Source of the DNA: Lysobacterales bacterium
GTDB taxonomy: Bacteria; Pseudomonadota; Gammaproteobacteria; Xanthomonadales; Xanthomonadaceae
Assembly: GCA_020442465.1 (NCBI GenBank)
Contig: JAGRJY010000057.1
Location: forward strand, 1 to 55,762
Length of the DNA: 55,762 nt
Direction: 5' to 3'
Below the pieces are notes generated by a model. The model had not been told where the DNA came from. It saw only the letters and a list, made by a program, of their open reading frames with translations, and searched no databases. Shown here one piece after another: positions 1-55,762 of the stretch. Position 1 is the first letter of the stretch. Each line of letters starts with the position of its first letter. Position numbers and translations under genes: made by a program.

Positions 1-425
1 CCCCCGTGTTCGTGCCGAGCAACGCAGCCGAATTCGGGAGCAAGGCGCGCATGTCCGAGGCCATGGATGGCCGAGTTCGCGCCGGCCCGAAGTCGGCGAG
101 TAGCGCAGGGCACAGCGCTTGCACAGCAAGCGCTGCACGAACCCCGGGTGCCCTTTCTCTTGGTTACTTCTCTTTGGGCACGCAAAGAGAAGTGACTCGG
201 GGCGCCCGTAGGGCGCAACGAAAGCTCTGCTCTCGGATCCAAGAGCTGCGAGGGGCGAGGTGGCCGCAGGCCGCATCGAAAGCTCTCGATCTTGCTTTTT
301 GCACACGCAGCGACAACGCAACCGCCGACCGCAGGTCGGACTGAAAGCCTTGCTTGGCTCTCGAATCGAGACACCGCGGTAGTCAAGGCGCCCGCAGGGT
401 GCAACGAAACACTCTTGGTCGTAGG
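1..425 (+). repeat. Interspersed repeat, copy 1 (upstream of lexA)
   Basis: Non-coding stretch that matches, in inverted orientation, the sequence at about 3465-3890, and in direct orientation 4128-4400. All three copies share a core hairpin; here it is ACTTCTCTTTG-ggcacg-CAAAGAGAAGT at 166-193, followed by GACTCGGGGCGCCCG. Open frames across it encode low-complexity peptides that recur between copies, as expected of a repeat and not of a gene. Similar hairpin-containing repeats are widespread in Xanthomonadales genomes and are often misannotated as small proteins. The left edge may lie outside the window. From about 425 to 572 no gene or clear signal was seen. Confidence 0.8.
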
Positions 426-572
426 TGCATGGAAGTGGCCCCAGCGGACGACCGCCTGCGAGCGCTCGGCCGCCCGCGGGCGGCCCCGAAGATGCGGTCT
501 CACCCCCTGAGACGTGCAAGCCCTTGAATCCCCACAGGTTGTTTTTCAGGCCTGCAAACGCCCCAAAAAGGT

Positions 573-584
573 AGTAAAAATACT
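573..584. promoter_or_regulatory. Probable LexA-type operator before the lexA start
   Basis: Perfect palindrome AGTA-AAAA-TACT ending three bases before the lexA ATG. Its half-sites resemble the AGTA/TACT halves described for xanthomonad LexA operators. The position suggests autorepression. It leaves little room for a normal ribosome binding site, so the transcript may be leaderless or very short-leadered. Confidence 0.6.
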
Positions 585-587
585 CCC

Positions 588-1223
588 ATGAAGACCCTCA
601 CCGCCCGCCAGCAGGCGATCTACGATTTCATCGCCGAGCACCTTGAGCAGCAGGCCTTGCCGCCGACCCAGAGCGAGCTGGCGGCGGCGTTCGAGATCCC
701 GCTACGGGCGGCGCAGAAGCATCTGGCTGCGCTGCAGGCGAAGGGCATGCTCGAGCTGCGGGCGAACACCGCACGCGGTATCCGGCTGCTCGGCGGGCGC
801 CGGGCCGGCGCGCTCGAGGCCCTGCCCGGGCTCGACGCCGGCCTGCTCGAGCTGCCGATTCTTGGCCGGGTCGCCGCCGGCCGACCGATCGACCCGCATG
901 CCGCGCATCAGGGCAGTCGGCTGTTCGACCCGCGGCTGTTCGCGCCACGGCCGGACTACCTGCTGCGCGTGGTCGGTGATTCGATGCGCGACGACGGCAT
1001 CCTCGACGGCGACCTGATCGCGGTCGCCCGCCGGGTCGATGCCGAAAACGGCCAGACCGTGGTCGCCCGTCTCGACGGCGAGCTGACGGTGAAGCGTCTG
1101 CGCCGCGACCGTCGCGGTATTCAATTGCTGCCGCGCCATCCGGACTTCGCTCCGATCATGGTCACCGAGCAGCACGAGTTCGCGCTCGAAGGGCTGTTCT
1201 GCGGCCTGTTGCGGACGGCGTGA
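588..1223 (+). CDS. lexA: LexA-family SOS repressor of the imu cassette
   Basis: This 211-residue protein has the full LexA layout: an N-terminal winged helix-turn-helix (about 1-65, starting MKTLTARQQA) and a C-terminal S24 autoprotease. The scissile Ala97-Gly98 lies in GRVAAGRP, nucleophile Ser132 in GDSMRDDG, and Lys169 in GELTVKRL. The spacings (35 and 37 residues) equal those of E. coli A84/S119/K156, so self-cleavage should work. It is the first gene before imuA-imuB, the arrangement of the second LexA (LexA2 type) of xanthomonads. It probably represses its own cassette in response to RecA filaments. Whether the cell has another LexA cannot be seen here. Confidence 0.93.
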   Translation: MKTLTARQQAIYDFIAEHLEQQALPPTQSELAAAFEIPLRAAQKHLAALQAKGMLELRANTARGIRLLGGRRAGALEALPGLDAGLLELPILGRVAAGRPIDPHAAHQGSRLFDPRLFAPRPDYLLRVVGDSMRDDGILDGDLIAVARRVDAENGQTVVARLDGELTVKRLRRDRRGIQLLPRHPDFAPIMVTEQHEFALEGLFCGLLRTA

Positions 1224-1232
1224 GGCCTGATC

Positions 1233-1898
1233 ATGAGCGCAGCTGCCGCCAGTACCGTCGTCGAACTGAACACCCTGCTTGACCGCAAGCGGCTGTGGCG
1301 GGGCCCGGCGCCGAAGCCGGACACACCCTCGGCCGCGCCGACCGGCCATGTCGAACTCGACGCAGCACTGCCCAGCGGCGGTTGGCCGGAGTCGGCGATC
1401 AGCGAACTGATGCTCGCCGCGGATGGTATCGGCGAGATCCAGCTGCTGCTGCCGACGCTGGTGCGGCTCACCCAGCAGGGCCGCGCGGTGGTGTGGGTCG
1501 CGCCGCCGTACCGGCCCTACGCCCCGGCACTGGCGCGTGCCGGGGTCGATCTTGCCCAGCTGCATGTGATCGACGCCGACGACCAGGCGCCGTGGGCGCT
1601 CGAACAGTGCCTGCGCAGCCAGGCTTGCGCCGCCGTGCTCGGCTGGCTGCCGCGTGCCGACGACCGCTGTCTTCGGCGTCTGCAGGTCGCCGCCGAAACC
1701 GGCCACGCGCTGGGCTTCCTGTTCCGCCCGGAAGCCGCCGCACAGAATCCGTCGCCTGCCGCACTGCGTCTCGCGCTGCAGCCCGGCCTGCTGCGGGTGC
1801 TGAAGTGCCGCGGTGGCGTCGCCCCGGAGCGCGCATTCGCTCTGAATACTGCTGATCTGAACACGGCAGCCCTGCCCACGGCCCAGCTGGCGGGATGA
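1233..1898 (+). CDS. imuA: ImuA, translesion mutagenesis accessory protein
   Basis: The 221-residue product matches the ImuA (SulA/RecA-like) family that always accompanies ImuB and DnaE2. Recognisable stretches are the start leading to HVELDAALPSGGWP and the following ELMLAADGIGEIQLLLP, where RecA relatives carry a Walker A loop; no intact GxxxxGKT is present, as is usual for ImuA. It starts 9 bases after the lexA stop and ends 6 bases before imuB, so the three genes form an operon. Its expected role is to help assemble the ImuB-DnaE2 mutasome at damaged DNA together with RecA. Identification rests on context and family resemblance. Confidence 0.88.
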   Translation: MSAAAASTVVELNTLLDRKRLWRGPAPKPDTPSAAPTGHVELDAALPSGGWPESAISELMLAADGIGEIQLLLPTLVRLTQQGRAVVWVAPPYRPYAPALARAGVDLAQLHVIDADDQAPWALEQCLRSQACAAVLGWLPRADDRCLRRLQVAAETGHALGFLFRPEAAAQNPSPAALRLALQPGLLRVLKCRGGVAPERAFALNTADLNTAALPTAQLAG

Positions 1899-1904
1899 GA
1901 CGCC

Positions 1905-3335
1905 ATGCTCTGGGCCGCCCTGTACCTGCCGCATCTGGCGCTCGACGCCGTCGCCCGCACCTTCGAGGATGCCGACATGGCGGTGTCCACGTCCTGGTTG
2001 CTGATGCACGGCCCGATGCAACGGCGTGTGGTGTACGCAGCGAACCCGGCGGCTTCCGCCGCCGGTGTGCTCGCCGGCCAGCCGCTGGCCGCGGCCCAGG
2101 TGCTGTGTCCCGAGGTGCGCATCCTCAACCACGACCCGGCGGCCGCGGCACATCTGCGTGACCTGCTGGTCGCCTGGGCCTACGGCTACAGCAGTCAGGT
2201 CTGCCAGAACGAGTCGGACACGATCTGGGTCGAGGTCGGCGGCAGCCTCGGCCTGTTCGGGCCCTGGCCCAAGCTCGAACGCCAGCTGCGCAGCACGCTC
2301 GACGACTTCGCGATCCAGCACCGCATCGCGCTGGCGCCGACCCCGCTTGGCGCCGAAGCGCTGGCCCGCGCCAGCGATGGCATCGCGGTGTTCGACGCCA
2401 CCACCCTGCGCCGCGCACTCGATCCGCTGCCGATCGAACACAGCGGGCTGGACGAAGACATCGTCGATGCCCTGCACGGCATGGGCATCCGCCAGCTGCG
2501 TCAGCTGTTCGCCCTGCCGCGCGCCGGGCTGAACAGGCGGTTTGGTCGCGACACCGTGCGCCACATCGAGCGCATGCTCGGCGAAACCCCCGATCCGCGC
2601 CCGCTGTATCGCCCGCCCGAGCGCTTCCTCGCTCGCTGCGAGTTCGACCACGAGATCAGCCTCAGCACCGCCCTGCTGTTTCCGCTACGGCGCATGCTCG
2701 ACGATCTCGCTGCCTACCTGGTCGCCCGCGACGGCGGGGTCACCGATTTCGAGATCGGCTTTGAGCATGACGACCACCCGCCCAGCCATCAGCACGTCGG
2801 CCTGCTGCAAGCCGAACGCGACGGCGCCCGCCTGTTCGACCTCGCCAAGCTCACCCTCGAACGCGTGCAGCTGCCCGCGCCGGTGCGCGCCCTGCTGATT
2901 CATGCCGAACACCTGCCGCCGTTTCTGCCCACGCGACAGGACCTGTTCGACACCCGCCCCGCCAGCGCGCTCGACTGGGTCGGCCTGCACGCTCGCCTCG
3001 CCGCGCGCCTTGGCCCTGAAGCCTGCCAGCAGCTCGCCCTGGTCGCCGACCCGCGTCCCGAATACGCCCAGCGCGGTGTTGCGGAGCCCACCCGTCCGGT
3101 TGCCGGGCGTACTTTGCTGCCGCGACCGAGTTGGCTGCTTGAGCGGCCCACACCGCTGCGCGATCCCGCGCCGCGCATTCTGGCTGGCCCCGAGCGCATC
3201 GAGTCGGGTTGGTGGGATGGCGATGACGTGCGCCGCGATTACTATGTGATCGAGACCAGTCGCGGGCAACGGGCGTGGGCGTTTTGTGCACCTGGGGAGG
3301 TGGGGCCCTTCATGTTGCATGGGTGGTTTGCGTGA
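1905..3335 (+). CDS. imuB: ImuB, inactive Y-family polymerase-like mutasome hub
   Basis: The 476-residue protein has the Y-family palm and finger order (starting MLWAALYLPHLALDA) and a helix-hairpin-helix region around ALHGMGIRQLRQLFALPRAGL. The acidic residues that bind metal in active Y-family enzymes are missing: the first motif reads YLPHLALDA instead of a DxD-type motif, and the DE pair is replaced in DTIWVEVGG. This loss is typical of ImuB, which tethers DnaE2 and the sliding clamp and does not synthesise DNA. It sits 6 bases after imuA. It is separated from dnaE2 by 1.1 kb of repeat sequence, which is longer than the usual compact cassette. Confidence 0.9.
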   Translation: MLWAALYLPHLALDAVARTFEDADMAVSTSWLLMHGPMQRRVVYAANPAASAAGVLAGQPLAAAQVLCPEVRILNHDPAAAAHLRDLLVAWAYGYSSQVCQNESDTIWVEVGGSLGLFGPWPKLERQLRSTLDDFAIQHRIALAPTPLGAEALARASDGIAVFDATTLRRALDPLPIEHSGLDEDIVDALHGMGIRQLRQLFALPRAGLNRRFGRDTVRHIERMLGETPDPRPLYRPPERFLARCEFDHEISLSTALLFPLRRMLDDLAAYLVARDGGVTDFEIGFEHDDHPPSHQHVGLLQAERDGARLFDLAKLTLERVQLPAPVRALLIHAEHLPPFLPTRQDLFDTRPASALDWVGLHARLAARLGPEACQQLALVADPRPEYAQRGVAEPTRPVAGRTLLPRPSWLLERPTPLRDPAPRILAGPERIESGWWDGDDVRRDYYVIETSRGQRAWAFCAPGEVGPFMLHGWFA

Positions 3336-3385
3336 TTTTTAGCGCCGGTGTTCGGATGGCGTGGAAGGCAACCCCGCATGCCGTT

Positions 3386-3409
3386 GTAGGAGCGGGCCAT
3401 GCCCGCGAC
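3386..3409 (+). repeat. Single REP-type palindrome
   Basis: The sequence begins GTAGGAGCGGGC and closes with GCCCGCGAC around a central CAT, giving a GCGGGC/GCCCGC hairpin. GTAGGAGC followed by a short palindrome is the standard form of REP elements in Xanthomonadales and Pseudomonas. It lies just downstream of imuB. No RAYT transposase is present in the window. Confidence 0.75.
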
Positions 3410-3464
3410 TGTGCGTTGGGATGGTCGATTGGCGGCTGCGTAGTGGCGAGGTCTGGAAAGAGCA

Positions 3465-3890
3465 GGATCAAGAGCGTTTCATTGCGCCGCTCGGGCACCT
3501 CGCGCATCGCAGCGCATCGATTCGAGAGCCAAGCAGGGCTTTCAGTCCGACCTGCGGTCGGCGGTTGCGTTGTCGCTGCGTGTGCAAAGAGCAAGATCGA
3601 GAGCTTTCGATGCGGCCTGCGGCCACCTCGCCCTTCGCAGCTCTTGAATCCGAGAGCAGAGCTTTCGTTGCACCCTTCGGGCGCCCCGAGTCACTTCTCT
3701 TTGGGTGGCCAAAGAGAAGTAACCAGGAGAAAGGCCACCCGGGGTTCGCGCTTCGCTCACTGCGTGAGCGAAGTGCCCTGCGTTGCTCGCAAGTCAGCAG
3801 CCGGCGCGAACTCGGCCATCCATGGCCTCGAACATGCGCGCCTTTCCCTGCTGACTTGCTGCGCTACTCGGCGCGAACACGGGACATTGC
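3465..3890 (-). repeat. Interspersed repeat, copy 2 (inverted, between imuB and dnaE2)
   Basis: Reverse-complement copy of the repeat at 1-425, recognisable over nearly its whole length. The core hairpin ACTTCTCTTTG-ggtggc-CAAAGAGAAGT is at 3693-3720. Together with copy 1 it flanks lexA-imuA-imuB as a pair of inverted repeats. Long frames across this region (for example 3275-4429) translate repeat sequence and are not taken as genes. Confidence 0.82.
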
Positions 3891-4127
3891 GCGTGGACGG
3901 GCCACGCAAGACTTGCACACACGCTCCGCGCCCACACGCTTCTGCAAAAGCGTCTCCTGTTTCACTGACTCAGCAGCCAACACTGCTACTTCTCAACACA
4001 TTCCCTGTCATTCCCAGGTGTAGCCATTCAAGCAGCAACTGCCACCAGTTCAAACGGCTTGTTTCAACCACGCTTGGATGCGGCGCGATTTCTCTGATTG
4101 GTCGAAGCATTTCCCCGCGACCCCTCC

Positions 4128-4400
4128 CGTTGTTCGTGCCGAGCAACGGAGCCAGCCGCGGGAGCAAGGCGCGCATGTTCGAGCACAGGGATGTGCGAGT
4201 TCGCGCCGGCCCGCGGGTGGCGAGTAGCGCAGGGGACAGCGCTCGCTTTGCGAGCGCTGCACGAACTTCGGGTGGCCTTTCTCCTGGTTACTTCTCTTTG
4301 GCCACCCAAAGAGAAGTGACTCGGGGCGCCCGTAGGGCGCAACGAAACGCTCTGCTCTTTGAACGCCATCACCTCGCATGTGAGCTGCGCTGCGACGGCA
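4128..4400 (+). repeat. Interspersed repeat, copy 3 (before dnaE2)
   Basis: Direct copy of the left part of copy 1, with the core hairpin ACTTCTCTTTGG-ccac-CCAAAGAGAAGT at 4290-4317 followed by GACTCGGGGCGCCCGTAGGGCG, as in copy 1. It ends roughly 40 bases before dnaE2. The segment 3891-4127 between copies 2 and 3 holds no recognisable gene. Confidence 0.8.
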
Positions 4401-4443
4401 TTGCGATGAGGAGCCACCCCGTCTCCTGACGGCCCAACCTCCC

Positions 4444-7400
4444 ATGAAAAGCAGCACAAGCTACGCCGAGCTTCATTGCCTCTCCCCCTTCAGCTTCGGC
4501 CGAGGCGCCTCCTCCGCCGACGAACTCTTCGAACGCGCGAAGAAACTCCATTACCAAGCGCTGGCGATCACCGATGAATGCTCCCTCGCCGGCATCGTCC
4601 GCGCGTTCGAGGCTTCGAACAAACACGAACTCCCGCTGATCGTCGGCAGCGAATTCATCCTTGATGACGGGCTGAAGCTGGTTGCGCTGGTGGAGGACCA
4701 CACCGGCTACAGCGGGCTGTGTGCGCTGATCACCAAGGCGCGGCGGCGGGCGGTGAAGGGCAGCTATCACATCACCCGCGGTGACTTCAGCGACGGGCTG
4801 CCGGGCTGCGTGCTGCTGTGGTGTCCGGGTGAGTGCATTGATCAAGACCAGGGCGCCTGGATGCGGGCGACGTTCGGCGATGGTCGAGTCTGGCTGGCGG
4901 TCGAGCTGCATCGCGGGCCGGACGATGCGGCGCGGCTCGAGGCGCTGTTGCGCACGGCAGACGCGCTGTATCTGCCGGCGGTGGCCTGCGGTGACGTGCA
5001 CATGCACGTACGCCGGCGGCGGGCGCTGCAGGATGTGCTGACCGCGCTGCGCCATCGGCTGAGCGTGGCCGAGGCAGGTGCATATCTGTTCGCGAACGGC
5101 GAGCGGCATCTGCGTACGCTGCCGATGCTGCAGCAGGTCTATCCGCAGGCCCTGCTCGACGAGACCGGGCGCATCGCCGCGCGCTGCGGCTTTCGCATGG
5201 ACCAGCTGAACTACCGCTACCCGCGCGAGCTGGTGCCGGAAGGCCACACCCCGTCGAGCTGGCTGCGCACGCTGACCGAGGCGGGCATGCAGCGGCGCTG
5301 GCCCGAAGGCGTGGCGCCGAAGGTGCGCCAGCAGATCGAGTCCGAACTCGTGCTGATCGCCGAGCTGCAGTACGAGGCGTTCTTTCTCACCGTCGAGGAT
5401 GTGGTCCGCTTCGCCCGCTCGCGCGGGATTCTCTGTCAGGGCCGCGGCTCGTCGGCGAACTCGGCGGTGTGTTTCGCGCTCGGCATCACCGAGGTCGATC
5501 CGGCGCGGATGAACCTGCTGTTCGGCCGGTTTCTGTCGAAAGAACGCAACGAGCCGCCGGATATCGACGTCGACTTCGAGCACGACCGCCGCGAGGAGGT
5601 GATCCAGTATTTGTATGCGAAATATGGACGCGAACGCGCCGCACTCGCGGCCACCGTGATCTGCTATCGCGGCAAGAGCGCGATCCGCGATGTCTCCCGC
5701 GCGCTCGGCCTGCCGCCCGACCAGATCGATCAGCTCAGCCGCGCGTTCGCCTGGTGGAATGGCGAATCCGATCCCGCCGAACGGGTGCGCGAGCGCGGCT
5801 TCGATCCGGACAGCCCGGTGCTGCGCCGGGTGCTCGCGCTGACCAGCGAGCTGCTGGACATGCCGCGCCATCTCTCGCAGCACGTCGGCGGCTTCGTCAT
5901 CGCCGATGCACCGCTGTCCAGCCTGGTGCCGGTCGAAAACGCGACGATGCCGGATCGCACCATCATCCAGTGGGACAAGGACGATCTCGAAACGCTCGGT
6001 CTGCTCAAGGTCGACGTACTCGCGCTCGGCATGCTGAGCGCGGTGCGGCGCTGCTTCGAACTCATCGAGCGTCATCGCGGCTATGCGCTGACGATGGCCA
6101 CGGTGCCGGCCGAAGACAAACCGACCTACGCGATGATCCAGCGCGCCGACACGGTCGGCGTGTTCCAGATCGAATCGCGTGCGCAGATGGCGATGCTGCC
6201 GCGGCTGAAACCGGCAACGTTCTACGATCTGGTCATCGAGGTCGCGATCGTTCGACCCGGTCCGATCCAGGGCAACATGGTGCATCCCTACCTGCGCCGT
6301 CGGCAGCAGCAGGAGCCGGTGCGCTATCCGTCCGAGGGCATGCGCGAAGTGCTCGGCCGCACGCTCGGCGTGCCGCTGTTCCAGGAACAGGTGATGCAGC
6401 TCGCGATCGTCGCCGCCGACTTCAGCGCCGGCGAAGCCGACGCGCTGCGCCGCGGCATGGCGGCATGGAAGCGCCACGGCGGCCTCGAACATTTCCGTCA
6501 GCGCCTGTTCGACGGCATGGCGTGCAATGGCTATCCCGAGTCGCTGGCCGAGCAGCTGTTCGAGCAGATCAAGGGCTTCGGCAGCTACGGCTTCCCCGAA
6601 TCGCACGCGGCGAGCTTCGCCCTGATCACCTATGTCAGCTGCTGGCTGAAATGCCACGAGCCGGCCGCGTTCACCTGCGCGCTGCTGAACTCGCAGCCGA
6701 TGGGCTTCTACGCACCGAGTCAGCTGATCCAGGACGTGCGCCGGCATGGCGTCACCGTGCGGCCGGTCGACGTGCGCTACAGCGATTGGGATTCGACGCT
6801 GGAGCCGGCGGTCGATCGGGCGGAGCAGGGCGGCCGCGTGCGCGAACCGGCGCAGACCTACATGCGGGCGGTGTCCAGCACGTCCGCTCCATCGATGCTG
6901 AACGATGGCGAATCCGACCCCGGCGAGGCGATCTGTTCGACTGCACCACACAGGGTTTCGTCGGCGGCACCGTCGAGGGCGGAGCGCGCGGGTGTCGAGG
7001 AACTCTGCGAGTCTGGGCGAATGGCTTCGACGCTGCATGGGCGTGACGATAGGCAGAGGCATCGATCTGATCGTCCATCCAGCGACCGGCCCACGTCCCG
7101 GCCCCTATCCCGGAATGCCACCCGGCCTGCTCCGGCCGGCGAACAGCAGCCCGCGATCCGCCTCGGCCTGCATCAGATTGCCGGTCTTGCTGAAGACGCC
7201 GCCCTGCGCATCATGGGCGCACGCGCCGCCGCGCCCTTCGACGACGTCGCCGACCTCTGCATTCGTGCCGAGCTCGACCAGCGTGCGCGCAGCCTGCTCG
7301 CCGAAGCCGGCGCCCTGCGTGGGCTCGCCGGGCACCGTCACCGCGCACGCTGGGCCATCGCCGGCGTCGAGGCGCAGCTGCCGCTGTTTGCCGATTCGCC

Positions 7401-7851
7401 GAAGGAAGACGCCGTCACCCTGCGCGTGCCTACTGTCGGCGAAGACCTGCAGGCCGACTTCGCCCGCCTCGGCCATACCCTGGGCCCGCACCCGATCCAG
7501 CTGCTGCGCCGCCAGCTGCAGGCACGCCGCTACCGCCGCTCGCGTGATCTGAACGACATGGAACACGGTCGCCCGGTACGCGTCGCCGGTCTCGTCACCG
7601 GCCGCCAGCGCCCGCAGACCGCCACCGGCGTCACCTTCGTCACCCTCGAAGACGAAGACGGCATGATCAATGTCGTGGTCTGGCGCGACCTCGGCGACAG
7701 GCAGCGCCGCGTGCTGATCGAATCGCGACTGCTCGGTGTCGCCGGGCGGCTCGAAACCGTCGACGGGGTGCAGCATCTGATCGCGGGGCGATTGTTTGAC
7801 GAGTCGGATTTGCTGGGCGGACTGACCACGAGGTCCAGGGATTTTCATTGA
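4444..7851 (+). CDS. dnaE2: DnaE2 (ImuC) error-prone DNA polymerase III alpha, with insertion
   Basis: A 1135-residue C-family polymerase. The PHP domain opens with [16 protein letters not shown]. The catalytic acid pair lies in [14 protein letters not shown], and the third metal-ligand region in [18 protein letters not shown]. The helix-hairpin-helix region includes [16 protein letters not shown], and an OB-fold near the C-terminus contains [13 protein letters not shown]. DnaE2 makes mutagenic translesion synthesis with ImuA and ImuB. Oddity: between SDWDSTLEP (ending near residue 788) and [12 protein letters not shown] (from about 904) there are about 114 extra residues rich in Ser, Arg and Ala with no domain character. 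In relatives these two motifs lie close together. The frame is kept throughout, so the gene is probably intact. Its separation from imuB may uncouple its expression. Confidence 0.93.
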
Positions 7852-7913
7852 CGCAGCGGCGTGTCACGCCGTGGTGATTGCATTGGCGATCGGCGCCGAG
7901 GGTCGCGCCCGAG

Positions 7914-8328
7914 GTCGGGAATGAATTCCCTCCTACAGAAGGGCGGGCGCATCGCTGGTGCAGGAGGGGATTCATCCCCGACCGTACCGACACGATTCGC
8001 CGTACCGTCCTGCCACCAGCCAGTCCATGTCGGGCATGAACTACCTCCTGCAGAAGGGCGGGCGCATCGCTGGTGCAGGAGGGGATTCATCCCCGACCGT
8101 ACCGACACGATTCGCCACACCGTCCTGCCACCAGCCAGTCCAGGTCGGGAATGAATTCCCTCCCACAGAAGGGCGGGCGCATCGCTGGTGCAGGAGGGGA
8201 TTCATCCCCGACCGTACCGACACGATTCGCCGCACCGTCCTGCCACCAGCCAGTCCAGGTCGGGCAGGGATTCCCTCCTGCAGAAGGGCGGGCGCATCGA
8301 TGGTGCAGGAGGGGATTCATCCCCGACC
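7914..8328 (+). repeat. 115-bp tandem repeat of REP-like hairpins
   Basis: Three full units and one partial unit with an exact 115-base period; GGGCGGGCGC recurs at 7941, 8056, 8171 and 8286. Each unit holds inverted arms, GTCGGGAATGAATTCCCTCC and a right arm ending GGGGATTCATCCCCGAC, around AGAAGGGCGGGCGCATCGCT, so each can fold into a long hairpin. A constant linker ending CTGCCACCAGCCAGTCC separates hairpins. The arms resemble the GTAGGAG...CGAC form of REP elements. It fills most of the gap between dnaE2 and the next gene; 8329-8456 shows nothing else. Confidence 0.9.
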
Positions 8329-8456
8329 CTACCCTGGCGGGCCACCGACGAGGCAGCATGGCCCACTGACGAGAGCGCCGGGTTATCCTCTGCCGCCTCG
8401 TCGCGGGCCCGCCAGGTCGGGCCAGGCGGCCTTGTCGACTTCCCTCAGGCAGATTC

Positions 8457-9185
8457 ATGCGCAAGACCACGTTCGAGCACCTGCAGGACGGCACCGACCT
8501 GCAGCAGCAGACCTACGGCGACTGGCCGATCTGGCAGCGCACGATTCCATTTCCCAGCAACCTGCTGATGGGCTCGTCGGGGACGCATCTGCTCGAGACC
8601 TACCTCGTCGTCGGTTCAGCCTGGTGGCAGGTGCTCTCGCACGACCTGAAGCCGGGCGCAGCAGTGCTCGATATCGGCTGTGGCTGCGCCAAGATCGCGC
8701 GGTTTCTCGCGCTGGATCCGCGCGTGGTGCAGTACGTCGGATTCGACCCGATTCCGCAAAGCATCGAATGGAGCAATGCCTTCGTCGTGCCGCGTGCATT
8801 CGGGCGCTTCCGCTTCGAACACGTCGACCTGTACTCGGCCGAGTACAACCCGCAAGGCACGATCCAGCCGACGGCATTCCGTTTTCCCGGCGACGACGCC
8901 AGCTACGACATCCTGATCGCCGCATCGCTGTTCACCCACTTGCTGGAAGCGGATGCGCGTCACTATCTCGCCGAGGCGGCGCGGGTGATGAAGCCCGAAG
9001 GGCGCTTCGTGCTGAGCATCCACGACGAACCCCCCGAGGGCGAACGCTACGTCGGCGGCGAGGCGCGCGTCGACATTGCGCTGGACTACTTCCTGTCGAT
9101 GGCGCGCGACTCAGGGCTCGATCTGGCCGACGATCTCGGCTCGCTGTGCGGGCAGCACGCCCTGGTGTTCCAGCGCCTGAGCTGA
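8457..9185 (+). CDS. Class I SAM-dependent methyltransferase
   Basis: A 242-residue protein with the methyltransferase motif I VLDIGCGCAKIARFLA near residue 73, an acidic motif II region (YVGFDPIPQSIEW) and a post-motif DILIAASLFTHLLE followed by EAARVMKPEGRFVLS, the usual order of type-11/25 methyltransferases. A soluble enzyme of unknown substrate. It stands alone between the tandem repeat and a secreted protein gene, so context does not give the substrate. Confidence 0.8.
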   Translation: MRKTTFEHLQDGTDLQQQTYGDWPIWQRTIPFPSNLLMGSSGTHLLETYLVVGSAWWQVLSHDLKPGAAVLDIGCGCAKIARFLALDPRVVQYVGFDPIPQSIEWSNAFVVPRAFGRFRFEHVDLYSAEYNPQGTIQPTAFRFPGDDASYDILIAASLFTHLLEADARHYLAEAARVMKPEGRFVLSIHDEPPEGERYVGGEARVDIALDYFLSMARDSGLDLADDLGSLCGQHALVFQRLS

Positions 9186-9496
9186 GCGCGCGAGCGCATT
9201 GCCCCGACAGTACGTCAGCGCGTGAGCGCGAAGCCCGCAGATCCCGAATGCTGCGTTGCAGCGGGTGAAGCCCGCTGGCGGACGTCGGGCGTCCAGCGCA
9301 CCGTCGAGCAGGGGGCACCCGATCGTCACCGACTGCCGCGCCGCGAATCGCCGTGCAACAGCCGCCAAGGTCCGACCCTGCGCCACACATGAACTTTCCC
9401 CGAATGCGCCGGTCGGAGGATGTCGATGACCCTGTCTGGGTGTCATCTGCGCGTAACAGAACGATCAACAAGAACCACGCATTCGGAGTGCCATCC
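9186..9496. other. Intergenic stretch without a gene
   Basis: A 311-base gap. A small hairpin AGCGGG-tgaa-GCCCGCT sits near 9258-9274 and may be a degenerate REP. The reading frame upstream of 9497 is open but lacks the character of coding sequence. No promoter was identified with confidence. Confidence 0.5.
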
Positions 9497-10684
9497 ATGA
9501 AACACATGCTCATGCTGGGCGGGGGCCTGCTGGCCTCGTCGCTCGCACTTGCCGCCCCGCCTCGCGACGTCGACGGCAGCTGGTACAGCCCCGTGCAGTC
9601 GGGGCATGGCCTGACCATCGAACGCATCGACGCCGACCATGCCCTGGTCTTCTGGCATGTGTTCGATCCTGAGGGCCAGCCGCTCACGCTGTACATCGAA
9701 ACGTCGATCGACGGGAACATCCTGGCCGGCGAGGCCTACGCGCCCGGCGGCATGCGCTTCGGCAGCTTCGATCCGGCCGAGTTCGTGCTGCCGCAGTGGG
9801 GGACGATCCAGATCGAGTTCACCGACTGCCAGAACGCCACCCTGCACTACGACGGCGCGCTGCCGGGCTACGGCAGCGGCGACATCAATCTGATCCGCCT
9901 GCTTCCCCTGCCGCAGACCGACTGTGCGCTGGACTGGCCGGCTGACGCCACATCCTTCGCCGGCGCGCGGGTGGCAGGTCGACTCGAAGGCAGTCTGGTG
10001 GGCGACGGCATCGCCGTCGACGTCCGCGGAGACATGGAAGGGATCGTCGATGAACAGGGACAGCTGTGGTTGGCTGCGCCCTATGCGAGCCCTGCACCCG
10101 AGGCCGACTTCGTGGTGGTCGCCGAGCCGTCGGGCGGCGTGCCCGGCAGGCCCCGTTTCAACGCGACGGCCTACGAGAACGGCTGGCTGGATCCGTTTCG
10201 CCCGCGCGCCGGTGCCAACCCCGGTGCCGCACCGCTTCGCGGCAACTTCGAGTTCAGTCTGGATGGTCGTCCCCAGCGCATCGCAGGCTACCTCTTCGAG
10301 GACGGTTCGAATGCATGGGAGGGTCGCCTGGAGACCCAGCCGCGCATCGCCGCAGAGCCGCTTCGTGCCGCCACCTACGCCATCACGGCATCGGTGCCGG
10401 GCGACACCTGGCAACTGCAGGTTCGCAGCGACCGCAGCCTGTGCGTGCTCAAGGTGGAGCTGCTGGCGCGCTGCCGGATGCAGGGTCGGATTACCGCTGA
10501 CCTGGACGACTACTTCGAGTTCGAATTGCAGGACAGCTTCGGCGACCGGCCGATGTTCCGGGGCGTCGGCCGGGCGATCTACCAGGTCGATCTGCTCGGG
10601 TTCGGCGCCGCGCCGGCCCTGCGCATGACCGCCCATAACGGCCAGACCGGCTTGCAGATCACCTTGCCTCAGCCGCGGCCCTGA
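9497..10684 (+). CDS. Secreted protein with N-terminal WYxPxxSGxG domain
   Basis: 395 residues from the ATG at 9497, chosen because it gives a clean signal peptide (MKHMLMLGGGLLASSLALA then APP); the frame is open upstream to 9353. Immediately after the signal peptide comes a short domain with GSWYSPVQSGHGLTIE and then FWHVFDPEGQPLTLYIE. The same signature occurs in the genes at 21983 and 43456. The remaining roughly 290 residues match no family known to me; they contain two cysteine-bearing segments and appear rich in beta strands. Likely periplasmic or exported. Function unknown. Confidence 0.75.
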   Translation: MKHMLMLGGGLLASSLALAAPPRDVDGSWYSPVQSGHGLTIERIDADHALVFWHVFDPEGQPLTLYIETSIDGNILAGEAYAPGGMRFGSFDPAEFVLPQWGTIQIEFTDCQNATLHYDGALPGYGSGDINLIRLLPLPQTDCALDWPADATSFAGARVAGRLEGSLVGDGIAVDVRGDMEGIVDEQGQLWLAAPYASPAPEADFVVVAEPSGGVPGRPRFNATAYENGWLDPFRPRAGANPGAAPLRGNFEFSLDGRPQRIAGYLFEDGSNAWEGRLETQPRIAAEPLRAATYAITASVPGDTWQLQVRSDRSLCVLKVELLARCRMQGRITADLDDYFEFELQDSFGDRPMFRGVGRAIYQVDLLGFGAAPALRMTAHNGQTGLQITLPQPRP

Positions 10685-10839
10685 GGTGCTCGCTGCCTCG
10701 AGAACTTGGTTGGATCGAGTGCGGCGCTGACCTGAGAAGAGGGCGGCGGTTCGCCACGCCAGGCGGACCGTCGCCTTGCGGCAGACGCGAGGCGTGATTC
10801 AATGGCGGCCCCGGACCGAGGGCCGCCGAACGCTTTCTC

Positions 10840-11574
10840 ATGAATGCTGACCTGTTGCTCTGGCTGAGCGTGCTGATCTTTCTGGTCGCGATGCTCTACG
10901 CCTCGGTTGGCCACGCCGGCGCCAGCGGCTACATCGCGGTGATGTCCTTGCTCAGTCTGTCCCCGGAGTTCATCCGGCCGACGGCGCTGACCCTGAACAT
11001 CCTGGTGGCGAGCCTGGGTACCTGGCAGTTCGCCCGCGCCGGACATTTTTCCTGGCGCACGTTCTGGCCGTTCGCCGCACTGGCACCGCTCACCGCCTTC
11101 GTCGGGGGCTATCTCGCCCTGCCGGCGCAGGTCTTCAAGGTCATCATCGGCGGGGTGCTGCTGTTCTCCGCCTGGCAGCTGCTGGTGCGCATCCACGTCG
11201 AGCAGGCGGCACGACTGCCGCGCGTGCCGGTGGCGCTGGCGACGGGTGCCGCGCTGGGCCTGCTGTCGGGGCTGACCGGCACGGGCGGCGGCATCTTTCT
11301 CACCCCGCTACTGCTGCTGATGGGCTGGGCGACGCCGAAGACTGCGGCGGCGGTCTCCGCCCTGTTTATCCTGATGAATTCGACCACCGGGCTGATCGGC
11401 AACGTGGTGTCGACCGGACGCTTTCCCGACTTCGCGCTGCCACTGCTGCTTGCCGCCGGCGTCGGTGGTTTGGCCGGCGCGCACTTCGGCAGCCATCGTG
11501 CGAGCAGTCGGGCGATCAAGGCCCTGCTGGCGGCCGTGCTGGTGGTGGCCGGCATCAAGCTGCTGCTGTTCTGA
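10840..11574 (+). CDS. TSUP (TauE/SafE family) membrane permease
   Basis: A 244-residue hydrophobic protein with about seven to eight membrane segments. It has the internal-repeat hallmarks of the TauE/SafE family: an N-terminal VGHAGASGYIAVMSL and a second-half GLTGTGGGIFLTPLLLLMGW. Members export sulfite, sulfoacetate or related organosulfur anions, but the substrate here cannot be told. The stop is followed by a Shine-Dalgarno-like TGAGGAGGA for the next gene, so the two are probably cotranscribed. Confidence 0.85.
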   Translation: MNADLLLWLSVLIFLVAMLYASVGHAGASGYIAVMSLLSLSPEFIRPTALTLNILVASLGTWQFARAGHFSWRTFWPFAALAPLTAFVGGYLALPAQVFKVIIGGVLLFSAWQLLVRIHVEQAARLPRVPVALATGAALGLLSGLTGTGGGIFLTPLLLLMGWATPKTAAAVSALFILMNSTTGLIGNVVSTGRFPDFALPLLLAAGVGGLAGAHFGSHRASSRAIKALLAAVLVVAGIKLLLF

Positions 11575-11583
11575 GGAGGACGC

Positions 11584-12135
11584 GTGCTGAGACTCAATTG
11601 CGGTTCCGGTGGGGTGCGGTTCGACGGCTGGATCAACCTGGACGCCGATCCGGCCGCCGAACCGGACGTGCTGGTGGATCTCGGCAAGACGATTCCCTAT
11701 CCGACAGCCAGCGTCGATTTCATTCATTCGGAAGATTTCGTGTCGTGCCTGCCCGACATGCCATCGGTGCGCACGTTCCTGCGCGAGGCGCATCGCGTGC
11801 TCAAGCCGGGTGGGGTGATGCGCCTGCTGGTGCCCAGCCTGGACCGCCTGGTCGAGGCGTTTCGCGACCAGCCCGGCTGGCTGATCGAACATTGGAACCG
11901 CGCAGTCGGCGTGCCGCTGCAGCCGGAAACCGCGGGGCATCTGCTCAATCTCGCGCTCAAACTCAATCCCGGTTTCATGTTCGACGTCGCCACCCTGCGC
12001 CTGCTGCTTTCCGAGTGTGGATTCGCCGCGCGCGAAGTGCTCTACAACGAGAGTCCGCATGCCGATCTGCGCGGGCTTGATCTGCGCCGGCCGGAGCAGA
12101 GCATCAGCATGTACTGGGAGTGCGATCCGGTCTGA
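11584..12135 (+). CDS. SAM-dependent methyltransferase (type 11-like)
   Basis: 183 residues from a GTG start preceded by TGAGGAGGA at 11572-11580. The N-terminus LRLNCGSGGVRFDGWINLD and the later FLREAHRVLKPGGVMRLLVP are the typical first and post-motifs of small glycan- or lipid-associated methyltransferases. It lies 9 bases after the TSUP permease gene and faces the diguanylate cyclase gene tail to tail. The substrate is unknown. Confidence 0.8.
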   Translation: MLRLNCGSGGVRFDGWINLDADPAAEPDVLVDLGKTIPYPTASVDFIHSEDFVSCLPDMPSVRTFLREAHRVLKPGGVMRLLVPSLDRLVEAFRDQPGWLIEHWNRAVGVPLQPETAGHLLNLALKLNPGFMFDVATLRLLLSECGFAAREVLYNESPHADLRGLDLRRPEQSISMYWECDPV

Positions 12136-12244
12136 GACGTTCGGGCGTCGTCAGCCCGGTCGCCAGGCACGTTGCATCGGTGAGTGACGCACCGCATGCG
12201 CACGCACCACGACTCGTCGAGCAACGCCGCCCGGCCCGGTGCGC

Positions 12245-13819
12245 TCAGCGCCGGCTCGTACCGGACTTCGTGCTCTGCTTGTGTCGGTACATGCGCTGAT
12301 CGGCCAGCGCGACCCAGTGCTCGACGTCGTTCGACGCCGTCTCCGCCGACCATTCGACCACGCCGTAGCTGAAGCTGATCTCGAACGGTCGTCGGCGCGC
12401 GTGCCGCGACAGCCTGAGCTGTGCGGCCTGCAGCAGCGCCTCGGCGGCATCGGCATCGCTGCCAAGCAGGATCACCAGCAGCTCGTCGCCGCCCATGCGG
12501 GCGATATTCGTGTGCCCACCCACCTCGTGAGCGATCGATTCGACGACCTCGCAGATCATCCGGTCGCCGGCGTCGTGGCCGTGCACGTCGTTGACCTGTT
12601 TCAGGTCGTTGATGTCGACGTAGGCTATGCTCAGCACCGAGCGCTGGCGTGCGGCGCGGTCGATGACTTCGCCCAGGCGGTTCAGGCCGGCACGGCGACT
12701 GAGGGTGCCGGTCAGTGCGTCGGCGTTGGCCAGGCGCTCGAGTTCCTCAGCCTGTGCGGCGATCGCGGCATTGCTGCGCTCGAGCTTGGCGTAGCTCTGT
12801 TCGAGATCGCCGGCCAAACGGTCAAGCCGGCGCGAAATCACCCGGCCGAAGCCGGCGGCCAGCAGCAGCGAGAGCACCGAGCCGCCGAGAATGAGCAGGA
12901 GAATCTGATCGCGCAGAGCGTAGTGATCGGCCAGCACTTCGGCCTCGCGCGCCTGCGCGGCGACCATCCAACCGTTCGACAGCCGTCGATAGGCCAGCAT
13001 CCAGCGGTTGCCGCCGCCGGTGAACGCGACGTGCCCTTCGCTCTGCGCGGGGTCGCGCAGCTGCTGCAGCACCGCGTCGCTGATGCCCGGATAGACCGCG
13101 GCGAGCTGCCTGCCCTGCTCGCCGGGGTGGAACAGCAGGTCCAGATCAGCGTTGAGCAGCACCAGGTGACCGGTCTCGTACAGCCGCACACGACTCATCT
13201 CGCGATACAGATCGTCCATGAACAGCTCGGACCCGGCGACGCCGACCGTCTGATCGTTCCAGCGCACCGCACGGCTGTAGGTGACGATCTGTCCCCATCC
13301 CGGCCAGTCGTAGGGTCGCGTCCAGTTCGCCGTGCGCGGGCCCTGCATGATCGCGGCGAACCACTCGTCGTCGCCGTGGCCGGTCGCCCGCACGTCGAAC
13401 TCGGGTTCCTCGCCGAGGCGACCGTCGCGCACGTAGTAGCTGATGTGCAGTATGTGCCCGAGCACGCGCGGGTCGAAGTGCACCCAGGCCGAGGCCAGGC
13501 CCGACGCGCGCATACCCTGCAGCGCCCGTTCGGCCAACAGCGCGCGGTGCGCGCGGGCCACGGATTGATCCGCGCGCGCTGCGTCGAAGTCGAGATCCTC
13601 GACGGCGAGTCCGGCAAGGTGTTCGACGAACCCGGTCACGTGTCCAATGCGCTGGTCGATCGCCAGCGCGTGGCGATCGGCGAGCTCCTGCAGGTGCTGA
13701 CGCGACTGTGCCAGCGTCTGCGCGTTCGAACGCAGCAGCGCCACGCCGCCGACAATCGCCGCGGTACCTGCCGCGGTCACGCCGACGGCTATGAGCAGAA
13801 ATGTGGCCGCACGCTTCAT
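12245..13819 (-). CDS. Membrane diguanylate cyclase with periplasmic sensor
   Basis: 524 residues. An N-terminal membrane helix (about 5-28) is followed by a roughly 270-residue extracytoplasmic Cache-like sensor, a second helix (ILLLILGGSVLSLLLAAGFG), a short coiled-coil (LEQSYAKLERSNAAIAAQAEEL) and a GGDEF domain starting at ANADALTGTLSRRAGL. The active-site loop reads RMGGDELLV, a GGDEL variant of GGDEF, with the metal-binding Asp in YVDINDLKQVND. No RxxD inhibitory site precedes the loop. It should make c-di-GMP in response to an external ligand. It lies 175 bases downstream of the polysaccharide deacetylase on the same strand. Confidence 0.88.
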   Translation of the reverse strand: MKRAATFLLIAVGVTAAGTAAIVGGVALLRSNAQTLAQSRQHLQELADRHALAIDQRIGHVTGFVEHLAGLAVEDLDFDAARADQSVARAHRALLAERALQGMRASGLASAWVHFDPRVLGHILHISYYVRDGRLGEEPEFDVRATGHGDDEWFAAIMQGPRTANWTRPYDWPGWGQIVTYSRAVRWNDQTVGVAGSELFMDDLYREMSRVRLYETGHLVLLNADLDLLFHPGEQGRQLAAVYPGISDAVLQQLRDPAQSEGHVAFTGGGNRWMLAYRRLSNGWMVAAQAREAEVLADHYALRDQILLLILGGSVLSLLLAAGFGRVISRRLDRLAGDLEQSYAKLERSNAAIAAQAEELERLANADALTGTLSRRAGLNRLGEVIDRAARQRSVLSIAYVDINDLKQVNDVHGHDAGDRMICEVVESIAHEVGGHTNIARMGGDELLVILLGSDADAAEALLQAAQLRLSRHARRRPFEISFSYGVVEWSAETASNDVEHWVALADQRMYRHKQSTKSGTSRR

Positions 13820-13994
13820 GGCTGGCCCATGCCCCCCTTTGGCCTGGCCGTGCTGGGCCTATTGTGCGCGAAAAAGCCGGGGGATGCGGCCTGTTTCAGG
13901 CGGAACCGGTTCGCCGGTGCCCCGTCGACCGGACCGGTCCGTGGAATTCGCGACGAAAGCGCCGTCGCCGGGCGGACGCGCGGCGGCGCAGTGC

Positions 13995-14822
13995 CTAGCC
14001 GCGCAGGATGGCGCCGAGCTGCTCCGGCGTCTGCCAGTGTGCGGCATGCACGAATCGCGGCAGGAACCAGCGCGAGCTGTGCGGGTGGCAGTACCCGGGC
14101 TCGACCGAGACCGCGCCGACGATGCCGTGGCGGTGTTCGAATCGGGGCAGGTACTCGTCGCGCAGATAGTCGCTGGTCTGTCCGTAGGGATAGGCGAACA
14201 GGCGCGGTCGTTCTCCGCACAGCGCGGCGATATGCGCGCTGGCCTGGTCGATCTGGAAGCGGCAGCTGGTCTCGTCGTCGACGGCGTGAAAGTGGCCGAG
14301 CTGCGGATCGCTGCCGTCGCCCAGCGCCTCGTGGCGGTGATCCCAGCCGTGACTTTCGATGGCGAGCAGGCCGCTGTCTTGCGCCGCTCGCCACCAATGG
14401 TCGTGCATCCAGTCGTGGCCATCCATCGCGCTACGGCTGATCGCGGTGCGCGCCGACGCGTCGGCAATCACGAACGAGGAAGCCGCGACCGGTGACGCCT
14501 CCGGGTGCGCCGCCCAGTGTTCGCGCAGAATGCGGGCGAAACCCGGCTGCGGGCCGTGCTCGGGATGATCGATGTCGAGCCAGTCGAAATCCGGTCCATC
14601 ATCGAAGCTGATGCAGACCACACGGTCCAGATCGGGCATCGCTGCGCGGCCTGCCAGCGCCTCGACGAGCTGCGGCAGCGGCACGATGCGGCGACCGGAA
14701 GCGGCGACGCGGGCGAGGTCGTCCTTCAAGGCCACGTGCGAGTTGTTCGCGTAGTCGCTGCCGAACAACAGCTGCGAGTGGTAGGTCAGGATCGGGCAGG
14801 ACGCTGTCGTACTGGCGGACAT
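13995..14822 (-). CDS. Polysaccharide deacetylase (carbohydrate esterase 4-like)
   Basis: A 275-residue NodB-type deacetylase. It has CISFDDGPDFDW (catalytic base and metal Asp), IESHGWDHR (metal-binding His pair) and RLFAYPYGQTSDYL (substrate groove), preceded by the usual PILTYHSQL start. No signal peptide is evident, so it may act in the cytoplasm or be exported by another route. It starts 16 bases after the ABC transporter ATPase stop, which ties it to export of a surface glycan carrying N- or O-acetyl groups. Confidence 0.87.
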   Translation of the reverse strand: MSASTTASCPILTYHSQLLFGSDYANNSHVALKDDLARVAASGRRIVPLPQLVEALAGRAAMPDLDRVVCISFDDGPDFDWLDIDHPEHGPQPGFARILREHWAAHPEASPVAASSFVIADASARTAISRSAMDGHDWMHDHWWRAAQDSGLLAIESHGWDHRHEALGDGSDPQLGHFHAVDDETSCRFQIDQASAHIAALCGERPRLFAYPYGQTSDYLRDEYLPRFEHRHGIVGAVSVEPGYCHPHSSRWFLPRFVHAAHWQTPEQLGAILRG

Positions 14823-14838
14823 CGCGCAAACGTCCTGT

Positions 14839-16029
14839 TCAGGACCAGCTGCGCGGCAGGTCGAGCAGGCCGTACTGGCGACTCGCTCCGCGGATCACCA
14901 GCGCGCGGGAGAACGGGTCGAACAGGCGGATCGCCTCCGGATCCATCGGATGGAAGTGCATCACGTAGTGCCCGGGCAGCAGCGCGCCGAGGTCGATCTG
15001 CAGGCGGTAGCGCACCGTGCCGGCATTCATCCGCTCGGCCTGCGCGCCGTCGATCTCGCTCGACGTGTTGAACACCGCGGTACCGTCTGCGCGCTCGATG
15101 CCCAGGCACAACTGCGGCACCTGTGCGTCGGGCGTGTAGATATCGACTTCGACGTCGAGGCGGCCGGGCTGCGCCATCGTATGCGGCGTTTCGCCACCTT
15201 CGCCGTCGAGCGCGGCGCGGGTGACCTCGAACAGCTCGCTGCTGCCACGCGGCCCTTCGACGCGCTGCTCACGCGCGCTCTTGCGCTCGTGGTAGGCCAG
15301 GTAAGCCTGGGTGACGTCGAACACCTCGCCATAGGCTTCGACCTTGCCGCCATGCAGCCACAGCGCGTGCTTGCACAGCTTCTGCACGTGGTACATCGAG
15401 TGGCTGACCAGCAGCAGGGTGCCACCGTCGGCGAGGTAGGATTCAATCCAGCGGATGCACTTCTTCTGGAAACTCTCGTCGCCGACCGCGAGCACCTCGT
15501 CGGTGATCAGCAGCTGCGGCCGCACCGCGGCGATGATGGCGAAGCCGAGCCGCACGACCATGCCCGACGAGTAGTGCTTGACCGGCGCGTCGATGTGCTC
15601 GCCGATGTCGGCAAACTCGAGAATCTCGGCTTCGCGCGCGCGAATGTCGGCAGCGCTCCAGCCCATCAGTCCGGCCGACAGGGCGATGTTCTCGCGACCG
15701 CTGCGCTCGATGTCGAATCCGGCGCCGAGTTCGAGCAGGGCGCCGATCGAGGCGTGGCGATCGAGCATGCCGCCACTGGGCGAGAGCACACCGACCAGCA
15801 GCTTGAGCAGGGTGGACTTGCCGGCGCCGTTCTCGCCGATGATGCCCATCGACTCGCCCGGGCGAATCGTGAACGACACGTCGCGCACTGCCCAGCTGCG
15901 TCCGATCGGTCGCCCGACGATCAGGCGCAGCAGCGCCTGCAGGCGCTGGCGCGGACCGCCCGCGGTGGGAAAGGCCTTGCCCAGTCCCTCGGCGACCAGC
16001 AGCGGTGACGTCGGCGGCGCGGAGCTCAC
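14839..16029 (-). CDS. ABC transporter ATPase for polysaccharide export (Wzt-like)
   Basis: 396 residues from a GTG whose bases overlap the permease TGA (GTGA at 16026-16029); the longer open frame upstream only shadows the permease. Walker A is GENGAGKST, the signature is HYSSGMVVRLGFA, Walker B is QLLITDEVLAVGD and the switch His is in LVSHSMYHV. After about residue 255 there is a C-terminal beta-sandwich-like domain (from VTRAALDG) like that of Wzt, which recognises the end of the exported glycan. With the permease it forms an inner-membrane exporter for O-antigen-type or capsule polysaccharide. Confidence 0.9.
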   Translation of the reverse strand: MSSAPPTSPLLVAEGLGKAFPTAGGPRQRLQALLRLIVGRPIGRSWAVRDVSFTIRPGESMGIIGENGAGKSTLLKLLVGVLSPSGGMLDRHASIGALLELGAGFDIERSGRENIALSAGLMGWSAADIRAREAEILEFADIGEHIDAPVKHYSSGMVVRLGFAIIAAVRPQLLITDEVLAVGDESFQKKCIRWIESYLADGGTLLLVSHSMYHVQKLCKHALWLHGGKVEAYGEVFDVTQAYLAYHERKSAREQRVEGPRGSSELFEVTRAALDGEGGETPHTMAQPGRLDVEVDIYTPDAQVPQLCLGIERADGTAVFNTSSEIDGAQAERMNAGTVRYRLQIDLGALLPGHYVMHFHPMDPEAIRLFDPFSRALVIRGASRQYGLLDLPRSWS

Positions 16030-16793
16030 AGGAAATCCTCCACGTGCCGGCGCAGGCGCAGGTAGGTGGCGATGCCGAGCAGCGAGACCGCGGTGGCGCT
16101 GGTCAGGCCCACCACGAAGCCGGCTGGCCAAGGCGCGCCGAGCGCAATCTGCCGGATCGTGCCGATCGGCCAGGTCACCGGATTGAGCTGCAGCCAGCGG
16201 CTGACGAATTCGGGCAGCGCGGACAGCGCGAAGAAGATCGGCGCGCTGAACATCATCGCGGTCATCAGGTAGGGCACGATCTGCGCCACGTCGCGGACGA
16301 ACACGTTCAGGGTCGCCAGGCCCAGGGCCATGCAGCAGGCGACGACGAACAGCAGGGTCCACGGCAAAAGCAGCCAGGGAAGGTGCGACCAGGCGATGGC
16401 GTCGCCGTTGAAGGCGAGTACCAGCACGACCAGCACAAAGCCCACGCCGTGCATGGCGAAGGCGACAACGACCCGGGCCAGTACCAGCTGCCAGTACGGA
16501 ATCGCCACCTTGCCCAGCAGCCCGGCGTGATCGACCAGCGCCGTCGCCGCCCGGCCGACCGCCTCGGAGAACGCAAACCAGGGCCACATGGCCAGCGCCA
16601 GAAAGGCGAGGTAGCTGATCGCGCCGAGGTCTTGCGGGGCGCGCGCGTTGAACACATGCACGAACAACAGGCCGAACAGGCCAAGCTGCAGCAGCGGCAG
16701 CACCAGCGCCCAGGCGGTGCCGACGACGTTGCCGGTGAAGCGTTCCTCGAAATCCTGGCGCACGAACAGGCGCAGGCCGGCCATCGGCTTCAT
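16026..16793 (-). CDS. ABC-2 type polysaccharide export permease (Wzm-like)
   Basis: 255 residues with about six membrane helices and the ABC-2/TagG start pattern: FVRQDFEERFTGNVVGTAW (coupling region), then LGLFGLLFVHVFNARAP. The C-terminal LNPVTWPIGTIRQIALGAPW is strongly typical of this family. First gene of the operon permease - ATPase - deacetylase. The 219 bases upstream to the next gene hold no clear signal. No glycosyltransferase is present nearby, so the glycan must be made elsewhere. Confidence 0.9.
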   Translation of the reverse strand: MKPMAGLRLFVRQDFEERFTGNVVGTAWALVLPLLQLGLFGLLFVHVFNARAPQDLGAISYLAFLALAMWPWFAFSEAVGRAATALVDHAGLLGKVAIPYWQLVLARVVVAFAMHGVGFVLVVLVLAFNGDAIAWSHLPWLLLPWTLLFVVACCMALGLATLNVFVRDVAQIVPYLMTAMMFSAPIFFALSALPEFVSRWLQLNPVTWPIGTIRQIALGAPWPAGFVVGLTSATAVSLLGIATYLRLRRHVEDFL

Positions 16794-17012
16794 GCGCTCG
16801 GCGGCCTGGGTTGCGGGGCGCCCGGACAGGGCATGGGCAGGGTGGAGGTCAGCAAGCGGAGTCGGTGCTCGAACGGGAACAGGGGCCGCGCGGGGCGGGC
16901 GTGCATTCTACGGCAGGACGCGCCGCGCCCCGAGGCCAGGCAGGCGACCGGGTGCGCCGCAACGAAGACGTGCCGACGGGCGAGGCCTTCGACCGGCGAC
17001 CACGCGCCGAGT

Positions 17013-18677
17013 TCAGTCGGCGCGCACGCGCCAGACTTCGGCCAGCGAAATGCGGCCTGCGCGCGCCAGTTCGAGCGCCGACTCGGTGATCGTGCGCATG
17101 CCGCCGGCGTGGGCGGCCTCGTGGATGCGGTCGGCTTCGGCGCCGGGCACGATCAGGCTGCGCAGGTTCGCATCCACGCACAACAGTTCGTACACCGCGG
17201 TGCGTCGGAACACGCCGAGGCCGTTGCACTTCGCGCAGCCCGATCCATGGAAGAACACCTCGTCTTCGGCGACGCCGAGGTAGGCGCGCATCTCGGCGTT
17301 GACCGGCTCCTCACCGCGGCAATGCGGACAGATCAGTCTGACCAGCCGCTGTGCCATCACCGCGAGCAGCGAGGCGCGCAGCAGGTAGGCCTCGACGCCG
17401 AGATCGAGCAGGCGCGTGATCGTGCCCGCCGCGGTATTGGTGTGCAGCGTGGAGAGCACGAGGTGGCCGGTCAGCGCGCTCTCGACCGCGATCTCGGCAG
17501 TTTCGCGGTCGCGCACTTCGCCCACCATGATCACATCGGGGTCGTGGCGCAGGAAGTTGCGCATCGCGCGTGCAAAGGTGAAGCCGGCCGCGCGATTGAC
17601 CTGCATCTGCTGGACGCCGGAAATATGGAACTCGACCGGGTCCTCGATGGCGAGGATGTTGATCGCCTGTTGGCGCATCGCCAGCAGCATGGCGTACAGC
17701 GTGGTGGACTTGCCGCAGCCGGTCGGTCCGGTGGTCAGGAACATGCCGTGGCTGGCTTCCATGATCGCGTCCAGACGCTTGCGGTCGGCAGGTGACAGCC
17801 CGATGTCGTCGAGCAGCTTGAGGCTCTCCTCGGTATCGAGCAGGCGCACGACGACGCTTTCGCCGAATACCGTCGGCAGCACCGAGATGCGCAGGTCGAC
17901 GCTGCGTCCGTCGTCGAGCACGAAACTGCTGCGACCGTCCTGCGGCAGGCGGTGCTCGGCGAGATTCATCGCGCCCAGCACCTTGATGCGCGAGACCAGC
18001 GCTGGCGCCAGGCCGGGCAGGAACACGCGCACCGGCACCATCTCGTCGTCGATGCGGTACAGCAGCTCCAGGCCGTGTTCGGTCGGACGCAGGTGCACGT
18101 CGGAGGCGCGGCGGTAGACCGCCTGTTCGATCACCCCGTGAATGACCTTGACCACCGGCTGCTCGCGCGCCAGCCGCTCGATGTCGTGCGCCGTGCCGTG
18201 CCAGGCCTGCGCATGCGGATCCAGACCGAGCTGGCGGGCGACGTCGGCATCCTCGGCGTTGTCGTAGCCGTGGGCGATGGCTTCGCGCATGGCTCCGCGC
18301 GTGGCCAGCAGCAGCGACACCCGAAAGCGTGAGACGAAATCGAGCGCGGCGAGGGTTTCGACGTTGCCGGCGTCTTCCACCGCGACGGCCAGGGTGGCTT
18401 CGCCGCGCCACAGCGGCATCACCCGAAGCTGCCGGGCAACGTCGGCGGGGATGCTGGCCAGTGCGCGCGAACTCGATTCGAAACGACGCAGGTCGATCAA
18501 TGGAATGCCGAACGCGCGCGCCTGGTCGAAGGCCGCGCCGGCGTCGTCCTCAGGGCTGGCCGCGCACCAGTGCTCGCGGCTGACCTGTGGCAGCCGGGAG
18601 AGGTCGGAAGGATGTTCGAGATGCTCCTCGATTTCCTCGAGTCGGGTCACCAGGGCCCAGGTATCGCCTGCACTCAT
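17013..18677 (-). CDS. GspE/PilB-family secretion ATPase, orphan
   Basis: 554 residues from the ATG at 18677 (MSAGDTW); the frame is open further but overlaps the divergent gene. The N-terminal MshEN-type domain (about 40-145) contains GIPLIDLRRFESS and SIPADVARQLRVMPLW. The ATPase core has Walker A GPTGCGKSTT near residue 311, a Walker B region around DPDVIMVGEVRDRETAE, and a zinc site CPHC/CAKC at about 449 and 479. These are the marks of type II secretion or type IV pilus assembly ATPases. No pseudopilin, pilC or secretin gene is adjacent, so it may serve a system encoded elsewhere. Confidence 0.87.
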   Translation of the reverse strand: MSAGDTWALVTRLEEIEEHLEHPSDLSRLPQVSREHWCAASPEDDAGAAFDQARAFGIPLIDLRRFESSSRALASIPADVARQLRVMPLWRGEATLAVAVEDAGNVETLAALDFVSRFRVSLLLATRGAMREAIAHGYDNAEDADVARQLGLDPHAQAWHGTAHDIERLAREQPVVKVIHGVIEQAVYRRASDVHLRPTEHGLELLYRIDDEMVPVRVFLPGLAPALVSRIKVLGAMNLAEHRLPQDGRSSFVLDDGRSVDLRISVLPTVFGESVVVRLLDTEESLKLLDDIGLSPADRKRLDAIMEASHGMFLTTGPTGCGKSTTLYAMLLAMRQQAINILAIEDPVEFHISGVQQMQVNRAAGFTFARAMRNFLRHDPDVIMVGEVRDRETAEIAVESALTGHLVLSTLHTNTAAGTITRLLDLGVEAYLLRASLLAVMAQRLVRLICPHCRGEEPVNAEMRAYLGVAEDEVFFHGSGCAKCNGLGVFRRTAVYELLCVDANLRSLIVPGAEADRIHEAAHAGGMRTITESALELARAGRISLAEVWRVRAD

Positions 18678-18812
18678 CGTCGTCGGTGCTCCGGGTGTGA
18701 TGCCCCTACGATGCACGATATTCGCCGGCACGGACTTGATCCAGATCGAACCGGCTCCGTGGGTACGGGAAGTGCGCAGCGGCGGGCCGGTCGGCCGGGC
18801 TAGACTGTGCGC

Positions 18813-19529
18813 ATGCTGACCCAGTGCCCGCATTGCGCCACCACGTTTCCGATCGAACACGACGTGATCGCTAGCGCGGGCGGGCGGGTGCTCTGCGGCG
18901 TATGCGAGCATGAGTTCGACGCGCTGGCGCACCTGCGGCGTCCGCAGGTGGTGGTCGATCCGGTGCCCCGACTCGACCCCGAACTGGTGCACCGCCAGGG
19001 AGACCTGTTCGAAGCGCCGCGCACGGCCGATGCTGCGCCCCGGTTTGCACGCCGGCGACATCGTTTCGGCCGAGACAGTCTGTGGAAGCTGGCCTTGGTG
19101 GTGCTGTCAGCCACCTTGTCGCTGCAGATCGCGCTGGCCGAGCGCGACGTCCTGTCGATGGACCTGCGCTTCCGCGCCGGGTACGAGCAACTCTGCGGGG
19201 TACTGGGTTGCTCGCTGCCAGCCTGGCGCCAGCCCGAACGCTGGACCCTGGTCTGGCGCGAGGTGGGCCCGCACCCTTCGGTGGGCGACGGGCTGATGCT
19301 GACCGCCGCCATCCGCAACGATGCCGAATGGGCACAACCCTTGCCGTGGCTGGAATTGCGCATGGCCGACCTGGATGGTCAGGTGGTCGGGCTGCGACGC
19401 TTTTCTCCGGCCGAATACCAAACCCAGAACGACGTCAATCTGGTGGCGCCGGGTCAGACCGCTGCATTGCAGCTGGAGATTCGCGATCCCGGAAACCAGG
19501 CGCTGGCGTTCACCGTCGACTTCCGCTGA
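18813..19529 (+). CDS. Zinc-ribbon, DUF3426 membrane protein
   Basis: 238 residues from the ATG at 18813; an in-frame GTG at 18807 is possible. The N-terminus has the MJ0042-type zinc ribbon (MLTQCPHCATTF ... VLCGVCEHEFDAL). A single membrane helix (LWKLALVVLSATLSLQIALA) follows near residue 90, then a DUF3426 domain to the end. Position directly before fis and purH is conserved in Xanthomonadales. Function is unknown. Confidence 0.85.
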   Translation: MLTQCPHCATTFPIEHDVIASAGGRVLCGVCEHEFDALAHLRRPQVVVDPVPRLDPELVHRQGDLFEAPRTADAAPRFARRRHRFGRDSLWKLALVVLSATLSLQIALAERDVLSMDLRFRAGYEQLCGVLGCSLPAWRQPERWTLVWREVGPHPSVGDGLMLTAAIRNDAEWAQPLPWLELRMADLDGQVVGLRRFSPAEYQTQNDVNLVAPGQTAALQLEIRDPGNQALAFTVDFR

Positions 19530-19641
19530 CTGCGTCGCATTTCTGCATAAGCGACTCGCCATCGCGTGATCATGGGTCTACACTGTCCCCCCGGCAGCGT
19601 GCCGGATTCACTTTCACCAACGCGCGCCCATTTCTCGATCG

Positions 19642-19914
19642 ATGTCTCTCTCCGTGGCCCGGGGCAACTCCTCCTCTGCCGTGCACTCCGCGATCCGCGA
19701 TCAGGTCGCGCGCGCCGTGCGCCGATACCTTTCGGACATGGGTGAAGCGGAGTGCGGCGACCTGCATGGCATGGTGATGCAGGAAGTCGAAGCGCCGCTG
19801 TACAGCGAAGTGCTCGACCATTGCGAGGGCAACATCACTCGCGCAGCCGGCATCCTCGGTATCAATCGCGCCACCTTGCGCAAGCGTCTTCGCGATCTGA
19901 ATCTGATCCGTTGA
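19642..19914 (+). CDS. fis: Fis nucleoid-associated regulator
   Basis: 90 residues, close to the 98 of E. coli Fis. The C-terminal helix-turn-helix GNITRAAGILGINRATLRKR is diagnostic, and the middle segment APLYSEVLDHCEG is the usual dimerisation helix. Fis bends DNA and tunes rRNA promoters, recombination and supercoiling. It is not preceded by dusB as in enterics but by DUF3426 and followed by purH, the xanthomonad arrangement. Confidence 0.93.
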   Translation: MSLSVARGNSSSAVHSAIRDQVARAVRRYLSDMGEAECGDLHGMVMQEVEAPLYSEVLDHCEGNITRAAGILGINRATLRKRLRDLNLIR

Positions 19915-20151
19915 TCACGGTGGTGCCGGGCCGTTCTCTTCGCGCCGGCGCCTGCCATCCGAATTGTCGACCATGACTGTCGAATCCGTTCGGCTCGCAC
20001 TGGCCCGCTGATCCCGCCGTGTCGCGAATCCTGCAGGCGCGAACGCACCGCTTGATGTCGGTGCGCGCTGCGCCGCCAGTCCGAGTCGCATGTCGCGGCC
20101 ACAGCCCGAAGGTGTGGCGGCCGAGCCAGCGTGTTGTTGCAGCGCGGCACG

Positions 20152-20157
20152 TATAAT
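20152..20157 (+). promoter_or_regulatory. Candidate -10 element for purH
   Basis: A perfect TATAAT 60 bases before the purH ATG, in the otherwise G+C-rich 302-base fis-purH gap. No good -35 lies at 16-18 bases, so it may need an activator or be weak. Confidence 0.45.
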
Positions 20158-20216
20158 TGCGTCATGCACCGGGCCGCGGTCGGGTGCGCTTTCCTTGTTC
20201 GGAGTGATCACGCGCC

Positions 20217-21788
<1,572 letters not shown>

Positions 21789-21982
21789 TCGGCGCCGCCG
21801 GCGCCCGGCGCGTATCCACTGCGCTCAGGCCCGGCCGCGATCTCCGCTTCGGAAATCCGCTGCGGATCTCCAGGGCCGGCCTTGGGTGGCGGTCCGGGGC
21901 GCCGGTCCGGCACGCCGCTCCCGGGCGCGACCGTTCGACACTGCCGCCGGCATCTTCCCGCGCGCGCGGCGGGCGTGCCGGT

Positions 21983-24900
21983 TCAGCGCCAGCGCGGGTC
22001 GTTCGGCGGATCGGCCAGAGGCACCAGGTTAACGTCGTTGCGCAACCAGTCGCCGCTGGCATGATCGATGAGGAAGTCTGCGCGCGGCGCGCGCGGGCTG
22101 GCGAAGTTCCAGTCGATACGGCCGGCCGGTGTCAGCACCGGTTCCACGCGGGCACAGTCGGGGCAGAAGCCGCGGTAGCTGTCCACCGCCAGCGATTCGA
22201 GGTCGAGACGGTTGTCGCCCACGCCGAGCGCCCAGCGCGGCGATCCGTCGTCGGCGTAGTAGTACAGAAGCACCGCGCGCGCGTCGCCGGTGCTGTACAC
22301 GCTGGTTCCCCAGCCTGATTCGCCCGGGTCGTAGTAGATGCCGGTATGGTCGGGTGCAGGTGGCGCCGTGCTCTTCAGCAGCATTTCCACTGGCTCGCTC
22401 CCGCTGCGCGTACCGATCCGCCAGGTGAACGTGGCATGGTCGGCATCGATGAAATCGAGCCCGACCTCGCCAACCGTCGCGCCCGTGGCAACGCGGTTGG
22501 CGTCGTTCCAGGTGTAGCGGAACAGCGGCGCGCGCCAGGCCGTCGCGGCGTTCGCGGCGGCCTGGTACCACACCGGCTCACCCGCGTCGTCATAGGTGTA
22601 CCAGGTCATGGCCAGAATGCCGCCCGCGCGTTCGAGGTCGAAACCGTGGCCGCTGCGCGCCGGGTTGAACCACAGCCCGATGCTGGCGCGCAGCGTGCTC
22701 GACGCGGGGTCGGTGGGGTCGGCGCCGAGGCGCAGTTCCTCTGCATCGCTGAGGCCGTCGCCGTCGCGATCGATACCGAAGCGGACACCGAGTGATTTCG
22801 GTGCGGCGGTGAGCAGCAGCGGATCGGATGGCGAGGCCAGCTCGACGAGGTTCTGCCAGCTGGCGAGCGCCGATCCGTCGTCGGCGAGAAACAGGTCGGT
22901 CGCCGACTGGAAGCTGTAGTCGCGGCCCGCCACCGCAGCCACCAGGTCAATCCGTCCCGCGCGTGCTTCACTGCGCAGCGTTTCAGCGTCCGGATTGGAC
23001 GCGCTACCGTCCAGCGCGATCTGCTTGCCGACCGCGGCGTGGCTGTCCAGCGACAGCGGTGGGGCAGCGCCGAGCGCCGGATTGGGCAGGTCGAAGCGGC
23101 TGCCGCTGAAGCTGATGGTGAGGGAGACGAGGTCGGCGATGTCCTGGTCGGAGCCGACGCTGAACACGCTGGCGGAAAGGAAACGGGCCAGGGTGTCGAC
23201 CGATCCGTCGTGGAGAAAGCCAAAGCCCGCGCGGCTCGGTGACTCGGTCAGGGTGAATCCGACCTTCTCGAACTGGTTGCGCAGCTGCGCCACCTTGATC
23301 GACACGTTGGTCGAGCCGTCGGTGCTGACGATGCCGAGATGGTTCTCGCCCTTCGGGCCGATCGGCATGACCGCGCCGCCCGCGGGAATCTGTCCGCCGG
23401 TGCCGAGGAACATCGGCCCGTTCACCGCCATGCCGGTCGGCAAGGTGTGGCAGTTCGCACACTGGAACGGCGCGTCGAGCAGGCCCTGGGTGTACAGCTG
23501 CAGGCCGCGCTGCGGATTGCCCGGCGGCAGCGGCTGGCCGGCGACGGCGAAGCGCCCGCTGGTGGTGTGGTCGGGCAGGGCGAGCTGATTGCGCAAACCG
23601 TTGTCGAGCGAGCGATGCGGGTTGGGCGGGAAGCGCAGGGTCGCCAGGAAATCCTCGAACGCCTGCATCTCCGCACCGGTCAGTGGACCGGGTCGACCGA
23701 GCAGGTTGGGGAAGGCCGGATTGAACGCTTCGATGCCGGTGCGATCGCCGCGCCAGTGATGCGGTTCATGACCGATGATGTCCTGCATGGTCTGCGTGGT
23801 CATCGGCCCCTTCATCGCGTGGAAGTCTTCGCAGGGGGTGCCGCGACCGGTGATGCAGTTCTGGTCGAACGGCTGCGGCGGTTGCGAGGGGTCGCCGAGG
23901 TCCCAGGCGAGGCGATCCATGCGGCCGTCGATGTGGCAGGAGGCGCAGGCAAGCTGACCCTGGCCCGAAGTCAGGTGGGTGTCGTAGAAGAAGCGTCGCC
24001 CTTCGCGAATCACTTCGGGCAGCGGATTGAACACGGCGATGCGTTGGCTTTCCGCCTGCGCGGCCAGATCGATCACCGACAGGCTGGCCTCGAAGTGGTT
24101 CCAGACATAGAGCAGCCCGCGCGACTCGTCCACCGCGATGCCGTTCGGCCCTTCTCCGACCGACATCGGCGCGCCCACGCGCGCGCCGCCGGCATCGATC
24201 TCGATCACGTTGTTCGAGCCCATGCCGGCCACGTAGCCACGCTGGCCGTCGCCACGCCAGGCGACGGCGCGCGGATCGCCGATCGACTGGTTGCGCACGT
24301 CGACCGGGGCGGGAACCGGTTGTTGGGCGAGATGGGCGTTGAGATCGCGCAACGGAAGCGCGGCGCCGGCTTCGTCGATCTGCGCCAGCCGCACCTCGAC
24401 GAAGCGGCCGCGCAGATTGGGCTCGTAGCGAATCTCGTTGTGCGCCTCGGTGCCGACCAGCGAGAAGCCGCCGCCCGGTCGCGCAGAGAGCGCCATGCCG
24501 ATGTTCATCAGGCCGTCGACATACGACACCGCAAGGGTGTTCGCGTCGATCAGGGCGACGTCGTGGTCGAGCAGGTCCCAGCCGACACGCCGTCCGGACG
24601 CCGCGGCGAGCGAACCGCTGACCAGCTCGGTCCAGTCACCGGTATTGTCGTCGCGCCAGCGACCGTCGCCGTCGCGTTTGACGATCAGGCCGACCTTGGG
24701 CGGCGCGGCCTGAAGATGCATCGGCGGGTCGAACTCGGTACCGCGATTCGGCGGCGGATTCTGACCCCCGTAGGGGCCACGCGCGTCGCTGACCACGTTG
24801 GGAATGGCGAGGATCGGATTCTGGCTGGCCAGACCGCCGCCGAGGATGGTGCTGCCGTTGCCCGACTCGAAGATCGCCGCCGCCACGGTCTGCCCGTCGG

Positions 24901-25393
24901 CGGACACGGCGAGCGCACGCGGGTCTTCGGCATCCAGGCGGATGATGCTCGGCGCCGCATCCAGGTCGTCGAGGCGGTACACGCGAATCTCGTTGAGCTG
25001 CGAGCAGGACACGAATGCCTTGCCGGCGGCGAACACCACGTCGAACGGCTCGTCACCCGTGGCCAGCGTGCGGCGCACCCGATTGCTCGCGACATCGACG
25101 ATGCTGATCGAGTCGGAGACCTGGTTCACCACCCACAGCTCGTTCGCATCGCGAAAGCGCACGCTGACCGGGTCGATGCCGACCTTGATGTGTCCCGCCG
25201 GCACGGGGCCGCGGTGACCCAGGCGGAACCACTGCACGCGACGGTCCGCGGTGTGTGCCACCGCAAGCCGAGCCCCATCCGGGCTGAGATCGAGCGCGTG
25301 CACCGGGTGGTTTTCCCAGTTGTGGTGCGGCAGTTCGATCGCCTGGGCCGGGAAGGCGGCAGCGAGCAGCAGGGCGGCGAGCGGTCTGATCAT
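21983..25393 (-). CDS. Secreted beta-propeller / dihaem cytochrome c with two WYxPxxSGxG domains
   Basis: 1136 residues from the ATG at 25393, chosen for its signal peptide ([18 protein letters not shown]). Order: a YVTN-type beta-propeller (about 25-440; [37 protein letters not shown]); a cytochrome-c-peroxidase/MauG-like region with two haem sites, CASCH near 483 and CANCH near 643; a segment with a calcium-loop-like [19 protein letters not shown] near 875; then two copies of a short domain, [16 protein letters not shown] (about 904) and [16 protein letters not shown] (about 1016). The protein should be periplasmic or at the cell surface and redox active. The tail domain also occurs in the genes at 9497 and 43456. 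It is monocistronic. Confidence 0.85.
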
Positions 25394-25543
25394 CGTGGTC
25401 TCCTCGGCTGCGATTGTCGGGGCGCTCACCCGCACGTGCGCTGCCTTGCGCGGCCATGGTGGCACATCCGCGATGAAGGGACGCCGCGGGCAGCCCGAGC
25501 GTGACCGTCAGTCCGTCCTGGCGGTGCGCACGCACCTGGCGCG

Positions 25544-26449
25544 TCAGCGAGCGGGTCGATGAACGCGCGAAGGCGATCGTGGCGCATGCGTCAAGGACAG
25601 CGGCGCGCGGGAAGGGAAGAGTGCGGTTGCGCCGCGGCGATGCGCCGTGTAGTCCGATGGTGTCATTCCGAACGCCGAGCGGAACGCAGTGCAGAAGTGG
25701 CCATGCGAGCAGAAGCCCAGGCGCTCCGCGAGCGCTGCGCCGGATTGCCGGCCGTCGCCAAGCAGGTGCAGGGCCCGGCGCAGGCGCAGCTGCAGCAGGA
25801 ACTGATGCGGCGTCACGCCATGCACGCTGCGGAAGCTGCGCAGCAGGTGAAACACCGACAGTCCCGCCTGCTCTGCCAGGCGCTGCAGCGACGTGCCCTC
25901 GCGCCAGCGGCTGGCCATCCGACGCGCCACCTGCTGCATGGCGTGCTGTTGTACCGACGGCTGCGCGCGCGCCGAGCGCAGGGTGCGCGACGCGGCGCGC
26001 CGCCAGTCACCGAGTGCGCGCCGCAGCTGCGCGCAGGTCCAGGTCGCCGTGGGTGCGGCGTCGGCGGGCTGCGCGCGACGAAGCAGTCGCAGGGTGAGGT
26101 AGTCGGCAGCATCGACGCGCAGACCGCTCCATCGCCAGGGCTCGGCAGCATGCGCGGGCAGTGCGGAATGAAGGGCCTGGCGGACGCAGGCCCACAGCTC
26201 GTCGGGCAGCGCGATCAGGTCGATGCCTTCGCAGGATGGATCAATGAGTTCAGTGCGAACCGGCACGTCCGGTGGAAGCACTTGCGCCGTGCAGGCCGAT
26301 GCGAGCCGGGCGGGCTGGTCCGGGATCTCGATCCACAGGGCGCCATGCGGCAGCAGCAGGCGATGGCATGGGGCGGCGCCCAGCATGCGCGTCGAGTCGC
26401 CGCGCGCGACATCATCGTCTGCATCGGTCTGCCACGTGTTCTCCAGCAT
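25544..26449 (-). CDS. AraC/XylS-family transcriptional regulator
   Basis: 301 residues. The C-terminal double helix-turn-helix spans about 175-270: first motif SLQRLAEQAGLSVFHLLRSF, then VHGVTPHQFLLQLRLRRAL, and the second motif ALAERLGFCSHGHFCTAF with FGMTPSDYTAHRR. The N-terminal half has PCHRLLLPHGALWIEIPD, resembling the AraC sensor cupin but weakly. The last 25 residues are low complexity. It lies between the cytochrome gene (150 bases downstream) and the FadL-like gene on the same strand; targets are not evident. Confidence 0.88.
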   Translation of the reverse strand: MLENTWQTDADDDVARGDSTRMLGAAPCHRLLLPHGALWIEIPDQPARLASACTAQVLPPDVPVRTELIDPSCEGIDLIALPDELWACVRQALHSALPAHAAEPWRWSGLRVDAADYLTLRLLRRAQPADAAPTATWTCAQLRRALGDWRRAASRTLRSARAQPSVQQHAMQQVARRMASRWREGTSLQRLAEQAGLSVFHLLRSFRSVHGVTPHQFLLQLRLRRALHLLGDGRQSGAALAERLGFCSHGHFCTAFRSAFGMTPSDYTAHRRGATALFPSRAPLSLTHAPRSPSRVHRPAR

Positions 26450-26936
26450 GTCCGCCCCCTCTCTTCGGTCTCACGAATCGCTTGCGGTGCGTCGTGTTCG
26501 AGTCGCTCGGTTGCTGCGTCGATGACCGCCGCGCGAAGAGTGCTGGTCGTCGATGCCGTGCGTGTCGACCTTGCACCAGCGATGGGGTGTGCGGAAGTCG
26601 CTGAAGGGGGAGTTCGGGCCGGAACGCGACGAGCGGAAAGCGCATCGCCGTATCGCGTGATCCATCGCCTCGCCGCGGCCGTCGGTCGCCGCCAGGGCTC
26701 GCTTTGCCGCAGCGGCGCAACCTGCGACGCGCTCGGTGCGTCTCAGCACCCTGCGGCAGGCGTTTTCCGTCCGGGCTGCGGGCGCCGAATCGGTGCGCGC
26801 AGCCGTACCGCAGCTGAATGCGCTGTCGGTGAGCAGCAAGCGACAGAGGATGTATCGCGCTTCCGCCGACGCAGCGCGTGGGCAAAAAGAAAGGGGGCGC
26901 AGAGCGCCCCCTTCGGTTCGAAACGATGCGCCGGAA
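26450..26936. other. Intergenic stretch upstream of the AraC gene
   Basis: 487 bases with no convincing gene: a minus-strand frame (26412-26885) is Arg/Pro-rich and unlike its neighbours. The right end holds the terminator of the FadL-like gene. The rest presumably contains the AraC-gene promoter, which could not be placed. Confidence 0.5.
26883..26912 (-). terminator. Rho-independent terminator of the FadL-like gene
   Basis: Read on the minus strand: stem GGGGGCGC, loop TCT, stem GCGCCCCC, then TTTCTTTTT. It lies 25 bases past the stop codon. Confidence 0.9.
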
Positions 26937-28265
26937 TCAGAACCGGTACACGCCCGACAGCGAGAACACGTCCTGGATGTCGGCGTGGTCGTAGGCGAAG
27001 TCGATCTGGAAGTGCGGGAACGCGATGCCGAAGCCAGCCGAGTAATGCATCTCGTCGTCGCCGGCGCTGAACAGCACGCCGCCTGCGGCTGCGGCCACCG
27101 CGTCATCGAACGACGGGCTGTCCGGATTGTTGGCGAACTCCAGCGTATGGCGCTGCTCGCGCCAGCTGCCGAAGCGCAGGCTGACCGGGTTGGCCACCGA
27201 GTCGATCAGGTACTCGACGCCGAAGCGGGGCTCGATCGCATTCTTGATGCGCAGCGACCTGACGACCTGCGGATCGCCGAACTCCTCGAACTCGCCGCCG
27301 GCGAAGAACGCGTCTTCCACGTCTTCGGTCAGATTGCTGTAGCCGACCCGATTGACGTCGAAGTTGATCGTCAGGTTGTCGTTGGCGCGCCAGCTCATGC
27401 CGATGCTGAACACGTCGGGCGTCTTGAAGCTGGTGCGGCCGTTGGCGAACAGCACGTCCTCGCCATCGCCGAACGCATCGAACACCAGATTCTGGAAGCG
27501 GTAGTTGAACTGCGTCTCGCTGCGATAGGACATGCCGATGCTGAACGCGTCGGAGCCCTTGTACAGGACGCCCAGCGAGTAGCCGAAGTCGTCATCGTCG
27601 CCGCGCTGGGTCTGCTGGTTGGCGGTGATCGAGCGGGTATCGTCGAAACGCAGCACCGACGAGTCGAGGTCGAACTGCTGGTAGTTCAGGCCGACACCCC
27701 AGGACAGGTTCTCGTTGATGTTCATCGCGAAGCTGGCGCCCCAGGTCACCAGCTCGAGGTCGGTGTTGGCGTCGTACGGCCGCACGAAGGTGCCGTCGAA
27801 CTCGCCATTGAAGAAGATCGGGTCGGTGCTGTAGTCGAGGTCGAGGTTGACCGTCTGCTGCCGGTATAGGGCAATCGACCAGGTATCGCGCGGCAGCACC
27901 CAGCCGATGAAGGAGACGTCATCGTTTTCGCTCGAAGCGTGCCGATAGTTGACGCCCGACAGGTCGAACGGCCCGGTGTTGAAGCTGCCGCCGGACGGAT
28001 ACTGCGGCTTGGCGTCGGTATTGCGGATTTCGAGCGAGAACTGCTGCTCGAGGCCGAGTCGGGTCAGGCCGGCCGGGTTGCTGTAGGCCGCCGTGGCATC
28101 GTCGGCCGCGCCGATGAACGCGCCGCCCATGGCCAGGCTGCGTGCGCCGGGGTTGGAGAAGCTGAAAGGAATACTGGCATTGCTTTCGACGTTGGTGATC
28201 GCCGAGGCCGAGCCGCTGGCGAGCAGGCCAGCCGCGACCGCGACGGACAACAAGTGGTTCTTCAT
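26937..28265 (-). CDS. FadL/OMPP1/TodX-family outer membrane transport protein
   Basis: 442 residues from the ATG at 28265, which follows an AGGGAGTG ribosome binding site and gives a signal peptide (MKNHLLSVAVAAGLLASGSASA). The mature start has the FadL signature ARSLAMGGAFIGAADDATAA followed by YSNPAGL, and the C-terminus ends FSLSGVYRF with the terminal Phe of outer-membrane barrels. Members carry long-chain fatty acids or other hydrophobic compounds across the outer membrane. No beta-oxidation gene is adjacent; fadE is 19 kb away. Confidence 0.88.
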   Translation of the reverse strand: MKNHLLSVAVAAGLLASGSASAITNVESNASIPFSFSNPGARSLAMGGAFIGAADDATAAYSNPAGLTRLGLEQQFSLEIRNTDAKPQYPSGGSFNTGPFDLSGVNYRHASSENDDVSFIGWVLPRDTWSIALYRQQTVNLDLDYSTDPIFFNGEFDGTFVRPYDANTDLELVTWGASFAMNINENLSWGVGLNYQQFDLDSSVLRFDDTRSITANQQTQRGDDDDFGYSLGVLYKGSDAFSIGMSYRSETQFNYRFQNLVFDAFGDGEDVLFANGRTSFKTPDVFSIGMSWRANDNLTINFDVNRVGYSNLTEDVEDAFFAGGEFEEFGDPQVVRSLRIKNAIEPRFGVEYLIDSVANPVSLRFGSWREQRHTLEFANNPDSPSFDDAVAAAAGGVLFSAGDDEMHYSAGFGIAFPHFQIDFAYDHADIQDVFSLSGVYRF

Positions 28266-28433
28266 GGACGGACACTCCCTGGTGGGTTCGGCTAGCTTAT
28301 AACAGGATATTAACGCCTGCTCGCGTGCAGAACGACCGGTCACAACCGGCGGCCGCGGCCGTCAGGTAGCCATCACCGCCCGCGGCCACTGGGGATATAG
28401 TGTCCGCCGCCTGTTCCCTGCCGGAGACCTGCC

Positions 28434-29378
28434 ATGCTTGATTTGCTTGCCTGGGCGTTCCTCGCCTTCGTCGTCGTCAGCATCTTCAAAGGAGTGCGCT
28501 CGGTGCCGCAGGGCTACGAGTACACCGTTGAACGGTTCGGGCGCTACACCCATACGCTGACGCCCGGCCTCGGCTTCATCGTGCCCTGGTTCGATTCGAT
28601 CGGGCGCAAGATGAACGTGATGGAGCAGGTGCTCGACGTGCCGTCCCAGGAAGTCATCACCAAGGACAACGCCGTGGTGAAAGTCGACGGCGTGGTGTTC
28701 TACCAGGTGCTGGACGCGGCCAAGGCTGCGTACGAAGTGGCCCAGCTCGAGATCGCCATCCTCAACCTGACCATGACCAACACCCGTACCGTGCTCGGTT
28801 CGATGGATCTCGACGAGTCGCTCTCCAAGCGCGACGAGATCAACGCGCGCCTGCTGGTGGTGGTCGACGAGGCCACCCACCCCTGGGGTATCAAGGTCAA
28901 CCGGATCGAGATCAAGGACATCCAACCGCCGCGCGACCTCGTCGATTCGATGGCGCGCCAGATGAAGGCCGAACGCGAGAAGCGCGCCAACATTCTCGAG
29001 GCCGAAGGCAAGCGGCAGTCCGACATCCTGCGCGCCGATGGCGAGAAGCAGTCCGCCGTGCTCGAGGCCGAAGGTCGCCGGGAGGCTGCGTTCCGCGACG
29101 CCGAAGCGCGCGAGCGCCTGGCCGAAGCGGAGGCCAAGGCGACCCAGATGGTGTCCGATGCGATTGCCCAAGGCGACGTGCAGGCGATCAACTACTTCGT
29201 GGCACAGAAGTACGTCGAGGCGCTGAAGGAGTTTGCCGGCTCGCCCAACCAGAAGTTGCTGATGCTGCCGATGGAGACGACCGGCGTGCTCGGTTCGCTG
29301 GCGGGCATTGCCGAGCTGGCGAAGAGCGTCGGCGTCGGCAAGACGCCGCCTGCGCCGCCCGCGCGCCCGGCGGGTTGA
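28434..29378 (+). CDS. qmcA: SPFH/stomatin-like membrane protein (QmcA-like)
   Basis: 314 residues. An N-terminal membrane helix (LLAWAFLAFVVVSIFKGV) is followed by an SPFH/Band-7 domain (VPQGYEYTVERFGRYTHTL, PGLGFIVPWFDSI, VDGVVFYQVLDAAKAAYEV), then a long Ala/Glu-rich coiled coil with ILEAEGKRQSDILRADGEKQ and a C-terminal segment. These proteins assemble scaffold-like oligomers in membrane microdomains and assist membrane proteases. It lies 110 bases upstream of an NfeD gene, its usual partner. A TATAGT at 28396-28401 could be its -10. Confidence 0.9.
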   Translation: MLDLLAWAFLAFVVVSIFKGVRSVPQGYEYTVERFGRYTHTLTPGLGFIVPWFDSIGRKMNVMEQVLDVPSQEVITKDNAVVKVDGVVFYQVLDAAKAAYEVAQLEIAILNLTMTNTRTVLGSMDLDESLSKRDEINARLLVVVDEATHPWGIKVNRIEIKDIQPPRDLVDSMARQMKAEREKRANILEAEGKRQSDILRADGEKQSAVLEAEGRREAAFRDAEARERLAEAEAKATQMVSDAIAQGDVQAINYFVAQKYVEALKEFAGSPNQKLLMLPMETTGVLGSLAGIAELAKSVGVGKTPPAPPARPAG

Positions 29379-29488
29379 GCGGGCGCGCTCGACCCGGGTG
29401 TCGCGCGGTCGCTGCGTGACACGTCAAAGGAGAAAGGGCAGGCGGCGGCGCGGGATCGCCGCCGTCTGATCGACGCGGGAGGAAGGTC

Positions 29489-29938
29489 ATGATGATGTGG
29501 ATGCAATCGGGTTGGTTCTGGTGGAGTCTGGCGCTGCTCCTGTTCGCCGTCGAAGTGATCGCGCCCGGCGCATTCATGCTCTGGCTCGGTCTCGGTGCCG
29601 CTGCGGCCGGCCTCGTGGTGTTGCTGATTCCCGGCATGAGCCTGGCTACGCAGTGGATCGTGTTCGGCGTTCTCGCGCTGGTGTCGACAGGCATCGGCTG
29701 GCGCTACCGGCGCCGGCTCAATCGCGACGCCGCAAGCGACCAGCCGCTGCTGAATCGCAAGACAGCGCAGCTGATGGACCGCGTGTTCGAGCTGCAGGCG
29801 CCGATCGTCAACGGCCGCGGCAAGGTCAAGATCGGCGACGCGCTGTGGACGGTCGAGGGCGACGACATGCCGACCGGCCAGCGCGTGCGGGTGGTGGGCG
29901 TCGACGGCATGGTCCTGCGCGTGCACGCGGCCGGCTGA
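29489..29938 (+). CDS. NfeD-family membrane protein
   Basis: 149 residues: two to three membrane helices (SGWFWWSLALLLFAVEVIAP, then two more to about residue 70), and a C-terminal soluble NfeD OB-fold (GRGKVKIGDALWTVEGDDMP, GQRVRVVGVDGMVLRV). This is the short NfeD1b form that pairs with stomatin-like proteins in a two-gene operon, as here. It is thought to help organise or quality-control membrane proteins; no protease domain is present. Confidence 0.9.
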   Translation: MMMWMQSGWFWWSLALLLFAVEVIAPGAFMLWLGLGAAAAGLVVLLIPGMSLATQWIVFGVLALVSTGIGWRYRRRLNRDAASDQPLLNRKTAQLMDRVFELQAPIVNGRGKVKIGDALWTVEGDDMPTGQRVRVVGVDGMVLRVHAAG

Positions 29939-30023
29939 ACCCACGGCTTCGACGGCGGCCGTCCGCGGTGCAGCCGTCGCCCGCGCAGCGTGGCAGGTGG
30001 GCACGCTGCGACCGGGTGTTGGG

Positions 30024-30062
30024 GTCGGGAGTTCGGGTCGGGAGTTCGGGTCGGGAGTTCGG
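30024..30062 (+). repeat. Three tandem copies of a 13-base unit
   Basis: GTCGGGAGTTCGG occurs three times without interruption in the 302-base gap between the NfeD gene and gcvT. Apart from the gcvT promoter, the gap shows no gene, and no glycine-riboswitch core was recognised. Confidence 0.85.
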
Positions 30063-30182
30063 CTCCTGCACCGTCGTCCTCTGATCCGTGTGATCCGTGC
30101 CGCTTGCCCGCTCCGGCGCGTATCGCCCGAGCGCCGCTCCCGTGTTTTCGCAGCCGGATTCCGCTTCGTCCTTCCGCGGCCC

Positions 30183-30211
30183 TTGGGTGATCGCCGGGCG
30201 CGCGCGATAAT
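30183..30211 (+). promoter_or_regulatory. Candidate sigma-70 promoter of gcvT
   Basis: TTGGGT, a 17-base spacer and GATAAT, ending 29 bases before the gcvT ATG. The -10 is flanked by GCGCGC on both sides, a small palindrome that could also affect expression. Confidence 0.5.
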
Positions 30212-30240
30212 GCGCGCCCACCGCCTACCCGGAGCGATCG

Positions 30241-31347
30241 ATGACCCGAGCCACCGTACTGAATGACGTCCATCGCGCCGCCGGTGCCAAGATGGTCGAT
30301 TTCGGCGGCTGGGACATGCCGATCCACTACGGTTCGCAGATCGAAGAGCACCATCAGGTGCGCCGCGACGCCGGCATGTTCGATGTCTCGCACATGACCG
30401 TGGTCGACATTGAGGGCGCCAGTGCGCACGACTTCCTGCGCCGGCTGGTGGCGAACAGCGTCGACAAGCTGAAGAAGCCGGGCAAGGCGCTCTACACCTG
30501 CATGCTCAATGAAGCGGGTGGGGTGATCGACGACCTGATCGTTTACTTCCGCGCACCGCAGCGGTATCGACTGGTGGTCAATGCGGCCACGCGGGACAAG
30601 GACCTGCAGTGGATCAACGCGCAAGCCTCGGACTTCGACGTGCGCGTCGAGGAGCGTCCCGAGCTGGCGATGATCGCAGTGCAGGGGCCGAATGCGCGTG
30701 CGCGCGTCGTCGGGCTGTTGCCCGAGGATGCCCGCGCCACCGCCGAGAAGCTTGGCCGGTTTGCCGCCCTCGAAGTCGGCGATTGCTTTGTCGCCCGCAC
30801 CGGTTACACGGGTGAGGACGGCTTCGAGCTGACCATGCCCGCTGACCAGGCCGCCGACTGGTGGGGCCGTCTGCATGCCGTCGGTGTGCGACCGGCCGGA
30901 CTCGGCGCGCGCGACACGCTGCGCCTCGAGGCCGGCATGAATCTGTACGGCCAGGACATGGACGAAACCGTCTCACCTCTGGAGGCCGGCCTGGCTTGGA
31001 CGGTGGCATTCGATGAAGGCCGGGCCTTCGTCGGTCGGTCGGTACTGGAACAGCAGCGCGAGCACGGTGCGCCGCGCCAGCTGATCGGTGCGGTGATGGA
31101 CGACAAGGGCGTGCTGCGTCACGGGCAGCGCGTGCAGTGTGCGAGCGGCGAGGGAGAGGTGCTTTCCGGAACCTTCTCGCCCACCCTCGGCAAGGCGATC
31201 GCGATGATCCGGGTGCCCGCCGGTTCGGTCGACGGTCTGCAGGTCGACATTCGCGGGCGCTGGGTTGCGCTGCGAACCGTCGCGCTGCCGTTCGTGCGCG
31301 AAGGCAAGATTGCCGACGGTGTGCTCGATCCGACTCCGGCTCGATGA
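30241..31347 (+). CDS. gcvT: GcvT, aminomethyltransferase of glycine cleavage (T-protein)
   Basis: 368 residues, full length. Recognisable family segments are [20 protein letters not shown] at the start, [46 protein letters not shown] and [21 protein letters not shown]-protein transfers the one-carbon unit from lipoyl-bound aminomethyl on GcvH to tetrahydrofolate, releasing ammonia. gcvH follows 192 bases later; gcvP is not in this window. With purH nearby it touches folate one-carbon supply, but that proximity may be chance. Confidence 0.96.
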
Positions 31348-31539
31348 AGCGGGAACGGACGGCTGGGCGCAAGGGAATCGGTCGCCGACGCCCGGCAACC
31401 GCCTCACGACCACCCGATCGGCACTACAATCCGGTTTGAGAAGCCTGCGCCCCGAAGGCGCAATGACGCACGGTTTGCCCGGATCGAAACCCTGCCGGGC
31501 GTTGCCACCCCATCCTGATCCCATGCACGGAGCTGTCCC

Positions 31540-31929
31540 ATGAAAGAACTGCCCGGAGATGTGAAGTTCGCCAAGTCGCACGAATGGGCGCGACTCGAGG
31601 ACGGCGGCCGAGTGACTGTTGGAATTTCCGATCACGCTCAGGAGTCGCTTGGCGACCTGGTCTACGTCGAGCTGCCGGATGTCGGCGATCACTTCGAGGC
31701 GGGAGCCGGCGCGGCGGTGGTCGAATCGGTCAAGGCTGCGTCGGACGTCTACGCGCCGGTTGCCGGCAAGGTGGTCGCGGTGAACGAGAAGCTCGGCGAA
31801 GCGCCCGAAACGATCAACGAGGATGCGTTCGGTGAGGGATGGATCTTCGTTCTGGAGGTCGATGACGCTTCCGAGATGGATGCGTTGATGTCGCCCGAGG
31901 ACTACGCCGAGCAGCTCGACGACGAGTAG
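31540..31929 (+). CDS. gcvH: GcvH, glycine cleavage H-protein
   Basis: 129 residues, the usual length. The lipoylation site is the Lys in [15 protein letters not shown]; the N-terminus [16 protein letters not shown] and C-terminal [13 protein letters not shown] are typical. It shuttles the aminomethyl group between GcvP and GcvT. A TACAAT at 31425-31430 in the gcvT-gcvH gap may be a -10 for separate expression, but no -35 is clear. An intrinsic terminator follows. Confidence 0.97.
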
Positions 31930-31949
31930 CCGGTCGTATCCGGCGGGGG

Positions 31950-31983
31950 AAAAAGCCGCGCAAATCGCGCGGCTTTTTCTTTT
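31950..31983 (+). terminator. Rho-independent terminator after gcvH
   Basis: AAAAAGCCGCGC, loop, GCGCGGCTTTTTCTTTT, 20 bases past the gcvH stop. The A-rich 5' side means it could also stop transcription from the other side. Confidence 0.92.
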
Positions 31984-32042
31984 GCGACGCGCCAAACCGA
32001 CGATCGCCGCTGTCGCCTCCACCCGGTCGCCGGGCGCGCCGA

Positions 32043-32140
32043 CACTTAACACACAGGTTAGATTGCTGTTTTGGGGATTCGCGAATTTGCAAGACTGTTC
32101 AATGCTCGCAAGGCATGTTGGTGCAATAATATGTTAAGTG
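32043..32140. promoter_or_regulatory. A+T-rich regulatory segment with distant inverted repeat
   Basis: CACTTAAC at 32043-32050 is the exact reverse complement of GTTAAGTG at 32133-32140. The segment between is much richer in A+T than the surrounding DNA and includes TAATAT at 32127-32132. It may bind a nucleoid protein or regulator upstream of the H1-like gene. Function is inferred only. Confidence 0.4.
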
Positions 32141-32210
32141 CTGATTCCGCGATCCGGTCGGCGGACGCCGGGGCAGGGTGAACGGCGCAAAAAAAATTGT
32201 CGCGAACGTG

Positions 32211-32239
32211 TTGACAGTGCGATTTCTCGTGATTAGTTT
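32211..32239 (+). promoter_or_regulatory. Candidate promoter of the H1-like gene leader
   Basis: A perfect TTGACA, 17-base spacer and TAGTTT, in an A+T-rich stretch preceded by a run of A residues (an UP-element-like feature). Predicted transcript start is near 32246, giving a leader of about 240 bases. Confidence 0.6.
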
Positions 32240-32245
32240 TCGGCG

Positions 32246-32424
32246 AGCAGACACTCCTGCGGGAAGCGGTGATCAAACTGAGAGTCGAGCACGGCGTCAC
32301 ACGCACACGTTGCGAACAGACCTCCGGAAACGGAGCAGGTGGCCCTCTCTCCCTCTCGAATTCCCCGAGCCAGGAAGTGCACCCACGTCTTACGCCCGCG
32401 GTACCCGACTGCGGGCGTTTTTGT
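32246..32424 (+). ncRNA. Possible small RNA or attenuated leader upstream of the H1-like gene
   Basis: From the predicted start to an intrinsic-terminator-shaped hairpin there are about 180 bases without a convincing reading frame. Besides the terminator it contains a short stem with a GAAA tetraloop, CTCCG-GAAA-CGGAG at 32322-32335. It could be a stand-alone small RNA or a leader whose terminator limits read-through into the downstream gene. No known RNA family was recognised. Confidence 0.35.
32393..32422 (+). terminator. Terminator-like hairpin inside the H1-like gene leader
   Basis: CGCCCGC, 11-base loop, GCGGGCG, then TTTTT, 65 bases before the H1-like gene start. The 5' arm overlaps CTTACGCC (32389-32396), which is also the exact complement of GGCGTAAG at 32449-32456, so a second fold is possible. 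Confidence 0.65.
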
Positions 32425-32486
32425 GTGCGGCCATCGAGGGCCCACATAGGCGTAAGCAAGTCCCACTGACGAGGAGCGAGGGCGTT

Positions 32487-32948
32487 ATGGCCACGAAGAA
32501 AGCTGTTGCGAAGAAACCCGCCAAGAAGGCGGCCAAGAAGGCTGCACCGAAGAAAGCTGCGAAGAAGGCAGTGAAGAAGGTCGCCAAGAAGGCAGCACCG
32601 AAGAAGGCAGTGAAGAAGGCTGCCAAGAAGGTCGCCAAGAAGGCTGCGCCGAAGAAAGCCGCCAAGAAAACTGCCAAGAAGGCCGCCAAGAAGGTCGTGA
32701 AGAAGGCTGCCAAGAAGGCTGCACCGAAGAAGGCTGCGGCGAAGAAGACCGCCAAGAAGGCTGCCAAGAAGGTCGCCAAGAAGGCTGCACCGAAGAAGGC
32801 CGCCAAGAAGGCTGCCAAAAAGGCAGCTCCGAAGAAGAAGGCTGCCAAGAAAGCTGCCAAGAAGCCTGCCAAGAAGGCATCGCGCCGCAAGGCGGCGAAG
32901 CCCGCTGCGGAGCCTGCTCCTGCGGCTCCGGTTGCCACGGCTCTCTGA
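32487..32948 (+). CDS. Histone H1-like, Lys/Ala-rich DNA-binding protein
   Basis: 153 residues from the ATG at 32487 (MATKKAVAKKPAKK), preceded by GAGGAGCGAGGG. Almost the whole chain is built of KKAA, KKVA and KKAAPKKA units resembling the C-terminal tail of eukaryotic H1 and the AlgP/HctB-type proteins; only the last 25 residues (from SRRKAAKPAAEP) differ. Such disordered, strongly basic proteins bind and compact DNA. The frame is open upstream to 32178, but that part is the structured leader and is rejected. The repetitive coding sequence invites changes in repeat number. Confidence 0.9.
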   Translation: MATKKAVAKKPAKKAAKKAAPKKAAKKAVKKVAKKAAPKKAVKKAAKKVAKKAAPKKAAKKTAKKAAKKVVKKAAKKAAPKKAAAKKTAKKAAKKVAKKAAPKKAAKKAAKKAAPKKKAAKKAAKKPAKKASRRKAAKPAAEPAPAAPVATAL

Positions 32949-32960
32949 TTCGCGCGCGCG

Positions 32961-33049
32961 TCCCCGCCCGATTTGGCGGGGATGACGCGAGGCAACTCAA
33001 GTCCAGGGCGGGTCGCTCCATCAGCGACCCGAACCTGGATTTCTTTTTT
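32961..33049 (+). terminator. Two hairpins ending the H1-like transcript
   Basis: First hairpin TCCCCGCC/GGCGGGGA (32961-32982) has no T run. The second (33002-33049) has GGGTCGCT-ccatc-AGCGACCC nested in TCCAGG/CCTGGA, followed by TTTCTTTTTT, a strong intrinsic terminator. Confidence 0.85.
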
Positions 33050-33349
33050 GTGCCATCCGGGTAGCGCTTCCGCCGCTTCCTCCTGACTGCGTGGGTCATC
33101 GGCCCCAAGCTCGCAGCGCGCTGCGCCGGGTCACGCGATTTCTGTCGAAACTGATGTTCCTTCGGATCCGCCGGTCGGGATGCGCACTGCTTCCCTCACG
33201 ATTCGAAGCGCCGGTGCATGCGGATGCGCACAGCCCGAACGCCGACCGCCTGCTGACGCTGCGAACGGATTGCCAACCGGGGGTTGAGCCCGGTTGCGCG
33301 TGCGGCGGCTCGATCCCCACCGCGACGCCGACGGCGTCGGACGCTCGCT
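33050..33349. other. Intergenic stretch without a gene
   Basis: 300 bases between the H1-like gene terminator and the end of the serine hydrolase gene. Nothing recognisable on either strand. Confidence 0.5.
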
Positions 33350-34552
33350 TCAGCGACGCCCGCGCAAGGGGGTCTTCTCGAATCCGGTCCAGTCGCGCGA
33401 TGGCAGACCGAGCACGCGGTCGAGCGCCACCGCGAGCATGCCGCCGGGCGCCGAGCTCTCGCTGTTCCACAGCACCGCCATGCCGAACTTCTTGTCGGGA
33501 AGCATGCCGAGCATCGCCCGATAGCCTTGCACTGCGCCGGCATGGAAGACCAGTTCGTGGCCGGCATAGTCGAAGATGCGCCAGCCGGTGGCGTACTGGG
33601 CAGACTTGATGCGCGTGCCCCGCCAGCCGTTGCGACGCAGCTCCGTCGGCGTGGCGATTTGCGGACGCTGCAGGTCGGCGATCAGATCTGCATCGAGCAC
33701 CTCGGGCGCCATGCCCAGCTGGGCACGAATCCACGCGCCCATGTCACGTGCCGTGGCATTGACGCCCGCGGCCGGCGGCACCCGGTAGTAGGTTTCCTTC
33801 GGTCGCACCGCCATCCATCCACGCTTGCCGCGAACGTGTGGACGCGCCCAGCGTCGGCTCGACTCGAGTCCGTCGCGTCCGAACGTGGCGTTGTGCATGC
33901 CGAGTGGATGAAAGATGCGCGACTCGACCTGATGCGTGTAGAAGTCGCCGGTGGCGGCAAACACCAGGTCACTGACCAGACCGAAGGCGACGTTCTGGTA
34001 GGCGTAACAGGCGCCAGGCTGGCAGCGCAGCGGCGCTTCGCCGAGCTTGGCCGCGAGCACGGGGTAGGGCTTGTTCGCTTCCAGGTCGCGGTCGTAGGTA
34101 TGAAACGGCAGTCCCACCCGATGGCTCAGTACGTCGCGCAGGGTGACCTGCTGCGCTGCGCCTGGTGCGTTGAGCTGGAAGCCGGGAATCGGATCGGTGA
34201 CCCGGGTGTCCCAACGCAGTGCACCTTCCTGCACGAGCAACCCGCAGACCGCACCGGCGAATCCCTTCGACAGCGAAGCAAGGCGGAACGCCGTGTCCGC
34301 GTCGATTTTCTCGCGCGAACCGACCTGGGTGACCCCATAGCCTTCGACCCAGACGACTTCGCCCTCGACCACGATGACCATCGCCAGGCCGGGTATTCGA
34401 CCGAGCTGCACGACTTTCTGCGCAAGCAGGTCGAGCTGGCTGGTCAGCAAGGCTGCGGACGGCGCGGCGGCGCGCGCGAGTGATGCGGGCAGGGCCGAGA
34501 GGGTGGCGGCGAGGCCGAGCCAGAGGAGAAGACAACGGAACGAGTTCAGCAC
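33350..34552 (-). CDS. Secreted serine hydrolase of the beta-lactamase/class C family
   Basis: 400 residues with an N-terminal signal peptide (MLNSFRCLLLWLGLAATLSA to ARA). The penicillin-binding fold motifs are present: S93-L-S-K96 in RLASLSKGF, YQN in CYAYQNVAFG, and HAG in VFHAGAVQGYRA. The family includes AmpC, esterases EstB and D-amino-peptidases; the sequence does not distinguish these, and general annotation as a beta-lactamase-fold serine hydrolase is safest. It is divergent from the LemA gene. Confidence 0.85.
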   Translation of the reverse strand: MLNSFRCLLLWLGLAATLSALPASLARAAAPSAALLTSQLDLLAQKVVQLGRIPGLAMVIVVEGEVVWVEGYGVTQVGSREKIDADTAFRLASLSKGFAGAVCGLLVQEGALRWDTRVTDPIPGFQLNAPGAAQQVTLRDVLSHRVGLPFHTYDRDLEANKPYPVLAAKLGEAPLRCQPGACYAYQNVAFGLVSDLVFAATGDFYTHQVESRIFHPLGMHNATFGRDGLESSRRWARPHVRGKRGWMAVRPKETYYRVPPAAGVNATARDMGAWIRAQLGMAPEVLDADLIADLQRPQIATPTELRRNGWRGTRIKSAQYATGWRIFDYAGHELVFHAGAVQGYRAMLGMLPDKKFGMAVLWNSESSAPGGMLAVALDRVLGLPSRDWTGFEKTPLRGRR

Positions 34553-34851
34553 GGAAGCAATTCGGTTTCGAGTGACATGCGGGCCATTCTAGGGAGGCTG
34601 CGGTAACCGGGCATGACCGGAGGCGGCGCCGGAACGCTATCTTGTCGGCGCGAGGATTGCCACGTTTTTTGGCGAGGACCGTCGGTTCGTCGCTTCCTCG
34701 CAAGGCCGGCGCCCGCGAGGCGGTGATGACCGGGGTGGTTGGGAGAGTTATCGAAGCGGTCGGGTTCCGGTACCCTGAGCGCGAATGGGGGCAAGCTGGG
34801 CCGGCGGGCAACATCCCGCGCGGACCTTCCTTGGGGGATGGAGGGCAAGAC

Positions 34852-35448
34852 ATGTCGTCGATGCTGGTGATCTTCTTGTTGCTCGGTGGCCTGGTGATCT
34901 GGGTCGTGATGATCTACAACGGGCTGATCGGTGCGCGCAACGCGTACAAGAACGCCTACGCACAGATCGACGTGCAGCTGCACCGGAGGCACGACCTGAT
35001 TCCGAATCTGGTCGAGACCGCCAAGGCCTACATGGCCCACGAGAAGGGCACGCTCGAAGCCGTCATCCAGGCGCGCAACAGCGCCGTGCAGGCGGCGGGC
35101 GCGGCGAAAGCTGCACCCGGCGATGCGGCGGCCATGACCCAGCTGGCCGGAGCGGAGAACGCCCTGACCGCGTCGCTCGGCCGACTGTTTGCACTGGCCG
35201 AGGCCTACCCGGATCTCAAGGCGAACCAGAACATGATGCAGCTCAGCGAGGAGCTGACCTCCACCGAGAACAAGGTCGCGTTTGCGCGTCAGGCGTACAA
35301 CGACCAGGTGATGGCCTACAACAACCGCCGCGAGATGTTTCCGGGCAACATCGTGGCCGGCTCGTTCGGCTTCACCGCGGCGGCGCTGCTCGAGCTGGGT
35401 GAGGCCGAGGCGCACAAGCGCGAAGCACCGAAGGTGAGCTTCAACTGA
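34852..35448 (+). CDS. LemA-family protein
   Basis: 198 residues from the ATG at 34852, which puts the single N-terminal membrane helix (MLVIFLLLGGLVIWVVMIYN) at the start; the open frame extends 70 codons upstream without coding character. The core has the LemA signature YNGLIGARNAYKNAYAQIDV followed by RRHDLIPNLVETAKAYMAHE and a C-terminal SFGFTAAALLELGEAEAHKR. LemA proteins are anchored four-helix bundles of unclear role, often paired with M48 proteases, as here (23 bases before the next gene). Confidence 0.9.
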   Translation: MSSMLVIFLLLGGLVIWVVMIYNGLIGARNAYKNAYAQIDVQLHRRHDLIPNLVETAKAYMAHEKGTLEAVIQARNSAVQAAGAAKAAPGDAAAMTQLAGAENALTASLGRLFALAEAYPDLKANQNMMQLSEELTSTENKVAFARQAYNDQVMAYNNRREMFPGNIVAGSFGFTAAALLELGEAEAHKREAPKVSFN

Positions 35449-35471
35449 CAGCGCCCACGCAACGATCGCGC

Positions 35472-37433
35472 ATGGGATTCTTCGAACGCCAGGCATCGGC
35501 GCGGCGCAGCACCAAACGTCTGGTGCTGCTGTTCGCCGTGGCGGTGGTGCTGATCGTCGCCGCGGTGACCGCCGTCGTCATGCTCAGCCTCGCCATCGCC
35601 AACGGGTCGGACGTGATTCGTGAAGGCGGCGTAGCGGCCTGGGCGGGATCCCACACCTCCTTGATGCTTGGCGTGGCGCTGCTGGTGACGGCGTCGATCT
35701 GCCTGGCGTCGTGGTGGCGCGTGCACAGCCTGCGACAGGGCGGGAGCGAGGTCGCGCGTCAGCTTGGTGGTCGCGAAGTCGGCGAGGATTGCCGCGACCC
35801 GCTCGAACGCCGCCTGCGCAACGTGGTCGAGGAACTCGCCATCGCCGCGTGTTTGCCGGTGCCGGCGATCTTCGTCCTCGACAACGAGCCCGGCATCAAC
35901 GCCTTCGCTGCCGGGTACTCGCCCTCGGATGCGGCGATCGCGGTGACCCGCGGCACGCTGGAGCGGCTCAATCGCGACGAACTTCAGGGTGTGATCGCGC
36001 ACGAGTTCAGCCACATCCTCAACGGCGACATGCGCCTGAACATCCGTCTGATGGGCGTGTTGTTCGGCATCATCATGATCGGTCTGCTCGGGCGCAAACT
36101 GCTCATCCATGGCCGCGGTTCCGGCTCGCGCCAGCTGGCGCCGATGCTGGTCGGTGCGGCGGCGCTGATCGCGGTCGGCGCAGTCGGTGTGTTCGCCGCG
36201 CGGCTGATCAAGGCCGGCGTGTCGCGGTCGCGGGAAGTGCTTGCCGATGCCTCGGCGGTGCAGTTCACCCGCCAGAGCCAGGGTCTCGCCGGCGCACTCA
36301 AGAAGATCGCCGGCCTCGACCAGGGCTCCTCCCTGCAGACCGGCGAAGCCGAAGAGGTGTCGCACATGCTGTTCGGCGAATGGCGTGGCTACTCGGAGTG
36401 GTTCGCCACCCACCCGCCGGTGATGGAGCGAATACGCGTGCTCGATCCTGCGTTCGCCGTCGACAAGTTGCAGGGGCTGGTCGACAAGTGGCGCCACGCG
36501 CCGCCGCAGGGGCTCGAAGAAGATCGGCTGATGGGACTGGACGGTTCGGTCTCGCAAATCGACACCGTGGTGCTGCCGCCACCCGACAAGCAGTTCCGCC
36601 CGTATCCGGGCGCGACTGCCGCGCGGGTGGCGATGCCGATCCACGACGACGCGCGACGCGCCAGCGGCCTGCATCATGCGCTACCCGACCACCTGATCGA
36701 CGCCGCCCACGACCAGCGCAGCGCGGCGGCGCTTGTGCTGGCGATGCTGATCGACAGCGACCGCGCCATTCAGGCCCGACAGATCGCCGAGGTCGCGGTC
36801 GAGCTGGATGAAGATCAGGCCGACACCGTGGCCGAGCTGGCGCCGGCCTGCCATGCCTTGCATCCCGCGCTTCGTCTTCCGCTGGTGGCACTCGCCTTTC
36901 CTGCGCTGCGGCGCCGGCCGCGCCCCGAGCTCGAGTCGCTGATGCACTGCTCGGACAAGCTGATGCGCATCGACGGCAAGATTTCGCTGTTCGACTACTG
37001 CCTGTCGCGCCTGCTGCGCGTGCAGGTGCTCGAAGCCCTCGATCCCAGCCGCTACAAGGCGGCCGGCAAGCGCAAGTTGAAGGACTGTGCGCAGTCGCTG
37101 GCGGACCTGTTCGCCACCTTGGTCTCGCATGGCTACGAGGATCCTGCAGCCATGCGACGCGCCTACGTGGCCGGTCTGGTCGCGGTGCTGCCGGCGCACC
37201 GCTTCCAGTTCAATCCGCCCAAGTCCTGGGTCGCCGCGCTCGATCATGCGCTGGCCGATCTCGATGCGCTGGACTCGGCCGGCAAGCAGCTGCTGATCGA
37301 AGGCATGGTGGTCGCGGTCAGCCACGACGGGCGCATCAGCGTCAACGAGTCGGAACTGCTACGCACGGTTTGCGCCTGCCTTCACTGCCCGCTGCCGCCG
37401 GTAGTCGAGCAGCGCGCACGCGTGCGGCGCTGA
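35472..37433 (+). CDS. M48-family membrane metalloprotease with long C-terminal extension
   Basis: 653 residues. Two N-terminal membrane helices (LVLLFAVAVVLIVAAVTAVV and the segment near 65-85) precede an HtpX-like M48 domain. The zinc motif is H177-E-F-S-H181 in VIAHEFSHILNGDMRLN, with the third ligand Glu in SRSREVLADASAV; two more membrane helices lie between. After about residue 370 comes a soluble extension of about 280 residues, absent from HtpX. Its last part (AVSHDGRISVNESELLRTVC) resembles TerB-like helical domains. Together with LemA it looks like an inner-membrane quality-control or envelope-stress unit. The substrate is unknown. Confidence 0.88.
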   Translation: MGFFERQASARRSTKRLVLLFAVAVVLIVAAVTAVVMLSLAIANGSDVIREGGVAAWAGSHTSLMLGVALLVTASICLASWWRVHSLRQGGSEVARQLGGREVGEDCRDPLERRLRNVVEELAIAACLPVPAIFVLDNEPGINAFAAGYSPSDAAIAVTRGTLERLNRDELQGVIAHEFSHILNGDMRLNIRLMGVLFGIIMIGLLGRKLLIHGRGSGSRQLAPMLVGAAALIAVGAVGVFAARLIKAGVSRSREVLADASAVQFTRQSQGLAGALKKIAGLDQGSSLQTGEAEEVSHMLFGEWRGYSEWFATHPPVMERIRVLDPAFAVDKLQGLVDKWRHAPPQGLEEDRLMGLDGSVSQIDTVVLPPPDKQFRPYPGATAARVAMPIHDDARRASGLHHALPDHLIDAAHDQRSAAALVLAMLIDSDRAIQARQIAEVAVELDEDQADTVAELAPACHALHPALRLPLVALAFPALRRRPRPELESLMHCSDKLMRIDGKISLFDYCLSRLLRVQVLEALDPSRYKAAGKRKLKDCAQSLADLFATLVSHGYEDPAAMRRAYVAGLVAVLPAHRFQFNPPKSWVAALDHALADLDALDSAGKQLLIEGMVVAVSHDGRISVNESELLRTVCACLHCPLPPVVEQRARVRR

Positions 37434-37461
37434 GTGCGCGCGGTTCGCTGACCCGGGCCGT

Positions 37462-37480
37462 CGCCTGGTTTGGCCAGGCG
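37462..37480. terminator. Hairpin between convergent genes
   Basis: CGCCTGG-tttgg-CCAGGCG lies between the converging M48 and diguanylate cyclase genes. It has no T run, so it is only terminator-like. Confidence 0.4.
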
Positions 37481-37493
37481 TCGCGACAGCCCA

Positions 37494-38714
37494 TCAGTTC
37501 GTTTGCGGCTCCAGTGCCTCGGATGCGCTGGATGCCTGACGCGGGTCGCGAATGCGCACCTGGTTGCGCCCTGCTGCCTTGGCTGCATACAGCGCGCGAT
37601 CGGCGCGGCGCATCAGGTCGTCGAAGTCACGATCGACCGGCTCCAACACCGCGCCGCCGATGGAGACGGTGAAGCGGATGGATTCGCCGTCGTGGCGGAA
37701 GCCGCTGGATTCGATCAGGGCGCGGATCCGTTCGGCCAGGGTCGCGAGATGCTGCGCGCGATCGATCCAGGCAAGCACGACGAACTCCTCGCCGCCGAAG
37801 CGGCCGACGATGTCGCTGGTCCGGGCCATCGCGTGCATCTGGTTGGAGACGTGCTGCAGGGCTGCATCGCCGGCGGCGTGGCCATGGCGATCGTTGATCT
37901 GCTTGAAGTGATCGATGTCGACCACCAGTACCGCCAGGCGCTGGCCGGCCTCGCGGCGCGCCGCATGCACCGCGCGCTCGCCGGCGGATTCGAGCGAGCG
38001 CCGATTGAGCAGGCCGGTGAGGTGGTCGATCGCGGCGATGCGTTCGAGATTGCGCCGCACGCGGTCGGTGCACAGGAGCAGGAAGCTGGTCGTGCACACC
38101 ACCGGAACCAGTGCCGCGAACAGCGCGGTCAGGGTCAGCTCGATACTGCCGGTCAGCAGGGTGGGCACGGGCGCGGCCGACAGCGCATAGAAGACGGCAC
38201 GCACCACGAAGTAGCCGGCGGTGGCGATCAGGGTATACAGCAGGGTGGAGGCGCTGGCGCTGCGCAGGATGCCGCGCTGCTGTGCGAGGTGTCTCGCCGT
38301 CAGGCCCATGACCCAGGCCACGCACAGGGACACCACCACGTATCGAATGGTGATGTGGTCGTACATCAGGGTGAAGATGAAGGCGCCGAGGGTGTTGACC
38401 ACGGTGGGCAGCAGCAGGCCCCAGCGGTCGGGCCGGCCCTGAAAAAGTCGAACGCCGCGCAGGTATCCGCTCAACCCGAGCACCAGCAGGAAGTTCGGCA
38501 CCACGATGGCGAACATCGGATGCGCGCGACCCTGGAGCGAGAAAAGGATGTAGGCGCAGCCCTGTAGCGCTGTCCCCCACAGCCAGCTGGTCGCCGCAGG
38601 CTGCAGTTCGCGCGGCAAGTCGCGACGTGCGCTCGCCAGCACTGTGGCTTGCAACAGGCTCAGCAAGGCGCCAAGCAGAATCGCGCTGCGCACGTCGAAC
38701 AGGCTGTCGTTCAC
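37494..38714 (-). CDS. Membrane diguanylate cyclase (GGEEF)
   Basis: 406 residues. About six to seven membrane helices occupy residues 10-225. A GGDEF domain follows from AAIDHLTGLLNRRSLE, with metal-binding Asp in VVDIDHFKQINDRHGH, catalytic loop RFGGEEFVVL and the RTSD product-inhibition site exactly five residues before it. It should therefore make c-di-GMP under feedback control, unlike the GGDEL enzyme at 12245. The membrane part resembles a sensor module without a periplasmic domain. It is transcribed alone; the 275 bases upstream hold no clear signal. Confidence 0.9.
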   Translation of the reverse strand: MNDSLFDVRSAILLGALLSLLQATVLASARRDLPRELQPAATSWLWGTALQGCAYILFSLQGRAHPMFAIVVPNFLLVLGLSGYLRGVRLFQGRPDRWGLLLPTVVNTLGAFIFTLMYDHITIRYVVVSLCVAWVMGLTARHLAQQRGILRSASASTLLYTLIATAGYFVVRAVFYALSAAPVPTLLTGSIELTLTALFAALVPVVCTTSFLLLCTDRVRRNLERIAAIDHLTGLLNRRSLESAGERAVHAARREAGQRLAVLVVDIDHFKQINDRHGHAAGDAALQHVSNQMHAMARTSDIVGRFGGEEFVVLAWIDRAQHLATLAERIRALIESSGFRHDGESIRFTVSIGGAVLEPVDRDFDDLMRRADRALYAAKAAGRNQVRIRDPRQASSASEALEPQTN

Positions 38715-38989
38715 CGCGCGCGCCCTCCGCTGCGGGTTGCCCGCGCTGCGCTCCCGTGCGCTGGCCGGTCTGCATGTGCCCGGGTAAGGCGTCGGCGGAC
38801 GGTCCCACTCATGGCCGGATTGTCGATCCGCTACGCGCTTCGCTCAATGCGGACATTGCAAAAGATCGTCGTCGATTCGCCGGGCGGGCGAACGGATCGG
38901 AGGGTCGAGGCTGCGCTACGCCGCTTGGCCGGACCAACGTCCGTCGCCGCCGATCGGACGGCGACGAGGCCAGCGCCGGGTGCAGAGCG

Positions 38990-40639
38990 TCAGGCCACCT
39001 GGCGCAGCGGTTGCGCGCCGTCCTCGAGGATGAGGTCGGCGGCGCGCTCGGCGATCATGATCGTGGGCGCGTTGGTATTGCCGCCGATCAGTCTCGGCAT
39101 CACCGAGGCATCGACCACGCGCAGTCCGGAGACGCCGCGCACGCGCAGGCGTGCATCCACCACCGCCGCATCGTCGTCGCCCATGCGACAGGTGCCGACC
39201 GGGTGATAGATCGACTCCGCCTTGGCACGGATGAAGGCCTCCAGCTCGGCGTCGCTGTCCGGCGCGGTGGGAGGGAAGATCTTGCCGTCGCGGTACTCGT
39301 CGAAGGCTGGCTGGGCGAGGATGTCCTGACTCATCCGCACGGCCTGCTTCATCATCGCCATGTCGAAACCCTCGGCATCGCTGAGGTAGTTCGCATGGAT
39401 GCGGATCTTCTCGCCTGGATCGGCCGAGGCGAGCTGCAATCGGCCGCGCGAACGTGGACGCAGGAAGCAGGCGTGCACGGTGTAGCCGAAGCCCGGCAGC
39501 CGATTGCGCCCGTGGTCGTCAAGGATGGCCGGGACAAAGTGGAACTGCACGTCGGGGCGCGCGTCCTGGGCCAGCGCGGAGCGCGCGAAGCCGCCGGTTT
39601 CGGCGATGTTCGAGGTGCCGGGGCCGCGCTTGAACAGGTAGTAGTCGAACGCGATCTTGAGGTCGTTGGTGCGGTCGTAGGTGAGCTTGCTGCGACAGCG
39701 ATCGATGCTGCAGATGTCGAGATGATCCTGCAGGTTGGCGCCGACCTCGGGGGCGTCGACTTCCACGCGGATGCCTTGTCGACGCAGGTCGTCGGCAGGC
39801 CCGATGCCGGAGAGCATCAGCAGCTGGGGCGAGTTGAGTGCGCCGCCACTGAGGATGACCTCGCCGCTCGCGTGGGCCCGTTTCAGCTGGCCGCGGCGTC
39901 GATATTCCACGCCGACCGCGCGTCCGCTCTCGATCAGCACCCGGCTGACCTGGGCCATGGTCACCACCTCGAGGTTCGGGCGCTCGTTCGCGCGATCCAG
40001 ATACGCGCGCGCCGACGAGCACCGCGCACCGTCGCGCTGGGTCACCTGGTAGAACCCGAAGCCTTGTTGCGCGTCGCCGTTGAAGTCGGCGTTGCGGCGA
40101 TGCCCGGCCTGCTCCGCGGCCTGCAGGAACACCGAAGCCAGCGGGTTGGCGTAGCGCAGGTCGGACACTGACAGTGGGCCATCGCTGCCATGCAGCGGAC
40201 TCTCGCCGCGCTGGTTGTCCTCGGCCCGTTTGAAGTAGGGCAGAACGTCGTCCCAGCGCCAGCCGCTGGCGCCGAGGTCGGCCCACTCGTCGTAGTCGCC
40301 GGGTACCCCGCGGATGTAGCACATGGCATTGATCGAGCTCGATCCGCCGAGCACCTTGCCGCGCGGCCACCACAGTCGACGCCCGTCGAGCGCGGCTTCG
40401 GGTTCGGTCGAGTAGTCCCAATTCACGCCCTTGCGCCCGACCAGCTTGGCCAGGCCAGCCGGCATGTGGATGAAGGGATGCCAGTCGCGTGGGCCCGCCT
40501 CGAGCAACAGTACGCGGGTCTCGGGACGGGCGCTCAGCCGATGGGCGAGCGCGCAACCGGCCGAGCCGGCACCGATGATGATGTAGTCGTACACATCCTG
40601 TTTCCTGGCGCGGCTCAGCCGCGTGGACGCCGAGGTCAA
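38990..40639 (-). CDS. GMC-family FAD-dependent alcohol/choline dehydrogenase
   Basis: 549 residues. The FAD-binding Rossmann start is YDYIIIGAGSAGCALAHRLS. Signature 1 is in PRGKVLGGSSSINAMCYIRG, signature 2 in SGGALNSPQLLMLSGIGPA, and the active-site His in SIYHPVGTCRMGD, with a second conserved segment GGNTNAPTIMIAERAADLI. This is the subgroup containing choline dehydrogenase BetA and alkanol dehydrogenase AlkJ. No betaine genes are adjacent, so an aliphatic or aromatic alcohol is as likely as choline. The substrate cannot be assigned. Confidence 0.9.
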   Translation of the reverse strand: MTSASTRLSRARKQDVYDYIIIGAGSAGCALAHRLSARPETRVLLLEAGPRDWHPFIHMPAGLAKLVGRKGVNWDYSTEPEAALDGRRLWWPRGKVLGGSSSINAMCYIRGVPGDYDEWADLGASGWRWDDVLPYFKRAEDNQRGESPLHGSDGPLSVSDLRYANPLASVFLQAAEQAGHRRNADFNGDAQQGFGFYQVTQRDGARCSSARAYLDRANERPNLEVVTMAQVSRVLIESGRAVGVEYRRRGQLKRAHASGEVILSGGALNSPQLLMLSGIGPADDLRRQGIRVEVDAPEVGANLQDHLDICSIDRCRSKLTYDRTNDLKIAFDYYLFKRGPGTSNIAETGGFARSALAQDARPDVQFHFVPAILDDHGRNRLPGFGYTVHACFLRPRSRGRLQLASADPGEKIRIHANYLSDAEGFDMAMMKQAVRMSQDILAQPAFDEYRDGKIFPPTAPDSDAELEAFIRAKAESIYHPVGTCRMGDDDAAVVDARLRVRGVSGLRVVDASVMPRLIGGNTNAPTIMIAERAADLILEDGAQPLRQVA

Positions 40640-40800
40640 TCGGCCCTGATCCCGAGGCTACGCCCGGATGATTAGAGCAATTGCTCCAGGACGGTGCGGA
40701 TTGCACCATATTGTGCGTTGCAGCATGCCGACCTGCGACGCGGATCGCAGCCGCAATCGTTGCCGTGTCGGGGTGTACGCCCACGTTGCAGTCGCGCAGA

Positions 40801-42159
40801 ATGAGGACTGACCTCATCGCGGTGGAACCGGCATTGGGTTTCCTGGGACATATCGCGCGCGTTCGCGAGACTCTGCGCGCGTCTCCGCCGCTACTCTGGT
40901 CGTTCCTGCTTTTTTTCTGCCTGCTGAGCGGCTATTACGTACTGCGCCCGGTGCGCGACGCGATGGGCGCATCGAGCGAAGTCGAAGCGGTGTTCCCGGC
41001 GGCGATGGTGGCCTTCTTCAGCCGCCACGGCATACCGCTGCATGAGCTGATCCTGCAAGTCCTGGCGACCTGCACGTTCGTGCTCATCCTGGTCGCGCAG
41101 CCACTCTATGGGGCGCTGGTGTCGAAGTTTCCGCGCCGGGTGTTCTTGCCGCTGCTGTTCGGTTTCTTCATCGCCTGTCTGCTCGGCTTCTATGCGTTGT
41201 TCGATCGCGATATCGGCGGCCGCGGGATGGCCTTCTTCCTCTGGGTGACGGTGTTCAACGTGTTCTCGGTCTCGGTGTTCTGGAGCTTCATGGCCGACGT
41301 GTTCTCCAACATCGAAGCGAGGCGCTACTACGGCTACATCGGCGCCGCCGGCACAGTGGGTGCGTTCGTCGGTCCGACCATTACCGGCACGCTGGCCGAG
41401 CGGGTCGGCGTGGCGAACCTGATGCTGGTGTCAGCCGGGTTCCTGGCGGTCTGCACCGTGTGCATCGTCAGGCTGCGTCGATGGGCCGTGCAGCGGGAGA
41501 CCCTGGTCGGTCGCGACAACGAAAGCGCGATGGGCGGCAGCGTGCTGGCCGGACTGAAGCTGGTTATTCGCGAGCCCTTGCTGCGCTGGATGGCGGTCAT
41601 GGTGTTTCTCGGCGTGGCCTTGGGCCAGCTGCTGTACAACCAGCAGAACGCGATCGCTCGCGAGTCCTTCACCACCGCCGAGGCGCGCGCCGAGTTCTAC
41701 GCGGGGATCGACATCGCGGTCGCCGTGCTCACCCTGGTCGTGCAGCTGTTTGTGACCCGGGCTCTGTTGTCGCGTTTCGGGCTATGGCCGGCGCTGATGA
41801 TCCCGATGGGAGCACTGCTGCTGGGCTTTGCGGTGCTGACTGCCTCGCCGCTGCCGATGATGGTGGCGGTGGTATTGGTGGTGACGCGATCCAACGAGTT
41901 TTCTTTGCTCAAACCGGGCCGCGAGACAATCTATACCCGGGTCGACCGGCAATGGCGATACAAGGCGGGCGCCGCGATCGACACCGCGTTCTATCGCGGC
42001 GGCGAAGTCAGTTTCTCGTGGGCCTACAAGGCGCTGTCGCTGTTCGGCGCGCAGACGGTGTTCGGTGTCGGGCTGTTGCTCGCCGGCGTGATGACAGCCG
42101 GTGCCTGGCGTCTGCTGCGGGAGGAAAAGAAGCTCCCGACCGAGCGCGGCAAAGCATGA
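40801..42159 (+). CDS. MFS-like transporter of the Npt nucleotide-translocase type
   Basis: 452 residues from the ATG at 40801; an upstream TTG at 40681 would add 40 residues without coding character. About twelve membrane helices are visible. The start FLLFFCLLSGYYVLRPVRDAMG and the later FWSFMADVFSNIEARRYYGYIGAAG resemble the proteobacterial branch related to Npt/Tlc nucleotide transporters, usually annotated as MFS. The C-terminal EFSLLKPGRETIYTRVDRQWRYKAGAAID is highly conserved in that branch. In free-living bacteria the substrate is unproven; ATP/ADP exchange should not be assumed. Confidence 0.78.
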   Translation: MRTDLIAVEPALGFLGHIARVRETLRASPPLLWSFLLFFCLLSGYYVLRPVRDAMGASSEVEAVFPAAMVAFFSRHGIPLHELILQVLATCTFVLILVAQPLYGALVSKFPRRVFLPLLFGFFIACLLGFYALFDRDIGGRGMAFFLWVTVFNVFSVSVFWSFMADVFSNIEARRYYGYIGAAGTVGAFVGPTITGTLAERVGVANLMLVSAGFLAVCTVCIVRLRRWAVQRETLVGRDNESAMGGSVLAGLKLVIREPLLRWMAVMVFLGVALGQLLYNQQNAIARESFTTAEARAEFYAGIDIAVAVLTLVVQLFVTRALLSRFGLWPALMIPMGALLLGFAVLTASPLPMMVAVVLVVTRSNEFSLLKPGRETIYTRVDRQWRYKAGAAIDTAFYRGGEVSFSWAYKALSLFGAQTVFGVGLLLAGVMTAGAWRLLREEKKLPTERGKA

Positions 42160-42388
42160 TGGGCTGGCCGGCCGGGACGAGCCCATGGCGGACCCGATGT
42201 CGCGTCCTTCGGCCCGAGAGGTCGCGGCTGACTCTGCTTGTATCGGCGAACTCAGGAGCCGGGGCCAGTCGAGGCGAAGCCGAGTGCATGGCCTTTCGAC
42301 ACTTTGCGCTTCGTCTGCGACGCTGCGCCCGGGTCGTTCGTCCGTCAAGGACACGTGGGTCCACGAAGAGGGTTTGCGGGTGTCAGGC

Positions 42389-43180
42389 ATGACTTGTTCA
42401 AGCAGAGGGTGGCCGGGCTTCGCGCGCCTGTCTCGAGCGTCCGGCCGGCTGGCCGGCTGGATGTGCACCGTCGTGCTCTGTCTCGGGCACGTTCCCGGCG
42501 CCCGGGCTGACCAGTCGGAACTCGAGATAGTCGAGACGTTTCGCCACTACCCGATTTCTGCAGCTGATGCCGGCGCGTTGCACGCGGCCCTGTCGCAGCA
42601 GCGGCCCGACGAGCTGGAACTGGCCGGTTCGCATGCGCTGACCGAGATCGCGCTCAACAGCCGACTCGAACTGGAACCGCGGGAAGGTGGCGGCTGCGAC
42701 TGGCACGGACCGCGGATGGTGCTGGAGATGCGCACGTCACTGCCACAGTGGGTGGATCAGTCGGCTTCGCCGGTCTGGCTGCAGTCGCGCTGGAACGATG
42801 TGCTGCGTGGACTGGAAACGCACGAAGAAGGGCATCGGCGACTGGCTCGCGAGCAGGCAATCCGACTGCTCGAGCAGATTCGCGCGCTGGATCGCAGCGA
42901 ATTCGAGGGTCTGCCCTGCCGGGACATCGAGCGCAGGATCGGCAGCCTGAAGTCGCGAGCCTTGTCCCGTCTTGCCCTGCGTCAGCACAGCTACGACGAG
43001 CGGACCAAGCTTGGCGCCACGCAGGGCGCCGTGCTGGTTCTGGGGCACGGCCAGATCTGCCCGCGTTCGGCCATGCGTGCGCGGCCGGGTTGCGACGAAC
43101 AGTCGCCGCCTGGCTGCACCTGTCCAGAGCAAGGACGCGACCTGCCCGGCAAGAGTACCCCGTTGCCGACCCTCTACTGA
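42389..43180 (+). CDS. DUF922 secreted zinc-protease-like protein
   Basis: 263 residues from the ATG at 42389, giving a signal-peptide-like start (RLAGWMCTVVLCLGHVPGARA). The core runs from ELEIVETFRHYPIS to SRLALRQHSYDERTKLGA. It contains the zinc motif H145-E-E-G-H149 in LETHEEGHRRLAREQA, which defines the DUF922 family of predicted secreted zinc proteases; the following YDERTKLG is also typical. The last 35 residues are Cys/Pro-rich. Substrate unknown. It lies 229 bases after the transporter on the same strand. Confidence 0.82.
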   Translation: MTCSSRGWPGFARLSRASGRLAGWMCTVVLCLGHVPGARADQSELEIVETFRHYPISAADAGALHAALSQQRPDELELAGSHALTEIALNSRLELEPREGGGCDWHGPRMVLEMRTSLPQWVDQSASPVWLQSRWNDVLRGLETHEEGHRRLAREQAIRLLEQIRALDRSEFEGLPCRDIERRIGSLKSRALSRLALRQHSYDERTKLGATQGAVLVLGHGQICPRSAMRARPGCDEQSPPGCTCPEQGRDLPGKSTPLPTLY

Positions 43181-43455
43181 GCGGCAACGCATGCGCGGGC
43201 GTTCGATCAGGCGAACCTCTGAAGGTGCGTCGCACGGCGACTCCAGATACGGAGCGTGGAAGGTCGTCGGCCGAGCCGGCGCGCGGGGCTCAGCGCGATG
43301 GCCAGGCTGTTCTCGCATGGCGAATCCTGTGCATGGGTGCGAACGCACGCGCGTCATTCCGAACGGCAAGGATGAAGGACGCGCGACGGTTCGTCCTGGC
43401 CCGATCGTCGCGATGCGACCTGATTGCCCACTCCGATACGAAAGGAACCGAATCC

Positions 43456-44589
43456 ATGCCTCGTCCGATTCCGTGGCTGCTTGCCCTGGGCGCCGCGATC
43501 TGTGTGATGCCCTGCTCGGCGCAGCTGCCGGCAGCCGACCCGGTCGGCCTGCGCGGCGACATCGGCGGGCTCTGGTACGACCCCGACAACTCGGGGCAGG
43601 GGCTGCATCTGGATGTCCTCGACGGCGGGCGTGTCACCCTGAGCTGGTACACGTTTGATGCTGAAGGCCGGCCGCTGTGGCTGATCGGGTTGGGTGAGGT
43701 GGACGGCGACGCGGCGGACCTGGCGCTCAGCCAGGCCAGCGGTGGGCGGTTCCCCACCTTGGCCGACGATGGCGATGTGGCCATTGAGTCCGTTGGCACG
43801 GCACGCATCGTGTTTTCGGGCTGCGACACCGCCGAGCTGGACTTCAGTTCGTCCACCGGCGAGCTGCCGGATGGCGTGATCGGCCTGCACCGCCTGACCG
43901 CCACCCAGGGTGTGCGCTGCCATGCCGACGAGGAATTTGGAGAGCGGCGGCATTTCAGCTTTGAGCGCGGCGCACTGCAATTCAGCCCGGTGTTTGCCGA
44001 TCTGCCGCCCGACGGACAGGACATCTACGAGCTTGAGTTCGCCTGGGAGACGCTGCCCGCGCCGCTGCAGGCGCGGCGCGGCATCCGCCTGGGCGGACAC
44101 AATCGCTCGGACGATCTGGCCATGCTGGTCAAGGCTCCGTTGCGCGGACTGCAGCCTGATGCCCTCTATCGCGTGGAGCTTGCCCTGGAGATGGCAAGCG
44201 ACGTGCCGCGCGGCTGCGCCGGCGTGGGCGGGTCGCCTGGCGACAGCGTGTACATGAAGCTGGGTGCCAGCGCGATCGAACCGCTGGCGGTGGAGCAGAT
44301 GGAGGGCGCCGCGCCGATCCTGCGCCTGAACATCGACTTTGGCGTGCAGTCGACGTCGGGGACGCAGGCGTTGGTCGTCGGCGATCTGGCCAATACCCAG
44401 TCCTGCGACGACCTGTCGCTTGGACGCTGGGAATTGAAGAGCCTGAACACGCGGAGCGCCAACTTCCGGGCCCGAACCGATGCGACCGGCACGCTGTGGG
44501 TGGTCGCCGGTCTCGATTCCGCGTTTGAGGGGCGCACCGACGTGTACTTCACGGCGCTCGACGTGTACCTCGAGCCCGTCGCCGAATAG
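43456..44589 (+). CDS. Secreted protein with N-terminal WYxPxxSGxG domain
   Basis: 377 residues from the ATG at 43456 after an AAAGGAACC ribosome binding site, giving signal peptide MPRPIPWLLALGAAICVMPC to CSA. Right after it is the shared short domain: GGLWYDPDNSGQGLHLDV, then LSWYTFDAEGRPLWLIGLGE. The rest (about 170-377) is a predicted beta-rich domain of no known family, containing CAGVGGSPGDSVYMKLGAS. The domain order matches the protein at 9497: signal peptide, signature domain, then an unrelated tail. Its partner occurrence is the cytochrome at 21983. Function unknown. Confidence 0.78.
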   Translation: MPRPIPWLLALGAAICVMPCSAQLPAADPVGLRGDIGGLWYDPDNSGQGLHLDVLDGGRVTLSWYTFDAEGRPLWLIGLGEVDGDAADLALSQASGGRFPTLADDGDVAIESVGTARIVFSGCDTAELDFSSSTGELPDGVIGLHRLTATQGVRCHADEEFGERRHFSFERGALQFSPVFADLPPDGQDIYELEFAWETLPAPLQARRGIRLGGHNRSDDLAMLVKAPLRGLQPDALYRVELALEMASDVPRGCAGVGGSPGDSVYMKLGASAIEPLAVEQMEGAAPILRLNIDFGVQSTSGTQALVVGDLANTQSCDDLSLGRWELKSLNTRSANFRARTDATGTLWVVAGLDSAFEGRTDVYFTALDVYLEPVAE

Positions 44590-44669
44590 GCCTTTCGCCA
44601 GGCGACGCGCGGAGGCGGCTCGTGCGCGCGCCCGCCGACTCCGCGTCGCCTGCGGCAGGTTGCGTGCGG

Positions 44670-45149
44670 TCAACCCGAGCCGGGACGCGGCGTGGCCCAC
44701 ATGCGAATGTCGGCGCGAAACACCAGTACGCCGGATGGATCCTTGACCTGCACGTCGATCGGCAGCTCGTAGCCGGCGTCGGCATGCGCGGCGGGAATCG
44801 CCGGTCGCGCTTCCGCCGTCATGGTGCCCTTCGCCTTGGCCAGGTACTGGACGCTCATGCCTTTCGGGATCCAGCGCATCGAAGTCGGCAGGCTGGCCTC
44901 GGTGACTACCCCTGCGGTCAGCTCGGCGAGATTGCACAGTGCGATCGCGTGCACGGTACCGATGTGGTTCTGCACCGCGCGACGATGGCTGATTTCCGCC
45001 CGGCACAGACCGGGTTCGAGTGCGGTGATCCGCGGGCGGATGCTGCCGAAGTAGGGTGCGCGGAAGCAGACCGCGCGCGAGAACAGCCATCCGCCCGGCG
45101 ACCACTTGGCGAACTTGCGGTACATGCGCAGCACAGCGGGCGTCGACAT
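44670..45149 (-). CDS. DUF4442 hotdog-fold thioesterase-like protein
   Basis: 159 residues from the ATG at 45149 (MSTPAVLRMYRKFAKWSPGG); the longer frame upstream runs into the preceding gene. The DUF4442 core is clear: CFRAPYFGSIRPRITALEPG, NHIGTVHAIALCNLAELTAG and RWIPKGMSVQYLAKAKGTM, a hotdog-fold relative of PaaI-type thioesterases. It is probably an acyl-CoA thioesterase. It is the last gene of the fadE operon, 26 bases after the small membrane protein, which supports a role with acyl-CoA. Confidence 0.85.
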   Translation of the reverse strand: MSTPAVLRMYRKFAKWSPGGWLFSRAVCFRAPYFGSIRPRITALEPGLCRAEISHRRAVQNHIGTVHAIALCNLAELTAGVVTEASLPTSMRWIPKGMSVQYLAKAKGTMTAEARPAIPAAHADAGYELPIDVQVKDPSGVLVFRADIRMWATPRPGSG

Positions 45150-45175
45150 CGGAAAATCCTCGGTGAAAGGAAGGC

Positions 45176-45568
45176 TCAGGCCAGGGGTGCGAGGGCGAAC
45201 AGCGGCCAGGCGAACAGGCCGGCGCCGAGGACGAACGCCACGTTCAGTCCCTGGACGAGCGGATGGCGCCGACGCAGATAGGCGAACTGCAACAGCAGCC
45301 GCAGGCACCAGAACCCCGCCATGCCGGCGAGCAGGGCGCGGCCAAGCTCACTGTGCAGCAGCGCCTGCGGAAACATCAGGCAGACTGCCCCCACCGCGCT
45401 GAACAGGTAGATCAAGCAGGCGTTCGCGATCGGCAGGATGGCCCGATTGGCGGTGCCGGCCGTGCGCAGACTGGCAGGCCAGTCGAACAGCCGCCAGAAC
45501 AGCAAGTGGAACAGGGCGAAGCCGAAACTGTGCGCCGCGCAGAGAACCAGGATCGCGTTCTCCGTCAC
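45176..45568 (-). CDS. Small four-helix membrane protein in the fadE operon
   Basis: 130 residues with four predicted membrane helices (about 5-28, 45-65, 78-98, 108-128). The start MTENAILVLCAAHSFGFALF and the loop WRLFDWPASL are visible; no enzyme motif is present. It lies 18 bases after fadE and 26 before the DUF4442 gene, so it is cotranscribed with acyl-CoA metabolism genes. Function unknown. Confidence 0.75.
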   Translation of the reverse strand: MTENAILVLCAAHSFGFALFHLLFWRLFDWPASLRTAGTANRAILPIANACLIYLFSAVGAVCLMFPQALLHSELGRALLAGMAGFWCLRLLLQFAYLRRRHPLVQGLNVAFVLGAGLFAWPLFALAPLA

Positions 45569-45586
45569 GGCGCATGCTCCGGACGA

Positions 45587-48052
45587 TCAGGCTGCCTTGC
45601 CCAGCCGGGCGTCGCCGGCCTGCTTGGCCGACACCAGCTCGGACGGATCGAAGTCGTCGACCGTAATCGCGTCGTGCACCAGTTCGTGCAGCTCGCGCAG
45701 CAGGGCGACGTCCTCGGCGCTCAGCAAGCCCTTGAGCTGGGCCTCCTGCAGCTGCGCTTCGGGCTCCATCGCGGTGACCTCGCCCGACTTGATCAGCTTG
45801 AGGAACTTGCGCTCGACCGGCTCGGCCTGGATCACCTTCGGCAGCGCCGCGTTGATGCGACCGGCCGGGTTGTTCGCGCACGGAGTCAGGAATACGCCGT
45901 CGCCGAGACGGTCGCGGGTGTCGGACGGACTCATCAGCAGCGAGGCAGCGCGATGGCCGAGTCGATCCGACGGCGCCTGCGCGCGGCGTCCCCACGGGAA
46001 CACCATCATCCACAGCAACCAGCCGGCCCAGCGGATCGGGAAGTTGCGCAGTGCCGTCGACAGCGCCATCTCGATCTTGTAGCAGGCATCGTGGAAGGCG
46101 TAGGCGAGCAGCGGGCGTTCGGCGGCCGGGCGATCGCAATCTTCGTAGCGCTTCAGCATGGCCGAGGCCAGATACAGCTGGCTCAGCACATCGCCGAGGC
46201 GCGCCGACAGGCGTTCCTTGAACTTCAGCTTGCCGCCCAGCAGCAGCATCGACGTGTCGGCGACCAAGGCGAGGTTGGCCGAGTAGCGGTTCATGCGGCG
46301 GTAGTAGCGACGGGTGTAGCCGTCACCCGGGGCGCGGCCGAAGCGGGCACCGGTCAGGCCCATGACCAGACTGCGCACGGCGTTCGACACCGCGAATCCG
46401 ATGTGGCCGAACAAGGTGCGGTCGAATTCGCGCAGGCGCGTTTCCGGATCCGGATGGGTCGCCGCCTGCATCTCCTTCAGCACCCACGGATGGCAGCGGA
46501 TCGCACCCTGGCCGAAGATCATCAGCGAGCGCGTCATGATGTTCGCGCCCTCGACCGTGATCGAGATCGGTGCGGCCTGCCAGCCGCGACCGAGGTAATT
46601 GCGTGGACCGAGGATCACGCCCTTGCCGCCGTGGATGTCCATCGAGTCCTGGCCGACCTGGCGCGCCATCTCGGTGCAGTGATATTTCGCGATCGCCGAA
46701 GGCACCGCCGGCTTCTCACCGCGGTCCACCGCCGACGCGGTCATTTCCGACAGGGCGCTGACGGCGTAGGCATTGCCGGCGATGCGCGCGAGCGCTTCCT
46801 CGACGCCCTCGAAGCGGCCGATCGACAGGCCGAACTGCTTGCGGATGCGCGAGTACGAGCCGGTCACCACCGCGGCCAGCTTGGAGGCACCGCTGGCGGT
46901 CGACGGCAGGGTGATCGCGCGACCGACCGACAGGCACTCGACCAGCATGCGCCAGCCCTGGCCGATGTAGTCTTCGCCGCCGATCAGCTGCGACAGCGGC
47001 AGGAAGACCTCCTCGCCGCGAACCGGTCCGTTCTGGAACGCGCAGTTGAGCGGGAAGTGCCGGCGGCCGACTTCCAGCTTCGGCGTATTGCGCGGCACCA
47101 GGGCGAGGGTGATGCCGCGGTCCTTTTCGTCGCCGAGCAGGCCATCCGGATCATGCAGGCGGAACGCAAGGCCAATCACGGTCGCCACCGGCGCCAGAGT
47201 GATGTAGCGCTTGTCGAAGGTGAGCTTCACGCCCACCACCTTGGCGCCGCCCCATTCCCCTTCGCAGACCACGCCGTAGTCCGGCAGTGACGTGGCATCG
47301 GAGCCGGCGGTGGGGCCGGTCAGTGCGAAGCAGGGAATCTCGCGTCCGTCGGCGAGTCGCGGCAGGTAGTGGTTCTTCTGCTCGTCGGTGCCGTAGTGCA
47401 GCAGCAGCTCGGCCGGGCCGAGGGAGTTCGGCACGCCGACGGTGGACGACAGCGTGCTGGAAATCGAGGCCAGCTTCTGGATCACCTTGTGGTGCGCCAG
47501 GGCAGAGAAACCCAGGCCGCCGTACTGCTTCGGAATGATCATGCCGAAGAACTTGTTTTTCTTGATGAACTCCCAGATCTCCGGCGACAGATCGGCGCGA
47601 TCGTGGGTGATTTCCCAGTCGTTGGTCATGCGGCAGACCTCTTCGACCGGGCCGTCGAGGAACGCGCGCTCTTCCGGACTCAACTCGGGCTTCGGCTGCG
47701 ACAGCAGCTCCTTCCACTTCGGCATGCCGGAGAACAGTTCGCCTTCGAAGCCCACCGTGCCGGCCTCGAGCGCCGTGCGCTCGGTGTCGGAGAGCTGCGG
47801 CAACATCTTGGTGTAGATCTTCAGCAGCGGCGCGGTCAGCTTTCCGCGCCGGGTCGGCGTATGCAGCAGCGGTGCGGCGATCACGGCAAACAGCACCGCC
47901 GCAACGGTGGTGGCGATCGGGCCGCCGCCGGCGAACACGCCGCCGACCAGGGCGGCCACGGTGATGATCGCCCAGGTCCGTAGCGTGGTACGGAAGTAGG
48001 CGGCGATCATGCCGGCAAGAATCAGGGCAAGGAAGGGAATCAGCGCACTCAT
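45587..48052 (-). CDS. fadE: FadE, acyl-CoA dehydrogenase
   Basis: 821 residues, the large FadE type. N-terminal hydrophobic segments (LIPFLALILAGMIAAYF and a second to about 65) suggest membrane attachment, followed by the dehydrogenase core: IPKQYGGLGFSALAHHKVIQ, CFALTGPTAGSDATSLPDYG, GKGVILGPRNYLGRGWQAAP and VEGANIMTRSLMIFGQGAI. It catalyses the first, FAD-linked step of fatty-acid beta-oxidation. Its start overlaps the end of the hydrolase gene by 4 bases (ATGA), so the two are translationally coupled. Confidence 0.95.
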   Translation of the reverse strand: MSALIPFLALILAGMIAAYFRTTLRTWAIITVAALVGGVFAGGGPIATTVAAVLFAVIAAPLLHTPTRRGKLTAPLLKIYTKMLPQLSDTERTALEAGTVGFEGELFSGMPKWKELLSQPKPELSPEERAFLDGPVEEVCRMTNDWEITHDRADLSPEIWEFIKKNKFFGMIIPKQYGGLGFSALAHHKVIQKLASISSTLSSTVGVPNSLGPAELLLHYGTDEQKNHYLPRLADGREIPCFALTGPTAGSDATSLPDYGVVCEGEWGGAKVVGVKLTFDKRYITLAPVATVIGLAFRLHDPDGLLGDEKDRGITLALVPRNTPKLEVGRRHFPLNCAFQNGPVRGEEVFLPLSQLIGGEDYIGQGWRMLVECLSVGRAITLPSTASGASKLAAVVTGSYSRIRKQFGLSIGRFEGVEEALARIAGNAYAVSALSEMTASAVDRGEKPAVPSAIAKYHCTEMARQVGQDSMDIHGGKGVILGPRNYLGRGWQAAPISITVEGANIMTRSLMIFGQGAIRCHPWVLKEMQAATHPDPETRLREFDRTLFGHIGFAVSNAVRSLVMGLTGARFGRAPGDGYTRRYYRRMNRYSANLALVADTSMLLLGGKLKFKERLSARLGDVLSQLYLASAMLKRYEDCDRPAAERPLLAYAFHDACYKIEMALSTALRNFPIRWAGWLLWMMVFPWGRRAQAPSDRLGHRAASLLMSPSDTRDRLGDGVFLTPCANNPAGRINAALPKVIQAEPVERKFLKLIKSGEVTAMEPEAQLQEAQLKGLLSAEDVALLRELHELVHDAITVDDFDPSELVSAKQAGDARLGKAA

Positions 48053-48927
48053 GTCGAAGCTCCTGCGGTACCCGGCGCGTCAGTGCCGAGCTGTTTCACG
48101 AAATCGAGGATGGAAGCAGTAAACAGGTCGTTGCGATCGCCCGCGACCATGTGGGTGGCATCGGCGATCCGGTGGTGCCGGGCGTGGGGGACCAGATCGA
48201 GGAAATGGGCGACTTCGCCATCGCCGATCAGGTCGCTGCGGCCGCCGCTGATGAGCAAGGTGGGCACGTCGATGCTGCGCGCCGCTGCATCCAGTGCTTC
48301 GCGGTGGGCTTCGCCGGCGCGGCCGACGTCGTCGAGCAGTCGCGGGTCCCAGTGCCAGCGCCAGCGCCCGTCGTGGCCCTGGCGAAGCACGGCGCGCAGG
48401 GCGTCTTCGGACTTGCGGGGACGATGCGGCAGGTAGCCGGCGACCGCGTCGGCCGCCGCCTCGAGCGATTCGAATCCGGCGGGGTGCGCCGACATGAATC
48501 CAAGGATACGCGCAACCCCTGCAGCGTCCCAGCGCGGTGCGATGTCGACCAACACCAGGGCGGAGAAGCACTGCGCGCGAGCCTGGGCTGCCAGTCCCAG
48601 CAAGCCGCCCATGGACGCGCCGACGAGGATGGGTTTTTGCGGCTCACGCTGCGCACAAGCCAGAAGATCCTGCCCGAGCTGCTCGATGGCGTAGGGCTCG
48701 CCGGCGGGATTCCAGTCGCTGTCGCCATGACCCCGGGAGTCGAGGGTGAGACAGTGCAGCCCTGCGGCACACAGCACGTCGGCGCTGGCGGACCAGGCGC
48801 CGCGGGTCTGGCCGAAGCCGTGGGCGAACAGCACGTCGGCCGGCGCCGCACCCCAGCGATCCAGCGCGAGACGCACGCCGTCCGGGCGTCGCAGGTCATC
48901 GCGTGCGGGGGAGAGCGGGAGGTTCAT
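48049..48927 (-). CDS. Alpha/beta hydrolase at the head of the fadE operon
   Basis: 292 residues from the ATG at 48927 (MNLPLSPARDD), preferred over the ATG at 48939 because an operator palindrome covers the latter. The fold motifs are oxyanion-loop LFAHGFGQTRGAW, nucleophile elbow VGASMGGLLG, acid in ISGGRSDLIGDG and His in ATHMVAGDRND. It could be a carboxylesterase, lipase or acyl-CoA thioesterase. Cotranscription with fadE suggests a fatty-acyl ester or thioester substrate. It carries no signal peptide, so it acts in the cytoplasm. Confidence 0.85.
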   Translation of the reverse strand: MNLPLSPARDDLRRPDGVRLALDRWGAAPADVLFAHGFGQTRGAWSASADVLCAAGLHCLTLDSRGHGDSDWNPAGEPYAIEQLGQDLLACAQREPQKPILVGASMGGLLGLAAQARAQCFSALVLVDIAPRWDAAGVARILGFMSAHPAGFESLEAAADAVAGYLPHRPRKSEDALRAVLRQGHDGRWRWHWDPRLLDDVGRAGEAHREALDAAARSIDVPTLLISGGRSDLIGDGEVAHFLDLVPHARHHRIADATHMVAGDRNDLFTASILDFVKQLGTDAPGTAGAST

Positions 48928-48936
48928 GCAGGCTGC

Positions 48937-48952
48937 CATACGCCACAGTATG
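48937..48952. promoter_or_regulatory. Probable TetR operator, site 1
   Basis: CATAC-GCCACA-GTATG, an inverted repeat with a 6-base centre, followed by GAAATG. It covers the upstream ATG of the hydrolase gene. It matches site 2 in half-sites, spacing and the GCC start of the centre. Confidence 0.6.
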
Positions 48953-48974
48953 GAAATGCAGGCGTGCGTTTGTC

Positions 48975-48990
48975 AATACGCCGGCGTATG
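48975..48990. promoter_or_regulatory. Probable TetR operator, site 2
   Basis: AATAC-GCCGGC-GTATG, containing the perfect 14-base palindrome ATACGCCGGCGTAT at 48976-48989. It lies 38 bases from site 1, close to four helical turns, so two dimers could bind the same face. The likely ligand protein is the TetR encoded 285 bases away. Confidence 0.65.
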
Positions 48991-49275
48991 GTATGGGCGG
49001 GGCGATCCAGTGTGGCTGGATCAGATGGACCGCACCAAGTCGATGGCGCTCGCATGGGTGGCGCGCGACAGGGGCGTCGCGTCCGCCCCCGGCGCTGGCG
49101 ATGCACGACGCGAAACGAGCGCGAATGCGCTCGATTCGACGGGCTGCCGGGCGGCATCCGTGTTGTGCGGTGGCACCAGGAGTCCGGCCAGGCGCCGGTC
49201 GCGCGACCTGCGTTGCGTCCAGGACAGGCGCTTTCGCAGCAGAACCTCAGGCGAGCGAGGCATTACACTGTGCCG

Positions 49276-49893
49276 ATGTTGCAGGCAGAAAATCGTCGGA
49301 CAAGCGGCCGACAAGACAACAGCCGACAGGAACGCAGCGGCCGGCTTTCCGCCGACGACTGGGCCCAGGGCGCGCTCGACTGCCTGGCGGAGTCCGGGGT
49401 CACCGGCGTGGCGGTGGAGCCGCTTGCGCGACGGCTCGGTGTCACCAAGGGCAGCTTCTACTGGCATTTTCCGTCCCGGGATGCGCTGCTGGCGGCTGCC
49501 CTGGAACGCTGGGAGCGGGTCGAGCTGGAAGAAGTCTTCGCCCGGCTGGAGGGTATCGAGGATCCGCGCGAACGGCTGACCCAGCTGTTCCTGCGCGTCG
49601 CCCACGAAGCCAAGTCGCACATCATCTACTCGGAGCTGCTGAAGGCGCTGGATCACCCCGTCGTGCAGCCGGTCATGCAGCGCGTGTCCAAACGCCGCAT
49701 GGACTACCTGCAGCTCGCCTTCCGCCAGGTCGGCATGGGCCGGGCCGAGGCGCTGAGCCGCGCGAGGCTCACCTACTCAGCCTATGTGGGCTTCCTCCAG
49801 CTTTCGCTGCAGCTGCGCCAGCCGCGCTTGGCGCTGGATGAATTCGAGGACTACGTCGGTCACGTCATCAGCACGCTGATTCCGCTGCACTGA
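49276..49893 (+). CDS. TetR/AcrR-family transcriptional regulator
   Basis: 205 residues from the ATG at 49276. The DNA-binding domain (about 25-80) has WAQGALDCLAESGVTGVAVE followed by LARRLGVTKGSFYWHFPSR, the standard TetR helix-turn-helix, then LLAAALERWE. The C-terminal ligand domain has no recognised ligand. It is divergent from the hydrolase-fadE operon, which carries two matching palindromes, and precedes pckG. It probably represses fatty-acid oxidation genes and is released by an acyl-CoA or related effector, as other TetR regulators of this pathway are. That effector is inferred. Confidence 0.9.
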   Translation: MLQAENRRTSGRQDNSRQERSGRLSADDWAQGALDCLAESGVTGVAVEPLARRLGVTKGSFYWHFPSRDALLAAALERWERVELEEVFARLEGIEDPRERLTQLFLRVAHEAKSHIIYSELLKALDHPVVQPVMQRVSKRRMDYLQLAFRQVGMGRAEALSRARLTYSAYVGFLQLSLQLRQPRLALDEFEDYVGHVISTLIPLH

Positions 49894-49937
49894 GCGCCCG
49901 TTTCGCGGTCGGAATGTGACCCGCGTCGGCCGGTCAT

Positions 49938-49949
49938 GCATACGTATGC
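49938..49949. promoter_or_regulatory. Palindrome upstream of pckG
   Basis: Perfect 12-base palindrome GCATACGTATGC, 103 bases before the pckG ATG and 45 bases after the TetR stop. Its halves share ATAC/GTAT with the fadE operators, but the spacing differs, so it may bind the same or another regulator. Confidence 0.45.
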
Positions 49950-50051
49950 GTGCTACCATGCGGCCGCTTTCAGCCGCAATCGTGACGCCATGTGCGCGGG
50001 TGCCTGGGCTGGGAGCAGTTTCCGTTCCAGCATCCAGGAGTCGTGTTCCCC

Positions 50052-51836
50052 ATGGCCAGCCAGCTCGCCAGCCTCAACCAGTGGGTTGAGGAGACCGCCC
50101 GTCTCACCCAAGCCGATTCGGTGCACTGGTGCACCGGTTCCGAGGACGAGCTCGCCGCCCTGCGCGCCGGCATGCTGGAGTCGGGCGAGCTGATCGCCCT
50201 GAACGCGGAAACCCATCCGAACTGCTTCCTGCACCGTTCCAACCCGAACGATGTCGCACGGGTCGAGCACCTGACCTTCGTGTGCACCGCCGAGCGCGAG
50301 GATGCCGGCCCGAACAATCATTGGATGGCGCCTGCCGAGGCGCACGCCAAGGTGGACGGTCTGTTCGCCGGCTGCATGAAGGGCCGCACCCTTTATGTGG
50401 TGCCCTACTGCATGGGGCCGATCGACGCCCCGCTGTCGCGCTGTGGCGTCGAGATCACCGACAGCCCCTATGTGGTGCTGAACATGCAGCTGATGACCCG
50501 CATGGGCAGCGCCGCACTGGCGCGCATCGAACGGGAAGGTCGCTTCGTGAAGGGCTTGCATTCGATCGGTGAGCTCGACCCCGATCGCCGCTTCATCATG
50601 CATTTCCCGGAAGAGCTGACGATCAAGTCGTTTGGCTCGGGCTACGGCGGCAACGCCCTGCTGGGCAAGAAGTGCCACGCGCTGCGCATCGCCTCCTGGC
50701 AGGCGCGACAGGAAGGCTGGCTGGCCGAGCACATGCTGATCGTCGGGGTGGAGAATCCGCGCGGCGAGACCCACTACGTTGCGGCCGCCTTTCCGTCAGC
50801 GTGCGGCAAGACCAATCTGGCCATGCTCATTCCGCCCGAGGGCTATCGCTCGAACGGCTGGAAGGTGTGGACGGTCGGCGACGACATCTGCTGGATGCAG
50901 CCGGGCAAGGACGGTCGCCTGTGGGCGATCAATCCCGAGGCCGGATTCTTCGGCGTGGCGCCCGGTACCGCCGCCAACACCAATCCCAACGCCCTGGACA
51001 TGCTGGGCCGCGACGCGATCTTCACCAATGTCGGTGTCAACGCCGACGGCCAGCCCTGGTGGGAAGGCCTTCCCGGCGAGCCTGCGCTTGACTGGCAGGG
51101 CCGGCCCTACGATCCGGCGAATGGCCCGGCCGCGCACCCGAATGCGCGTTTCACGGTCAGCGCGAAGCAGTGCGCCAGCTACACCGACGCAGCCGAAAGC
51201 GCCAGCGGCGTGCCGATTTCGGCGATCGTGTTCGGGGGGCGCCGGCCTTCCCTGGTGCCGCTGGTGTTCGAAGCGCGTGACTGGGCACACGGCGTGCTCG
51301 TCGGTGCGTCGATGGGTTCGGAAACCACCGCAGCGGCAACGGGTGCGGTCGGGGTGATGCGCCGCGACTCGATGGCGATGAAGCCGTTCTGCGGCTACAA
51401 CTTCGGCGACTACTTCGCCCATTGGCTGAGCTTCGACAAACCCGGCGCGAAGCTGCCCAAGATCTTCCACGTCAACTGGTTCCGCAAGGGCGCGGACGGC
51501 AAGTTCCTCTGGCCCGGTTTCGGCGAGAATCTTCGCGTACTGGAATGGATGCTCGCCCGAGTCGAAGGCCGGGTCGGTGCTGTCGAGACGCCGATCGGCA
51601 TGCTGCCGGCGACGGCCGACCTGGGCACCCAGGGTCTGGAATTCCCGGCCCACCGCATGCGCGAGCTGCTCGAGGTCGATCTCGACGGCTGGCGCGCCGA
51701 AGCGGTGCAGATCGGCGAATACCTGGCCGGGTTCGGCGCCCGCACGCCGGAACGACTGCACGCCGAGCAGAAGCAGCTGCTTGCGCGCATCGACCGCGCA
51801 TCGACCGCAGCGCTGCCGCGCGTCGCCAACGGTTGA
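50052..51836 (+). CDS. pckG: Phosphoenolpyruvate carboxykinase (GTP)
   Basis: 594 residues, the usual length for GTP-dependent PEPCK, from the ATG at 50052 (MASQLASLNQWVEETARLTQ). The nucleotide loop is in AFPSACGKTNLAMLIPP; other conserved parts are GSGYGGNALLGKKCHALRIA, WTVGDDICWMQPGKDGRL, GAVGVMRRDSMAMKPFCGYN and the FNCW-like NFGDYFAHWLSF. It converts oxaloacetate to PEP in gluconeogenesis. Its position beside a fatty-acid oxidation operon and TetR gene fits growth on acetyl-CoA sources. Confidence 0.97.
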   Translation: MASQLASLNQWVEETARLTQADSVHWCTGSEDELAALRAGMLESGELIALNAETHPNCFLHRSNPNDVARVEHLTFVCTAEREDAGPNNHWMAPAEAHAKVDGLFAGCMKGRTLYVVPYCMGPIDAPLSRCGVEITDSPYVVLNMQLMTRMGSAALARIEREGRFVKGLHSIGELDPDRRFIMHFPEELTIKSFGSGYGGNALLGKKCHALRIASWQARQEGWLAEHMLIVGVENPRGETHYVAAAFPSACGKTNLAMLIPPEGYRSNGWKVWTVGDDICWMQPGKDGRLWAINPEAGFFGVAPGTAANTNPNALDMLGRDAIFTNVGVNADGQPWWEGLPGEPALDWQGRPYDPANGPAAHPNARFTVSAKQCASYTDAAESASGVPISAIVFGGRRPSLVPLVFEARDWAHGVLVGASMGSETTAAATGAVGVMRRDSMAMKPFCGYNFGDYFAHWLSFDKPGAKLPKIFHVNWFRKGADGKFLWPGFGENLRVLEWMLARVEGRVGAVETPIGMLPATADLGTQGLEFPAHRMRELLEVDLDGWRAEAVQIGEYLAGFGARTPERLHAEQKQLLARIDRASTAALPRVANG

Positions 51837-51910
51837 GTTCGCTCGGGACTGGCTGCTCGATCTCCGGATCCTCGGCCGGCTGACCTGCGGCGGCACCCGG
51901 CTTCGTCAGC

Positions 51911-52882
51911 ATGCCGACGATGAAGGCTTTCAGCAGCCATCGGTTCGCGCTGCCGCTGCCGCCGGGGCACCGGTTTCCGATGGACAAGTACCGTCGCCTG
52001 CAGGACCGTGTGTTCGAGCATGCGGCGGCTTGGGGCATCGAGGTGCTGCCGGCGGACGAGGTTGGCGAAGACGCGCTGCGTCGCACGCATGACGGCGACT
52101 ACGTGGCGCGGATGCTGTGCGGCGAAGCCGTCGAGGATGACGTGCGCCGGATCGGATTTCCCTGGACGCCGGAGCTGATCGCGCGCTCCCGATGCAGTGC
52201 CGGTGCCACCCTGGCCGCCCTGCGCGCGGCGGTTCGGGGAGATGGTGTGGCCGCGAACCTGGCTGGAGGCACGCATCACGCCGGTATCGATCGCGGCGGC
52301 GGCTACTGCGTGTTCAACGACAGCGTCATCGCGATTCGCGAGCTGCGCACGGAAGGGCTGATCCAGCGTGCCCTGGTGGTCGACCTCGACGTGCATCAGG
52401 GTGACGGCACCGCGGAGCTGTGCGCGGACGATCCCGATACCTTTACTTTTTCGATGCACGGTGCCCGCAACTACCCCGCGCGCAAGCCCGATTCCGACTG
52501 GGACGTCGCGCTGCCGGACGGCTGCGGCGACGCCGACTATCTCGCGCAGCTTGCGGCCGCCCTCGATGTGCTGGCCGATCGTGCACGACCCGATGCCCTG
52601 CTCTACGTGGCCGGGGCCGATCCGTTCGCCGGCGACCGGCTGGGGCGGCTGGGCCTGAGCAAGGGTGGGTTGGCCGAGCGCGACCGCCTGGTCTTCGATT
52701 TCGCGCGCCGGAACGGGTTGCCGATGAGTGTTTCGATGGCGGGTGGCTACGCGGAGAACATCGACGACATCGTCGATATCCATCTGGAAACGATTCGTCA
52801 GGCCGCCGGGCTCGCCTCGCAAGTCTCCAGCATGGCGGCCGGCGCGGGCCGATCCGGCACGGTGAGCCTGGCCAGCAGCTGA
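51911..52882 (+). CDS. Histone-deacetylase-family (AcuC/HDAC) amidohydrolase
   Basis: 323 residues. The arginase/deacetylase fold motifs are all present: GGTHHAGIDRGGGYCVFND with the His pair near residues 121-122; VVDLDVHQGDGTAEL, the zinc Asp and His near 160; a second Asp in AGADPFAGDRLG; and the C-terminal GGYAEN with its Tyr. Bacterial members deacetylate acetyl-lysine proteins (AcuC on acetyl-CoA synthetase) or polyamines. Position 74 bases after pckG suggests co-expression with acetyl-CoA-linked metabolism. The H1-like protein at 32487 is a speculative alternative substrate. Confidence 0.88.
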   Translation: MPTMKAFSSHRFALPLPPGHRFPMDKYRRLQDRVFEHAAAWGIEVLPADEVGEDALRRTHDGDYVARMLCGEAVEDDVRRIGFPWTPELIARSRCSAGATLAALRAAVRGDGVAANLAGGTHHAGIDRGGGYCVFNDSVIAIRELRTEGLIQRALVVDLDVHQGDGTAELCADDPDTFTFSMHGARNYPARKPDSDWDVALPDGCGDADYLAQLAAALDVLADRARPDALLYVAGADPFAGDRLGRLGLSKGGLAERDRLVFDFARRNGLPMSVSMAGGYAENIDDIVDIHLETIRQAAGLASQVSSMAAGAGRSGTVSLASS

Positions 52883-52989
52883 CCGCGGGTTGAGGCAGCC
52901 TCCGAGGACCGAAGGCGCGGCCTGCGGTTGGGGCGGCTCGGCGCCGACCCGGTCTAAACGCTTTCCGTCGAACCCGCATCCAAGTCACC

Positions 52990-53586
52990 ATGCTGACCAT
53001 GACTGCTCCGGGCTCCGAGGCTGGCGAAGACCTGGCGACCGCCGCGCAGGACGATCCCGCGTCCGAGCGCAGCCTGGTTGCCGCCGCCGCCGACGGAGAC
53101 CAGCGCGCTTTCGAGTGCCTGTATCGCACCCACGTGGGTCGCGTGCATGCCGTGGTCTGGCGCCTGGCCGGAGGCATCGAGGCGCGCGCCGAAGAGATCA
53201 CCCAGGAGGCGTTCATTCGTGCCTGGCGGGCCTTGCCCGGCTTTCGCGCGGATGCAGCGTTCTCAACCTGGCTGCATCGTCTGGCCGTGAACACCGCACT
53301 GATGGCGCTGCGCTCGCGCAACCCCGCCAACGAGAGTGGCGGGCATGAGGATGACCTGCTGCATCTCGACGACGGCAGCAGCTGCCGCGGCGTCGCCCTC
53401 GATCTGGAGTCGGCGGTGGCCCGGCTGCCCGAACGGGCGCGTGCCGTGCTGGTGCTGCACGACGTGGAAGGGTGGAAGCACGAAGAGATTGCGCAGCAGC
53501 TCGACATGGCCGTCGGCACATCGAAAGCTCAGCTGCATCGTGCGCGCGGATTGCTGCGCGCATGGCTGGAAGGAGAGAAGACATGA
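52990..53586 (+). CDS. ECF RNA polymerase sigma factor
   Basis: 198 residues. Region 2 (about 30-100) contains RAFECLYRTHVGRVHAVVWR and ITQEAFIRAWRALPGF. Region 4 (about 135-190) contains RLPERARAVLVLHDVEGWKH followed by EEIAQQLDMAVGTSKAQLHR. It directs RNA polymerase to a small regulon, probably including its own operon. Its TGA overlaps the next gene's ATG (ATGA at 53583), the coupling typical of sigma/anti-sigma pairs. No matching promoter sequence was identified. Confidence 0.92.
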   Translation: MLTMTAPGSEAGEDLATAAQDDPASERSLVAAAADGDQRAFECLYRTHVGRVHAVVWRLAGGIEARAEEITQEAFIRAWRALPGFRADAAFSTWLHRLAVNTALMALRSRNPANESGGHEDDLLHLDDGSSCRGVALDLESAVARLPERARAVLVLHDVEGWKHEEIAQQLDMAVGTSKAQLHRARGLLRAWLEGEKT

Positions 53587-54041
53587 CCCATTCCGACGAT
53601 TTCGAACTGCGCCGTTCGCTGCAGTCGCTGCCGCGTCGACGCGAGCCGAGCGCCGATCTGTGGGTCGGCATCTCCGCCTCGATCAGGCCCCGCTCGCAGC
53701 GATTCCTGCCGTGGGCGATGGCGGCCGGTGTCGTCACCGCCGTGGCGCTCGCCGGTCTGCTGGGTTTGCAGCAGCGTGGGGTGCGCATGGAGGAGACAGT
53801 GGCTGAGATCGCCCGCCTCGACCGGGTGGCCGATGCCATGATGCTCGAGTATCAGAGCAGCCTGCTGGCGATGCCTGCCGAGTCGCTGCCGATGGCGCTG
53901 CGGCCCGCCGCGACCGAGCTCGACGACCAGGTTCGCCTGCTGCGCACCGCCCTGGACCGCAACCCGGAGTCCCGCCTGCTTATCAGGCAACTCCACTTTG
54001 CTTTGGAACAACGCATGCGGCTTGCCCAGCGCGTGGTGTGA
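53583..54041 (+). CDS. Putative anti-sigma factor, single membrane helix
   Basis: 152 residues: a cytoplasmic N-terminus (MTHSDDFELRRSLQSLPRRR), one membrane helix (FLPWAMAAGVVTAVALAGLL, about 42-62) and a C-terminal helical periplasmic region. No zinc ASD motif (HxxxCxxC) is present. Assignment rests on overlap with the sigma gene and topology. The next gene starts 19 bases later. Confidence 0.65.
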   Translation: MTHSDDFELRRSLQSLPRRREPSADLWVGISASIRPRSQRFLPWAMAAGVVTAVALAGLLGLQQRGVRMEETVAEIARLDRVADAMMLEYQSSLLAMPAESLPMALRPAATELDDQVRLLRTALDRNPESRLLIRQLHFALEQRMRLAQRVV

Positions 54042-54060
54042 CTTGACCCCGGAGATCAAC

Positions 54061-54999
54061 ATGAAGACCTGCCGACCGCTTTCGTTTTCCCGCACCGCTG
54101 TCGCCGTGATGGTGGCGCTCGCCACGCCCGGCATCGCCCTGGCGTCCAAGCCGATCGACGAAGTGCGTCCGATCTCCGCCACCGGCGAAGTGCGCATCGA
54201 CAACCAGCAGGGTTCGATCCGGGTGATCGGCAGCGATCGCACGGACGTGCGGATCTCCGGCAGTCTCGGCGAAGGCGTTGAGGAGCTCGAGATCGACGGC
54301 GACAGCGGCAAGCTGAGGATCGACGTCGACTATCCGGACGGCGGCAGCTGGTCCAGCTGGTTCGGCGGCCAGGGCCGCGTTGAAGACACCGATCTGGTGA
54401 TCGAGGTGCCGCGTACGGTGAAGCTGCGCATCGACTCGATCAGCGCCACGGTCGACGTGGAGGAAGTGTTCGGCGCGAGCATTTCGGTCGACTCGATCAG
54501 CGGCAGCGTCACCGTGCGCGGAGGCGCCGAAGAGATCGACGTCGATTCGGTGAGCGGGAGCGTCGACGTGCGCTCGACCGCCGCCGCGCGATTCGACATC
54601 GAGTCGGTGAGCGGAGATGTCGAAATCGAAGCGACAGGCCAGGCCGAGCGGGTGAACGTGGAAACCGTGTCCGGCAGTGCTCGGGTGTCCGGTCCGCCGG
54701 CGCTGCGGACGCTGCAGGCGAGCACGGTGTCCGGGCGATTGGATCTGGAGGCCGGCATCGCATCGGGCGGATCGTTCCAGCTCGAGGCGATGAGCGGCGA
54801 CGTGCATCTCACCGTGCCGGCCGCCACATCGGCCACGCTGAGGGTGGAGAGTTTCAGCGGAAACATCCGCTCCAGCCACGGCACGGTACAGAAAGAGGAG
54901 TACGGCCCGGGTCGCTCGCTGGAGACCACGCTCGGGAAGGGCGGCGCGCGCATCGACATCGAGGCGTTCTCCGGCGACGTGCGTTTCGATATGCGCTGA
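54061..54999 (+). CDS. DUF4097 surface/periplasmic beta-repeat protein
   Basis: 312 residues from the ATG at 54061. A signal peptide (about 1-28, ending GIALASKP) is followed by a beta-rich DUF4097 domain. From about residue 122 there are nine repeats of the form [IV]-[DE]-[ST]-[ILV]-SG-[SD]-V-x-[VI], such as SVDSISGSVTV, DVDSVSGSVDV, DIESVSGDVEIE and DIEAFSGDVRFD. Such repeats stack into a right-handed beta-solenoid, as in adhesin-like DUF4097 proteins. It is in the sigma-factor operon and is probably its effector or part of its signal. The ligand is unknown. Confidence 0.85.
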   Translation: MKTCRPLSFSRTAVAVMVALATPGIALASKPIDEVRPISATGEVRIDNQQGSIRVIGSDRTDVRISGSLGEGVEELEIDGDSGKLRIDVDYPDGGSWSSWFGGQGRVEDTDLVIEVPRTVKLRIDSISATVDVEEVFGASISVDSISGSVTVRGGAEEIDVDSVSGSVDVRSTAAARFDIESVSGDVEIEATGQAERVNVETVSGSARVSGPPALRTLQASTVSGRLDLEAGIASGGSFQLEAMSGDVHLTVPAATSATLRVESFSGNIRSSHGTVQKEEYGPGRSLETTLGKGGARIDIEAFSGDVRFDMR

Positions 55000-55461
55000 G
55001 GCGCCGCCAGCCTGCCGCACGACGGCGGCGCCGGTGACGCCGAACCACCAGGATCAGGCGGCGCATGCGCCGCCTGACGCATTGCAGCGGGGCGGCTGGG
55101 GCGAGCCCGGTCAGGTCAGTGCCGAGTTTCCCGGGAAACGGCATCGCGACCCACGGACTGTGCATCCGTCCTGCCCTTCGTGCGCTGCACCAAGTCTTGA
55201 TAGTCAATCACTTGCATGCTCTTCCGGGGCGGCGGCTCGGCCTGCCGACAGCGCGTCCATGGCGCCTTTGCGCTGAACCGATGTTGTATTTGTGCAACAG
55301 CTTCGTTGCAGGGATTCCACCGTTAAATATTTGTTGCTACTATCCGGCGCTGCCGTGCTTTGGCGCCCGGTCAGTGGTCGGACGCGGTCGGCACTTCCAA
55401 GGATAAGGAAGGCAAATTGTCCCGAACTGTGTGCATTGACACTCTACGTTGGAGAGAGCGA
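55000..55461. other. Intergenic region before the TonB-dependent receptor
   Basis: 462 bases without a gene. It holds a 24-base palindrome (55054-55077) near the end of the sigma-factor operon. Further on is an A+T-rich stretch (55280-55345) with TGTTG/CAACA repeats and a TTAAATATTTG segment, where the receptor promoter probably lies, although no sigma-70 pair is convincing. TTGACA at 55436-55441 is too close to the start to be a -35. Confidence 0.5.
55054..55077. terminator. 24-base perfect palindrome after the sigma-factor operon
   Basis: The sequence begins TCAGGCGGCGCA and ends TGCGCCGCCTGA, with no loop bases between. It lies 55 bases after the DUF4097 stop and has no T run. It could be a factor-assisted terminator, an RNA-stability hairpin or a protein site. 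Confidence 0.45.
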
Positions 55462-55762
55462 ATGAATTTCAACCGTAATCTGCTGAGCGACGCCGTGCGC
55501 TTTGGCCTCGCGGCAGGTGCCGTAGGTCTGCTCGGCCTCGCAGCGGCCCCTGCCTCGGCGCAGGACGCCGATGAGGACGCCGCCACCCTCGACCGCATCG
55601 AAGTCACCGGTTCGCGCATCAAGCGCGCCGACGTGGAAGGTGCTCTGCCCGTCACCGTGATCGACCGTCAGCAGATCGACGTGTCGGGTGACGTGTCCGT
55701 CGCCGACTTCCTGCGCAACACCACCTTCAACTCGTTTGGTTCGTTCCGCCCGCAGTCGGGCA
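55462..55762 (+). CDS. TonB-dependent receptor, N-terminus only (cut by window end)
   Basis: The frame from ATG at 55462, preceded by GGAGAGAG, runs to the end of the window without a stop (about 100 codons). It encodes a signal peptide (AAGAVGLLGLAAAPASA) and then DADEDAATLDRIEVTGSRIK, the N-terminal extension and TonB-box-like VTGSRI of xanthomonad receptors. The plug-domain start LPVTVIDRQQIDVSGD and VADFLRNTTFNSFGSFRP follow. It imports siderophores, vitamins or oligomers through the outer membrane. The substrate cannot be told from this part. Confidence 0.9.
   Translation, partial: MNFNRNLLSDAVRFGLAAGAVGLLGLAAAPASAQDADEDAATLDRIEVTGSRIKRADVEGALPVTVIDRQQIDVSGDVSVADFLRNTTFNSFGSFRPQSG

Follow-up and report, generated by a model that had tools for sequence, protein, structure and literature searches.

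A domain of about 107 residues, with 67 matches in the genome of one Lysobacterales bacterium and a predicted calycin-like barrel fold, may tether secreted proteins to the surface of the cell or to its matrix; we put the probability of this role at roughly 45%. The family behind this proposal is real: an unnamed, predicted calycin domain that has multiplied within one order as a terminal module on secreted proteins. It is a new family with a known fold in a new use, present in tens of copies per genome and in at least 42 frames here, yet named by neither Pfam nor NCBIfam. In all counts below, 'order' denotes the grouping of the genome collection used, not that of NCBI.

Identification of the domain family

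The window, that is, the whole stretch of 55,762 nucleotides that was analysed, holds four copies of the domain in three proteins:

9497..9556, + strand: signal peptide of the 395-aa protein at 9497-10684, judged by eye from the sequence
9566..9931, + strand: barrel copy 1, single, directly behind the signal peptide (profile E 2.8e-30)
9932..10681, + strand: body of the 395-aa protein, no family in Pfam/NCBIfam
21995..22351, - strand: barrel copy 4, second of the pair, with a CPDC motif (profile E 1.1e-22; pair model)
22346..22687, - strand: barrel copy 3, first of a C-terminal tandem pair (profile E 5.5e-29; pair model)
22691..25393, - strand: body of the pair's host protein (21983-25393), beta-propeller repeats by Pfam/NCBIfam
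43558..43926, + strand: barrel copy 2, single, behind the signal peptide of the 377-aa protein at 43456-44589; the copy modelled with AlphaFold2
43927..44586, + strand: body of the 377-aa protein, no family in Pfam/NCBIfam

Judged by sequence comparison, the four segments are copies of one domain of about 107 residues. The original prediction had pointed to WYxPxxSGxG-type motifs, and all four are present where it had placed them, though the domain that it called short has this full length and eight predicted strands. It had also set the domain right behind a signal peptide, which is correct for 9497-10684 and 43456-44589 and wrong for 21983-25393, where both copies are C-terminal. The bodies are as unrelated as had been supposed, the best E-values in BLASTP among the three being 0.39, 0.28 and 0.21. 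The body at 22691..25393 scores over the cut-off for TIGR02276 (beta-propeller repeats) and for a TSP3 repeat, and has a MauG-type haem match just below the cut-off. A protein search with the body at 9932..10681 retrieved eight proteins, and residues 1-170 of the 377-aa protein matched at least 20; the window's own protein came first in each.

The bacterium's own genome (4.23 Mb in 187 contigs) contains many more copies. As sole query, the copy at 43558-43926 gave 53 matches at E <= 0.01, itself included, and found the other window copies at 9575-9904 (E 3.9e-12), 22556-22678 (E 4.2e-6) and 22172-22342 (E 4.7e-4). A profile built from 61 copies, the kind of search that had been proposed for the domain, returned 67 matches at E <= 0.01 in 42 reading frames, two of the matches being pieces of one broken-up place (C120). 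The E-values of the single-copy and profile searches rule out a chance motif. A known family is ruled out by comparing the window proteins and the 61 copies with Pfam and NCBIfam, where nothing covers the domain, as had been supposed, and by a PDB sequence search, whose best E was only 0.54. The best weak Pfam match among the 61 copies is to the DUF1583 C domain (E 0.0013, one copy). Avidin (PF01382), lipocalin (PF00061) and carbohydrate-binding module (CBM) families are all absent from the 12 Pfam families that these copies match at E <= 1, as are tail models of the GlyGly-CTERM/MYXO-CTERM type from their NCBIfam matches. A literature search by title and abstract returned nothing on such a barrel domain.

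Identity to the first row of the alignment is 17-41% for the 61 own-genome copies. Across 148 full copies, conservation is highest in an initial G-x-W-[YFW], in P-x-x-S-G-x-G, in W-[YF]-T-[YF]-D-x-x-G-x-x-x-W, in a strand-6 Gly and in an L-x-R-L close to the end; several aromatic residues of the domain are conserved. GxW occurs in 97 of these copies, an Arg or Lys at position 112 in 130, and Cys89 together with Cys121 in 87. A C-x-x-C is found in the second copy of seven window-type pairs (CPxC in six, CRTC in one). Eight of the 151 copies in a tree have the motif, which takes 2 changes there, against an average of 7.9 for shuffled labels.

Predicted structure

AlphaFold2 modelled the copy at 43558-43926 as an eight-stranded barrel (pLDDT 93.7, pTM 0.85), and the predicted model has the antiparallel up-and-down beta topology expected of a calycin. 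The nearest PDB structures are nitrophorins, designed barrels and avidins, with lipocalins also among the top matches, though Foldseek against the PDB gave no match at E <= 0.001 for the single barrel or the pair. The calycin signature is described in PMC2954199 as a first-strand Trp latched by an Arg or Lys of the last strand. Read from sequence only, Trp6 (strand 1) and Arg/Lys112 (last strand) are combined in 116 of the 148 copies. The domain is thus predicted to fold as an eight-stranded calycin barrel of the avidin/lipocalin kind, and the two barrels of a pair are predicted to pack in a defined way; in a second comparison of the pair model with the PDB, at most 107 of 235 residues aligned, which leaves room for a known arrangement. 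The independent small beta-domain that had been anticipated is what structure modelling predicts, and neither alignment nor fold broke down in the two models made, one of a single barrel and one of the tandem pair.

With loop ends assigned by the up-and-down topology instead of coordinates, open-end and closed-end loops are similar overall (1.37 and 1.31 bits per position), and the idea of a conserved binding mouth was dropped because the two ends are alike on average. As only loop 1-2 stands out in conservation, the loops do not establish a conserved binding site. Conservation is lowest in loop 7-8, and insertions are seen in some loops. Together with the low identities among the own-genome copies, this variability would suit a diversified ligand-binding scaffold whose copies hold a different small molecule in each host protein. 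We consider such a scaffold very improbable, since very different hosts share the pair, the order of its copies and its terminal position, a constancy more easily reconciled with a single common role.

The calycins (avidins, lipocalins, nitrophorins) differ from the domain and have no sequence match to it. Unlike them, it is an end module, often in tandem, on large secreted proteins, with tens of copies per genome. The barrels of Ochrobactrum D-aminopeptidase (1ei5) and quinohaemoprotein amine dehydrogenase (1jju) also have no sequence match to it; to our knowledge these are parts of single enzymes and are not known as portable domains.

Placement, pairing and secretion

Placement was scored in 106 distinct frames from the window and the collected loci, of which L041 and L096 repeat L055 and L085 in truncated form, several more are truncated at locus ends, and L090-L094 lie outside the order (L093 and L094 being probable chance matches). 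Two copies are present in 60 frames and one in 46, with a linker of 1-22 residues in 57 of the 60 pairs. In 65 frames the last copy reaches to within 40 residues of the C terminus, with 0-26 residues beyond the barrel; in the other 41 it stops more than 40 residues short of it. In 32 of these 41 the barrel starts at most about 15 residues behind the signal-peptide cleavage site, as placed by eye, and in nine it is further in or internal (L015, L077 and L017 among them). Terminal placement in predicted secreted proteins, as had been expected, is therefore the prevailing arrangement, with some copies further in or internal. The description as a portable module is borne out by carriers with unrelated bodies, mostly terminal barrels and predicted secretion. 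In two genomes a barrel lies well inside the protein (L015 and L077), and L015 matches DUF4331.

Most carriers are predicted to be secreted and to have signal peptides. With search lengths kept equal, a crude signal-peptide rule over 250 residues accepted 34 of 39 own-genome carriers and 124 of 492 control frames (all other frames of at least 250 residues, shadow frames included); over 150 residues the figures were 31 of 39 and 97 of 492. Among the five carriers that the rule missed, a Sec signal is seen in three (the protein at 43456, L021 and L025), L012 has a twin-arginine signal and L030 is cut by a contig end.

First and second copies of pairs group apart. Their distribution on the tree takes 18 changes, against an average of 36.7 and a minimum of 29 in 200 shuffles, the tree being a quick one from few columns, with 24 of 148 inner branches starred and several long branches. 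The nearest neighbour is another protein's copy of the same kind for 40 of 53 first and 39 of 57 second copies. In 53 pairs, the distances among the first copies correlate with those among the second (r 0.78; none of 2000 permutations as high), a value to which the shared ancestry of orthologous hosts, left in by the permutation, contributes. From this separate grouping and the correlated distances, the pair has mostly spread jointly, orthologous hosts contributing.

Cargo and possible functions

Pfam at E <= 0.001 was applied to the 36 own-genome carriers outside the window. The matches comprise glucose/sorbosone dehydrogenase, M12B, M36 and M14 peptidases, cyclophilin, dioxygenase, a beta-lactamase with FG-GAP, Kelch, Vps10, DUF1800, cupredoxin, DUF4331 and nidogen, as well as other propellers, with RCC1 repeats in three carriers and weaker matches such as PKD. 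Fourteen of the 36 have no Pfam match, and none has a glycoside hydrolase by Pfam. One carrier (L004) matches the NCBIfam F510_1955 family glycosylhydrolase at 113.9 bits, below the cut-off of 175. NCBIfam choice-of-anchor families are absent at E <= 1e-5 from the 20 carriers scanned.

By inference, a tether is the best-supported mechanism for the barrel. The carriers would leave the cell through the Sec pathway and then probably by the type II system; the barrel would then bind some component of the surface or matrix of the same bacterium, and one module would thereby keep many different secreted proteins close to the cell. We count in favour of a tether the mostly terminal placement, the signal peptides predicted for most carriers, the joint spread of the pair, the barrels at the end of the own M36 protease, the lack of glycoside hydrolases by Pfam and a cargo too varied for one substrate. 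Against it we count the sub-cut-off glycosylhydrolase match of L004, the absence of choice-of-anchor families from the 20 carriers and the like conservation of open-end and closed-end loops. Were the barrel a tether, it would be a soluble folded alternative to the membrane- or lipid-anchored sorting tags of other lineages and would open a direct way into the surface proteome of a group of environmental bacteria. Being compact and able to sit at either terminus of widely differing proteins, the barrel would also lend itself to use as a display scaffold.

The barrel could instead be a carbohydrate-binding module that directs enzymes to an external polysaccharide or to prey, not to the bacterium's own cell. 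Tandem terminal barrels resemble CBM pairs, the conserved aromatic residues and the L004 match would fit, and L010 has an M12B carrier with a match to the Mep72 model, at 66 bits and far under the cut-off of 645. According to PMC4334185, Mep72 carries a tandem of two carbohydrate-binding domains and is exported by type II secretion. The barrel pair is like that of Mep72 in being two tandem C-terminal domains on a secreted metzincin; it differs in that no CBM profile matches the 61 copies and that, by Pfam, the carriers are mostly not polysaccharide enzymes. We regard carbohydrate binding of this sort as rather unlikely, given that no Pfam glycoside hydrolase occurs and that many carriers are propellers, a cupredoxin, a cyclophilin or proteins with no match.

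A further alternative is that the barrel serves the export of its carriers by type II secretion. The GspD secretin is over the cut-off in 39 of 40 genomes, with or without the barrel, and placement at either end would be compatible. However, 16 of the 17 barrel-less genomes among the 40 have GspD over the cut-off, so that type II secretion does not need the barrel, and a role in export is distinctly unlikely. As an explanation of the barrel's distribution, type II secretion was rejected on the same observation.

A tether invites comparison with MYXO-CTERM, GlyGly-CTERM and the T9SS C-terminal domain, which, like the barrel, occur in tens per genome on unrelated secreted cargo in one lineage. 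The barrel differs from these surface-sorting tails in being a predicted folded domain of about 107 residues that is also found N-terminally and that no tail model matched. We know of no processing enzyme for it, unlike the tails. The T9SS domain is strictly C-terminal, and the barrel, more than 40 residues from the end in 41 of 106 frames, is not; copies behind a signal peptide or inside the protein, as in L015, L077 and L017, count against a classical C-terminal sorting tag. GlyGly-CTERM and MYXO-CTERM consist of a C-terminal motif, a transmembrane helix and a basic end, an arrangement for which the 0-26 residues behind the barrel leave too little room, motif and helix together, in nearly all C-terminal carriers. 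According to PMC11980579, MYXO-CTERM puts proteins on the surface with the type II system.

M36 proteases and the FxDGFE tail

M36 proteases bring the barrel and the surface-sorting tails to the same protein end. NCBIfam names its M36 models by sorting route (myxosortase-, rhombosortase- and T9SS-dependent), and the bacterium's own M36 protease follows the myxosortase-dependent model to residue 1087, at 831 bits and below the cut-off of 1500, and then has two barrels from residue 1099. With a barrel pair at this C terminus, the barrel can stand where other lineages have an address label. M36 was found in 30 of 101 genomes of the order, and 32 M36 frames were inspected, 31 of them complete. Three of the 31 end in barrels (the own genome, G036 and G030, the last with a weak first copy of 15.6 bits), a low share that we count against a tether. 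Another 21 end in a short aromatic-GFE-like tail of the FxDGFE kind, by a rule that was written after the tails had been seen and that 28 of 2081 control frames also satisfy, and seven end otherwise.

The coding pattern F-x-D-G-F-E-stop (TAA/TGA) occurs in 15 of 40 genomes, all of them among the 23 with the barrel, and in none of the 17 without it; a reversed control pattern occurs in none of the 40. The one-sided hypergeometric probability of this co-occurrence, which ignores descent, is 1.2e-5 overall and 0.0033 within the bacterium's own family. Of eight such places read by eye, seven end long frames with secreted-looking repeat or propeller bodies. The remaining one, L149, is its genome's sole match and could be a shadow frame. 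On these pattern matches, FxDGFE is a second unnamed C-terminal tail that co-occurs with the barrel in the 40 sampled genomes. In the literature searched, terms for the tail are absent and only 'choice-of-anchor' occurs. FxDGFE C termini were seen on M36 proteases and on other secreted-looking frames (L128, L138, L132, L103 and L143-L148).

The barrel pair might go further and be the address tag of an unrecognised, order-wide surface-display system, standing beside the FxDGFE tag and docking on a dedicated surface receptor or glycan. We offer this as a tentative and somewhat doubtful extension.

Distribution across genomes

Among 40 relatives, own genome included, 23 have the barrel: four of four in the own genus (20-67 copies), a patchy three of 20 among other members of the family, and 16 of 16 in other families of the order (17-79 copies). 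In wider scans it was found in 103 of 150 genomes of the order, two of 276 of the class (own genome included) and eight of 397 of the phylum, where at most 29 candidates per genome were scored in the order sample and 11-15 in the class and phylum samples, so that copy counts are minimum values and genomes whose copies are very few and diverged may have escaped the scans. Of the 47 genomes of the order sample that gave no match, the 20 that are listed all belong to the bacterium's own family; two genomes of family f12 lack the barrel in the phylum sample. Of the eight phylum genomes, three belong to the order (the own genome among them), three come from a single further family of the class, with one to three diverged copies each, and two have weak matches. 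Those two, G492 and G637 (L093 and L094), lie outside the class and on sequence reading look like chance. In the other family of the class, L090, L091 and L092 are diverged single barrels behind a signal peptide, and are possible outliers or a possible root of the barrel family.

Named carriers come from Pseudomarimonas arenosa, Pseudomarimonas salicorniae, Lysobacter sp. CAU 1642, Chiayiivirga and Wenzhouxiangella; in NCBI taxonomy, Pseudomarimonas and Chiayiivirga belong to Lysobacterales, Wenzhouxiangella to Chromatiales. A restriction to Xanthomonadales, as had been suggested, holds insofar as the barrel is concentrated in one order and named carriers are mostly Lysobacterales (Xanthomonadales), and is loosened by a few matches beyond. 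In a database of 5.8 billion protein sequences, searched among proteins near the profile's own length, the profile found 21 proteins, none with a Pfam domain; the names shown are 'hypothetical protein' (four) and 'lysyl endopeptidase' (one).

Other features of the window

Domain matches in the stretch at 588-7851 (+) are to LexA, to an IMS (Y-family-like) protein and to the alpha chain of DNA polymerase III, a layout that we take to be a LexA-imuA-imuB-dnaE2 damage mutagenesis cassette. At 7958-8350 (+), the peptide MQEGIHPRPYRHDSP starts the frames at both 7958 and 8188, and the stretch upstream of 8457 therefore seems to hold a DNA repeat.
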